42,636 nucleotides of DNA from assembly GCA_903852755.1 (NCBI GenBank), contig CAINRS010000069.1, forward strand, positions 1-42,636, written 5' to 3'. The DNA comes from an uncultured Actinomycetes bacterium. GTDB lineage: Bacteria > Actinomycetota > Acidimicrobiia > Acidimicrobiales > Microtrichaceae. A program made the position numbers and the translations under genes. This document shows positions 1-42,636 of this stretch, in pieces (the stretch's first letter is position 1; each line of letters starts with the position of its first letter). The notes beneath the pieces were generated by a model. That model was given only the letters and a program-made list of their open reading frames with translations. It was not told the DNA's origin and made no database searches.

Positions 1-705
1 GCCAAGATCGTCGAGACGGTCCCGTGGATCGACGCCAAGTACTACGCGTCGACGCAGGTGATGGACGAGGCCCGCCACGTCGAGGTCTTCGCCAAGTACC
101 TCGACACCAAGCTGTCGGGCTACTACCCGGTGAACGCCCACCTGAAGATGCTGCTCGACGACATCGTCGGCGACAGCCGCTGGGACATGACCTACCTGGG
201 GATGCAGATCATGGTCGAGGGCCTCGCCCTCGCAGCGTTCGGCTTCATGCACCAGATGACGACCGAGCCCCTGCTCAAGCAGCTGCTCCGCTACGTCATG
301 AGCGACGAGGCCCGGCACGTCGCCTTCGGCGTGCTCTCGCTGAAGGAGTTCTACGAGCAGCTGTCCGACGCCGAGATGCTCGAGCGGCAGGAGTTCGCGT
401 TCGAGGCAGCGGTGCGCATGCGGGACCGGTTCCTGCAGCAGGAGGTCTGGGAGCGCATGGACGTTCCGGTGAAGGAGGCGATCGAGCTCGTCATGCGGAC
501 GCCGACCCGGGAACTGTTCCAGATGATGCTGTTCTCGAAGATCGTGCCGAACTGCAAGAAGCTCGGGCTGCTCGACCGCAACGACCAGTGGCTGCGCCGT
601 CGGTTCGAGGAGATCGGCGTGATCCAGTTCGAGGACTGGGTCGACACCAGCGACGAGTACGAGCGCTTCGCCCTCGGCGAGGACCTCGAGCCCACTGCGA
701 GCTGA
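1..705 (+). CDS. Ferritin-like di-iron oxygenase-type protein (5' truncated)
   Basis: The reading frame is open from the first base, so the N terminus lies outside the window; 234 residues are visible before the TGA at 703. Two DEARH motifs, near visible residues 21-26 and 101-105, with a glutamate between them (MVEGLAL), give the E, ExxH, E, ExxH pattern of ferritin-like or R2-like di-iron four-helix proteins. Family knowledge suggests an oxygenase or oxidase of the AurF / R2-like group, cytosolic and O2-using; the substrate cannot be read from the sequence. The protein is helical and has no membrane segment. The following regulator gene starts 37 bases later from its own promoter, so the two are probably separate transcription units. 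Confidence in the fold is high; confidence in the reaction is low. Confidence 0.8.
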   Translation, partial: AKIVETVPWIDAKYYASTQVMDEARHVEVFAKYLDTKLSGYYPVNAHLKMLLDDIVGDSRWDMTYLGMQIMVEGLALAAFGFMHQMTTEPLLKQLLRYVMSDEARHVAFGVLSLKEFYEQLSDAEMLERQEFAFEAAVRMRDRFLQQEVWERMDVPVKEAIELVMRTPTRELFQMMLFSKIVPNCKKLGLLDRNDQWLRRRFEEIGVIQFEDWVDTSDEYERFALGEDLEPTAS

Positions 706-728
706 GCCGGGACCACCCCGGCGTGGCC

Positions 729-734
729 TAGCCT
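729..734 (+). promoter_or_regulatory. Leaderless -10 element for the winged-helix gene
   Basis: TAGCCT is followed by 7 nt and then the GTG at 742, with no Shine-Dalgarno sequence. Transcription starting about 7 nt after the hexamer would begin at the start codon. This is the first member of a class repeated throughout the window. Confidence 0.6.
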
Positions 735-741
735 CGCCGTC

Positions 742-1371
742 GTGACCGACGGCGCCCCGACCCTGCTGGTCCTGCACGCGCTCAGGTTGCGGAGTCTCGC
801 CTCGGCCGACGTGGTCGCGGACCGGTTCGGACTGTCGCCGGAGTCGGTCGGCGACCGGCTCGTGGAACTCGAGCGCGACGGCCTGGTCGCGCACCGCAGC
901 GGCAGGGTCGCAGGGTGGCGCCTGACCGCCACCGGCCGGTCCGTCGGCGAGGAGATGCTCGCCGGGGAGCTCGAGGCGTCCGGGCACCGGGACCGGGTGG
1001 CCGGGGACTACGGGCGATTCGTCGAACTCAATGCCCCGTTCCTGGCCGTCTGCACCGACTGGCAGGTGGTCGACGGCGAGGACGGTCCCGTCGTCAACGA
1101 CCACTCGGACCCGGAGCGGGACGCAGCGGTGCTCGATCGGCTCGGCCGACTCCACGGGGCGGTCACTCCGGTCACCGACTCGCTGGCGGCTACGCTCGCC
1201 CGGTTCGACGGGTACACGGCCCGACTCGCAGCGGCCCACGGGCGGATCTCCGCCGGTGAGCACGAGTGGATCACCGCCGTCGGCGTCGACTCGTACCACA
1301 CGGTGTGGTTCGAACTGCACGAGGACCTCCTCGCCACACTCGGCCGGGAGCGGAGCGGAGAACGGACGTGA
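742..1371 (+). CDS. Winged-helix transcriptional regulator-like protein upstream of dapA
   Basis: A 209-residue protein. Residues about 10-70 form a MarR/GntR-like winged helix: a helix-turn-helix (VVADRFGLSPESVGDRLVEL) followed by a wing (LVAHRSGRVAGWRLTATGR). The rest, about 85-205, is a helical region rich in conserved-looking aromatic and acidic residues (FVELNAPFLAVCTDWQ, DSYHTVWFELHEDLL) that I do not recognise as a named ligand domain. The GTG start sits 7 nt after a TANNNT hexamer. The stop overlaps the dapA start in GTGA, so it is translated with dapA and RNase J and could sense a metabolite linked to that operon. DNA binding is inferred from the fold; the target and ligand are unknown. 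Confidence 0.75.
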   Translation: MTDGAPTLLVLHALRLRSLASADVVADRFGLSPESVGDRLVELERDGLVAHRSGRVAGWRLTATGRSVGEEMLAGELEASGHRDRVAGDYGRFVELNAPFLAVCTDWQVVDGEDGPVVNDHSDPERDAAVLDRLGRLHGAVTPVTDSLAATLARFDGYTARLAAAHGRISAGEHEWITAVGVDSYHTVWFELHEDLLATLGRERSGERT

Positions 1372-2264
1372 GCACAGCAGGCAACCGACCCCGGTTCGGC
1401 CGGGTCGTGACCGCCATGGTCACGCCGTTCGACGAACGGGGTGACCTCGACCTCGACGCCGCCGCCGAACTGGCCGACTGGCTCGTCGCCACGGGATCCG
1501 ACGGCCTGGTGCTCGCCGGCACCACCGGCGAGGGCCCGACCCTCAGCGACTCCGAGGCCCTGGCGCTGTTCCGCCGGGTGCGCGAGGTCGTGGACGTCCC
1601 GATCCTCGCGGGGACGGGCTCCAACTCCACGGCGCACGCCGTGGAGCTGACCCGGTTGGCGGCCGCGGAGGGCGTCGACGGTGTCCTCTCGGTGACCCCG
1701 TACTACAACCGGCCGTCCCAGGCCGGCATCGAGGCCCACTTCCGGGCGGTCGCCGCGGCGACGGAGCTCCCGGTGGTGATCTACGACATCCCGGTGCGCA
1801 CCGGCCGGAAGGTCGCCACCGAGACACTGGTCCGTCTGGCTCGTGAGGTGCCCAACGTGGTCGGGCTCAAGGATGCGGCCGGGGATCCGAGCGAGACGGC
1901 TCGGGTCACGGCGGCGGCGCCACCGGAGTTCGAGATCTACAGCGGCGACGACGCCATGACGCTGCCGCTCGTCGCCGTCGGGGCGGTCGGTGTCATCTCG
2001 GTCGCCTCGCACTGGGTGGCCCGGCAGTTCGGGGAGCTCTTCGACGCCGTCGAGCGCGGCGACCTCGCCGCAGCCCGGCGCATCAACGAGCGGCTCATCC
2101 CGTCGTTCGACTTCGAGTCGGGGGACACAGCACCCAATCCGGTGCCGACCAAGACGCTGCTCGAACTGCTCGGGCTGCGGGTCGGCGGCTGCCGGCCACC
2201 GATGGGTCCGGCCCCCGAGGGTCTGGAGTCCCGGGCACGGGCGGTCCTGGACGGGTTGGCCTGA
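1368..2264 (+). CDS. dapA: 4-hydroxy-tetrahydrodipicolinate synthase
   Basis: DapA condenses pyruvate with aspartate semialdehyde in lysine and diaminopimelate synthesis, feeding peptidoglycan. The 298-residue length fits the family TIM barrel. Visible landmarks are the TTGEGP pyruvate-binding loop (T52, T53), the TPYYNRP segment with the proton-relay tyrosine near 112-113, and the Schiff-base lysine K168 in GLKDAAGD. The GTG start at 1368 overlaps the upstream stop by four bases (GTGA), and the protein begins VSTAGNRPRFGRVVTAMVTPF, the usual N terminus. RNase J follows after one base, a dapA-rnj order familiar from other actinobacteria. It lies in the same transcript as the winged-helix gene. 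Confidence 0.97.
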   Translation: MSTAGNRPRFGRVVTAMVTPFDERGDLDLDAAAELADWLVATGSDGLVLAGTTGEGPTLSDSEALALFRRVREVVDVPILAGTGSNSTAHAVELTRLAAAEGVDGVLSVTPYYNRPSQAGIEAHFRAVAAATELPVVIYDIPVRTGRKVATETLVRLAREVPNVVGLKDAAGDPSETARVTAAAPPEFEIYSGDDAMTLPLVAVGAVGVISVASHWVARQFGELFDAVERGDLAAARRINERLIPSFDFESGDTAPNPVPTKTLLELLGLRVGGCRPPMGPAPEGLESRARAVLDGLA

Positions 2265-2265
2265 C

Positions 2266-3933
2266 GTGGCGGCACCGGTCCACATCACGTTCCTCGGCGG
2301 CCTGGGCGACATCGGCCGCAACTGCGCCGTCCTCGAGCAGGAGGGGGCGCTGCTCCTGATCGACTGCGGGATCATGTTCCCCGACACCGACATGCTCGGG
2401 GTCGACGTGGTACTCCCGGACTTCACGTGGCTGCGGGAGCGGGCCGACGACATCGTCGGCTGCGTGGCGACGCATGGACACGAGGACCACGTGGGTGGCC
2501 TGTCGTACCTGCTGCGGGAGGCGAGCTTCCCGGTGTTCGGCTCCGAGCTCACGCTGGGCCTGGCCCGGGGGCGGATCGAGGAGGCGGGACTGCTCAAGCG
2601 GACGGAGCTGACCCCGGTCGCCGACGGGGAGACCTGGACCATCGGCCCGTTCGACGTCGAGTTCATCCCGACCACCCACTCGGTCCCCGAGGCGTTCGCC
2701 ACGGCGTACCACACCGCCCAGGGGACCATCCTCCACTCGGGGGACTTCAAGATCGACCTGAGCCCGGTGGACGGCAGGCTCACGGACCTCGCCCGGATCG
2801 GTGCGCTCGCCGACGGCGACGGGATCCGGCTCCTGCTCGCCGACTCGACGAACGCCGACCAGCCGGGGCACGCCCGGTCCGAGACGAGCGTCGGCGAGGT
2901 GCTCTACAACCTGCTCCACCACGAGGAGGGGCGTCGGGTGGTCGTGGCGTGCTTCGCCAGCCACATCCACCGGATCCAGCAGCTCGCCAACGCCGCGGTG
3001 TCCTTCGGTCGGGTCGTGGCGCCGCTCGGGCGGTCGATGCGCCGCAACGTCACCATGGCGAGGGAGCTCGGGCTGCTCGACATCCCGGACTCGGCGCTGA
3101 TCGCGGCCGAGGCGATCGGCGACCGTGACCCGGGCGAGGTCATGGTGATCTGCACCGGCTCCCAGGGTGAACCGATGTCGGCGCTCGCCCAGCTCTCGAC
3201 GGGGGACAACCGCTTCCTGTCGCTCTCCGAGGACGACACGGTGATCCTGAGCTCCCATCCGATCCCGGGCAACGAGCACGCCGTGACCCGGGTCATCGAC
3301 AACCTGATGCGCGCCGGTGCCGACGTCGTGCACTCCGGGATCTCGGACGTCCACGCGACCGGGCACGCCAAGCGGGAGGAGCTCAAGCTCTACCAGTCGA
3401 TCGTGCAGCCGGAGTGGTTCGTGCCGGTGCACGGCGAGTACCACCACCTCGTCGCCCACGCCCGGATCGCCGAGGAGATGGGGGTACCCGTCGAGCAGGT
3501 GGTCGTCGCCGAGGACGGGGACCGACTCGTGCTCGACGACCAGGGCCTCCGCAAGGTCGAGCGGGTGCCGTCGGAGTACGTGTACGTGCACGGGACGGTC
3601 GGCGACGTCGGTCCGGGGGTGCTCTCGGATCGTCAGGTGCTCTCCCGGGAGGGGCTCGTCTCGGTGATCGTGTGCGTCGATCCGGCCGCCCGCCGACTGG
3701 TCGCCGGCCCGGAGGTTGCGACCCGCGGCTGGGTCCACCCCGACGGGTCGTCGGGCCTGCTCGCCGACCTCGCCGACCGCGTCGCCGAGGTCGTGCGCTC
3801 CGCCCTGGCCGATGGCACCACCGACCGGGCGGCGATCGCCAAGGTGATCCGTCGGGCCGCCGGCTCCTTCGTCTCGGAGCGGACCCGACGCCGGCCCATG
3901 GTCGTGCCGGTGGTCCTCATCGCCGGCGACTGA
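2266..3933 (+). CDS. rnj: Ribonuclease J
   Basis: A 555-residue metallo-beta-lactamase / beta-CASP nuclease that processes and degrades RNA by 5'-3' exonuclease and endonuclease activity in the cytosol. The zinc motif HGHEDH is at residues 70-75, followed by TTHS, H157-S-G-D160, the beta-CASP region with SQGEP and SSHPIPGNE, and the later motif H363-ATGH, then VPVHGEYHH with H389. The last ~100 residues form the C-terminal domain used in dimerisation. The GTG at 2266 follows the dapA stop by one base, which sets the start and implies coupling. The last codons and the stop lie inside a perfect 8-bp inverted repeat (3922-3941) that may end the operon. Confidence 0.96.
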   Translation: MAAPVHITFLGGLGDIGRNCAVLEQEGALLLIDCGIMFPDTDMLGVDVVLPDFTWLRERADDIVGCVATHGHEDHVGGLSYLLREASFPVFGSELTLGLARGRIEEAGLLKRTELTPVADGETWTIGPFDVEFIPTTHSVPEAFATAYHTAQGTILHSGDFKIDLSPVDGRLTDLARIGALADGDGIRLLLADSTNADQPGHARSETSVGEVLYNLLHHEEGRRVVVACFASHIHRIQQLANAAVSFGRVVAPLGRSMRRNVTMARELGLLDIPDSALIAAEAIGDRDPGEVMVICTGSQGEPMSALAQLSTGDNRFLSLSEDDTVILSSHPIPGNEHAVTRVIDNLMRAGADVVHSGISDVHATGHAKREELKLYQSIVQPEWFVPVHGEYHHLVAHARIAEEMGVPVEQVVVAEDGDRLVLDDQGLRKVERVPSEYVYVHGTVGDVGPGVLSDRQVLSREGLVSVIVCVDPAARRLVAGPEVATRGWVHPDGSSGLLADLADRVAEVVRSALADGTTDRAAIAKVIRRAAGSFVSERTRRRPMVVPVVLIAGD

Positions 3934-3941
3934 TCGCCGGC
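3922..3941 (+). terminator. Possible hairpin across the RNase J stop codon
   Basis: The arms GCCGGCGA and TCGCCGGC form a perfect 8-bp stem around the loop CTGA, which contains part of the stop codon. No T-run follows, so intrinsic termination is uncertain. It could end the dapA-rnj transcript or protect its 3' end. Confidence 0.35.
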
Positions 3942-4062
3942 TGCGCCGTCGTCAGGGGGCCGGCTGCGCCGGGCGGCGTGGGGCGACGGATGTCACGTCC
4001 GGCGGGTTCCTCCTCGGGGATGGCAGTGGGAGATGCTGGCGTTGGCCCCCTCGTCAGGCGCG

Positions 4063-4079
4063 ACCGTCAGGTCGACGGT
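4063..4079. promoter_or_regulatory. Short inverted repeat upstream of the first MMPL gene
   Basis: ACCGTC, five bases, then GACGGT form a perfect 6-bp dyad that ends 28 bases before the proposed start. It could be an operator for a dimeric repressor, but in DNA this GC-rich such short dyads occur by chance. The rest of the 3934-4107 gap shows no clear -10 hexamer. Confidence 0.2.
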
Positions 4080-4107
4080 GTCCTGCGCCGGGTCCCGGAG
4101 GTCGTCG

Positions 4108-6471
4108 GTGTTCGCTCAGCTCGGTCGTACGTGTGTCCGCCGACGGTGGTGGGTCGTCGGGGTGTGGGTGGCCCTGCTCGTGCTCGGTGGGGTCGCGACC
4201 GGCTCGGTCGGGTCGGACTTCCGGAGCGAGTTCTCGCTCCCCGACGTCGAGAGCCGAGCAGGTTTCGACGTGATCGAGTCCTCCTTCGACGGACTGGGGG
4301 CGGGGGAGCGCGGCACGGTGGTCCTGCAGTCCGACGACGGCTTCTCCGATGCCGAGCGGGAGGCCGTGACGGCGTTCCTCGATCAGGTCGCCGCCCGGCC
4401 CGACGTCACGGTCACCTCTCCCTTCGCCCCGGGCGGCGAGCTGCAGGTCTCGCCGCTGCCCGGTCGGCAGGGGACGATCGCGTTCGCCACGGTCGAGCTC
4501 GCCGGTGAGCTCGACCGCGAGGCCATCGAGGACTTCGGGGCCGAGGTCGAGTCGGCCGCACCGCAGGTCGAGGGGCTGCGCGTGGAGTTCGGTGGCCAGA
4601 TGTTCACCCGGTTCGAGCCGCCGGAGTCGGAACTGCTCGGGCTGGCGTTCGCGATCGTCATCCTGATCCTGGCGTTCGGTTCGGTGCTGGCCATGGGGCT
4701 CCCCATCGGGGTCGCGCTCGGCGGGATCGGCGTGGGCTCGGTCCTGCTCGCCCTGCTCTCGAACGTGACGACGATGCCGGACTTCGCCACCAGCCTCGGG
4801 GTGATGATCGGCCTCGGGGTGGGGATCGACTACGCCCTGTTCATCGTGACCCGGTACCGCGAGCAGCTGCGGGCCGGCCACGACGTCGCCGGGGCCGTCG
4901 CTGCGGCGCTCGACACCTCGGGCCGTGCCGTCGCCTTCGCCGGGCTGACGGTGGTGATCTCGCTCCTCGGCATGCTGCTCATGGGCGTCGGGTTCGTGAC
5001 CGGGCTCGGCATCGGCGCCGCGGTCGTCGTGACCGTGACCATGGTCGCATCCCTCACCCTGCTCCCGGCCCTGCTCGGCTTCGTCGGTGAGCGTGTCGAC
5101 CGCACCCGCTGGCGCGGTCTGGTCGCAGCAGGTCTGGTCGCCGTGGGTCTGGTCGGCGCCGGACTGTCGGTGCAGCCGCTGCTGGTCGGGCTCCCGCTCG
5201 CGGTCGTGGTGCTGCTCGTCGGCGGTCTGGTGCCCGTGCTGCGCCGGGAGGTGCCCCGCCGGGCCGAACGTCCGCTCGAGTCGACCGTGGCCTACCGGTG
5301 GAGCCGGCTGGTGCAACGCCGGCCGGTGCTCATGGCAGCGGGGGCGACGCTGGCGCTCGTGCTGCTCGCCCTCCCCGTGCTCGACCTGCGGCTCGGTTTC
5401 GCGGATGCGAGCAACGACCCCCCGGAGTCGACCACGCGCCAGGCCTACGACCTGCTCGCGGAGGGGTTCGGGCCGGGGTTCAACGGCCCGCTCACCCTGG
5501 TCGCCGAGCTCCCGCCCGGGGTCGGTGCGGAGCAGCTCGGGTCGGTGACCGCTGCGGTCGGCTCGGACCCCGGCGTGGCCTTCGCCACCCCGGTGGTGAC
5601 CGACGACCCCTCGGCTCCGACCGCCGCGATCTGGCAGGTCTTCCCGACGACCTCGCCCCAGGACGCAGCGACGACCGAGTTGGTCCAGCGGCTGCGCGCC
5701 GAGGTGCTGCCGGTGGCCGCCCCGGAGGGGGTCGACGTGCTCGTGACCGGGTTCGTGGCCGTGACGGTCGACTTCGCCGACTACCTGGCCGGTCGGCTCG
5801 TCGTGTTCTTCGGGGTGGTCCTCGCCCTGTCGTTCATCCTGCTCACGCTGGTGTTCCGGTCGCTGCTGGTGCCGCTCAAGGCGGTGTTCATGAACCTGTT
5901 GAGCATCGGAGCGGCCTACGGCGTGCTCGTCGCCGTGTTCCAGTGGGGGTGGCTCAGCTCGCTCGTCGGGGTCGAGCCGGCTCCCGTCGAGCCGTTCGTG
6001 CCGATGATGTTGTTCGCCATCGTCTTCGGGTTGTCGATGGACTACGAGGTCTTCCTGCTCTCACGGGTCCGCGAGGAGTGGCTCCGCACCGGGGACAGCA
6101 GCCGCTCGGTCGCTGACGGGCTCGCCGCCACGGCCCGCGTGATCACCGCAGCGGCGGCCATCATGGTGTTCGTCTTCGGGTCGTTCGTGCTCGAGGACAA
6201 CCGGGCCATCAAGTTGTTCGGCCTGGGTCTCGCCGTCGCCGTGCTGCTCGACGCCACGATCGTCCGGCTCCTGCTCGTGCCGGCGACGATGGAGCTGCTC
6301 GGCGACCGGAACTGGTGGATGCCCCGGTGGCTCGACCGTCTGCTGCCGACGTTGCACGTCGAGGGGCCTGCTCCTGCGGGCGCGGGCACAGCTCCCGACT
6401 CGGGGAGCGGCGACGATCCGTCCGGGACGGACGTGACGCCGCCGGAGCGGGAGTTCGAACCGGCCGGCTGA
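4108..6471 (+). CDS. MMPL-family RND transporter
   Basis: A 787-residue integral membrane protein. A basic N terminus (RTCVRRRWWVVGVW) leads into TM1. A periplasmic loop domain (about 45-175) follows, then a block of five TMs with the GVGIDYALFIVTRYREQL motif. A second single TM, second loop and second five-TM block containing FGLSMDYEVFLLSRVREEW complete the duplicated MMPL plan. The paired D-Y motifs in TM4 and TM10 are those used for proton coupling. Family members export lipids or other hydrophobic compounds; the cargo here is unknown. GTG at 4108 is chosen because GGAGG lies 6 nt upstream and the protein then starts at the usual MMPL N terminus. An ATG at 4033 would add 25 atypical residues. 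Confidence 0.9.
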   Translation: MFAQLGRTCVRRRWWVVGVWVALLVLGGVATGSVGSDFRSEFSLPDVESRAGFDVIESSFDGLGAGERGTVVLQSDDGFSDAEREAVTAFLDQVAARPDVTVTSPFAPGGELQVSPLPGRQGTIAFATVELAGELDREAIEDFGAEVESAAPQVEGLRVEFGGQMFTRFEPPESELLGLAFAIVILILAFGSVLAMGLPIGVALGGIGVGSVLLALLSNVTTMPDFATSLGVMIGLGVGIDYALFIVTRYREQLRAGHDVAGAVAAALDTSGRAVAFAGLTVVISLLGMLLMGVGFVTGLGIGAAVVVTVTMVASLTLLPALLGFVGERVDRTRWRGLVAAGLVAVGLVGAGLSVQPLLVGLPLAVVVLLVGGLVPVLRREVPRRAERPLESTVAYRWSRLVQRRPVLMAAGATLALVLLALPVLDLRLGFADASNDPPESTTRQAYDLLAEGFGPGFNGPLTLVAELPPGVGAEQLGSVTAAVGSDPGVAFATPVVTDDPSAPTAAIWQVFPTTSPQDAATTELVQRLRAEVLPVAAPEGVDVLVTGFVAVTVDFADYLAGRLVVFFGVVLALSFILLTLVFRSLLVPLKAVFMNLLSIGAAYGVLVAVFQWGWLSSLVGVEPAPVEPFVPMMLFAIVFGLSMDYEVFLLSRVREEWLRTGDSSRSVADGLAATARVITAAAAIMVFVFGSFVLEDNRAIKLFGLGLAVAVLLDATIVRLLLVPATMELLGDRNWWMPRWLDRLLPTLHVEGPAPAGAGTAPDSGSGDDPSGTDVTPPEREFEPAG

Positions 6472-6489
6472 GGCAGGTCGCTGCGTCGG

Positions 6490-6553
6490 GCCTCCGCCAC
6501 GGGCCTCCGCCTCGGCTTCCGCCACGGCCTTCCGCCACGGCCTTCCGCCACGG
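6490..6553 (+). repeat. 13-bp tandem repeat upstream of ftsK
   Basis: Five head-to-tail units of about 13 bp with consensus CCTTCCGCCACGG. The last two are identical, the third is 12 bp, and the first two carry a GCCTCCGCC variant. It fills most of the 113-bp gap between the MMPL stop and ftsK and ends 17 bp before the ftsK -10 hexamer. One strand is pyrimidine-rich. I see no coding role. Confidence 0.85.
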
Positions 6554-6569
6554 TGTCGCCCCCGGCCGG

Positions 6570-6575
6570 TAGGTT
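6570..6575 (+). promoter_or_regulatory. -10 element for ftsK
   Basis: TAGGTT lies 9 nt before the GTG at 6585. The intervening GGGGGAG is too close to the start for a standard Shine-Dalgarno, so the mRNA is probably leaderless or nearly so. Confidence 0.5.
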
Positions 6576-6584
6576 GGGGGAGCC

Positions 6585-9332
6585 GTGGCAACCAGAACCC
6601 CCCAGTCCGCCCGGTCGTCTAAGCGAGCTCCCGGTTCGGGAACGTCGCGGTCGAACCGTCAGCCACCCCGTTCCGCCTCCGGGCGCGCCTCCGGTGGTGC
6701 CCGTCGGCCGGCGGACCGGCCGGCCACCCGGTCCCGTCAGGGTCGCGGGGTCACCAACTCCTCGACGCCGTGGGGCCTCCTCTTCGACGGCCACGGTCAC
6801 GACGTTCTCGGGGTGGTCTGCGTCCTGCTCGCCGTGCTCGTCGCACTCGGTGTGTGGTTCGGTGCCGCCGGCCCGGTCGGCTCCGCCCTGGGCACCGCCA
6901 CCCGGGGCCTCGTCGGGTTGCTGTCGGTCCTCGCCCCCGTGGCCCTGCTGGCGATCGGGATCCTGCTCATCCGTGGCCGTCGACCCCAGGGGCCGGAGGA
7001 ACCACCCGCCCGCGGTTCCCGTCGGCGGAGCGCCGGGTCCCGGGCCGGGACGACTGCCGACGGGTCCGATCACGGCGCCGAGGGTGACGACGGCGGGGCC
7101 GAGGCCGGGACCGCCCAGATGGTCCTCCCGGCCGACCGGCTCCCGGCCCGGATCGCCGGTGCGGTCCTGGCCGCGGTGGTGGCGCTCCTCACGGCACACC
7201 TGCTCGCCGGCACCGACGTCTCGATCAGCGACGACGGCGTCGACGCCTACCGGTCCGCCGGCGGGTTGCTCGGCGCAGCGTTCGGGTGGCCGCTGGTCCG
7301 GCTGCTCGGCCCCTGGGGCGCGTGGGCGGTGCTGCTGGCCCTCGCCCTGCTGGCCGCAGCGCTCCTGAGCGGACGGCCCATCCGTCAGCTGGCGGCCTCG
7401 GTGGCCCGCGGCGTCGGCCCGGCGGTCCGGGCGGTCGTCCAGTGGATCCGGGCGTTGTTCGTGGTCGGCTCCGACACCGCCGACGGTTCCGGTGCACCCC
7501 GGGCCCGGCTCTACGACCAGGACGCCGAGGCGGCCGGTCGCTCCCCGCGTGGGCGACGGCGTGCCGCCGCCCGTTCGGGCGCCGACGATCCCGTGCCGGC
7601 CGACAGCGGTGCCGCTCCCGCCACGACGGCCCCCGATCCACCCAGCTCGACCCCGGATGCGGCGGTCCCGGCAACCTCCGGCCCCACGCCGCAGCCCGCG
7701 CCGACCGGGCCGCCCGAGCAGCTCGAGATCGGCCTCCCTCCCGGGGCGGCCGGATCCTCCTGGAAGCTCCCGCCGGCCAACTCCCTGTCGTTGTCCGAGC
7801 GCGCCGAGGTGGACACCCGGGCGGTCGAGGAGCGGGGGCAGCAGCTCGAGGCGGCCCTCGCCGAGCACGGCGTCGAGACCCGGCTCGTCGGGATGGTCGT
7901 CGGTCCGACGGTGACCCGGTACGAGCTCGAGCTCGGCGTCGGCGTGAAGGTCGCCCGGGTGACGTCGCTCAACAAGGACATCGCCTACGCGCTCGCCGCA
8001 TCCGACGTGCGGATCCTGGCGCCGATCCCCGGACGGCAGGCCATCGGCATCGAGGTTCCCAACGCCCAGCGTCAGGTCGTGAACCTGGGCGACATCCTGA
8101 CCTCGCCCGAGGCGCGTGCCGCCACCCACCCGCTCGAGGTCGGCGTCGGCCGGGACATCACCGGAGCGTCGGTCATGGTCAACCTCGCCGAGATGCCCCA
8201 CCTGCTGATCGCCGGCCAGACCGGGGCGGGGAAGTCGAGCTGCATCAACTCGATCATCACCTCGATCATGATGCGGGCGACCCCGGACGAGGTCCGCATG
8301 ATCCTGGTCGACCCGAAGCGGGTCGAGCTCAGCCAGTACAACCGGATCCCGCACCTGCTGACCCAGGTGGTCACCGACCCGCGCAAGGCCTCCAACGCCC
8401 TCAACTGGGCCATCAAGGAGATGGAGCGGCGCTACGACCTGCTCGTGAGGGTCAACACGCGTGACATCGGCTCCTACAACGCCTCGTTCGACGCCGGTGA
8501 GCTCCAGCCCGAACCCGGGGAGGACCTGGAGTTCGAGCGACTGCCCTACATCCTGATCGTGGTCGACGAGTTGAACGACCTGATGATGACGGCTCCGCGC
8601 GACGTGGACGACGCGATCTGCCGGATCGCACAGAAGGCCCGGGCCGTCGGCATCCACCTGGTGATCGCCACGCAGCGCCCGTCGGTGAACGTGATCACCG
8701 GCACCATCAAGGCCAACGTCCCGGCCCGACTGGCATTCGCCGTCGCGTCGGCCGTCGACTCCAAGGTCATCCTCGACCGCCCCGGCGCCGAGCGGCTCGT
8801 CGGCAAGGGCGACATGCTGCTCGCCACCTCCGACACCTCGGTGCAGCACCGGATCCAGGGCGCCTGGGTCGACGAGAAGGAGGTGGCCAACATCGCCGCC
8901 TTCTGGCGGCGACAGCAGCCTGCTCCAGCGGCGGCAGCAGCGGCCGTGGTCGACGACGTCCAGGGCGACCAGCACGCCTCCGGCGGCGGTGGGACCAGCC
9001 AGGGCGGCAGCGACGACGACGCGCTGCTCGAACAGGCCGTCGACCTGGTGGTCGGCGAGCAGCTGGGGTCGACCTCCATGCTCCAGCGTCGGCTCAAGGT
9101 GGGCTTCGCCCGGGCCGGCCGCCTCATGGACCTGCTCGAGGAGCGGGGGATCGTCGGTCCCTCCGAGGGCTCCAAGGCCCGGGTCGTGCTCGTGTCCCCC
9201 GAGGAACTCGCTGCGATGCGATCCGGCGCACAGTCGTCCGGTGGCGGGCCGTCCGTCGCAGATCCGGTCACCGGCGGGTCGGTCGCCGGGACCGAGGAGG
9301 GGTCGCCCGCCGGCGACCCGGTCACGGACTGA
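6585..9332 (+). CDS. ftsK: DNA translocase FtsK/SpoIIIE
   Basis: A septal dsDNA motor that clears and resolves chromosome ends during division. The 915-residue layout is: a basic, Ser/Arg-rich N-terminal tail (1-60); about four TM segments (70-270); a Pro/Ala-rich linker (270-385); the alpha/beta motor with TSLNKDIAYAL and the Walker A GQTGAGKSS at 544-552 (K550); Walker B ILIVVDELND; and IATQRPSVNVITGTIKANVPARLAF. The C-terminal gamma winged helix (LLEQAVDLVVGEQLGSTSMLQRRLKVGFARAGRLMDLLEERGIVGP) reads orienting DNA sequences. A Gly/Ser-rich 50-residue insert separates the motor from gamma. It starts behind its own promoter and is followed after five bases by the ferredoxin-CDGSH gene. Confidence 0.97.
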   Translation: MATRTPQSARSSKRAPGSGTSRSNRQPPRSASGRASGGARRPADRPATRSRQGRGVTNSSTPWGLLFDGHGHDVLGVVCVLLAVLVALGVWFGAAGPVGSALGTATRGLVGLLSVLAPVALLAIGILLIRGRRPQGPEEPPARGSRRRSAGSRAGTTADGSDHGAEGDDGGAEAGTAQMVLPADRLPARIAGAVLAAVVALLTAHLLAGTDVSISDDGVDAYRSAGGLLGAAFGWPLVRLLGPWGAWAVLLALALLAAALLSGRPIRQLAASVARGVGPAVRAVVQWIRALFVVGSDTADGSGAPRARLYDQDAEAAGRSPRGRRRAAARSGADDPVPADSGAAPATTAPDPPSSTPDAAVPATSGPTPQPAPTGPPEQLEIGLPPGAAGSSWKLPPANSLSLSERAEVDTRAVEERGQQLEAALAEHGVETRLVGMVVGPTVTRYELELGVGVKVARVTSLNKDIAYALAASDVRILAPIPGRQAIGIEVPNAQRQVVNLGDILTSPEARAATHPLEVGVGRDITGASVMVNLAEMPHLLIAGQTGAGKSSCINSIITSIMMRATPDEVRMILVDPKRVELSQYNRIPHLLTQVVTDPRKASNALNWAIKEMERRYDLLVRVNTRDIGSYNASFDAGELQPEPGEDLEFERLPYILIVVDELNDLMMTAPRDVDDAICRIAQKARAVGIHLVIATQRPSVNVITGTIKANVPARLAFAVASAVDSKVILDRPGAERLVGKGDMLLATSDTSVQHRIQGAWVDEKEVANIAAFWRRQQPAPAAAAAAVVDDVQGDQHASGGGGTSQGGSDDDALLEQAVDLVVGEQLGSTSMLQRRLKVGFARAGRLMDLLEERGIVGPSEGSKARVVLVSPEELAAMRSGAQSSGGGPSVADPVTGGSVAGTEEGSPAGDPVTD

Positions 9333-9337
9333 TCGTC

Positions 9338-9838
9338 GTGCCGGAGCGCGACTACCGGGCCGACGGCATCACGATCCACTGGTCGAGCGACCTCTGCATC
9401 CACTCGGCCAACTGCCTGCGGGCGCTCCCGTCGGTGTTCGACACCTCGGCACGTCCCTGGATCCAGCCCGGCGACACCCCGGTGGACGACCTCGCTGCTG
9501 CGGTCGACTCGTGTCCCAGCCGGGCCCTGACCTACACGCGCACCGACGGTGGTGCCGACGGGCCCGGGGCCCGGTCCGCCGCCGGGAGCGGTGACGCAGC
9601 AGCCGACGGTGCGGCGGACGGCGGCTCCGCCGCCCGCGGGACCGGCGACGCCGCTCAGGTCGTCACGGTCCACGTGAAGGACGCCGGCCCGCTCGCCGTC
9701 GTCGGCCCGGTCCGGGTGGTGGACGCGTCCGGTGCCGAGGTCGTCGCCGGTGACCGGGTCTTCCTGTGTCGGTGCGGTACCTCACGCCGCAAACCCCAGT
9801 GCGACGGCTCCCACAAGCGCAACGGCTTCCAGGGCTGA
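9338..9838 (+). CDS. Two-domain iron-sulfur protein (Fer4_19-like plus CDGSH)
   Basis: A 166-residue soluble protein. Residues 10-70 resemble the divergent single-cluster ferredoxin domain of the YjdI type, with C20, C26 and C59 in CIHSANC and DSCPSRAL. After an Ala/Gly/Asp-rich linker (about 70-100), residues 105-166 form a CDGSH domain: the 3Cys-1His [2Fe-2S] motif is C144, C146, C155 and H159 in CRCGTSRRKPQCDGSH. Such proteins bind redox-active clusters; electron transfer or cluster handling is inferred and no partner is known. The GTG start is five bases after the ftsK stop, so it is probably cotranscribed with ftsK. That location may simply be operon packing. Confidence 0.85.
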   Translation: MPERDYRADGITIHWSSDLCIHSANCLRALPSVFDTSARPWIQPGDTPVDDLAAAVDSCPSRALTYTRTDGGADGPGARSAAGSGDAAADGAADGGSAARGTGDAAQVVTVHVKDAGPLAVVGPVRVVDASGAEVVAGDRVFLCRCGTSRRKPQCDGSHKRNGFQG

Positions 9839-9873
9839 CTCCGGCCCTCTGCGTGCGCACCCCCGCTGGCTCC

Positions 9874-9879
9874 TAACCT
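9874..9879 (+). promoter_or_regulatory. Leaderless -10 element for rimO
   Basis: TAACCT is followed by 6 nt and the GTG at 9886, with no Shine-Dalgarno sequence. It would drive rimO and the overlapping pgsA. Confidence 0.6.
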
Positions 9880-9885
9880 CTGGTC

Positions 9886-11169
9886 GTGCCGTCCTACTGG
9901 GTCGAGACCCTGGGTTGCCCCAAGAACGAGGTGGACTCCGACGTCATCGAGGGGACGCTGCGCGCCGACGGACTGGTCCGCGCCGCCGATCCGGAGTCGG
10001 CCGACCTGGTGGTGGTCAACACGTGCGCGTTCATCGAGGCCGCCCGGGAGGAGAGCGTGGCGGTCACGCTCGACCTGGCCGGCCGTCGCCGTGACGGCGC
10101 CGCGCTGGTCGTCACCGGCTGCATGGCCGAGCGCTACACCGACGAGCTCGCCGAGGCACTGCCCGAGGCCGACGCCGTCGTGGGCTTCGCCGGCCAGACC
10201 GACCTGGCCCGGTTCGGCGGGGCGACGCCGGTCGCCGCCCCGGTGCGTCGCCGGTCGGCACCGGCGCCCGCGCTCGACCTGGCCCACGTGGTGCGGCCGG
10301 CACCCGACCGTCCGTGGGCGTACGTCAAGGTGGCCGAGGGGTGCGACAAGTCCTGCGGGTTCTGCGCCATCCCGACGTTCCGGGGACCGCAGCGGTCCCG
10401 GCCGATCGACGACGTCGTGGCCGAGGTCGACCGGCTCGGGGTCGCCGAGGTGGTGCTCGTGGCGCAGGACCTGGCCGCCTACGGCCGGGACCGCACGGCC
10501 GATGCGCCCGGTCCCCGACGGATCACCGAGCTCGTGACCGCGGTCGCGGAGCGCGTGCCGTGGGTCCGGCTCCTGTACCTGTACCCCTCGGAGCTGACCG
10601 ACGAGCTGGTGGAGCTGATCGCCACCGGCCCCGTCCCGTACTTCGACCTGTCGCTCCAGCACGTCGCCGCACCGCTGCTGCGGTCCATGCGTCGTTGGGG
10701 TGACGGCGACCGCTTCCTCGAGCGGATCGAGTCGATCCGTCGGATCCGGCCGGATGCGACCTTCCGGTCGAACTTCATCGTCGGGTACCCGGGCGAGCGG
10801 GAGCGGGACCACGAGGAACTGCTCGACTTCGTCGAGGCCGCCGAACTGGACTGGTGCGGCTGCTTCGAGTGGTCCCCCGAGGAGGGCACCCCGGCTGCCG
10901 GACTCGACGGTCGGGTCGAGCCCGAGGTGGTCCGGCTCCGGCTGCGTGAGCTCGGCGAGCTCGCCGACGGCATCACCGCGCGGCGCCGGGAGGCGCTCGT
11001 CGGCACGACCGTCGAGGTGCTCGTCGACGAACCCGGGGTGGCCCGCAGCCACCGGGAGGCGCCCTCGATCGACGGTGTCGTCCAGGTCCCCGCCTCGCTC
11101 ACCGTCGGGACGTTCCACCGGGTGCGGGTGGTGGACGCCGTCGGGCCCGACCTGATCGCCGAACCGTGA
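9886..11169 (+). CDS. rimO: Ribosomal protein S12 (Asp) methylthiotransferase
   Basis: A radical-SAM enzyme with two [4Fe-4S] clusters that adds a methylthio group to an aspartate of ribosomal protein S12. In 427 residues it shows the N-terminal UPF0004 domain with GCPKNEVDSD, VVNTCAFI and VTGCMAERY (cluster-binding cysteines), and the radical-SAM core with C-x3-C-x2-C in CDKSCGFC, followed by IPTFRGPQRSRP. A C-terminal TRAM domain follows (about 360-427). GCPKN with an EVDSD continuation favours RimO over MiaB. The stop overlaps pgsA in GTGA. The rimO-pgsA-cinA order after ftsK is widespread in bacteria. Confidence 0.94.
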   Translation: MPSYWVETLGCPKNEVDSDVIEGTLRADGLVRAADPESADLVVVNTCAFIEAAREESVAVTLDLAGRRRDGAALVVTGCMAERYTDELAEALPEADAVVGFAGQTDLARFGGATPVAAPVRRRSAPAPALDLAHVVRPAPDRPWAYVKVAEGCDKSCGFCAIPTFRGPQRSRPIDDVVAEVDRLGVAEVVLVAQDLAAYGRDRTADAPGPRRITELVTAVAERVPWVRLLYLYPSELTDELVELIATGPVPYFDLSLQHVAAPLLRSMRRWGDGDRFLERIESIRRIRPDATFRSNFIVGYPGERERDHEELLDFVEAAELDWCGCFEWSPEEGTPAAGLDGRVEPEVVRLRLRELGELADGITARRREALVGTTVEVLVDEPGVARSHREAPSIDGVVQVPASLTVGTFHRVRVVDAVGPDLIAEP

Positions 11170-11849
11170 CTCCGGAAGGGGACTCGTCCGGGTCGTCCCC
11201 CGGGTCCTCCTCGTCCGGGTCGTCCCCAGGGTCCTCCTCGTCCGGGTCGTCCCCCGGGTCCTCCTCGTCCGGGTCGTCCCTCGGGTCCTCCTCTGCGACG
11301 TTCGGCCCCTCGGCGCTGCTCACCCCGGCCAACGTGGTCACGATCATCCGGCTGCTCCTCGCCCCGTTCGTCCTCTGGCTGATCCTCGAGCAGGGGTCCG
11401 GTTGGCTGCTGTTCGCGCTCTGGGTCGCCATCACCGCCTCGGACAGCCTGGACGGCTGGCTGGCCCGTCGGCAGGGGACCACCCGTTCCGGTGCCTTCCT
11501 GGACCCGCTCGCCGACAAGGTCCTGGCCCTCGGTGGCCTGTGGGCGGTCGTGCTGGCCGGCAGGTTCTGGTGGCTCCCCGTGGCCCTCGTGACCGCACGC
11601 GAGCTGCTCATCAGCGGCTTCCGGAGCTACTGGGGGAGGCGGGGGCTGGCCGTGCCGGCGTCGCGGGCCGCCAAGTTCAAGACCTTCCTGCAGTTCAGCT
11701 CGGTCTCCCTCGTGGTGTGGCCGTGGACGACCGGGATCACCTGGATGGCCGACACGGTGCTGTGGCTCGCAGTGCTGGTCGCCTGGGTGAGCGCCGTGCA
11801 GTACGTGGTGGCCGGCTCCCGGGCCACGTCCACGACCGGGGCGGCCTGA
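11166..11849 (+). CDS. pgsA: CDP-diacylglycerol-glycerol-3-phosphate 3-phosphatidyltransferase
   Basis: A membrane enzyme that makes phosphatidylglycerol phosphate from CDP-diacylglycerol. The CDP-alcohol phosphotransferase signature is clear: D93-SLD96-G97, A100-R101, G109, D113 and D117. However, only seven residues separate AR from G, where the family consensus has eight. About five or six TM segments follow a first helix at LTPANVVTIIRLLLAPFVLW. The first ~50 residues are unusual: a Ser/Gly/Pro tract (residues 9-44) encoded by four 27-bp repeats, which the fold would not need. The GTG start at 11166 overlaps the rimO stop in GTGA. A later start is possible, but no RBS or promoter points to one. 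Confidence 0.9.
   Translation: MTPEGDSSGSSPGSSSSGSSPGSSSSGSSPGSSSSGSSLGSSSATFGPSALLTPANVVTIIRLLLAPFVLWLILEQGSGWLLFALWVAITASDSLDGWLARRQGTTRSGAFLDPLADKVLALGGLWAVVLAGRFWWLPVALVTARELLISGFRSYWGRRGLAVPASRAAKFKTFLQFSSVSLVVWPWTTGITWMADTVLWLAVLVAWVSAVQYVVAGSRATSTTGAA
11190..11297 (+). repeat. 27-bp in-frame tandem repeat in pgsA
   Basis: Four units (11190-11216, 11217-11243, 11244-11270, 11271-11297) each encode about GSSPGSSSS. Units 1 and 3 are identical, unit 2 differs by one base, and the last diverges at its 3' end. Being a multiple of three, copy-number change would lengthen the N-terminal tail without a frameshift. Confidence 0.9.
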
Positions 11850-11908
11850 GCCTCCCCGTTGCCGGTCGCCCGGACCTGCGGCCGGCGTCCGGACCCGCCG
11901 CCGCCGGG

Positions 11909-11914
11909 TAGCGT
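11909..11914 (+). promoter_or_regulatory. Leaderless -10 element for cinA
   Basis: TAGCGT is followed by 6 nt and the GTG at 11921. No Shine-Dalgarno sequence is present. Confidence 0.6.
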
Positions 11915-11920
11915 CCCGGC

Positions 11921-13207
11921 GTGCGTTGTGAGGTCGTCGCCATCGGGACCGAACTGCTGCTCGGCCAGATCACCGACACCAACTCGTCGTGGATCGGCGA
12001 GCAGCTCGCGCTCGTCGGTATCGACTCCCTCTTCCAGACGAAGGTGGGGGACAACCTGGACCGCATCGTCGACACCATCGAACTGGCCCTCTCGCGCAGC
12101 GACGCCGTGATCTGCTGCGGTGGGCTCGGGCCCACCCAGGACGACCTGACCCGCACCGCCCTGGCGGCGGTCATGGGGGTCCCGCTCGTGGCGGACGAGG
12201 CCATGGAGGAGCACATCATCGGGCTGTTCTCCGGCCGGGGCCGACCGATGCCGGCGAACAACCTGCGCCAGGCCGAGCGCCCCGAGGGGGCGGAGTTCAT
12301 CGAGCAGATGCCCGGCACCGCCCCGGGACTGCTCTGTCCGGTCCGACGACCCGGCCCCGACGGCACCGACCGCGAGCTCGTCGTCTACGCCGTGCCCGGC
12401 GTGCCCTGGGAGATGCGGGAGATGGTGCTCGGCACCGTGCTGGGCGACCTGCAGCGCCGGGCCGGGATCACCGCCGTGATCCGCAGCCGGACGCTGCGCA
12501 CCTGGGGTGAGTCCGAGTCGGGTCTGGCCGAGCGGCTCGCCGGCCGCATCGACCACCTGGACGGCACCGGCAACCCGACCATCGCGTTCCTGGCCTCGGG
12601 GATCGAGGGGCTGAAGGTCCGCCTCACCGCCAAGGCGCCGACCGAGGCCGAGGCCGAGTCGCTGCTCGCCGCCGAGGAGGCCGAGGTCCGATCACTGCTC
12701 GGCGACCTCGTGTTCGGGGTGGACGACGACACGATGGAGTCGGTCGTGCTCGACGGGCTCCGCCGGGCCGGCCTGACACTGGCGGTGGCCGAGTCGCTCA
12801 CCGGCGGCATGGTGGGATCACGGCTCTGCGACGTGTCCGGGGTCAGCGAGGTGTTCCGGGGCGGGGTCGTCTCCTACGCGTCGGACGTCAAGTACGAGGT
12901 GCTCGGCGTGCCCGAGGGGCCGGTCGTCACCACCGCGGCTGCAGCGTCGATGGCGGAGGGCGTCCGACGGCTGCTCGGCGCCGACGTCGGGATCGCCGCC
13001 ACGGGGGTGGCCGGTCCCGCAGAGCAGGAGGGTCGGCCGGCAGGGACGGTCTGCCTGGCGGTGGTCTCGGATCCCGTCGGGGGCGGGGAACCCGTGGTCG
13101 ACACGCTCGAGCTCCGGCTCCCCGGCGGCCGCCGCCAGGTTCGGGAGTTCACGGTGATCACGCTCCTCGGGCTCCTGCGCCGCCACCTGCTCGACCGCTC
13201 CGCCTGA
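11921..13207 (+). CDS. cinA: CinA: competence/damage-inducible protein with nicotinamide-nucleotide amidase domain
   Basis: A 428-residue two-domain protein. The N-terminal MoCF-like (COG1058) domain, residues 1-~170, carries IGTELLLGQITDTNSSWI, CCGGLGPTQDDLTR and ANNLRQAERPEGAE. This domain hydrolyses ADP-ribose or NMN-type pyrophosphates in studied homologues. The C-terminal PncC domain, about 268-428, carries AVAESLTGGMVGSRL, SEVFRGGVVSYASDVKYEVLGVP and GVAGPAEQEGRPAGTV; it deamidates NMN to NaMN for NAD recycling. Both domains look intact. It starts behind its own leaderless promoter and follows pgsA, as in many bacteria. The cytosolic role is NAD salvage; a competence role is only historical naming. 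Confidence 0.94.
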   Translation: MRCEVVAIGTELLLGQITDTNSSWIGEQLALVGIDSLFQTKVGDNLDRIVDTIELALSRSDAVICCGGLGPTQDDLTRTALAAVMGVPLVADEAMEEHIIGLFSGRGRPMPANNLRQAERPEGAEFIEQMPGTAPGLLCPVRRPGPDGTDRELVVYAVPGVPWEMREMVLGTVLGDLQRRAGITAVIRSRTLRTWGESESGLAERLAGRIDHLDGTGNPTIAFLASGIEGLKVRLTAKAPTEAEAESLLAAEEAEVRSLLGDLVFGVDDDTMESVVLDGLRRAGLTLAVAESLTGGMVGSRLCDVSGVSEVFRGGVVSYASDVKYEVLGVPEGPVVTTAAAASMAEGVRRLLGADVGIAATGVAGPAEQEGRPAGTVCLAVVSDPVGGGEPVVDTLELRLPGGRRQVREFTVITLLGLLRRHLLDRSA

Positions 13208-13235
13208 TCCGCTGCGCGTCCCGCTCGTGGCGCGC

Positions 13236-13241
13236 GATACT
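13236..13241 (+). promoter_or_regulatory. Candidate -10 element for dnaE
   Basis: GATACT matches TATAAT at four positions, and about 60 nt of leader separate the predicted start of transcription from the TTG start codon. Unlike most genes here, dnaE has a leader and a Shine-Dalgarno sequence. No clear -35 is seen. Confidence 0.4.
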
Positions 13242-13308
13242 CGGGACCGAATCACACGGTTGTCGTTCGCCGTCAGGGAACGCCCGACCGAGACCAGGAG
13301 CGCCCAGG

Positions 13309-16300
13309 TTGCCCAGTTCGTTCGTCCACCTGCACCAGCACACCGAGTACTCGATGCTCGACGGTGCCTCGCGCATCGGCGACGTGGTCGCCGCCGCCGT
13401 GCGTGACGGCCAGCCGGCGATGGGGATCACCGATCACGGCAACATGTACGGCGTCCTGGACTTCTACCGGGAGTGCCAGTCGCAGGGTGTCCGGCCGATC
13501 ATCGGCAGCGAGCTCTACATGGCCTACGAGGACCGGACCGAACGGCTCCAGCAGCGCGGCGGACGGGTCGACGACTCCGGTGGATCCGTCGAGGGCGGTC
13601 GCAAGGCGTACTACCACCTGACGACCCTGGTCGAGAACCAGGTCGGCTACCGCAACCTCATCCAGTTGTCGTCGCGGGCGTTCCTCGAGGGGTACTACCG
13701 CAAGCCCAAGGTCGACTGGGACCTGCTCGCCCAGCACGCCGAGGGACTGATCGTGACGACGGGCTGCCTGGGTGGACATGTCCTGCAGGCCATGATGAAC
13801 GAGGGGTTCGACGCGGCGTGCGAGCGGGCGGGCCGCCTGCTCGACATCTTCGGCCGGGACCACCTGTTCGTCGAACTGCAGGACCACGGCATCGCGGCGC
13901 AGCAGGAGACCAACCCCCTGCTCGTCCGGCTCGCCAACCGGCTCCGGCTCCCGCTGCTCGCCACGAACGACAGCCACTACGTGCACCAGCACGACGCCGT
14001 GTCGCACGACGCACTCCTGTGCGTCCAGACGGGTTCGCTGCGCAGCGACCCCGACCGGTTCCGGTTCGACGGCGACCAGCACTACCTGAAGACCGCCGCC
14101 GAGATGCGGTCGTTGTTCGCCGAGCTGCCCTCGGCGTGCGACAACACGCTGTGGGTCGCCGAGCGCTGCGAACTCGAGATCGAGTTCGGCAAACCGCAGT
14201 TGCCCGAGTTCCCCCTGCCCGACGGGTTCGCCGACGACGCTGCGTACCTCGAGCACCTGACGTTCGCCGGAGCCCGGAAGCGGTGGGGTGCCGAGCTCCC
14301 GGACGACGTGGTGGAGCGGCTCGCCTACGAGCTGCGGGTCATCTCCGACATGGGGTTCAGTTCGTACTTCCTCATCGTGTGGGACCTGATCCGTCACGCC
14401 CGCGACTCCGGTATCCGTGTCGGGCCGGGGCGTGGCTCCGCCGCGGGGTGTGCCGTCGCGTACTGCCTGTGGATCACCGACCTCGACCCGATCCGCTACG
14501 ACCTCCTGTTCGAGCGGTTCCTCAACCCGAGCCGGATCTCGATGCCCGACATCGACATGGACTTCGACTCGCGGTTCCGCGACGAGATGATCCGCTACGC
14601 CGCCGAGCGGTACGGCCGGGACCACGTGGCGCAGATCATCACCTTCTCGACCATCAAGGCCCGGGCCGCCGTCCGGGACGCCGCCCGGGTGCTCGGGTTC
14701 CCCTACGCGGTCGGCGACCGGGTGGCCAAGGCCATGCCCCCGCTCGTGATGGGTCGCGACACGCCGTTGCACGCCTGCCTCGAACGCGATGACAAGTACG
14801 CCGAGGGCTACGCCATGGCGGCCGAGCTGCGGTCCATGTACGAGGCCGACCCCGATGCCAAGGAGGTCATCGACGTCGCCCGCGGCCTCGAGGGTCTGCG
14901 CCGTGGGGACGGGATCCACGCCGCTGCGGTGGTGATCACCCGGGAGCCGCTCACGGAGTACCTGCCCATCCAGCGCAAGCCCGAGGCCGGCCAGGACCCC
15001 GAGGAGGCGCCGGTCGTCACCCAGTACGAGATGCACGGCGTCGAGGACCTCGGCCTGCTCAAGATGGACTTCCTCGGGTTGCGGAACCTCGACGTCATCA
15101 CCGACACGCTCCGGCTCATCCGGGAACGGCGGGGGATCGACGTCGACATCGACGCCGTCCCGCTCGACGACGAGCCCACCTTCGAGCTGCTCCGCCGGGC
15201 CGAGACGATCGGGGTGTTCCAGCTCGAGGGCACGGCCATGCGGGCCCTCATCAAGTCGCTCGCTCCCACGACCTTCGAGGACGTCGCCGCCCTGGTCGCC
15301 CTGTACCGGCCGGGTCCGATGGCGGCCAACATGCACACCGACTACGCGGACCGCAAGAACGGACGGCAGGAGGTGGCCTACCTGCACCCGGACGCCGAGG
15401 ACATCCTGGGCGAGACCTACGGCCTGTGCATCTACCAGGAGGGCATCATGCGGATCGCGCAGCGGTTCGCGTCCTACTCCCTGGCCGACGCCGACAACCT
15501 GCGCAAGGCCTGCGGCAAGAAGGACCGGGCGAAGATCGCCGCCGAGCGCGAGAAGTTCGTGGAGGGTTGCGAGACCACTGGCTACGGCCGGGACCTCGGT
15601 GAGCAGTGGTTCGACATCATCGAGCCGTTCGCCGACTACGCGTTCAACAAGTCGCACAGCTACGGCTACGGCTACGTGGCCTTCCAGACGGCGTACCTCA
15701 AGGCCAACTACCCGGCCGAGTACCTCTCGGCGCTGCTGACGAGCGTCAAGGACAAGCTCGAGAAGGCGGCGATCTACCTGGCCGAGTGCCGGACGGCGGG
15801 GATCGAGGTGCTCGTGCCTGACGTCAACCGCTCGGCATCGGACTTCACCCCGGTGACCGGTGTCGGCGACGACGGCACCGAGCGGGACCAGATCCTGTTC
15901 GGGCTCTCCGCGGTCCGCAACGTCGGCACGGCGCTCGTCGACATGATCGTCGCGGAACGTGAGGACCGTGGCCCCTTCGCCGACTTCCACGACTTCGCCG
16001 AGCGGGTCAACACGATGGTGCTCAACCGCAAGACGCTCGAGTCCCTCATCAAGGCCGGTGCGTTCGACTCGATGGGGCACCCCCGTCAGGGCCTGCTCGC
16101 GGTGTTCGGCCAGATCACCGACGCCACGGTCGCACGGCGCAAGGAGCACGACATGGGGGTCATGTCGTTGTTCGGCGCATCGGACGACGGTCCGGTGTTC
16201 GACGAACGGGTCGCCATCCCGGACCTCGAGTTCGACAAGAAGCAGCGGCTGACCTTCGAGAAGGAGATGCTCGGCCTGTACGTGTCGGACCACCCGATGC

Positions 16301-16851
16301 TCGGCGCCGAGCAGGCGCTCGGCCGACGGACCGACTGCGGCATCGGTGACCTCGAGGAGGTCGCCGACGGCGAGCGCCGGACGATCGGCGGCGTGGTGAC
16401 GAACCTCGCCAAGCGCTGGACCCGCCGGGGCGAGCTCATGGCGACGTTCACGCTCGAGGACCTGCGGGCCAGCGTCGAGGTCATGGTCTTCCCGAAGATG
16501 ATGGCCGAGGTCGGCCACCTGCTCGAGGACGACGCGATCATCATCACCGGTGGCCGGATCGACCGGCGGGACGACACCCTCAAGTTCGTCCCGTCCGACG
16601 TGACGGTGTTCGAACCCGTGATCGACGAGTCCCCGCCGCTGCGCATCCACCTTTCCTCACGCCGGCTCGACGACCGGACGCTCGACCGCCTCAAGACGCT
16701 CCTCGGCGACTTCCCGGGGGACTCCGAGGTCCAGATCGTCGTCGACGAACGGTCGCTCGTCCGCCTGCCCGAGCAGTACCTGGTGAGCACGCGGAGTGGC
16801 CTCGTCGGGGAGCTCCGGGCCCTCCTCGGCCACGCTGCGGTGTCGGTCTGA
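13309..16851 (+). CDS. dnaE: DNA polymerase III subunit alpha
   Basis: The 1180-residue replicative polymerase. The PHP domain starts at once ([30 protein letters not shown]). The polymerase core has GPGRGSAAG, the catalytic aspartates D414 and D416 in PDIDMDFD, and the third, D587, in KMDFLGL. Next come the fingers ([35 protein letters not shown]) and the [26 protein letters not shown] segment. Helix-hairpin-helix and OB domains ([25 protein letters not shown]) lie near the C terminus. Length and order fit DnaE1. The start is TTG at 13309, with AGGAG eight bases upstream, and the PHP motif begins six residues in. TTG may keep its translation moderate. It appears monocistronic. Confidence 0.97.
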   Translation: [1180 protein letters not shown]

Positions 16852-16977
16852 CACGACCGCCCGCCGGGCGACCGCTCCGCGTGGCGCGAGTTGCAGGGAC
16901 AGCGCGGAGACGCTGGACTAGAGGGCGCCGTCCGGGCCCTCCGGGCGGTGTGCGGGACAGGAACGAGGAGTGCACGC

Positions 16978-17652
16978 ATGGCCCTTGAGGTGACGACCAT
17001 GGACAGCGTGGCGTTGGGGGACGCCGAGCTGGCGGAGCTGGCGGACCTCTGCGCCGAGACCGGCCACGCCCACGAGGTCGGCACCCTGTCCAAGCTGCGG
17101 GACAACCCCGACTGGGTGCTCGTGAGCCGGGTCCGTGAGGGCAACCACCTCCGGGGATTCTCGGTGTCGTCGCTGGTGCGCCTGGGCGGCACCCCGTCGA
17201 TCGTCTACGCCCTGGCCGTCGTGAAGCGTTCCTCGCGCCGTGACGCCATCCTCAAGGCGATCGTGGCCGAGAACTTCCGTCGGGCGCTGGCCGCGTTCCC
17301 GGACGAGGACGTGCTCGTCGGCGCCAGGTTCAGCGACGCCGGGGCGACCGAGGCGTTCAAGCAGGTCGTCGACATCGTGCCGCGTCCGGGCCACAAGGCC
17401 TCGGGCGAGGAGCGGGCGTGGGGCAAGCGGCTCGCCCGCCGGTACGAGGTGCCCTCGTCGGCCTACGACGAGCAGACCTTCACCGTGACCGGTGACGGGT
17501 CGCTGCCGATGGTGGTCGACCACGAGACGTCCAAGCCGGCGTCGATCCCGTCCGACGTGGCGGCCCAGTTCTCCCACCTCGACGCCGCCCGTGGCGACCA
17601 CCTGATCCTGTGCGGGTGGGTGATGGCCGAGGACCTGCTCAAGTTCGGGTGA
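16978..17652 (+). CDS. Conserved-looking protein of unknown function, possibly acetyltransferase-like
   Basis: A 224-residue soluble protein that I do not recognise. The ATG at 16978 has GAGGAG seven bases upstream, which decides the start over an in-frame ATG at 16891. The middle part (VLVSRVREGNHLRGFSVSSL, PSIVYALAVVKRSSRRDAIL, then a long helix and DVLVGARFSDAGATEAFKQV) has the strand-strand-helix rhythm of a GNAT fold, where RSSRRDA could sit where the CoA-binding loop lies. The C terminus (HLDAARGDHLILCGWVMAEDLLKFG) is distinct. No catalytic residue can be named. A weak promoter may lie at 16891-16919 (TTGCAG, 17 nt, TGGACT). The stop overlaps the nitroreductase start in GTGA, so the two are probably made together. 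Confidence 0.7.
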   Translation: MALEVTTMDSVALGDAELAELADLCAETGHAHEVGTLSKLRDNPDWVLVSRVREGNHLRGFSVSSLVRLGGTPSIVYALAVVKRSSRRDAILKAIVAENFRRALAAFPDEDVLVGARFSDAGATEAFKQVVDIVPRPGHKASGEERAWGKRLARRYEVPSSAYDEQTFTVTGDGSLPMVVDHETSKPASIPSDVAAQFSHLDAARGDHLILCGWVMAEDLLKFG

Positions 17653-18257
17653 CCCGTTCGCTGGAGGACGTGCTCGCCTCCAGGCGCATGTGCCGGGACT
17701 TCTCACCGGCACCCCTGACCCCCGCCGTCGTCGAACCCGTCCTGGCGGCGGCGTTCGCCGGTCCACGTGCGGGCAACACCCACGGACTGCACCTCGTCGT
17801 GCTCGAGGGGCCGGAGACGGCCCGCTACTGGGACGTGACACTCCCGGTGGAGCGGCGAGCGACCTTCCGCTGGCCGGGGCTCCTGCGGGCGCCGGTCCTG
17901 GCGCTGCTGCTCGTCGATCCGGCCGCGTACGTGGCCCGGTACGCCGAGCCGGACAAGGCCCGCACCGGTCTGGGGGGATCGTCGTCGGTCTGGCCCGTTC
18001 CCTACTGGTTCGTCGATGCCGGATCGGCAGCGATGTCGGTGCTCCTCGCGGCGGAGTCGGCCGGTCTGGGGGCGCTGTGGTTCGGACCGTTCGGCCACGA
18101 GTCCGAGCTGCTCTCGGCCCTCGGGGTGCCCGAGGGGATGCGGGCGGCCGGGACGCTCGCCCTGGGTCGGAGGGCCGTGGCGGACGAGGCGACCTCGGCC
18201 TCGGCCCGGCGGGGCCGTCCCGATCCGGCCGCCTTCGTGCACCGCGGCGGGTGGTGA
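17649..18257 (+). CDS. Nitroreductase-family FMN oxidoreductase
   Basis: A 202-residue protein with the nitroreductase start LEDVLASRRMCRDFSPAPLTPAVVEPVLAAA, where the RR-x-x-RDF segment contacts FMN phosphate. It continues with the AGNTHGLHLVVLEG segment, a helix pair around DAGSAAMSVLLAAESAGLGALWFGPF (the family's xGLGxxW loop), and ALGVPEGMRAAGTLALGRR near the C terminus. Family members are dimeric NAD(P)H-dependent reductases; some actinobacterial relatives use F420 or act on cofactors rather than nitro compounds. The substrate is unknown. The GTG at 17649 overlaps the preceding stop, implying coupling with the unknown 224-residue protein. Confidence 0.85.
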   Translation: MTRSLEDVLASRRMCRDFSPAPLTPAVVEPVLAAAFAGPRAGNTHGLHLVVLEGPETARYWDVTLPVERRATFRWPGLLRAPVLALLLVDPAAYVARYAEPDKARTGLGGSSSVWPVPYWFVDAGSAAMSVLLAAESAGLGALWFGPFGHESELLSALGVPEGMRAAGTLALGRRAVADEATSASARRGRPDPAAFVHRGGW

Positions 18258-18293
18258 GGTCGCCCGGACCGTCGGCGACCTGTCGGTGGCCGC

Positions 18294-18299
18294 TAGGTT
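18294..18299 (+). promoter_or_regulatory. Candidate -10 element for the second MMPL gene
   Basis: TAGGTT lies 49 nt before the GTG at 18349. It implies a leader of about 43 nt that includes a G-rich ribosome-binding region (GGGGGGA) just upstream of the start. Confidence 0.4.
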
Positions 18300-18348
18300 G
18301 ACCGGCCGTCGCCCGGGTGCCCGGGGACGGGGGCGAACGGGGGGACAG

Positions 18349-20847
18349 GTGCACGAACGCAGCCAGCGGTTCTGGTCGTGGTTGGCGGTCAACCTGGGTC
18401 GGCGGGCCGGCCTCGTCGGGGTGATCGGACTGGTGTTCACGATCGTCATCGGGCTCGGGATCACCCGCCTCGAGTTCGCCACCGGCCAGGACAGCTACCT
18501 GAACGCCGACGACCAGGTGGCGATCGACAACGTCGAGTACCAGGAGCTCTTCGGCGGCCAGGCCCTGCTCACGGCGATCGAGGTGCCCGAGGGCGCCACC
18601 GTCGACTCGCTGTTCACCCCGGAGGGGGTGGCCGCGCTGGCGTCCGTCTCCGAGCGGGTCCGGGCCATCCCGGACGTCGACGGCGTGATCTCACCCCTCA
18701 CGGCCCTCGAGTTCTCCAACTCGCTCATCCAGGCCCCACCCGGCGGCACGGTCTTCGACGCCATCGCCACGAAGGCACTCCTGCAGGCGCAGGAGGCCGC
18801 GGTCGCCGCTGGGGACACGGTGAGCGCCCAGGCCCGCGCCGCCGACACCACCGCGACCGCCGAGCGGCTCCTCGCCGTCCCTCCGGAGCGGCAGGTGCTC
18901 ACCGACCCCGAGTGGGTCCGGTTCCTGACCTACGACAACCAGGGCGGGATTCGCTCCGCCCTGCGGACCTTCTTCCCGGACGACCGTCACGCGCTCCTGA
19001 TCACCCGGCTCGCGGGCAACCTCTCGATCGAGTCCGAGGGCGCAGCGGCCGAGGAGGTCGTGCGGGTCATCGGCGAGCTCCGCCTGCCGGGAGACCCTGC
19101 GGTCCAGACCACCGGGGCGTCGCTCCTGTTGCTCGACATCAACGACTACCTGCAGGGCGGCATGCTGACGCTGGGTGGGATCGCGGTGGCCGTGATGGCG
19201 GTCATCCTCCTGTTGTTCTTCAACGTGCGGTGGCGTCTGCTGCCGCTCGCCGTGGTGCTCGTCGGCGTGGTGTGGGCGTTCGGCCTGGCCGGGTACCTCG
19301 GGATCCCGCTCACACTGGTCACGATCGCCGGCCTCCCGGTGATGCTCGGCATCGGGATCGACTACGCGATCCAGATGCACTCCCGGATCGAGGAGGAGGT
19401 GATCGTCGACCGGTCCCCCCACCCGATCCAGGAGGCGGCCCGGGGGCTCGGGCCGGCCCTGCTGGTGGTGACCTTCGACGCGGTGTTCGCGTTCGCTGCG
19501 ATCCAGCTCTCACAGGTGCCGATGGTGCGCGACTTCGGCTGGCTGCTCACGGTCGGGATCGTCGCCATCTGCATCTCGTCGATCGTCAACCCGCTCGCCG
19601 CCCTCGGGATCCGGGAGTACCGCAGCCCCACTCGGGGCCGTGACTTCAGCGAGGGTCGGCTCGGTCGGCTCGTGGTGTGGCTCGGCAGCCTGCCGGCGGC
19701 CGCGGCGATCCCACTCGCGATCGTCTCGGTCATCGTGTTCGTGCTCGGCAGCGTGGTCGAACCGCGGATCAAGCTCGAGACGGATCCGACCAACTGGGTG
19801 GACCAGGACAACCGGGTGATCTCGGACCTGCGCTCCGTCGCCCGGCAGGTGGGTGGCGACGCCGAGCTCGGGGTGTTCGTCCGCTCCACCGACGGCCGGT
19901 CGCTGTTCACCCAGCCCGTGGTCGACTACGTGGACGAGTTCACCACCGCCGAGCTCGAGGCCCACCCGGAGGTGCTCAACGGGGCCACGAGCATCGTGGC
20001 GACGATCTCGGACCTGACCGACGTGCCGGGCGCCGCGCCCGAGACCCCCGAGGCGGAGACGGTCCTGGCGGCGTGGGAGGTCGCCCCGCCGGACATCCAG
20101 CGCTCGACGGCGACGTCCGACGGCACGGCGCTCAACGTCATCTACCTGACCCGGCCGGGTCCGCTCGAGGACCGGGCGGCGGTCGTCGAGGGCATCCGGG
20201 CCGACGCCGATCCGCCGGCCGGGACGACCGTGGTCCCCTCGGGGCTGGCCGTGGTCGGCACCGGGCTGCTCGCCAACCTCGAGGCCAACCTGGTGGAGCT
20301 CACCTGGGTCGCCGTGGGACTCGTGTTCCTGTTCCTGCTGGTGCGACTGCGTTCGCTGATCCGGGCCCTGCTGTCGATGGTCCCGGTGCTGGTGTCCTCC
20401 GGTGTGGCGACGCTCGCCATCTGGGCCCTCGGGATCGAGCTGAGCCCGATGACGGCGGTCGGCGGGCCGCTCGTCGTGGCGACCTGCACCGAGTTCACGT
20501 CCCTGATCCTGTTGCGCTACATCGAGGAGCGGCGACGAGGTCTCGAGCCCCGGGCGGCCATCGACGTGACCGCCGCCCGGACGGGCCGGGCGTTCATCGT
20601 CTCCGCCATGACGGCGATCGCCGGGGTGGCGGTCATCGCCTCGTCGTCGCTGCCGCTGCTGCGGAACTTCGGGTTGTTCGTCGCCATCAAGGTGGCCATC
20701 GCCCTGCTGGCGGCCCTGGTGGTCCTGCCGCCGCTGGTGGTCTGGGCGGACCGGAGGAACTGGGTGTCCCGGGGGATGCTCGAGGTGCGCGAGGTGCCGT
20801 TCATCGAGGTGGCGGACCACGCCCCGGGGGCCGTCGCCGCCGAGTGA
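18349..20847 (+). CDS. MMPL/RND-superfamily exporter (HAE3-like)
   Basis: An 832-residue membrane protein with the duplicated RND plan. It has TM1 (LVGVIGLVFTIVIGLGI), a large extracytoplasmic loop (about 45-260), five TMs with GLPVMLGIGIDYAIQMHSRIEEEV, a second TM (AAAIPLAIVSVIVFVLGSVV), a second loop, and a final TM block with VGGPLVVATCTEFTSLILLRYIEERR. In the second half the usual TM10 G-x-x-x-D-Y is replaced by a CTEFT sequence, so the two halves are not equivalent for proton relay. The loops and YQELFGGQALLTAIEVPEGAT recall HAE3-type hydrophobe exporters of archaea and actinobacteria. The cargo is unknown. The GTG start is set by the purine-rich GGGGGGACAG just upstream. It converges on the YyaL gene. 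Confidence 0.88.
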   Translation: MHERSQRFWSWLAVNLGRRAGLVGVIGLVFTIVIGLGITRLEFATGQDSYLNADDQVAIDNVEYQELFGGQALLTAIEVPEGATVDSLFTPEGVAALASVSERVRAIPDVDGVISPLTALEFSNSLIQAPPGGTVFDAIATKALLQAQEAAVAAGDTVSAQARAADTTATAERLLAVPPERQVLTDPEWVRFLTYDNQGGIRSALRTFFPDDRHALLITRLAGNLSIESEGAAAEEVVRVIGELRLPGDPAVQTTGASLLLLDINDYLQGGMLTLGGIAVAVMAVILLLFFNVRWRLLPLAVVLVGVVWAFGLAGYLGIPLTLVTIAGLPVMLGIGIDYAIQMHSRIEEEVIVDRSPHPIQEAARGLGPALLVVTFDAVFAFAAIQLSQVPMVRDFGWLLTVGIVAICISSIVNPLAALGIREYRSPTRGRDFSEGRLGRLVVWLGSLPAAAAIPLAIVSVIVFVLGSVVEPRIKLETDPTNWVDQDNRVISDLRSVARQVGGDAELGVFVRSTDGRSLFTQPVVDYVDEFTTAELEAHPEVLNGATSIVATISDLTDVPGAAPETPEAETVLAAWEVAPPDIQRSTATSDGTALNVIYLTRPGPLEDRAAVVEGIRADADPPAGTTVVPSGLAVVGTGLLANLEANLVELTWVAVGLVFLFLLVRLRSLIRALLSMVPVLVSSGVATLAIWALGIELSPMTAVGGPLVVATCTEFTSLILLRYIEERRRGLEPRAAIDVTAARTGRAFIVSAMTAIAGVAVIASSSLPLLRNFGLFVAIKVAIALLAALVVLPPLVVWADRRNWVSRGMLEVREVPFIEVADHAPGAVAAE

Positions 20848-20875
20848 GGCGCGTGGCCCTCCGGCCGTGGGTCGC

Positions 20876-22906
20876 TCAGCGATCGAGCTCGGCGAGCAGG
20901 TCCTCGACGGAGTCGACCGGGGCACGGCACGTGTGGTCCCGGCAGACGTAGGCGCGGCCGTCCGCACCGGTCTCGTCCCTGCCCTCCCACAACGGGCCGT
21001 CACCACGCTCACCGGCGACGAGCACGACGCCGGGCAGGAACCTCCGGCGCACGGCGTCCGCGAGGTCCGGCCGGTCGCCGGTGACGACCACCTCCGTGAT
21101 GCCGACGGCCTGGAGTTCGACGGCCCACAGCAGCATCCCGAATCCCGTCGGGTGGCGGGCGGCGAGCGGTCCCAGGTTGCGCAGGATCGACCGGGCCATC
21201 TCGCCCCACCGGGAGTCGCCGGTGAGTGCCTCGAGCCGCAGGAAGCCGACAGCGGCCTGACTGGCTCCCGACGGTGTGGCGTCGTCGGCGAGCTCCCTGG
21301 GTCGGGCGATCAGCGCCTCGCCGTCGTCGGCGGTGGTGAACACGCCGCCGTCGGGGTCCCAGTGGTGCCGGGCGATCAGCTCGGCCACGGTGACGGCCTC
21401 GTCGAGCCAGCGGAGCCGGCCGGTCGCCCGGTACAGCTCGCAGAAGGCGTCGAGCAGGGCACCGTGGTCCGCGGCGTAGGCGAGGTGCTGGGCCCGTCCT
21501 CCGGATCCGTCGTCCTGCCACGAGCGCAGCCACCGGCCGTCGTCCCGTCGGAGGTGGTCGCAGAGGAACCCGGCGGTGCGCTCCGCCTCGTCGAGCCAGG
21601 CCCGGTTGCCGGTCGCCGCAGCGGCCTCGGCGAGCGCCCCGACGAACAGCGCGTTCCACTCGGTGAGCACCTTGTCGTCGAGTCCCGGTCGCGGCCGTCG
21701 GGACCGGGCGGCGAGGAGGGCGGCGCGGGCGGCCTCGACCGTCGCCGGACGCTCCAGGTCGCCCCGGTGGCGGATCCGGTTCGGGATCGACCGTCCCTCG
21801 AAGTTGCCCGATCCGGTGACGTCGTAGAAGGCGCACACCTCGTCCACGGCGTCGGTCATCCCGGCCTCGGCGAGCACGGTCGACACCTCCTCGGGTGTCC
21901 ACACGTAGAAGGCCCCCTCCTCGGCGTGGTCGCCGCCGTCGGCCGGGACGCTGTCGGCGTCCTCGGCGGAGCACCGCCCGCCGTCGGGGAGCGACAGGTC
22001 CCGCAGCACGTACTCGACCGTCTCGGTGAGCGTCTGCAGGTGACGATCGGCTCCGGTCACCTGCCAGGTGTGGGTGAGCAGCCGCACCAGGAGCGCATTG
22101 TCGTAGAGCATCTTCTCGAAGTGCGGCACGAGCCACTGCCGATCGACCGAGTAGCGGGAGAACCCACCACCGAGGTGGTCGGCGATGCCCCCAGCGCTCA
22201 TGGCGTCCACCGATGTGACCACGGCGGACAGTGCAGCGGCGGAGCCGGTGCGCACGTGCGCCCGCAGCAGGTGGTCGAGCGTGAGCGTCTGCGGGAACTT
22301 GGGGGCCTGTCCGAACCCGCCCCACGCCGGGTCGAACGCCGAGAGCGCCGCAGCGGTGGCCTCGTCGAGCTCGGCGCGGTCGGGCAGGTCGCCGCCTGCC
22401 GGGACGGCGTGCCGTCGCACGACCTCGGTGAGCTGGCCGGCCTGTTCCAGCAGCTCGTCCCGTCGTTCGGTCCACGCCTCGTGCACTGCGGTCAGCACCT
22501 GGGTGAACGACGCCTGGCCGCCGCGGGGTCGGTCCGGGAAGTAGGTCCCGCAGAAGAACGGCTCCCCGTCGGGAGTGGCGAACACGGTCATGGGCCAGCC
22601 GCCGTGACCGGTCATCGCCTGGGTGGCCTCCATGTAGATCCGGTCGACGTCGGGCCGCTCCTCCCGGTCGACCTTGACGTTCACGAACCACTCGTTCATG
22701 CGCTCCGCCGTGTCCGGGTCCTCGAAGGACTCGTGCGCCATGACGTGGCACCAGTGGCACGAGGAGTAGCCGACCGAGATGAGCACCGGCCGGTCGCTGC
22801 GCCGCGCCGACTCGAACGCCTCGGGGCCCCACGGGTACCAGTCGACCGGATTGTCGGCGTGCTGCTGCAGGTACGGGCTGGTCTCGGCCGCGAGTCGGTT
22901 GGGCAT
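20876..22906 (-). CDS. YyaL-type thioredoxin-fold / six-hairpin protein (DUF255)
   Basis: A 676-residue protein. It opens with the highly typical [25 protein letters not shown] and a thioredoxin-like domain with [15 protein letters not shown] (C-x-x-C in an unusual HWCH context), then [13 protein letters not shown] and GGWPMTVF. The larger remainder is an alpha/alpha-barrel ([53 protein letters not shown]). This matches the bacterial YyaL / eukaryotic SPATA20 family. Its biochemical role is unsettled; a redox role or sugar-related activity is speculation. The start at 22906 is fixed by the TAGCGT hexamer 7 nt upstream. It is divergent from the SDR gene. Confidence 0.92.
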
Positions 22907-22913
22907 GTCGGGC

Positions 22914-22919
22914 ACGCTA
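22914..22919 (-). promoter_or_regulatory. Leaderless -10 element for the YyaL-type gene
   Basis: On the minus strand TAGCGT is followed by 7 nt and the ATG at 22906. The same hexamer and spacing serve the divergent SDR gene. Confidence 0.6.
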
Positions 22920-22951
22920 ACGCCGCTGGGGTCACCCACGGCCCCGGGCGG

Positions 22952-22957
22952 TAGCGT
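22952..22957 (+). promoter_or_regulatory. Leaderless -10 element for the SDR gene
   Basis: TAGCGT is followed by 7 nt and the ATG at 22965. No Shine-Dalgarno sequence is present. Confidence 0.6.
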
Positions 22958-22964
22958 CACCGAC

Positions 22965-23714
22965 ATGGAGTGCAGACTCGACGGCAGGGTGGCGCTCGTG
23001 ACCGGGGCGTCGCGTGGCATCGGACGGGCGATCGCCGCGGCGTACGCCGCCGCGGGCGCGTCGGTGATGCTCAGCTCCCGCAAGGCCGAGGCCCTGGAGG
23101 AGGCGGTGGCGGGGATCGAGCCGGCCGCCGGGGCCGAGCTCGCGACGTTCGCGGCGAACGCCGGCGATCCGGAGGCGGCCGCGGCGTGCGTCGCCGCCAC
23201 GGTCGAACGGTTCGGGGGTGTCGACGTGCTGGTGAACAACGCCGCCACCAGCCCCTACATGGGGCCGATGATCGACATCGACCTGCCCCGGCTCGACAAG
23301 ACCTACGACGTCAACCTGCGCGGTGCGTTCGTGTGGACGCAGGAGGCCTGGCGGCAGTCGATGCGCGAACGCGGTGGTGTGGTGGTGAACATCTCGTCGA
23401 TCGGCGGTCTGTCCGTCGAGACGTCGATCGGCCACTACAACGTGACCAAGGCGGCGCTCATCCACCTGACGAAGTCGCTCGCCGCCGACCTGGCTCCGGG
23501 GGTGCGTGTCGTGGCGATCTGCCCCGGACTCGTCAAGACCGACATGGCCCGGGCGCTGTGGGAGTCCAACGAGGAGTCCGTGGCCCGGATGGTGCCGCTG
23601 CAGCGTCTCGGGGAGCCCGAGGACATCGCCGAGGCAGCGGTGTTCCTGGCGAGCGACGCAGCGTCGTGGATCACGGGCACGACGCTCGTGGTCGACGGCG
23701 GCATGCTGCTCTGA
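22965..23714 (+). CDS. Short-chain dehydrogenase/reductase
   Basis: A 249-residue classical SDR. The NAD(P) motif TGASRGIG is at about 13-20, NNAATS at about 89-94, the catalytic serine in NISSIGG, and Y158-x3-K162 in HYNVTKAA. The C terminus [14 protein letters not shown] is typical of FabG-like tetrameric members. An arginine after the glycine motif (TGASRG) and SSRKAE following the second strand suggest NADP(H). The substrate could be a 3-oxoacyl thioester or a secondary alcohol; nothing nearby decides this. The ATG follows TAGCGT by 7 nt. It converges on the VOC gene with 33 bp between them. Confidence 0.93.
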
Positions 23715-23723
23715 GCGGAGGGT

Positions 23724-23743
23724 CGCCCGGCGGGCCGCGGGCG
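23724..23743. terminator. Weak hairpin between convergent SDR and VOC genes
   Basis: CGCCCG and CGGGCG can pair across an 8-nt GC-rich loop in the 33-bp gap between two convergent stops. No T-run is seen, so this is only a candidate bidirectional terminator. Confidence 0.25.
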
Positions 23744-23747
23744 CCGG

Positions 23748-24572
23748 TCAGCGCGCCGTCGAGATGAGCACCAGCCGCGTGCCGCAGACGGCGTCGACCA
23801 CCCAGCGCCCCTCGGCCACCTCGACCGCTCCCGGCACGGATGCCGGTTCGTCGAAGCTGAAGTAGAGGTGACGGAGTCGCCCCCGGCGGTCGCCGAGCCA
23901 CTCGGCCAGCGCCCCGTGGGTGGCCTCGAGCAGCCGCAGTCGCCCGGCACCACCCCAGCCGAGCTCGACCCAGTGGTTCCCGTCCACCGCCGCACCCCGG
24001 GCCGTCACCCGGCCCCCGAGGAGCTCGGCGTACAGGGCGGTCGCCCCGGCGAGGTCGGCCACCGCGTGGACCACCCTGCCGAGGGAGGCCACCGGCCGGT
24101 CGTAGGCCCGTTCGGGGAATCCCTCGGGAGGTTCGTGCTCGCGGCGGGCGCCCGTTCTGGACTCGGCCACCTGCACGACGATCCCGTGCGCGTCGCGGGG
24201 GTGGATGAACGCCTCCCGCCACACGGGGTCGTGACGGTCCTCGTCGACGGGCTCGATGCCGGCGGCGCGCAGCGCCCCGGTGACCCGGTCCAGGTCGTCG
24301 ACGGTGAAGGTGAGGTGGTGCGGTCCGGGGCCGGACCGCTCCAGGAACCGCCGCAGGAAGCCCCGACCGGCTTCGGGGTGGATGCCCTCGACCACGAAGC
24401 CGTTCGCGAACCGCAGCTGGGTCCAGCCGAATCCGTCGCTCACCCCCCGGTCGATGTACTGGCCGCCCAGGGCGTCGGCGAGAACCGGCCAGGGGTCGGT
24501 GATCCGCTCGACGGCGACCGCCACGTGCTCGAAGCTGGTCGCCGGAGGGATCTGGTCGGAGGGGGGCTTCAC
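23748..24572 (-). CDS. Two-domain VOC (glyoxalase-fold) protein
   Basis: A 274-residue protein with two vicinal-oxygen-chelate modules. The first (about 14-130) contains FEHVAVAV, FVVEGIHPEAG, PGPHHLTFTVDDLD and DAHGIVVQVAES. The second (about 155-270) contains RVVHAVADLAGATALYAELLGG, WVELGWGGAGRLRLLEAT, RLRHLYFSFDE and TRLVLIS. The His/Glu/Gln positions suggest a metal site in the first module, while the second looks degenerate. Possible activities include epimerase-, glyoxalase- or dioxygenase-type chemistry; none is proven. The GTG start at 24572 overlaps the menE stop in GTGA, so it is translated with menE. A glyoxalase-like gene is also found near menaquinone genes in mycobacteria, by recall. 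Confidence 0.85.
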   Translation of the reverse strand: MKPPSDQIPPATSFEHVAVAVERITDPWPVLADALGGQYIDRGVSDGFGWTQLRFANGFVVEGIHPEAGRGFLRRFLERSGPGPHHLTFTVDDLDRVTGALRAAGIEPVDEDRHDPVWREAFIHPRDAHGIVVQVAESRTGARREHEPPEGFPERAYDRPVASLGRVVHAVADLAGATALYAELLGGRVTARGAAVDGNHWVELGWGGAGRLRLLEATHGALAEWLGDRRGRLRHLYFSFDEPASVPGAVEVAEGRWVVDAVCGTRLVLISTAR

Positions 24573-25771
24573 GTCGACGGGGCTCCCGGGGGTGCGGTCG
24601 GTCGGTCGGAGGGCGCTCGGAGTCGGTACCGCTCGATCTTGCCGAGTGCGGTGCGTGGGAGCGAATCGCGCAGGTCGAGTTCCCGGGGAGCGCACGCCGC
24701 CGGCAACTCGGCGCGCACCGCAGCGCGCAGGTCCTCGAGCGTCGGGATCCTCCCGGGTGTCGGCACGACCACCGCCACCACGCGCTGGCCCCACTCCGGG
24801 TCGTCCCGGCCGACCACGGCCACCTCGGCCACCCCGGGGACCCCGGCGAGCACCCGTTCCACCGGCTGCGGCCAGACGTTCTCGCCGCCCGTGACCACCA
24901 CGTCGTCGGCCCGACCCGTCACGTCCAGTCGGCCCGTGTCCGGGTCCACCACGCCGATGTCGCCGGCGCGGTACCAGCCATCGGCCCCGGCGAGCGGCGC
25001 ACCGTCGCGGTCGGCCCGGCCGAGCGACGGTGTGCGGAGCTCGATCGGTGCCGGAACGCTCCAGTGGGTCCCGGGTGGGGTGGCCGTCCGGACCGAGACC
25101 CCGTTCAGGGCGAGTCCGTCGTAGACCACGCCGCCGAACGTCTCGGTGCACCCGTAGGTCGCCACGGTGTTGTCCGGCCGGTCGAGTGGTGGGGCGGAGC
25201 CCCCGAGCAGGATCCGTCGCCACGGGGACGGGTCGATTCTGCCCAGGAGCGTCGGCACCAGCGAGACGTGGGTGCAGCCGTTGCGGACCGCAGTGGCCAG
25301 GGTCTCCGGATCCGCCCGGGCCACCACCTCGAGACCGGCGCCGCTCGACAGCGCCCGGGTGAGGACGGAGAGTCCGCCGACGTGGTGCAGCGGCAGGCAC
25401 GCGAGCCACCTGACGTCCGGGGCAACGCCGAGGGCGGTGGCGGTGGCGTACGCCGCCCACTCCACGCCCTGGTGCGTGTGGACCACGGCGCGGGGCCGGC
25501 CCGTCGTCCCCGAGGTCGCGACCACGACGGCGTCGCCGTCCCGGACCCGGCCCTCGTGGTCCCGTCGGTGCTCGTCCCGGGCCGGCAGGACGGTGGTGCC
25601 GTCCGGGGTGACGAGCCGGTCCGGTCCGACCACCTCGAGCAGGGTCCGGAGGTGGGGCTCCGGCACGTCGACGGGGAGCGGTGCGGCGACGTCACCGTCG
25701 TCCCACACACGCAGCAGGGCGTCGACGAAGCCGGGTCCGGCCGGCAGTGCCAGCCCGACGAGCTCAGGCAC
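24569..25771 (-). CDS. menE: o-Succinylbenzoate-CoA ligase
   Basis: An adenylate-forming ligase that activates o-succinylbenzoate with ATP and CoA in menaquinone synthesis. In 400 residues it has the P-loop ATSGTTGRPRAVVHTH (about 84-100), LPLHHVGG, the ATYGCTETFGG A5 motif, GWYRAGDIG, the hinge at DVVVTGGENVWP, and the catalytic lysine in LPRTALGKIERYRL near the C terminus. It is on the short side, lacking a long N-terminal lead-in, like other compact MenE proteins. Assignment rests on these motifs plus menA, menD, menF, menG and menH within 8 kb. GTG at 25771 is the only start in frame. It overlaps the VOC gene downstream. See the promoter entry for its odd 29-nt leader. Confidence 0.9.
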   Translation of the reverse strand: MPELVGLALPAGPGFVDALLRVWDDGDVAAPLPVDVPEPHLRTLLEVVGPDRLVTPDGTTVLPARDEHRRDHEGRVRDGDAVVVATSGTTGRPRAVVHTHQGVEWAAYATATALGVAPDVRWLACLPLHHVGGLSVLTRALSSGAGLEVVARADPETLATAVRNGCTHVSLVPTLLGRIDPSPWRRILLGGSAPPLDRPDNTVATYGCTETFGGVVYDGLALNGVSVRTATPPGTHWSVPAPIELRTPSLGRADRDGAPLAGADGWYRAGDIGVVDPDTGRLDVTGRADDVVVTGGENVWPQPVERVLAGVPGVAEVAVVGRDDPEWGQRVVAVVVPTPGRIPTLEDLRAAVRAELPAACAPRELDLRDSLPRTALGKIERYRLRAPSDRPTAPPGAPST

Positions 25772-25800
25772 GGGAGGTCACCGTCGCACCCACGGGCCTC

Positions 25801-25810
25801 ACGGTACCGT
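25801..25810. promoter_or_regulatory. Symmetric bidirectional -10 element (menE and PH-domain gene)
   Basis: ACGGTACCGT is a perfect palindrome that reads TACCGT on both strands, sharing the central TA. Rightward, the GTG of the PH-domain gene follows after 8 nt. Leftward, a GTG at 25793 follows after 7 nt and opens a nine-codon frame that overlaps the menE start at 25771. Confidence 0.55.
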
Positions 25811-25818
25811 CGGTGCCC

Positions 25819-26295
25819 GTGGAGGATGCGGTCGCACCGGCGTCGGTCGAACTGCCGGTCGGCCTCCCCGGTCGGCTGCTCGCCGCGGTGGTCCCGGTGG
25901 TCGCGTTCGGGTTGGTCGCCGCGAGCGCACGGCGGGGCGGTCTCGATGCGACCGACGGCGACGTCGTGCCGCCGTGGGTGCTCGCCGTGGCGACCCTGGC
26001 CGGTGCGCTCGTGTTGTCGTGGCGGGCGGCGACCCAGCGGGCGGTGCTCGACGCGGCAGGTCTGCGCTGCCGCAACCTGCTCGTGAGCTTCGAGGCCGAC
26101 TGGGATCTGGTGGAGGTGCTGCGGGTCGAGCGGCGGGGTCCGTTCGTCACGGTCGACCTGGTCCTGGCGAACCTGCGTCGGTCGCACCGCATCGGCGCCG
26201 CCACGCGACTCGCCGGACCCTCGGCTGCGCAGGTGCTCGGCCTCATCCGGCAGGTGCCGGCGGCATCGGCCCGGCTCGGCGATCCGGAGCCGTAG
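25819..26295 (+). CDS. Membrane-anchored PH-domain-like protein
   Basis: A 158-residue protein with two N-terminal TM helices (LPGRLLAAVVPVVAFGLVAAS and PPWVLAVATLAGALVLSW). A compact beta-rich domain follows (AVLDAAGLRCRNLLVSFEADWDLVEVLRVERRGP, then FVTVDLVL) and a closing helix (AAQVLGLIRQVPA), the pattern of bacterial PH-like domains. The role is unknown; membrane-associated scaffolding is only a guess. GTG 25819 is chosen because it lies 8 nt after TACCGT; GTG 25813 is an alternative two codons upstream. The TAG stop overlaps the menA -10 hexamer, so it lies directly upstream of menA and may partly be cotranscribed with it. Confidence 0.75.
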   Translation: MEDAVAPASVELPVGLPGRLLAAVVPVVAFGLVAASARRGGLDATDGDVVPPWVLAVATLAGALVLSWRAATQRAVLDAAGLRCRNLLVSFEADWDLVEVLRVERRGPFVTVDLVLANLRRSHRIGAATRLAGPSAAQVLGLIRQVPAASARLGDPEP

Positions 26296-26298
26296 GCT
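26293..26298 (+). promoter_or_regulatory. -10 element for menA
   Basis: TAGGCT overlaps the stop codon of the PH-domain gene and lies 9 nt before the menA GTG at 26308. No Shine-Dalgarno sequence is present. Confidence 0.5.
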
Positions 26299-26307
26299 CT
26301 CCGGGCC

Positions 26308-27258
26308 GTGAGCGAACCCCCTGCCGTCCGCACGCCCTCGGGTACCCCGGGCCTCCCGACCGGGTGGCGCCGCTGGGTGCTCGGCGCCCGACCCCGGACG
26401 CTGCCCGCGGCGGTGGCCCCCGTGCTCGTCGGCACGGCTGCTGCGGCCGGTCCCGCCTCGTTGGGTGCGGCCCGCGGCCTGTCCTGGTGGGTCGCCCTCT
26501 GCGCCCTCGGGGTGGCCGTCTCGGTCCAGGTCGCCACCAACTACGCCAACGACTACTCGGACGGTCGTCGGGGGACCGACGATCCGTCCACCCGGGTCGG
26601 GCCGCCCCGACTCGTGGGCAACGGGCTGGCGAGTCCGGCCGAGGTCAAGCGTGCGACGATCGTCGCGTTCGCCGTCACCGCCGCGTTCGGTCTCCCGCTC
26701 GTGGTGTTCGTGCAGCCCTGGCTCGTCGTGGTCGGGCTCGCAGCCATGCTGGCGGGGTGGGGCTACACCGGTGGTCCCCGTCCCTACGGCTACGCAGGCC
26801 TCGGTGAGGCCTTCGTCTTCGTGTTCTTCGGGCTGGTCGCCACCACCGGGTCGACCTACGTGCAGGTGCTCGGGATCCCGTGGATCTCCTGGGTCGCGGC
26901 CGTCGCCGTCGGCTGCCTCGCCACGGCGCTGCTCGTGGTGAACAACCTCCGTGACATCCCCGGCGACACGCTCTCGCAGAAGCGCACCCTGGCGGTCCGG
27001 CTCGGTGACCGGCGGACGCGCTGGTTGTACGTGGCGTTGCTCGCGTTCCCGTTCGTGCTCATCCCCGTGGTGGCCGGCGCCGGGGGACGCCCCCTCGCCG
27101 CGCTGGGCCTGGTGGGGGTCGTCCTGGCCCGCCAGCCGGTGGTGGCGGTCCTCGGCGGGGCCTCGGGTGCCGCCCTCGTCCCGGTGCTCGCCGCGACCGG
27201 TCGGGTCCAGCTGGTCACGTGCGTGCTGGTGGCCCTCGGTCTGTTCGTCGGTGGGTGA
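26308..27258 (+). CDS. menA: 1,4-Dihydroxy-2-naphthoate polyprenyltransferase
   Basis: A UbiA-family membrane enzyme that attaches a polyprenyl chain to dihydroxynaphthoate, making demethylmenaquinone. The 316 residues hold about eight or nine TM helices and the two Asp-rich prenyl-diphosphate/Mg motifs, NYANDYSDGRRGTD (about 78-91) and NNLRDIPGD (about 212-220). The PRTLPAAVAPVLVGTA start is characteristic of MenA. It has its own -10 element, 9 nt upstream, inside the end of the PH-domain gene. It converges on menH, with 7 bp between the stop codons. Confidence 0.95.
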   Translation: MSEPPAVRTPSGTPGLPTGWRRWVLGARPRTLPAAVAPVLVGTAAAAGPASLGAARGLSWWVALCALGVAVSVQVATNYANDYSDGRRGTDDPSTRVGPPRLVGNGLASPAEVKRATIVAFAVTAAFGLPLVVFVQPWLVVVGLAAMLAGWGYTGGPRPYGYAGLGEAFVFVFFGLVATTGSTYVQVLGIPWISWVAAVAVGCLATALLVVNNLRDIPGDTLSQKRTLAVRLGDRRTRWLYVALLAFPFVLIPVVAGAGGRPLAALGLVGVVLARQPVVAVLGGASGAALVPVLAATGRVQLVTCVLVALGLFVGG

Positions 27259-27274
27259 CGGCGGCTCAGCCGTC
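27257..27274. terminator. Possible hairpin at the menA/menH convergence
   Basis: GACGGC and GCCGTC pair across a 6-nt loop and span the stop codons of both convergent genes. The lack of a T-run keeps confidence low. Confidence 0.3.
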
Positions 27275-28135
27275 GAGGAAACGGCGCACGGCGGCGAGCG
27301 TCTCGTCGGGGCGCTCGAGGTGGGCGGCGTGACCGGCCCCGGGAATCGTGACCGCCCGGCCACCGGTGTCGGCCGCGAGTCGGGCGGCGTGCGCCACGTA
27401 GTCGGGGTCGTCCCCTCCGGCGAGGGCCAGCAGCGCCGGGGCACCCCCGGAGCGCCCGAGGGCGGCCAGGTCGTCCCACAGGGGACGCATGGACCCGGTC
27501 CCGGCGTTCCGCAGTGACGCCGCCAGGGCGTCGGCGGAGTTGCCCCGGCGCTCCTCGTCGAACCGGGCCCAGTCGGGGAGTCCGGCGAACATCGGGAGTC
27601 CCAGCCACCACTCCACGAACCCGTCCACACCGTCGCGTTCGACCCGTCTGGCCCGTTCCTCATCGGCGTCGCGCCGCTCGGCCCGCCGGGAGGTGTCCGT
27701 GATCCCGGCGGTGGCCCCGATCGTGACCAGCCGGCGGATCCGCCCGGGGTCGGTGACCATCCACGTCAGTGCCACCCGGCCACCCATCGAGTAGCCGAGC
27801 ACGTCGAGGGGCCCGTCGAGGCCCGCCAGCGTGGACCCGAGCAGGTCGACGGTGCGGTCCAGGTCGGCGTCCGCTGCGCGGGTCGATCCGCCGTGGCCCG
27901 GCAGGTCGACGGCGACGACGGTCCTGTCGGCGGCGAGACCGTCGGCAAGCGGTCCCCAGCACCGCCGGGTCTGCGCGAACCCGTGGAGCAGCACGAGCAC
28001 CGGCCGCCCACCGTCGTCGACCGCCACCAGTCGATCCGCAGCGAGCGTGTCGTTGCGGCCTGTGTCGTCGCGACCGGTGTCGTCCCGGCCTGTGTCGTCG
28101 CGGCCGGGGTCGTCCCGGCCTGTGTCGTCGCGCAC
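27266..28135 (-). CDS. menH: 2-Succinyl-6-hydroxy-2,4-cyclohexadiene-1-carboxylate synthase
   Basis: An alpha/beta hydrolase fold that eliminates pyruvate from SEPHCHC in menaquinone synthesis. Motifs are LLHGFAQTRRCW (oxyanion region), VAVDLPGHGGS, the nucleophile elbow GYSMGGRVAL, a GLPMFAGLPDWA lid and the C-terminal histidine in PGAGHAAHLERP. The 289 residues include a non-standard N-terminal tail of about 30 residues made of five DDTGR-type repeats. The GTG at 28135 is supported by TACGGT exactly 6 nt upstream. A GTG at 28027, just before the fold, would leave the repeat untranslated. It is divergent from menD and shares its promoter motif. Confidence 0.88.
   Translation of the reverse strand: MRDDTGRDDPGRDDTGRDDTGRDDTGRNDTLAADRLVAVDDGGRPVLVLLHGFAQTRRCWGPLADGLAADRTVVAVDLPGHGGSTRAADADLDRTVDLLGSTLAGLDGPLDVLGYSMGGRVALTWMVTDPGRIRRLVTIGATAGITDTSRRAERRDADEERARRVERDGVDGFVEWWLGLPMFAGLPDWARFDEERRGNSADALAASLRNAGTGSMRPLWDDLAALGRSGGAPALLALAGGDDPDYVAHAARLAADTGGRAVTIPGAGHAAHLERPDETLAAVRRFLDG
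28055..28129 (-). repeat. 15-bp in-frame tandem repeat at the menH N terminus
   Basis: Five 15-bp units read DDTGR, DDPGR, DDTGR, DDTGR, DDTGR on the minus strand, with a decayed sixth (NDTLA). Copies differ by one to three bases. The acidic, flexible tail would precede the hydrolase fold. Confidence 0.88.
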
Positions 28136-28141
28136 GACGCC

Positions 28142-28151
28142 ACCGTAGGCT
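28142..28151. promoter_or_regulatory. Bidirectional -10 element shared by menH and menD
   Basis: ACCGTAGGCT reads TAGGCT rightward (10 nt to the menD ATG at 28162) and TACGGT leftward (6 nt to the menH GTG at 28135). Both use the same central TA at 28146-28147. The two start codons are only 26 bp apart. Confidence 0.6.
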
Positions 28152-28161
28152 GCGTCCGCCC

Positions 28162-29952
28162 ATGGGAGCTCCAGACGATGCCGCACCGGTGCTGCCGGCC
28201 GAGGGGTCGCTGAACGCCACGTTCTGCGCCACCCTGGTCGACGAGTGGTCGGGTCTCGGCCTCACGAGTGCGTTCGTCTCGCCCGGCTCCCGCTCGACGC
28301 CGCTCGCCCTCGCCCTGGTGGGCGACCCCCGCTGGCAGGTCCAGGTCCTGCTCGACGAGCGGTCCGCCGCGTTCGCCGCAGTCGGGTCCGGAGCGGTCAC
28401 GGGCCGTCCGGCGGTGCTGGTGTGCACGAGTGGCACGGCGGCGGCCGAGTTCCACGCGGCGGTCGTGGAGGCGCACCAGTCGGCGGTGCCGGTGCTCATC
28501 GTGACGGCGGACCGACCACCGGAGCTGCACGGGGTCTGGGCGCCCCAGACGATCGACCAGCGCAACCTCTACGGCGACGCCGTGCGGTGGTACTGCGAGC
28601 CGGGCCCCCCGGATCCGTCGGGCCGGGACACGTGGCGGCACCTGGCCGCGGATGCGGTGTCGAGGTCCCTCGGGGTGGTCCCCGGGCCCGTCCACCTGAA
28701 CCTCGCGTTCCGGGAGCCGCTCGTGGGCGATGTCGGTGACCTGCCGGTGGGCGTCGGTGCTCGATCGCCGCGTCCCGGGTCGGCCGTCGCTCGGCCCGGG
28801 GCACAGTGGGGGCTGACCGACGAGGACCTGGCCCGACTCGCCCCGCTCGTCGCCGGCCGGCGCGGCGTGGTGGTGGCCGGCGCCCGGGCGGCCCTCGACG
28901 CCGACGACCGGGAGGCCCTGCTCGACCTGGCCACCTCGCTCGGCTGGCCGCTGCTGTGCGACTCCCCGTCGGGGTGCCGGGTCCCGCACCCGGCCGTCGT
29001 GTCGACCGCCGACGCCATCCTCCGTGAACCCGGCGTGGCCGGGGCGCTCCGTCCCGAGTTCGTGCTGCGGGTCGGCGGCCTGTTGAGCTCGAAGGTCCTC
29101 ACGGCCTGGCTGCGGGACTCCGGTGCGGTCCAGGTCGGCGTCGACCGCTTCGACCGGGTCCCCGACCCCGACCGTCAGCTCGCCCGGGCGCTCGTCGCCG
29201 ATCCGGCGACCGTCGCGGCGCAGCTCCGGTCCCTCGGGGCCGGGCCCGCACCCGCCGGGTGGACCGCCCGGTGGACGCAGCTCGAGGCGATCGCCCGCAG
29301 GGCCATCGATGCGACGCTCGACGCCCACGGCGAGGTGGTGGAGCCCGCCGTGGCCGCGGACGTCCTGGCGTCGATCCCCGATGGCTCGACCCTCGTGGTC
29401 GCCTCGTCCATGCCGGTGCGCGACCTGGAGTGGTACGCAGCGCCGCGGAGTGGAGTGCAGGTCTGGTCCAACCGGGGCGCGAACGGGATCGACGGGGTGG
29501 TCTCGACGGCGCTCGGGGTGGCCACCTCCCGTCGGCCCACGGTGGCGCTCGTCGGCGACCTGGCGTTCCTCCACGACAGCTCCGCGCTGGTCGGGGCCCG
29601 TGCTCGGGCCCTCGACCTGGTGGTGGTCGTCGTCGACAACGACGGCGGCGGCATCTTCTCGTTCCTCCCCCAACGGGAGTCCGTGCCGTCCGCCACGTTC
29701 GAGCGGGTCTTCGGGACTCCCCACGGCGCCGACCTGGTCGCCCTCGCGGCTGCGCACGGTCTCGACGCCCAACGGGCGACCACCCGCGCCGGAGTGCGGG
29801 CGGCGGTGGCGGGTGCGCTCGCCCGGGGCGGGACCCGGGTGGTGGTGGCCGCGAGCGACCGCGACCACAACGTGGCGGTGCACGAGGAGCTCAACGCAGC
29901 GGTCGCCGCTGCGCTCCGGGCAGCGGGCACGGACCAACCGGCCGGTCCCTGA
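28162..29952 (+). CDS. menD: 2-Succinyl-5-enolpyruvyl-6-hydroxy-3-cyclohexene-1-carboxylate synthase
   Basis: A thiamine-diphosphate enzyme that joins isochorismate and 2-oxoglutarate, the committed menaquinone step. The 596 residues show the family start (NATFCATLVDEWSGLGLTSAFVSPGSRSTPLALAL), DERSAAFAAVG with the ThDP-activating glutamate, CTSGTAAAEFHAAVVEA, TADRPPELHGVWAPQTIDQ, and the C-terminal ThDP/Mg domain with VWSNRGANGIDGVVSTALG and GDLAFLHD...VVVVDNDGGGIFSFLPQ. All domains look intact. The ATG at 28162 lies 10 nt after the -10 hexamer, so the leader is only a few bases. An alpha/beta hydrolase gene follows on the same strand from its own hexamer. Confidence 0.96.
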   Translation: MGAPDDAAPVLPAEGSLNATFCATLVDEWSGLGLTSAFVSPGSRSTPLALALVGDPRWQVQVLLDERSAAFAAVGSGAVTGRPAVLVCTSGTAAAEFHAAVVEAHQSAVPVLIVTADRPPELHGVWAPQTIDQRNLYGDAVRWYCEPGPPDPSGRDTWRHLAADAVSRSLGVVPGPVHLNLAFREPLVGDVGDLPVGVGARSPRPGSAVARPGAQWGLTDEDLARLAPLVAGRRGVVVAGARAALDADDREALLDLATSLGWPLLCDSPSGCRVPHPAVVSTADAILREPGVAGALRPEFVLRVGGLLSSKVLTAWLRDSGAVQVGVDRFDRVPDPDRQLARALVADPATVAAQLRSLGAGPAPAGWTARWTQLEAIARRAIDATLDAHGEVVEPAVAADVLASIPDGSTLVVASSMPVRDLEWYAAPRSGVQVWSNRGANGIDGVVSTALGVATSRRPTVALVGDLAFLHDSSALVGARARALDLVVVVVDNDGGGIFSFLPQRESVPSATFERVFGTPHGADLVALAAAHGLDAQRATTRAGVRAAVAGALARGGTRVVVAASDRDHNVAVHEELNAAVAAALRAAGTDQPAGP

Positions 29953-29985
29953 GTTCCGGCCGGGGCGGTTGGTCGCGCCGACGGC

Positions 29986-29991
29986 TAGCGT
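29986..29991 (+). promoter_or_regulatory. -10 element for the alpha/beta hydrolase downstream of menD
   Basis: TAGCGT lies about 38 nt before the proposed start, giving a leader of roughly 30 nt that carries a GAGAGGG ribosome-binding site at 30015-30021. Confidence 0.45.
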
Positions 29992-30029
29992 GGTCGTCGC
30001 CCGAGGGTCACGACGAGAGGGACGTGCAG

Positions 30030-31055
30030 GTGCAGGACGAGGTCGACGAACACGATCCGGGGGACGACGGCCTCCCGGCCGTCGTGGTCAACGGCGACGA
30101 GCCGCCCCCGGTCCTCCACCCGCTCGATCGCGACGAGCCGCCGTTGCCCCGGGCGTCGGGTGAGGTCGAGCTGCCCGACGGACGGTCCCTCGCCTGGGCC
30201 GAGTACGGGCACCCCGACGGCGATCCGGTCCTCTGGTTCCACGGCACACCCGGCGGCCGCCACCAGGTGCCGCCGGCGGTCGACGAGGTCGCCCTGCGCT
30301 CGGGTTTCCGGGTCATCGCCGTCGAGCGACCCGGGACCGGTGCGTCGAGCGACCACCGCTACGGCCGGGTGGCCGAGTTCGCGCCGGACGTCGAGACGCT
30401 CGTCGACACCCTCGGTGTCGACCGGTTCGCCGTGGTCGGTCTCTCGGGCGGTGGCCCCTACACCCTGGCCGTGGCGAACCACCTCCCCGACCGGGTCGTC
30501 GTCGCAACGCTGCTCGGCGGGTTCGGGCCCGTGCGGGGCGCCGACGCCGTCCTCAGCTACACCCGGCTGTTCCGATTCCTCGCTCCCGGCCTCGAGGTCC
30601 TGCGTGGCCCGCTGGGGTCGGTGTTCTCGTCGCTGGTGAGGGTGGCCGACCCGATCGCGGCGCCTGCGTTCCACCTGTACGCCACGCTGTTCGGGTTCGC
30701 CGACCGCGGGGTGCTCCGCCGTTCGGGCATGCGGGCCGTCTTCCTCCACGACCTCCTGACCGCCGACGACGTCCGGGCGGCGGCGCACGACCTGGCGTTG
30801 TTCACCCGGCACTGGGGCTTCGACCTGTCCACCGTCCGGCCCCCGGTGGTCGTGTGGCAGGGCCTCGCCGACGTGATCGTCCCGCCGAGCCACGGCCACC
30901 ACCAGGCGGCCCGGGTCCGACGCGGCGAACTGCACGTCCGTCCGGGCGAGGGTCACTTCGCAGGGTTCGTCGAGGTCGAGTCGGTCCTCGGACGGGTGCG
31001 GGAGGTCTGGGCCGGCGAGACCGCCGCTCCCGTCGGCTCCACCCGCGACGACTGA
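30030..31055 (+). CDS. Alpha/beta hydrolase
   Basis: A 341-residue protein. After an acidic, Pro-rich N-terminal stretch (about 1-40) comes a hydrolase fold: LWFHGTPGGRHQ (oxyanion hole), VIAVERPGTGASS, the nucleophile elbow GLSGGGPYTLA, a helical cap, WQGLADVIVPPSHG (acid region) and RPGEGHFAGF (histidine). It resembles the general hydrolases or haloperoxidase-like esterases of actinobacteria; the substrate is unknown. GTG 30030 is preferred because GAGAGGG lies 8 nt upstream; GTG 30024 is in frame two codons earlier. It follows menD by about 77 bp, but its fold does not suggest a menaquinone step, since menH is already present. Confidence 0.85.
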   Translation: MQDEVDEHDPGDDGLPAVVVNGDEPPPVLHPLDRDEPPLPRASGEVELPDGRSLAWAEYGHPDGDPVLWFHGTPGGRHQVPPAVDEVALRSGFRVIAVERPGTGASSDHRYGRVAEFAPDVETLVDTLGVDRFAVVGLSGGGPYTLAVANHLPDRVVVATLLGGFGPVRGADAVLSYTRLFRFLAPGLEVLRGPLGSVFSSLVRVADPIAAPAFHLYATLFGFADRGVLRRSGMRAVFLHDLLTADDVRAAAHDLALFTRHWGFDLSTVRPPVVVWQGLADVIVPPSHGHHQAARVRRGELHVRPGEGHFAGFVEVESVLGRVREVWAGETAAPVGSTRDD

Positions 31056-31088
31056 CAGGCGGGACGACCGGCACCCTCGCCGTTCGGT

Positions 31089-32288
31089 TCAGGGACGGCC
31101 GAGTGCGTCCAGCACCGCCCGGGCCTTGGCCCGGGTCTCGGCGAGCTCGGCCGCAGGATCGGAGTCGGCCACCACCCCGACCCCGGCGAACACGCGGGCG
31201 TGCGATCCGTCGAGTTCGGCACTGCGGATCCCGACGGCGAACGCGCCGTTGCCCGATGCGTCGACCCACCCGACCGGACCGGCGTATCGACCGCGGTCAG
31301 CGGACTCGAGCTCGGCCTGCAGGTCCAGCGCGGTTGCGCGTGGCCACCCCCCGACCGCCGGTGTGGGGTGCAGGGCGGCGACGAGGTCGAGCACCGATGG
31401 CAGCGGGGCGGAGAGGCGGCCCTCGACCAGGGTGGCGAGGTGCTGGACGGGTCCGGCGGCGACCACGCTCGGCGCCGGTTCGGCGTCGAGGTAGGAGCAC
31501 CAGGGCAGGATCGCCTCGTGGACGGCGTCGATGGTGATCTGGTGCTCCCACCGGTCCTTGCCGGACGCCGCCAGCTCGGCGGCCACCCGCCGGTCGGAGT
31601 CGGGGTCACCGGACCGTGGAGCCGTCCCCGCCATCGGCTGGGCCCGGACCACCTCGCCGAGCCGCGACACCAGGAGCTCGGGTGAGGCTCCGACGAAACC
31701 GTCGACGCAGAAGCGGTAGGCGTGGGGGGCCGTCTCGTCGAGTCGCAGGAACACCGTCGCCGGGTCCAGGTCGGTGTCGGCCCGGACGGCGAGCTCCCGG
31801 GCGAGCACCACCTTGGTCAGGTGGCCCTCGGCGATCCGCTTCGTGGCGGTTCGGACGTCGTCGCACCAGTCCTCGGGGTCCCGCACGGACTCCACCTCGA
31901 CCCGTCGCGGTGCCGGCGGTGCGTCACCGCTCGGCGGGGGTTCGTCGCCCACCTCGGTCCGCCACCGGCGCCCGTCGGGCGACCGTCCGTGCAGTACCGA
32001 CGGCACGACGAAGGTCGCCGCGGCCGACCGGTCGTAGGGGAGCGCTCCGAAGGCCACCGGACCGGTCCCGGGCTCCGCTGCATCGTGGGTGCCGCCCGCC
32101 AGGTCGCCGAGCACGTCGGCGACCACGTCCAGGTGCTCGACCCACGGTGCCGGCACCTCGATGCGCACTGCGGTCCCGACGCCCCAGAGCTGTCGGCGGC
32201 GCGACCAGAACGCCGTCAGGTCCTCGCCCGCCCGGGGTGCCACCGCCGGGTCGTCCGGCCCGGAGCGGAGCTGCGGGCGGCCCGTCAC
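31089..32288 (-). CDS. menF: Isochorismate synthase
   Basis: A chorismate-binding enzyme that converts chorismate to isochorismate, the first menaquinone step. The 399 residues carry the family C-terminal core: TKRIAEGHLTKVVLARELAV, FLRLDETAPHAYRFCVDGFVGASPELLV, PMAGTAPRSGDPDSDRRVAAEL, KDRWEHQITIDAVHE, LHPTPAVGGWPR and RGRYAGPVGWVDASGNGAFAVGIRSAEL. The lysine in HLTKVVLAR is the expected catalytic base. An anthranilate or salicylate role is possible in this superfamily, but the men context favours MenF. The GTG at 32288 overlaps the menG stop in GTGA, so it is translated after menG. Confidence 0.93.
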   Translation of the reverse strand: MTGRPQLRSGPDDPAVAPRAGEDLTAFWSRRRQLWGVGTAVRIEVPAPWVEHLDVVADVLGDLAGGTHDAAEPGTGPVAFGALPYDRSAAATFVVPSVLHGRSPDGRRWRTEVGDEPPPSGDAPPAPRRVEVESVRDPEDWCDDVRTATKRIAEGHLTKVVLARELAVRADTDLDPATVFLRLDETAPHAYRFCVDGFVGASPELLVSRLGEVVRAQPMAGTAPRSGDPDSDRRVAAELAASGKDRWEHQITIDAVHEAILPWCSYLDAEPAPSVVAAGPVQHLATLVEGRLSAPLPSVLDLVAALHPTPAVGGWPRATALDLQAELESADRGRYAGPVGWVDASGNGAFAVGIRSAELDGSHARVFAGVGVVADSDPAAELAETRAKARAVLDALGRP

Positions 32289-33010
32289 GAACGGTCCCGT
32301 GTCGCGGTGAGCAGCTGGGCGATCCCGCCGGACAGCAGGGTCCGTTCGGCGTCCCGGAACCCGTGGCGCTCGAAGGTCGCCCGCAGCTCGGGCCACGGCG
32401 GGAGGTAGGCGACCGACCGGGGCAGGTAGCGGTAGGCCGATCCGTCCGACAGGAGTCCCCCGATCACGGGGACGACCCGGCCGAAGTACACGGCGTGCCC
32501 CGCGCGCAGCACCGGATTGGGCGGCTCTGCGACCTCGAGCACCGCGACCCGTCCGCCGTGGCGGACCACTCGGGCGAGTTCGGCCACGGTGCCGTCGAGG
32601 TCGGTGAAGTTGCGGAGGGCGAACCCGCAGGTGGCGCCGTCGAAGCATCCGTCGTGCACGGGCAGGGCCGCCCCGTCGCACTGCAGCCGGTCGAAGGTCC
32701 GGGCGGCGGCGTCGAGCATCCCGAACGACAGGTCGGCACCCACCGGGACGAGGTGCCGGTCGGCGAGCTCACCGGCGAGATCGCCGGTGCCGCACGCCAG
32801 GTCGAGCACGAGCGACCCGGGAGGCAGGCCGAGGGACCCGACCGTGCGGCGCCGCCAGCCGACGTCCATCCGGAACGTCATCACCCGGTTGACCAGGTCG
32901 TAGCGCGGTGCGATCACGTCGAACATCGCCCGCACGGACCGGGTCTTGTCCTCGCCCGTCGGGAGGGGTTGGTCGGCCCTCGGGATGAGGCTGCGCAGGT
33001 CGTCGCTCAC
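32285..33010 (-). CDS. menG: Demethylmenaquinone methyltransferase
   Basis: A SAM-dependent UbiE/MenG enzyme performing the last menaquinone step. The 241 residues show KTRSVRAMFDVIAPRYDLVNRVMTFRMDVGWRR (the UbiE signature), the SAM motif VLDLACGTGDLA at about 69-80, GADLSFGMLDAA, and CGFALRNFTDLDGTVAELARVVRHGGRVAVLE. The GTG start at 33010 follows TAGGCT by exactly 6 nt, so it is probably leaderless. It is first in a two-gene unit with menF, which puts the last and first pathway steps on one transcript. Confidence 0.95.
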   Translation of the reverse strand: MSDDLRSLIPRADQPLPTGEDKTRSVRAMFDVIAPRYDLVNRVMTFRMDVGWRRRTVGSLGLPPGSLVLDLACGTGDLAGELADRHLVPVGADLSFGMLDAAARTFDRLQCDGAALPVHDGCFDGATCGFALRNFTDLDGTVAELARVVRHGGRVAVLEVAEPPNPVLRAGHAVYFGRVVPVIGGLLSDGSAYRYLPRSVAYLPPWPELRATFERHGFRDAERTLLSGGIAQLLTATRDRS

Positions 33011-33016
33011 GCGGGC

Positions 33017-33022
33017 AGCCTA
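33017..33022 (-). promoter_or_regulatory. Leaderless -10 element for menG-menF
   Basis: On the minus strand TAGGCT is followed by 6 nt and the GTG at 33010. It lies in the 40-bp gap after the HAD gene, so menG-menF can be transcribed independently of the genes upstream. Confidence 0.6.
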
Positions 33023-33050
33023 CGGCGCGGGTGTGGTGGTGCCGGGGCCG

Positions 33051-33671
33051 TCACCGGTGGTCGGGCAGGAGCCCCCGGCGGGCGAGTTCGGTCCGGGCAG
33101 CGGGGGCGTCGGTGAAGCGGAACGCCGCCCAGCCCGCCTCGAGCGCGCCGCGGACGTTGTCGTCGTTGTCGTCGACGAAGGTCGCCTGCTCGGGGGCGAA
33201 GCCGAACCTCGCCTCGCAGATGCGGTAGATCTCCACGTCGGGCTTGCACACACCCACCTCGCCGGAGATCACCACGCCCTCGAGCAGTCCGAGCACCGGG
33301 TACGCCTCGGGGATCCCCTCGAAGCACACCGCCGACCAGTTGGACAGGCCGACGCAGCGGACGTCGTGGGCCAGGAGCTCGGTGATCAGCGCCTCGGTGC
33401 CCGGGTCGGTGGCGCCGAGGCTGTGGCGGAAGTGCTCGACGTACCCGTCGACGACCCACCCGTGCCCCGGGTGTCGGGACTCCATCACGGCACGGACGTC
33501 GGCCAGGTCGGCGCCCCGGTCGAGGTGGAGGTTCGCCTCGAGGTCGAACACCTCCGCGGCGAGCCGTTCGACCTCGTCGGGATCGTCCACGAACCGGGCG
33601 ATCGCGAGTCGCCGGTCCCACGGGATCACCACGTTGCCCAGGTCGAACACCACCACGGCGTCGGGGCTCAC
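33051..33671 (-). CDS. HAD-family hydrolase (YihX-like)
   Basis: A 206-residue phosphatase-type HAD protein. Motif I is VVFDLGNVVIPWD with the nucleophile aspartate; the usual second aspartate is replaced by glycine, as in YihX / epoxide-hydrolase-like HADs. Motif II is VGLSNWS, motif III is the lysine in GVCKPDVEIY, and motif IV is FVDDNDDNVRGALEAGW. A helical cap lies between residues 15 and 85. The likely activity is hydrolysis of a small phosphorylated metabolite; the exact substrate is unknown. The GTG start at 33671 overlaps the acyl-CoA synthetase stop in GTGA, so the pair form an operon. Confidence 0.88.
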   Translation of the reverse strand: MSPDAVVVFDLGNVVIPWDRRLAIARFVDDPDEVERLAAEVFDLEANLHLDRGADLADVRAVMESRHPGHGWVVDGYVEHFRHSLGATDPGTEALITELLAHDVRCVGLSNWSAVCFEGIPEAYPVLGLLEGVVISGEVGVCKPDVEIYRICEARFGFAPEQATFVDDNDDNVRGALEAGWAAFRFTDAPAARTELARRGLLPDHR

Positions 33672-35314
33672 GTCGCCACCGCCTGCTCCCGTGCCCACCG
33701 GTAGTCGGCCTTGCCGCTCGCAGACCGCTGGACCTCCGCCCGGCGCACGAGGGCCTTGGGGAGCTTGAACCGGGCGACGTGACGGGCCGCCTCCTCGAGG
33801 AGGTCGACGTCCGATGCGGTCGCCCCCGCCCGGACCTGGACGACGGCCACGACCTCGTCCCCCCACCGCTCGGACGGTCGACTCGTGACCACGCAGTCGA
33901 CCACGGCGGGATGGTGGAGCAACGCCTGTTCGACCTCCTCGGCGTAGACCTTCTCGCCGCCGGTGTTGATGGTCGCAGCATCACGGCCGAGCAGCTCGAT
34001 GCTCCCGTCCCGCAGCAGGCGGACGCGGTCACCGGGGACGGCGTGGCGCACCCCGGACACGACCGGGAAGGTCCGGGCCGTCCGCTCGGCGTCGTCGAGG
34101 TACCCGATCGGGACGCGGCCCGTCTGGGCCAGCCAGCCGACGCCGTCGTGCCCCGGATCGAGCACCCCGTCCAGCTCGTCGGCGAGCACGACGGTGTTGG
34201 GTCCCGGTTCGAAGCACCGGTCGTCGGCGACGCTGCCCACGGTGGCCACCCGGTTGGCCTGCTGCCCGGTCTCGGAGGCACCGAGCCCGTCGAGCAGGAC
34301 GACGCTCGGGAGCGCCCGGAGCAGTCGGTCGGCCACTCCGGACGACAGCGGAGCGCCCCCGGAGACCACGGCGAGCAGCGTCGGCAGGTCCCGTGGGCGC
34401 CGTTCGAGCTCGTCCACGAGCGGTCGGCCGAACGCATCACCGACGATCAGGAGCACCTCGACGCCGTGACGTTCGACCGCGTCCAGGGTGGCCCGTGCGT
34501 CGAAGTGGCCGCCGTGGTCCCCGAGCACGACCGTGTCGCCGTTGGCGAACGCGCTGAACGCGAGCCAGTGCGCGGCGCCGTGCATGAACGGTGAGGCGGG
34601 GAGCAGTCGGGTGCCGCCCTCCCGGGCGTTGGCGGCCAGGGCGTCGAGGTCGGGCCACTCGGTCTGGTCGACCAGCCGTCGCCCGCCGAGCGATGCCACG
34701 AAGATGTCGGCCTGTCGCCACAGCACGCCCTTGGGCATGCCGGTCGTGCCGCCGGTGTAGATGAGGTACAGGTCGTCCGGTGACCACGCGGCGCGCACCG
34801 TGTCGTCGAGCTGGTCGTCGGCACCCTCGAGCGCCTCCTCGTACCACTCGGCACCGTCGAGGAGCGGGTGGCCGCTGCCGTCGTCGACCTGGAGCAGCAC
34901 GGCGAGTCGGGGGAGCCGGGGCCGGACCTCGGCGAGGACCGGTGCGAGCTCCGAGTGGAACACGATCCCCCGGGCGTCGGCGTCGCGGAGCAGGTACTCG
35001 AGCTCCTCGGCCACGTACCGGTAGTTCACGTTGAACGGTACGACGCGCGCCCGGAACGCGCCGGACATCGCCTCGAGGTACTCGGCGCAGTTGTGCAGCA
35101 GCACGGCGACGTGGTCCTGTCCCGACTGGTGCCCCTCCAGTGTGTCCCGTGGCGTCACGTGGCCGAGGCCCCGGTCGAGCAGCACTCGGGCGAGCCGACG
35201 GCTGCGCGATCCGAACTCGCGGTAGCTGAGGGTCCGGGCGTCGGTGACGATGCAGGGACGGTCCGGTACGACTGACTCGACCGCCTCGAGCACCGAGGCG
35301 AGGTTGAACTCCAC
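33668..35314 (-). CDS. Acyl-CoA synthetase (FadD-like)
   Basis: A 548-residue adenylate-forming enzyme. Motifs are YLIYTGGTTGMPKGVLWR (P-loop), ASPFMHGAAHWLAF, VSGGAPLSSGV, LDGLGASETGQQ, the GRDAATINTGGEKVYAEEVEQALLHHPAV hinge and the C-terminal ligase lysine in RSASGKADYRWA. It resembles actinobacterial FadD3/FadD19-type ligases that activate fatty acid or steroid side-chain acids; the substrate is not determined. The start is GTG 35314, with GGAGG five bases upstream and the family start VEFNLASVLEAVESVVPDRP. It heads a two-gene operon with the HAD gene. MaoC and LLM genes lie 3 kb away and could belong to the same catabolic theme. Confidence 0.9.
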   Translation of the reverse strand: MEFNLASVLEAVESVVPDRPCIVTDARTLSYREFGSRSRRLARVLLDRGLGHVTPRDTLEGHQSGQDHVAVLLHNCAEYLEAMSGAFRARVVPFNVNYRYVAEELEYLLRDADARGIVFHSELAPVLAEVRPRLPRLAVLLQVDDGSGHPLLDGAEWYEEALEGADDQLDDTVRAAWSPDDLYLIYTGGTTGMPKGVLWRQADIFVASLGGRRLVDQTEWPDLDALAANAREGGTRLLPASPFMHGAAHWLAFSAFANGDTVVLGDHGGHFDARATLDAVERHGVEVLLIVGDAFGRPLVDELERRPRDLPTLLAVVSGGAPLSSGVADRLLRALPSVVLLDGLGASETGQQANRVATVGSVADDRCFEPGPNTVVLADELDGVLDPGHDGVGWLAQTGRVPIGYLDDAERTARTFPVVSGVRHAVPGDRVRLLRDGSIELLGRDAATINTGGEKVYAEEVEQALLHHPAVVDCVVTSRPSERWGDEVVAVVQVRAGATASDVDLLEEAARHVARFKLPKALVRRAEVQRSASGKADYRWAREQAVAT

Positions 35315-35346
35315 GCGGGCCTCCGGATCGCACCTGCCGGAGCCTG

Positions 35347-35352
35347 ATGTTA
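35347..35352 (-). promoter_or_regulatory. -10 element for the acyl-CoA synthetase operon
   Basis: On the minus strand TAACAT lies 32 nt before GTG 35314. It implies a ~25-nt leader with GGAGG at 35324-35320, an example of a leadered gene in this genome. Confidence 0.45.
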
Positions 35353-35390
35353 GGACCGTCCCGTCGAGGTCCCCCACTCCGTGACGTCGC

Positions 35391-36950
35391 TCAGCAGGTC
35401 GTGCCCGGGGCCGGGACGGTCAGGTCGATCAGGTAGCGGTCGACGATCCGGTCCACGCACGGCGTCCCCCCGTAGGCGGTGTGCCCGTCGGACTCCACCG
35501 TCAGCAGCACGGCGTTCGGGGTGCGGGCGGCCACGGCCTCAGCATTGGCGAAGGGGGTCGCCGGGTCGCCGGTGCTCCCCACCACCAGGATCGGCGGGAG
35601 GGTCGGGTCCGCGGGTGGGGTCCGCTCCGTGGTCGCCTCGACCGGCCACGTGGCGCACGGCAGCATCTCGTTGGCAACGGCCGCTCCGAACCGGGGGGCG
35701 GCGGCCGCTGCGGCGGCGGCGAACTCGCGGAACTCCTCGGGACCTGACGGCGGGGCGTCGTCGGTGCAGACCACCGCGGCGTACGCCGGGTAGCCGCCGA
35801 AGTCGTAGTAGCTCTGGGCCAGGCCCTCGAGGGCCGTGGTGTCACCCTGTTCGGCGCGTGCGAGCGCCGGACCGAGTTCCGCCCACCCGTCGGTCAGGTA
35901 CGACGAGTACGTCGCTCCCACGACCACGTCGCTCGGGCCGAACGATCCTCCGGGTCGGCCGATCGAGCCGGCCTCGGCGCCGGCGAGCACGCGGTCGTAG
36001 GCGGCCGCGAGGTCGTCCACCCCGCACGACTCGGGACCGGCGGCCGCGCACGCCCGGGCCCCGGCGTCGAAGGCCCGCTCGAACCCGACGGCCTGCTCGG
36101 TGAGGAACTGCGTGAACCCGAGGGTCGGGTCCACGACTCCGTCGAGGACCATGGCGCGGATCCGGTCGGGGAACCTGGCCGCGTACTCCGAACCGATGCG
36201 GGTGCCGTAGGAGAACCCCACGTAGTTCAGCGGACCGTCGCGCAGCGCGAGCCGGATGGCCTCGAGGTCGCGGGTGACCTCGGCGGTGCCGACGTGGGGC
36301 AGGAGCGGGGCCGAGGCCGACGCGGCGCACTCGCTGCTGATCGCCGCCGCAGCCCCGTCGAGCGCGGCGGCCTCGGCCGGGTCGTCCGGACTGGAGTCGA
36401 GCGCCGTGAACGCGTCGACGCCGGAGTCGCAGTCGATGCCCTGCGACCGGCCCACGCCCCGGGGGTCCCAGCTCACCGTGTCGAAGCGTCGTCCCGTGGC
36501 CGGGGTCAGCGGCAGGGAGGCGAGGAACTCCAGACCCGAGCCTCCGGGTCCGCCGGGGTTGGTGACCAGGGATCCGATCCGGTCCCCGGTCGCCCGGATC
36601 CGCCCCAGGGCCAGGTCGATCGTCGGGCCGTCCGGTTCGGACCAGTCGAGGGGGACCGGCAGGGTGGCGCACTCGAGTTGGTCGCCGCCCGCCGGACACG
36701 GTCCCCACTCGAGTTCCGGAGCCTCCCAGCCGTCCGGGAAGCCGGACCCGGGTCGGTTCGGTGGGGGGAGCGTGCTCGACGGTGCAGGATCGGTTCCGGG
36801 GACGGCAGTGGTCGTCGACGTGCCGTCGCTCCGGTCGTCGAACCGGGCGCTGCACGCCGCACCGCCTGTGGCGAGCAGGCCGGCCACGGCGAGCAGGCCG
36901 GCCACGGCGAGCAGGCGGGAGGCGACGGGTGCGGTGCGCGGAGGACCCAC
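35391..36950 (-). CDS. Secreted alpha/beta-hydrolase peptidase (TAP-like, S33 type)
   Basis: A 519-residue exported protein. An N-terminal signal segment is made of three six-residue repeats (LLAVAG, LLAVAG, LLATGG) followed by AACSARF. A lipid anchor on that cysteine is possible, but the lipobox is imperfect. A Thr/Pro-rich linker leads to the catalytic domain: VTNPGGPGGSGLEFL (oxyanion), SWDPRGVGRS, the nucleophile S247 in GFSYGTRIG, VLDGVVDP, and the TAP-like C-terminal domain with ILVVGSTGDPATPFANA (Asp) and SDGHTAYGG (His). Streptomyces homologues are tripeptidyl or aminopeptidases (SlpD/E type). GTG 36950 follows TACGCT by 6 nt. It is divergent from the LLM gene. Confidence 0.9.
   Translation of the reverse strand: MGPPRTAPVASRLLAVAGLLAVAGLLATGGAACSARFDDRSDGTSTTTAVPGTDPAPSSTLPPPNRPGSGFPDGWEAPELEWGPCPAGGDQLECATLPVPLDWSEPDGPTIDLALGRIRATGDRIGSLVTNPGGPGGSGLEFLASLPLTPATGRRFDTVSWDPRGVGRSQGIDCDSGVDAFTALDSSPDDPAEAAALDGAAAAISSECAASASAPLLPHVGTAEVTRDLEAIRLALRDGPLNYVGFSYGTRIGSEYAARFPDRIRAMVLDGVVDPTLGFTQFLTEQAVGFERAFDAGARACAAAGPESCGVDDLAAAYDRVLAGAEAGSIGRPGGSFGPSDVVVGATYSSYLTDGWAELGPALARAEQGDTTALEGLAQSYYDFGGYPAYAAVVCTDDAPPSGPEEFREFAAAAAAAAPRFGAAVANEMLPCATWPVEATTERTPPADPTLPPILVVGSTGDPATPFANAEAVAARTPNAVLLTVESDGHTAYGGTPCVDRIVDRYLIDLTVPAPGTTC
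36861..36914 (-). repeat. 18-bp in-frame repeat in the signal peptide of the TAP peptidase
   Basis: Three 18-bp units encode LLAVAG, LLAVAG and LLATGG. The first two are identical and the third diverges at its end. The repeat forms the hydrophobic core of the signal peptide, so copy number would set its length. Confidence 0.8.
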
Positions 36951-36956
36951 GTCCCG

Positions 36957-36973
36957 AGCGTAGGGCCTACGAT
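36957..36973. promoter_or_regulatory. Back-to-back leaderless -10 elements (TAP peptidase and LLM gene)
   Basis: TACGCT on the minus strand (36962-36957) lies 6 nt from GTG 36950, and TACGAT on the plus strand (36968-36973) lies 6 nt from ATG 36980. They are the two arms of the near-palindrome CGTAGG-G-CCTACG, so the start codons are only 29 bp apart. Confidence 0.6.
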
Positions 36974-36979
36974 CCGCCG

Positions 36980-37933
36980 ATGATCTTCGGAGTGTTCGCA
37001 CCGCAGGGTTGGAAGACCGAGCTCGCCGGTGTCGACGGCGCAGCGGCGCAGTGGGAGGTGACCCGGTCCACGGCGCTCGTCGCCGAGCAGCTCGGCTTCG
37101 ACTCCGTGTGGGTCTACGACCACTTCCACAACGTCCCGGCCCCGTCGCACGAGGCGGTGTTCGAGTGCTGGACCACGATGGCGGCGCTCGCCGAGGCCAC
37201 CGAGACGATCCGTCTGGGGCAGATGGTGAGCTGCGCCGGGTACCGCAACCCGGGACTCGTCGCCAAGGTCGCCGCCACGGTCGACGTGATCTCGGGTGGC
37301 CGGCTCGACTGGGGGATCGGTGCCGGGTGGTACGACGGTGAGTACCGGGCCTACGGCTACGACTACCCGTCCAACGCGGACCGGATCCGGATGCTCCGGG
37401 AGACCGTCGAGATCGTGAAGCTCATGTGGAGCGAACCGGACGCCACCTACGAGGGGCGGCACTTCAGCGTCACGGGGGCCCAGTGCGACCCGAAGCCACT
37501 GCAGGACCCCCACCCGCCCGTCTGGATCGGCGGCGGCGGCGAGCAGCTGACGCTGCGGGTGGTCGCCCGCCACGCCGATGCATCCAACTTCGGGGGCAAG
37601 CCCGACGAGTTCGCACACAAGGTCGACGTCCTGCGCGGCCACTGTGACGCGGTCGGCCGTGACCCCGACGAGATCACCATGACGTGGTCTCCCGAGGTGT
37701 TCATCCGCTCGACCGAGCAGGAGATCCTCGATGCCGGCACGCAGAGCCTGTGGGGTGAGCCGTTCGAGTCCTGGCGGGCCGGCAACCTGGTCGGAACCCC
37801 GGAGCAGGTGTGCGAGCGGCTGGCCGAGTACCGGGACCTCGGCTGCGGCGGTGTCGTGCCGTGGTGTTCGGACTACCCGGAGCTCGAGACGCTGCACCTG
37901 CTCGCCGAGCACGTGGTCGGCGAGTTCCGCTGA
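36980..37933 (+). CDS. LLM-class flavin/F420-dependent oxidoreductase
   Basis: A 317-residue TIM-barrel protein of the luciferase-like monooxygenase superfamily. It shows AEQLGFDSVWVYDHFHNVP, AALAEATETIRLGQMVSCAGYRNPGLVAKVAATVDVISGGRLDWGIGAGWYDGEYRAYGYDYPS, KPLQDPHPPVWIGGGGEQLTLRVVARHAD and GTPEQVCERLAEYRDLGCGG. The GRLDWGIGAGW segment and the absence of an FMN-specific pattern suggest F420 use, as in many actinobacterial members, but the cofactor is an inference. The substrate is unknown. ATG 36980 follows TACGAT by 6 nt. It converges on the MaoC gene with 13 bp between the stops. Confidence 0.88.
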   Translation: MIFGVFAPQGWKTELAGVDGAAAQWEVTRSTALVAEQLGFDSVWVYDHFHNVPAPSHEAVFECWTTMAALAEATETIRLGQMVSCAGYRNPGLVAKVAATVDVISGGRLDWGIGAGWYDGEYRAYGYDYPSNADRIRMLRETVEIVKLMWSEPDATYEGRHFSVTGAQCDPKPLQDPHPPVWIGGGGEQLTLRVVARHADASNFGGKPDEFAHKVDVLRGHCDAVGRDPDEITMTWSPEVFIRSTEQEILDAGTQSLWGEPFESWRAGNLVGTPEQVCERLAEYRDLGCGGVVPWCSDYPELETLHLLAEHVVGEFR

Positions 37934-37946
37934 GGGACCCGTCCGG

Positions 37947-38408
37947 TCACTCGGCGTAGCGGAAGATGATCTCCGCCACGCAGGCGGGCCGGTCGGCGCC
38001 CTCGACCTCGAACGTGAACGTCATGTGGATCTGCGCCCAGCCGCCGTCGAGCACCTTGACCTCGTCGAGCGCGGCACCGAGGCGCAGACGTGAGCCGACC
38101 GGCACCGGCGAGACGAAGCGCACCTTGCCCAGCCCGTAGTTCACGCCCATCGTCACGCCCGTGACGTGCAGGATCTGCGGCATGAGCGCCGGTCCGAGCG
38201 ACAGGGTCAGGTAGCCGTGGGCGATCGGTCCGCCGAAGGGGGACTCCGCAGCGGCCCGCTCCGGGTCGACGTGGATCCACTGGTGGTCACCGGTGGCGTC
38301 CGCGAAGGTGTTCACCCGTTCCTGGGTGATCTCCATCCAGTCGGAGTACCCGAGGTGGGAACCGACGAGTTCGGTGAGTCCTGCGATGCCGTTCACGCTG
38401 GTGGCCAT
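37947..38408 (-). CDS. MaoC-like (R)-specific enoyl-CoA hydratase
   Basis: A 153-residue single hot-dog protein. The hydratase-2 motif D-x4-H is in FADATGDHQWIHVDPERA, followed by FGGPIAHGYLTLSLGPALMPQ. These supply the catalytic Asp and His and the hydration dyad of this family. Relatives hydrate trans-2-enoyl-CoA to (R)-3-hydroxyacyl-CoA. ATG 38408 is chosen; CATGAT, a TANNNT-like hexamer, lies 6 nt upstream. A GTG at 38426 would add six residues. It may act with the acyl-CoA synthetase 5 kb away, but no direct linkage is visible. The next minus-strand gene upstream is the small membrane protein, 27 bp away. Confidence 0.9.
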   Translation of the reverse strand: MATSVNGIAGLTELVGSHLGYSDWMEITQERVNTFADATGDHQWIHVDPERAAAESPFGGPIAHGYLTLSLGPALMPQILHVTGVTMGVNYGLGKVRFVSPVPVGSRLRLGAALDEVKVLDGGWAQIHMTFTFEVEGADRPACVAEIIFRYAE

Positions 38409-38435
38409 GACCCGATCATGGCCCACGAGGGTGGC

Positions 38436-38855
38436 TCAGGTGAAGTAGAGCTGCTGGTACTCGCGGGACTGCCGGTGCAACAGCAGGGCGATCAGGGCGT
38501 ACACGAAGATCGCGTTCAGGATCCCGCCGGGCACCAGGTAGTAGAAGACGTTCTCGACCACCGAGCCGTACAGCACGACGATCACGAACCGGACCACGAT
38601 CGGCAGGAACGAGGCCACCACCGCCACCTGGTAGCCCCGCTTCATCTCGTTGGCGACGCCGAAGGCCCCGAAGGCGTTGGCCGCCGCTGCGGCGAGGAAC
38701 ACGATCCGGGCGAACATCCCGTCGGTGGGGATGCCCAGCTCGTTGCCCCAGCCGAGCGCGGCGAGCGCCAGGAAGAACGCGTCGAAGTAGAGCAGGAACT
38801 GGCCGATCACCAGGGTCTGGGGCTGGCGGCTGTTGAACCAGCGTCGTTCGTTCAT
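38436..38855 (-). CDS. Small four-helix membrane protein of unknown function
   Basis: A 139-residue protein with four hydrophobic segments: TLVIGQFLLYFDAFFLALAAL, MFARIVFLAAAAANAFGAFGVAN, VAVVASFLPIVVRFVIVVLYG and LVPGGILNAIFVYALIALLLH. The ends are polar (MNERRWFNSRQPQ and RQSREYQQLYFT). I do not recognise a family motif. The ATG at 38855 has the -10-like CAGACT 7 nt upstream and no Shine-Dalgarno, so it may have its own weak leaderless promoter. It lies between rlmN and the MaoC gene on the same strand. Function is unknown. Confidence 0.75.
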   Translation of the reverse strand: MNERRWFNSRQPQTLVIGQFLLYFDAFFLALAALGWGNELGIPTDGMFARIVFLAAAAANAFGAFGVANEMKRGYQVAVVASFLPIVVRFVIVVLYGSVVENVFYYLVPGGILNAIFVYALIALLLHRQSREYQQLYFT

Positions 38856-38901
38856 GGCCGACAGTCTGGCAGGCGTGTGCCCGGCCGCAGGTGCCGGCAC
38901 C

Positions 38902-40005
38902 TCAGGGGTCGGGACCGACCGGGACGTCGGCGTCGCCCGTGCGTGCCCCGGTGCGGGGGGCGTTCCGGACGGGACCCGCGACGGTGACGGCGTGCCCGGC
39001 CCGGAGCTGTCCGCAGGCGGCGTCGATGTCCCGGCCGCGGGTGTCCCGGATCGTCACCGCCACGCCGGCGGCCGCGAGCCGGTCCCGGAACGCGTGGACC
39101 CGGTTCCGGGAGGAGCCCACGACCGGGTACCCGGGGGTCGGGTTGAGCGGGATCAGGTTCACGTGGGCGGCCAGTCCCCGGGCGATGCGGGCGAGCCGGT
39201 CGGCGTCCTCGTAACGGTCGTTGACCCCGTCGATCAGGGCCCACTCGATGCTCAGGCGCCGTCGGGTCCGTCGCCGGTACTCGTCGCAGGCCTCGACGAG
39301 CTCGGCGAGCGGGTAGCGGCGGTTGATCGGCACGAGCTCGTCACGCAGAGCGTCGTCGGCGGCGTGCAGGGACACGGCGAGCCCAACGGGCAGGTCCGCA
39401 TCGGCGAGTCGTCGGATCCCGGGGACGAGTCCGACGGTCGACACGGTCAGGTGCCGGGCCCCGATGCCGATGTCGCCGTGGAGCCGCTGGAGCGCGCCCC
39501 AGGTGGCCTCGAAGTTGGCGAGCGGCTCGCCCATCCCCATGAACACGACGTTGGACACCCGACGGTCGCCGGCGGCCCACTGCGCCCGGACGACCTGTTC
39601 GACGATCTCCCCGACGGTGAGGTGCCGCTCGAATCCCGCCTGCCCGGTCGCGCAGAATCCGCACGCCATCGCACACCCCGCCTGGGTCGACACGCAGACG
39701 GTCGTCCGGTCCGGGTAGTGCATGAGCACCGTCTCGACCGCGGCGCCGTCGTGGAGCCTCCACAGCCACTTGGTGGTGGCACCGTCATCCGTCCGCTGCT
39801 CGGCGGTGGCGGTCAGCGCCGTCGGGAGGTCCGCGGCCAGGCGTTCCCGCAGCGCACCGGGTAGGCCGGTGACGTCCTCGAGCGGTCGACCCTGTCGGTA
39901 CAGCCCGTCCCAGAGCTGGCCGATCCGGTAGGCGGGTTCACCGTCGAGCAGCGACGCGAGCGTGTCGCGGTCGGGGTCGTAGCGGGTGAGGTCTCCCGGA
40001 GTCAC
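38902..40005 (-). CDS. rlmN: 23S rRNA (adenine2503-C2)-methyltransferase (dual-specificity)
   Basis: A radical-SAM enzyme that methylates C2 of A2503 in 23S rRNA and A37 of some tRNAs. The 367 residues show the N-terminal YRIGQLWDGLYRQG accessory domain, STQAGCAMACGFCATGQAGFERHL with the C-x3-C-x2-C cluster motif, VVFMGMGEPLANFE, SLHAADDALRDELVPINRRYP, and the C-terminal IRDTRGRDIDAACGQL with the cysteine that forms the protein-RNA crosslink intermediate. GTG 40005 overlaps the stop of the mshD-like gene in GTGA, so the two are coupled. All catalytic cysteines are present. Confidence 0.96.
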   Translation of the reverse strand: MTPGDLTRYDPDRDTLASLLDGEPAYRIGQLWDGLYRQGRPLEDVTGLPGALRERLAADLPTALTATAEQRTDDGATTKWLWRLHDGAAVETVLMHYPDRTTVCVSTQAGCAMACGFCATGQAGFERHLTVGEIVEQVVRAQWAAGDRRVSNVVFMGMGEPLANFEATWGALQRLHGDIGIGARHLTVSTVGLVPGIRRLADADLPVGLAVSLHAADDALRDELVPINRRYPLAELVEACDEYRRRTRRRLSIEWALIDGVNDRYEDADRLARIARGLAAHVNLIPLNPTPGYPVVGSSRNRVHAFRDRLAAAGVAVTIRDTRGRDIDAACGQLRAGHAVTVAGPVRNAPRTGARTGDADVPVGPDP

Positions 40006-40631
40006 GTGGCGGTCCCGTCGGCCGCCGGGACGTACCCGACCTGGCGGCGGTGCAGGGTGAAGCCCATCGACGCGTACAGACGCTGGGCCGGCAGGTTGTC
40101 CCGCTCCACGTAGAGCATCGCCACGGTGGCGCCCCGCTGCACCTGGTGCTCCAGCCCGGCCACGACGAGCGCCCGGCCGAGCCCCCGCTGCTGGGTCCGG
40201 GGGTCGGTGGCGATCACGTGGATCTCGCCCAGTGCCGGTTCCGGGCCCTCCGCGGGGTGGAACCGGGTCCAGCAGAACCCGTCGACGGCGCCGTCGGCGC
40301 CCTCGTGGACGAGCAGGTCCTCGGGGCGGAACCAGTCCGCTGCGGTCCGCTCCGCGAACCGGGCCTCGTCCCATCCCCCCTGGTCGGGGTGCCAGTCGAA
40401 CGCCCGGTTGTTGGTCGCCAGGATGCCGGCGTCGTCCACGCGGGGACGGTAGGGGCGGAAGGTCCACGCACCGGCACCCGCCACCGCCGCGTCGTCGAGG
40501 GGCAGCGGCCGCCGCAGTTCGTCGAGGTAGCGCACCGCCCGGCCGGGTGCCGGGTCGCCGGAGTGCCCGACGTCGCGCCACACCAGCGCCTCGGCGCGGT
40601 GCTCGGCAGGGATCCGCAGCGGAAGGTCCAC
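40002..40631 (-). CDS. mshD: Mycothiol synthase-like GNAT acetyltransferase (short form)
   Basis: MshD acetylates Cys-GlcN-Ins in mycothiol synthesis. The 209 residues match its C-terminal half closely: ILATNNRAFDWHPDQGGWDEARF, WFRPEDLLVHEG, GEIHVIATDPRTQQRGLGRALVVAGL (acetyl-CoA loop Q-x-x-G-x-G) and VAMLYVERDNLPAQRLYASMGF. Canonical MshD has two GNAT domains in about 300 residues. Here only about 55 residues precede the active half, so the first domain is reduced to a remnant. It could be a compact MshD or a related acetyltransferase. GTG 40631 lies 9 nt after TAGCCT. It is divergent from nth and coupled to rlmN. Confidence 0.75.
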   Translation of the reverse strand: MDLPLRIPAEHRAEALVWRDVGHSGDPAPGRAVRYLDELRRPLPLDDAAVAGAGAWTFRPYRPRVDDAGILATNNRAFDWHPDQGGWDEARFAERTAADWFRPEDLLVHEGADGAVDGFCWTRFHPAEGPEPALGEIHVIATDPRTQQRGLGRALVVAGLEHQVQRGATVAMLYVERDNLPAQRLYASMGFTLHRRQVGYVPAADGTAT

Positions 40632-40640
40632 CAGCGCCGG

Positions 40641-40650
40641 AGGCTACCGT
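40641..40650. promoter_or_regulatory. Bidirectional -10 element shared by mshD-like and nth
   Basis: AGGCTACCGT reads TACCGT rightward (6 nt to nth GTG 40657) and TAGCCT leftward (9 nt to GTG 40631), sharing the central TA at 40645-40646. The start codons are 25 bp apart. Confidence 0.6.
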
Positions 40651-40656
40651 GCGCCC

Positions 40657-41394
40657 GTGTCCGGCCCCCCTCCCGAGGTGACTCCCGACCCCGGTGCCGG
40701 TCGCACCTCGGGCCCGCGCCGGTCGCCGGGACGGTCGGGGGCACCGGCTCGTCGGGTGCGTCCACGGAGCCCCGCCGGCCGGGCGAGGGTGGTGCACCGG
40801 CTGCTCGCCGAGGAGTACCCGGACGCCACCTGCGAGCTCGACCACCGTGATGCGTTCGAGCTGCTCGCAGCGACCATCCTCTCGGCGCAGTGCACCGACG
40901 CCCGGGTCAACCTGGTGACGCCGGCCCTGTTCGACCGCTACCCGGACGCCGAGTCGCTCGCTGCCGCGGACCCCGAGGACGTCGAGGAACTCGTCCGCTC
41001 GACCGGGTTCTACCGCTCGAAGGCCGCCAACCTCATCGGCATGGCGAGCGGGATCGTCGAGCGGTTCGGCGGTGAGGTGCCCTCGGGCATCTCCGACCTG
41101 ACGTCGTTGCCGGGCGTGGGCCGCAAGACGGCGAACGTCGTCCGGAGCGTCGCCCTCGGCCTCCCCGGGCTCCCGGTCGACACCCACGTCCTCCGGCTCA
41201 CGCGGTTGCTCGGCATCACGACCGACGACGACCCGGTGCGGGTCGAGCTCGAGGTCAACCCGATGGTGCCGGCGGCGGAGCGGGGAGCGTTCAGCCTGCG
41301 GCTGATCCTCCACGGCCGCCGTGTCTGCGTTGCCCGTCGACCGGCGTGTGACCGGTGCGTCCTGGCCTGGATGTGCCCGTCGGCGCAGAGTTGA
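40657..41394 (+). CDS. nth: Endonuclease III
   Basis: A bifunctional DNA glycosylase/AP lyase that removes oxidised pyrimidines. The 245 residues show a basic, Pro/Arg/Gly-rich N-terminal tail (about 1-42), then LLAATILSAQCTDARVNLVTPALF, the helix-hairpin-helix LPGVGRKTANVV with catalytic K157, and D175 in PVDTHVLRL, 18 residues later as in the family. The [4Fe-4S] cluster ligands are C224-x6-C231-x2-C234-x5-C240. GTG 40657 follows TACCGT by 6 nt. The basic tail may aid DNA binding. A strong UUCG hairpin follows 111 bases after the stop. Confidence 0.96.
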   Translation: MSGPPPEVTPDPGAGRTSGPRRSPGRSGAPARRVRPRSPAGRARVVHRLLAEEYPDATCELDHRDAFELLAATILSAQCTDARVNLVTPALFDRYPDAESLAAADPEDVEELVRSTGFYRSKAANLIGMASGIVERFGGEVPSGISDLTSLPGVGRKTANVVRSVALGLPGLPVDTHVLRLTRLLGITTDDDPVRVELEVNPMVPAAERGAFSLRLILHGRRVCVARRPACDRCVLAWMCPSAQS

Positions 41395-41505
41395 ACGGTC
41401 GGTTGCGTTCCGGTGGACGGCTCGCCCCGTGTGTGGTGGACTCCGACTCGCCAGGTTCCCGCCACCTGGTACCGGCGCTCGGGCTCCCGCCGCCCGATGT
41501 GCCCG

Positions 41506-41531
41506 CCCGGCGCCCCTTCGGGGGCGCCGGG
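41506..41531. terminator. Perfect UUCG-loop hairpin between nth and the small minus-strand gene
   Basis: CCCGGCGCCCC and GGGGCGCCGGG form an 11-bp perfect stem closed by a TTCG tetraloop in the C(UUCG)G context, which is exceptionally stable in RNA. It sits between two convergent genes, followed rightward by TGTCGTTCC. It is probably a bidirectional terminator. The rest of 41395-41569 shows nothing else. Confidence 0.75.
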
Positions 41532-41569
41532 TGTCGTTCCGGGCCACCCCCGGCCGGTCGGGACGGGGC

Positions 41570-41758
41570 TCAGCCCAGGTCGCCGAGGGTCCGACCGAGT
41601 CGCCGGGCGGCGGCGCGCAGGTGGCGTTCGATCTCGTAGAGGTCGCCCACGACGTCGTCGAGTTCGGTGCCCCGCACCGTGTCGACGGCCTCCCCGAGGC
41701 GTTCGAGCGCCTGGTCCAGGGTCGACTGCAGCGAGGCGAGGTCGGCGTGCAGGCTCAC
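41570..41758 (-). CDS. Small helical protein of unknown function
   Basis: A 62-residue protein, VSLHADLASLQ then STLDQALERLGEAVDTVRG, ELDDVVGDLYEIERHL and RAAARRLGRTLGDL. It is almost entirely amphipathic helix with heptad-like Leu/Val spacing, suggesting a short coiled coil that oligomerises or binds a partner. The sequence is acidic in the middle and basic at the C-terminal end. The GTG at 41758 follows TAGGAA (a near TANNNT) by 6 nt. Codon use and helix regularity support a real gene. It is divergent from hisD, 43 bp away. No named family comes to mind. Confidence 0.65.
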   Translation of the reverse strand: MSLHADLASLQSTLDQALERLGEAVDTVRGTELDDVVGDLYEIERHLRAAARRLGRTLGDLG

Positions 41759-41789
41759 GACGTCTTCCTACCACCCCGGGGTCGACGGG

Positions 41790-41795
41790 TACGTT
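41790..41795 (+). promoter_or_regulatory. Leaderless -10 element for hisD
   Basis: TACGTT is followed by 6 nt and GTG 41802, with a second in-frame GTG at 41805. No Shine-Dalgarno sequence is present. Confidence 0.55.
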
Positions 41796-41801
41796 GAGAC
41801 C

Positions 41802-42636
41802 GTGGTGAGACGGCTCGACCTGCGCGGCGCGGCGGACCCGACCGACGGGTTGCCGCGCCCCGAGCGGACATCGGCGGACGTCCTCGCGTCGGTGCGCTCG
41901 ACGCTGGACGAGGTGCGTCGGGGTGGAGACGCGTCGCTCCTGGACCTGACCGAGCGGTTCGACGGGGTGCGGCTCGACGGCGTCCGGGTGCCGGTCGAGG
42001 ACCTGCGTGCGGCACTCGACGCCCAGCCCGCCGAGGTGCGCGAGGCGCTGTCGCTGGCGGCCGATCGGATCCGGTCCCACCACCTCGCCCAGCTGCGCCC
42101 CGAGGTCGCCCACGACGCTGACGGTGTCACCATCCGCTCCTACTGGGTGCCGGTCGACCGTGTCGGGTGCTACGTCCCCGGTGGACGCGCCGCCTACCCG
42201 TCGACCCTGCTCATGACCGCGGTGCCGGCGCTCGTCGCCGGCGTCGGCGAGGTCGCGGTCTGCGTGCCTCCGAACCGTGACACCGGCCGGGTCGCACCGG
42301 TGACGCTGGCGGCAGCCGCCGTGGCGGGCGTCGACGAGGTGTACGCGGTCGGGGGCGCCCAGGCCATCGCTGCGCTCGCCTACGGGACCGAGACCATCCG
42401 GCCGGTCGACGTGGTGTGCGGGCCGGGTAACGCCTGGGTGGCGACGGCCAAGCGGGAGGTCGCCGACTCGGTCGGCGTGGCCGCGGCGTTCGCCGGTCCG
42501 AGCGAGGTCGTCGTGGTCGCCGACGGGAGCAGTCCTGCGGAGTTCGCGGCGGTCGACGTCATCCTGCAGGCCGAGCACGGGCCGGACGGTCTGGCGTGGT
42601 TCGTGACGTGGGACCCGGCCGTCGCCGACGCCGTCA
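41802..42636 (+). CDS. hisD: Histidinol dehydrogenase (3' truncated by window end)
   Basis: A zinc enzyme that oxidises histidinol to histidine in two NAD-dependent steps. The 278 visible residues (of about 425-430) show VGCYVPGGRAAYPSTLLMTAVPALVAG, VDEVYAVGGAQAIAALAYGTETI, VVCGPGNAWVATAKREV, AFAGPSEVVVVADG and the zinc-ligand region LQAEHGPDG, with the expected Gln and His. The remainder, including the catalytic His/Glu pair, is outside the window. It probably begins a his operon that continues to the right. GTG 41802 follows TACGTT by 6 nt, and GTG 41805 is the alternative start one codon later. Confidence 0.96.
   Translation, partial: MVRRLDLRGAADPTDGLPRPERTSADVLASVRSTLDEVRRGGDASLLDLTERFDGVRLDGVRVPVEDLRAALDAQPAEVREALSLAADRIRSHHLAQLRPEVAHDADGVTIRSYWVPVDRVGCYVPGGRAAYPSTLLMTAVPALVAGVGEVAVCVPPNRDTGRVAPVTLAAAAVAGVDEVYAVGGAQAIAALAYGTETIRPVDVVCGPGNAWVATAKREVADSVGVAAAFAGPSEVVVVADGSSPAEFAAVDVILQAEHGPDGLAWFVTWDPAVADAV

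Follow-up and report, generated by a model that had tools for sequence, protein, structure and literature searches.

A ten-base-pair candidate two-way promoter shared by menH and menD in an uncultured member of the Microtrichaceae

The ten base pairs ACCGTAGGCT at positions 28142–28151 of the window (the whole stretch of DNA analysed, 42,636 nucleotides, contig C69 of a 3.16 Mb genome in 168 contigs) are, with a probability that we put at roughly 0.8, a dedicated bidirectional promoter for the divergent genes menH and menD, and would be a variant without a −35 element of a promoter type that is already known. The sequence-only reading had proposed a bidirectional promoter here, and this is supported by the element and its spacings being kept among relatives, by the lack of a −35 signal in 138 promoters of the same genome, by the lack of any other TANNNT in either gene, and by three more gene pairs of the same design.

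The element and its geometry

The element is intergenic. On its left lies menH (27266–28135, minus strand), an SHCHC-synthase-like gene running tail to tail with the convergent menA (26308–27258); on its right lies menD (28162–29952, plus strand), the gene for SEPHCHC synthase. menD matches NCBIfam model TIGR00173 at 399.9 bits (cut-off 244.2); the best NCBIfam match of menH, TIGR03695 (menH_SHCHC), scores 161.6 bits (E = 2.3e-47), which is under the model cut-off of 208.55. The first codons of menH hold a 15-bp tandem repeat of 5.7 copies (28047–28132), encoding a GRDDT-like repeat. MenD and MenH carry out consecutive steps of menaquinone synthesis, and their joint expression is therefore sensible.

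On the plus strand the element contains the −10 hexamer TAGGCT (28146–28151), 10 nt before the menD ATG (28162–28164), and on the minus strand, read from 28147 to 28142, the −10 hexamer TACGGT, 6 nt before the GTG at 28135, the in-frame menH start codon closest to the element. The TA at 28146–28147 is common to both hexamers, and A28142, T28146, A28147 and T28151 spell TANNNT on either strand in the pattern ANNNTANNNT, so the key bases of the two reciprocal −10 elements overlap. The opposed hexamers around a shared TA, between start codons separated by a gap of 26 bases, had been described from the letters of the window, and the coordinates, sequence and genes are confirmed.

The accompanying claim, of leaderless-type spacing to both genes, stands for menH, whose 6 nt is the mode of the genome, and falls for menD, whose 10 nt lies in the tail of the distribution. 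With the usual 7 nt between −10 element and transcription start, the predicted menH start is 28135, the first base of its own GTG, and menH has the geometry of a leaderless gene, with its −10 element about 6 nt before the start codon. The menD spacing, 10 nt in the window as in loci L002–L007, instead predicts a start at the G of 28158 and a 4-nt leader (GCCC) ahead of the ATG, so that menD would not be strictly leaderless and only menH would be. A G occupies the predicted menD start position in 7/7 loci L001–L007, L001 being the window itself. The two predicted starts are 23 bp apart.

As menH and menD are each first in their own unit, the promoter of either must be found in the 26-bp gap or inside the other gene. 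Neither menH nor menD holds any TANNNT on either strand besides the shared pair: from 26200 to 30100, both strands counted, the complete set is the menA hexamer at 26293, the shared pair (28146/28147) and a further hexamer past menD, at 29986. A sigma70 −35/−10 scan of 27200–30100 found nothing.

Promoters of the genome

The background for these spacings is an own-genome sample (G000) of 60 stretches, 799,225 bases including the window, or about a quarter of the genome (2.3% N; G + C 71.9% of the rest). In it we called 626 genes with a purpose-made codon model, not an annotation pipeline, which leaves gene starts uncertain in this and the other samples. Counting in-frame candidate starts of these genes, TANNNT lies 6, 7, 8, 9 and 10 nt ahead in 86, 34, 20, 12 and 7 cases; the remaining spacings within 0–30 average 3.5 (range 0–10), with 13 in all under 6. 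This peak at 6 nt is characteristic of leaderless transcription.

In 138 own-genome promoters with spacings of 6–8 nt, no position of the −35 region carries a signal above 0.04 bit, and all positions from −40 to −5 before the TA are at or below 0.07 bit. Single positions reach 0.16 bit at most in two relatives (64 and 80 promoters), one of which, G009, has a weak signal of 0.16 and 0.11 bit at two positions where a −35 element would be. TANNNT itself is about ten-fold depleted in the own-genome sample, with 439 sites observed against 4439 expected from base composition. This depletion, together with the lack of a −35 signal, indicates that TANNNT is close to the whole promoter in the source genome; given also that menH and menD hold no other TANNNT, the ten bases may be the whole promoter of both. 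The exact ten-base sequence occurs once in the 799,225 sampled bases, both strands counted.

We propose that the housekeeping RNA polymerase would use ACCGTAGGCT, its sigma factor engaging the shared TA in one orientation or the other. In the TAGGCT reading the element would yield a menD message from about 28158; in the TACGGT reading it would yield a menH message from the G of the menH GTG. The four bases A28142, T28146, A28147 and T28151 would be essential, and the ten bases would hold the core information for both genes, so that two enzymes of consecutive steps would be supplied from a single site. Since the TA is shared, a polymerase placed for menD uses the bases of menH and both cannot be bound together; the earlier claim that polymerase binds in one direction at a time is thus borne out as steric exclusion, which follows from the geometry. 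How much this one-at-a-time occupancy would matter depends on how often the promoter fires.

Conservation among relatives

We sought menD in 99 genomes (94 matched; 30 loci given) and in genome contigs (80 loci). Of the 110 loci in total, 11 come without a divergent menH (in 6 of these the sequence stops within 165 bases), and the others include 87 distinct ones; a core-to-core gap of at most 450 bases kept 60 of the 87 and dropped 27 with larger gaps. TANNNT stands 5–11 nt from in-frame starts on both sides in 34 of the 60 close loci, 24 of them in the exact shared-TA register and 10 in another register. Such a site is present for menH only in 8 loci, for menD only in 1, and on neither side in 17.

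In the window's own family, 28 of 33 genomes gave loci, of which 26, window included, were usable. The symmetric element is present in 23 of the 26, and 21 have its strict form, in which each side has an in-frame start at promoter spacing; in the other two (L008 and L009) the menD start is farther away. The three remaining loci (L023, L024 and L025) have separate elements in other registers. The strict form spans nine genera of the family, with six of the 21 loci from one genus and six from the window's own; many loci come from close relatives, so these counts do not represent independent events. Beyond the family the strict form recurs in L030, L043 and L049.

These counts bear on the simplest alternative, that the element is a one-way promoter for one of the genes, the opposite TANNNT being incidental and the other gene being served by a promoter of non-TANNNT type. 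The 9 close loci with a site on one side only (8 for menH, 1 for menD) are what it would lead one to expect; the persistence of both hexamers with both spacings in 21 of 26 family loci, and the absence of another TANNNT within menH and menD, are not. Together with the base counts given below, this makes a one-way promoter improbable.

The 27 loci with the element were chosen for the A, the TA and the T. Agreement on the six bases that TANNNT leaves free averages 0.91 over these loci, compared with 0.47 and 0.50 in the two flanks, and exactly ACCGTAGGCT is found in 16 of the 27. Conservation of this kind could also come from coding sequence, if MenH had a longer N-terminus starting at the GTG of 28186 and overlapping menD: in the window no stop interrupts this frame up to 28186, and in several relatives it likewise stays open beyond the promoter. 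We regard this as extremely improbable, as the frame in L003, L007 and L009 meets a stop inside the element or shortly after it (18–27 nt from the menH start), and as the MenH tails of relatives differ in length and sequence while the ten bases stay constant.

A control in 14 genomes sets the element against the one-way promoters of menA and ubiE. There TANNNT is kept and the free triplet drifts, to a pairwise identity of 0.535, compared with 0.95 for the menD and 0.86 for the menH triplet in the same genomes; the menD and menH figures are flattered, in favour of the two-way reading, by the omission of two genomes in which no such element turned up, G021 and G012 (G009, with its menD start farther away, was retained). 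Conservation of the free triplets beyond the needs of a bare −10 element could also be expected if the ten bases served chiefly as an operator, bound by a regulator of the menaquinone genes. Both menA and ubiE likewise have CCGTAGGCT in front of them, and 3 of its 4 occurrences in the sample precede men genes; moreover, in the excerpted account of the csoR-cueA divergon, a CsoR box lies over overlapping −10 elements (PMC5057107). The drift of the menA and ubiE triplets in relatives speaks against an operator, as does CGTAGGCT, which occurs six times in the sample, always in a promoter-like place, and once before a DUF2867/NmrA-like gene. The other shared-TA sites, too, have different triplets that are likewise stable among near relatives, and an operator therefore seems to us quite unlikely as the main role of the element. 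A regulon motif of the men genes, tested through menA and ubiE, was set aside on account of the same drift.

Five further loci (L052, L059, L084, L088 and L090) have separate back-to-back −10 elements for menH and menD at an offset of 33–34. One of them, L084, additionally retains ACCGTAGGCT and is perhaps an intermediate.

Chance and the symmetric A

The symmetric A, which turns a TANNNT into a two-way site, is not enriched at divergent leaderless promoters of the own-genome sample (15 of 86, with A making up 13.9% of bases). It occurs there at base frequency, which is what a one-way promoter with an incidental partner would show, and the symmetry of any single site could be chance. At same-direction leaderless promoters, however, this A hardly ever occurs (1 of 66), which a one-way promoter does not account for; the scarcity looks as if selection had acted against backward firing. 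An A 12 bases before the TA is common at divergent leaderless promoters (26 of 86, versus 11 of 66 at same-direction ones).

Symmetric sites cluster in divergent intervals, which hold 17 of the 23 sites; they are found at 16 of 95 divergent pairs versus 2 of 374 same-direction pairs. Part of this is due to TANNNT density, which is 6.07 per kb in divergent intervals versus 2.57 in same-direction ones; per TANNNT site, symmetric sites number 17 of 135 in divergent and 2 of 127 in same-direction intervals. One possibility is that chance creates symmetric sites between divergent genes, where they are then retained, and that they are removed where backward firing would serve no purpose. What chance does not give, to judge from the aligned loci, is the preservation of ten nearly identical bases while the DNA on either side is replaced.

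Other shared-TA sites

Of the 95 divergent neighbour pairs in the own-genome sample, 22 have TANNNT at 6–10 nt for both genes and 42 for one gene. Four of the 22, menH/menD included, are in the shared-TA register and none is in any other overlapping register. Across the three genome samples, five promoter pairs were found at offsets from −10 to +15, and all five have the shared-TA register. The 400-kb sample of G034 contributes one further pair and that of G009 none; G009 nevertheless keeps two of the other own-genome pairs (L177 and L236) and, in L008, the menH/menD element, there with no menD start close by.

One of the three further own-genome pairs is within the window: AGGCTACCGT, at 40641–40650, lies between genes for a GNAT acetyltransferase-like protein (minus strand) and an HhH-GPD DNA-repair-like protein (plus strand), and the register recurs in 15 of 30 loci, own genome included (5 have no divergent partner). 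The register of the uracil-DNA-glycosylase-like/histidine-phosphatase-like pair is found in 13 of 28 loci, own genome included (3 without divergent partner), and that of the iron-dependent-repressor-like/Lhr-like helicase pair in 5 of 30, all of the own genus (18 without divergent partner). In L209 the latter pair has the other economical overlap, at offset 4, with predicted starts 18 bp apart.

The window has a third symmetric site, the perfect palindrome ACGGTACCGT (25801–25810), between menE (minus strand) and a plus-strand gene without Pfam match. Here menE has a predicted 23-nt leader, and the plus-strand gene starts at GTG 25819 with a spacing of 8; a symmetric site recurs in L032, L034 and L039 and is absent from L041. 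At 36957–36973, TACGCT (minus) and TACGAT (plus) stand 5 bp apart, both with spacing 6, between genes for a TAP-like hydrolase and a luciferase-like monooxygenase, so that all four divergent pairs called in the window have closely coupled −10 elements, three of them symmetric sites.

As a quarter of the genome already yields at least four pairs built in this way, the menH/menD element is not a one-off. Its family-wide preservation and the similar elements elsewhere in the genome suggest a real, recurrent promoter form and not a coincidence.

Discussion

Warman et al. 2021 is reportedly the founding paper on bidirectional promoters. Bidirectional promoters, TANNNT leaderless promoters, divergent leaderless neighbours and a divergon of the csoR-cueA type are all published.

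According to excerpts of the primary reports, bidirectional promoters with a shared −10 region are known in E. coli and Salmonella (PMC12825309, PMC10268837); they are defined by divergent starts 7–25 bp apart (PMC10268837), with spacings of 18, 10 and 23 bp and 18 the commonest (Warman et al. 2026, PMC12825309). The menH/menD element resembles them in that one −10 region would be read on both strands for genes of linked function, and its predicted start distance of 23 bp matches one of these spacings. In contrast, five E. coli promoters in those excerpts have −35 hexamers on both sides, whereas no −35 signal was detected for menH/menD and menH is predicted to be leaderless; and 18 bp is commonest in E. 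coli, whereas only the 23-bp register was found in our three genome samples.

The excerpts on the csoR-cueA divergon of Bradyrhizobium liaoningense come closer: its −10 elements overlap, and mapping placed the transcription start of csoR on the initial base of its start codon (PMC5057107), so that, as predicted for menH, one side of a divergent pair is leaderless. With this precedent, and with the other pairs of the design in the genome, the arrangement is less striking as the sole promoter of a leaderless gene pair than the sequence-only reading had it. The divergon differs from menH/menD in the 42-nt leader of cueA, in the repressor box over the promoter and in being a single case.

For Actinobacteria, extracts of two studies place the first T of TANNNT about 12 bp upstream of the start codon in leaderless genes (Zheng et al. 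2011, PMC3160421; Cortes et al. 2013, PMC3898074), and these extracts do not describe a single TA common to both −10 elements. In M. tuberculosis, Cortes et al. found no conserved −35 element, and report closely juxtaposed divergent promoters as common, with prpD/Rv1129c divergent and leaderless on both messages; for other mycobacteria, an extract reports a signal in the −35 region (PMC4128351). Two-way transcription from one TATA element is known from Pyrococcus (extract of PMC6640164), and the portions available of PMC10937400 and PMC12340547 hold nothing relevant to two-way promoters. In the literature searched on leaderless and bidirectional promoters, taken without Warman et al. 2021, we found no family-conserved, genome-recurrent shared-TA element lacking a −35.

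Firing in both directions is thus likely; mutual exclusion may serve as a means of regulation, and here the precedents point different ways. In the excerpts on the five E. coli promoters, basal activity is too low for competition, which appears once one direction is activated (PMC12825309); in those on csoR-cueA, the authors attribute the effect at the overlapping −10 elements to probable polymerase competition (PMC5057107).

A wider proposal, which we put forward tentatively and at somewhat under even odds, is that minimal two-way promoters form a class found throughout the lineage. In these GC-rich, TA-poor genomes, the 10-bp pattern ANNNTANNNT, with its four essential bases, would be the complete promoter of divergent pairs of which at least one side is leaderless. 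Each free triplet, being part of one −10 element and the upstream edge of the other, would be kept constant by selection for a given proportion between the two messages, and one-way promoters would be selected to lack the symmetric A, thereby avoiding backward firing.

If the two-way reading of menH/menD is true, two genes of one pathway would be under ten base pairs, each of which could be tested in both directions at once, and bidirectional promoters, on which most work has been done in E. coli and Salmonella, would extend to transcription that is leaderless and without a −35 element. The orthologous promoters would then form a natural series in which to study how polymerase picks its orientation and whether selection maintains the proportion of one message to the other.
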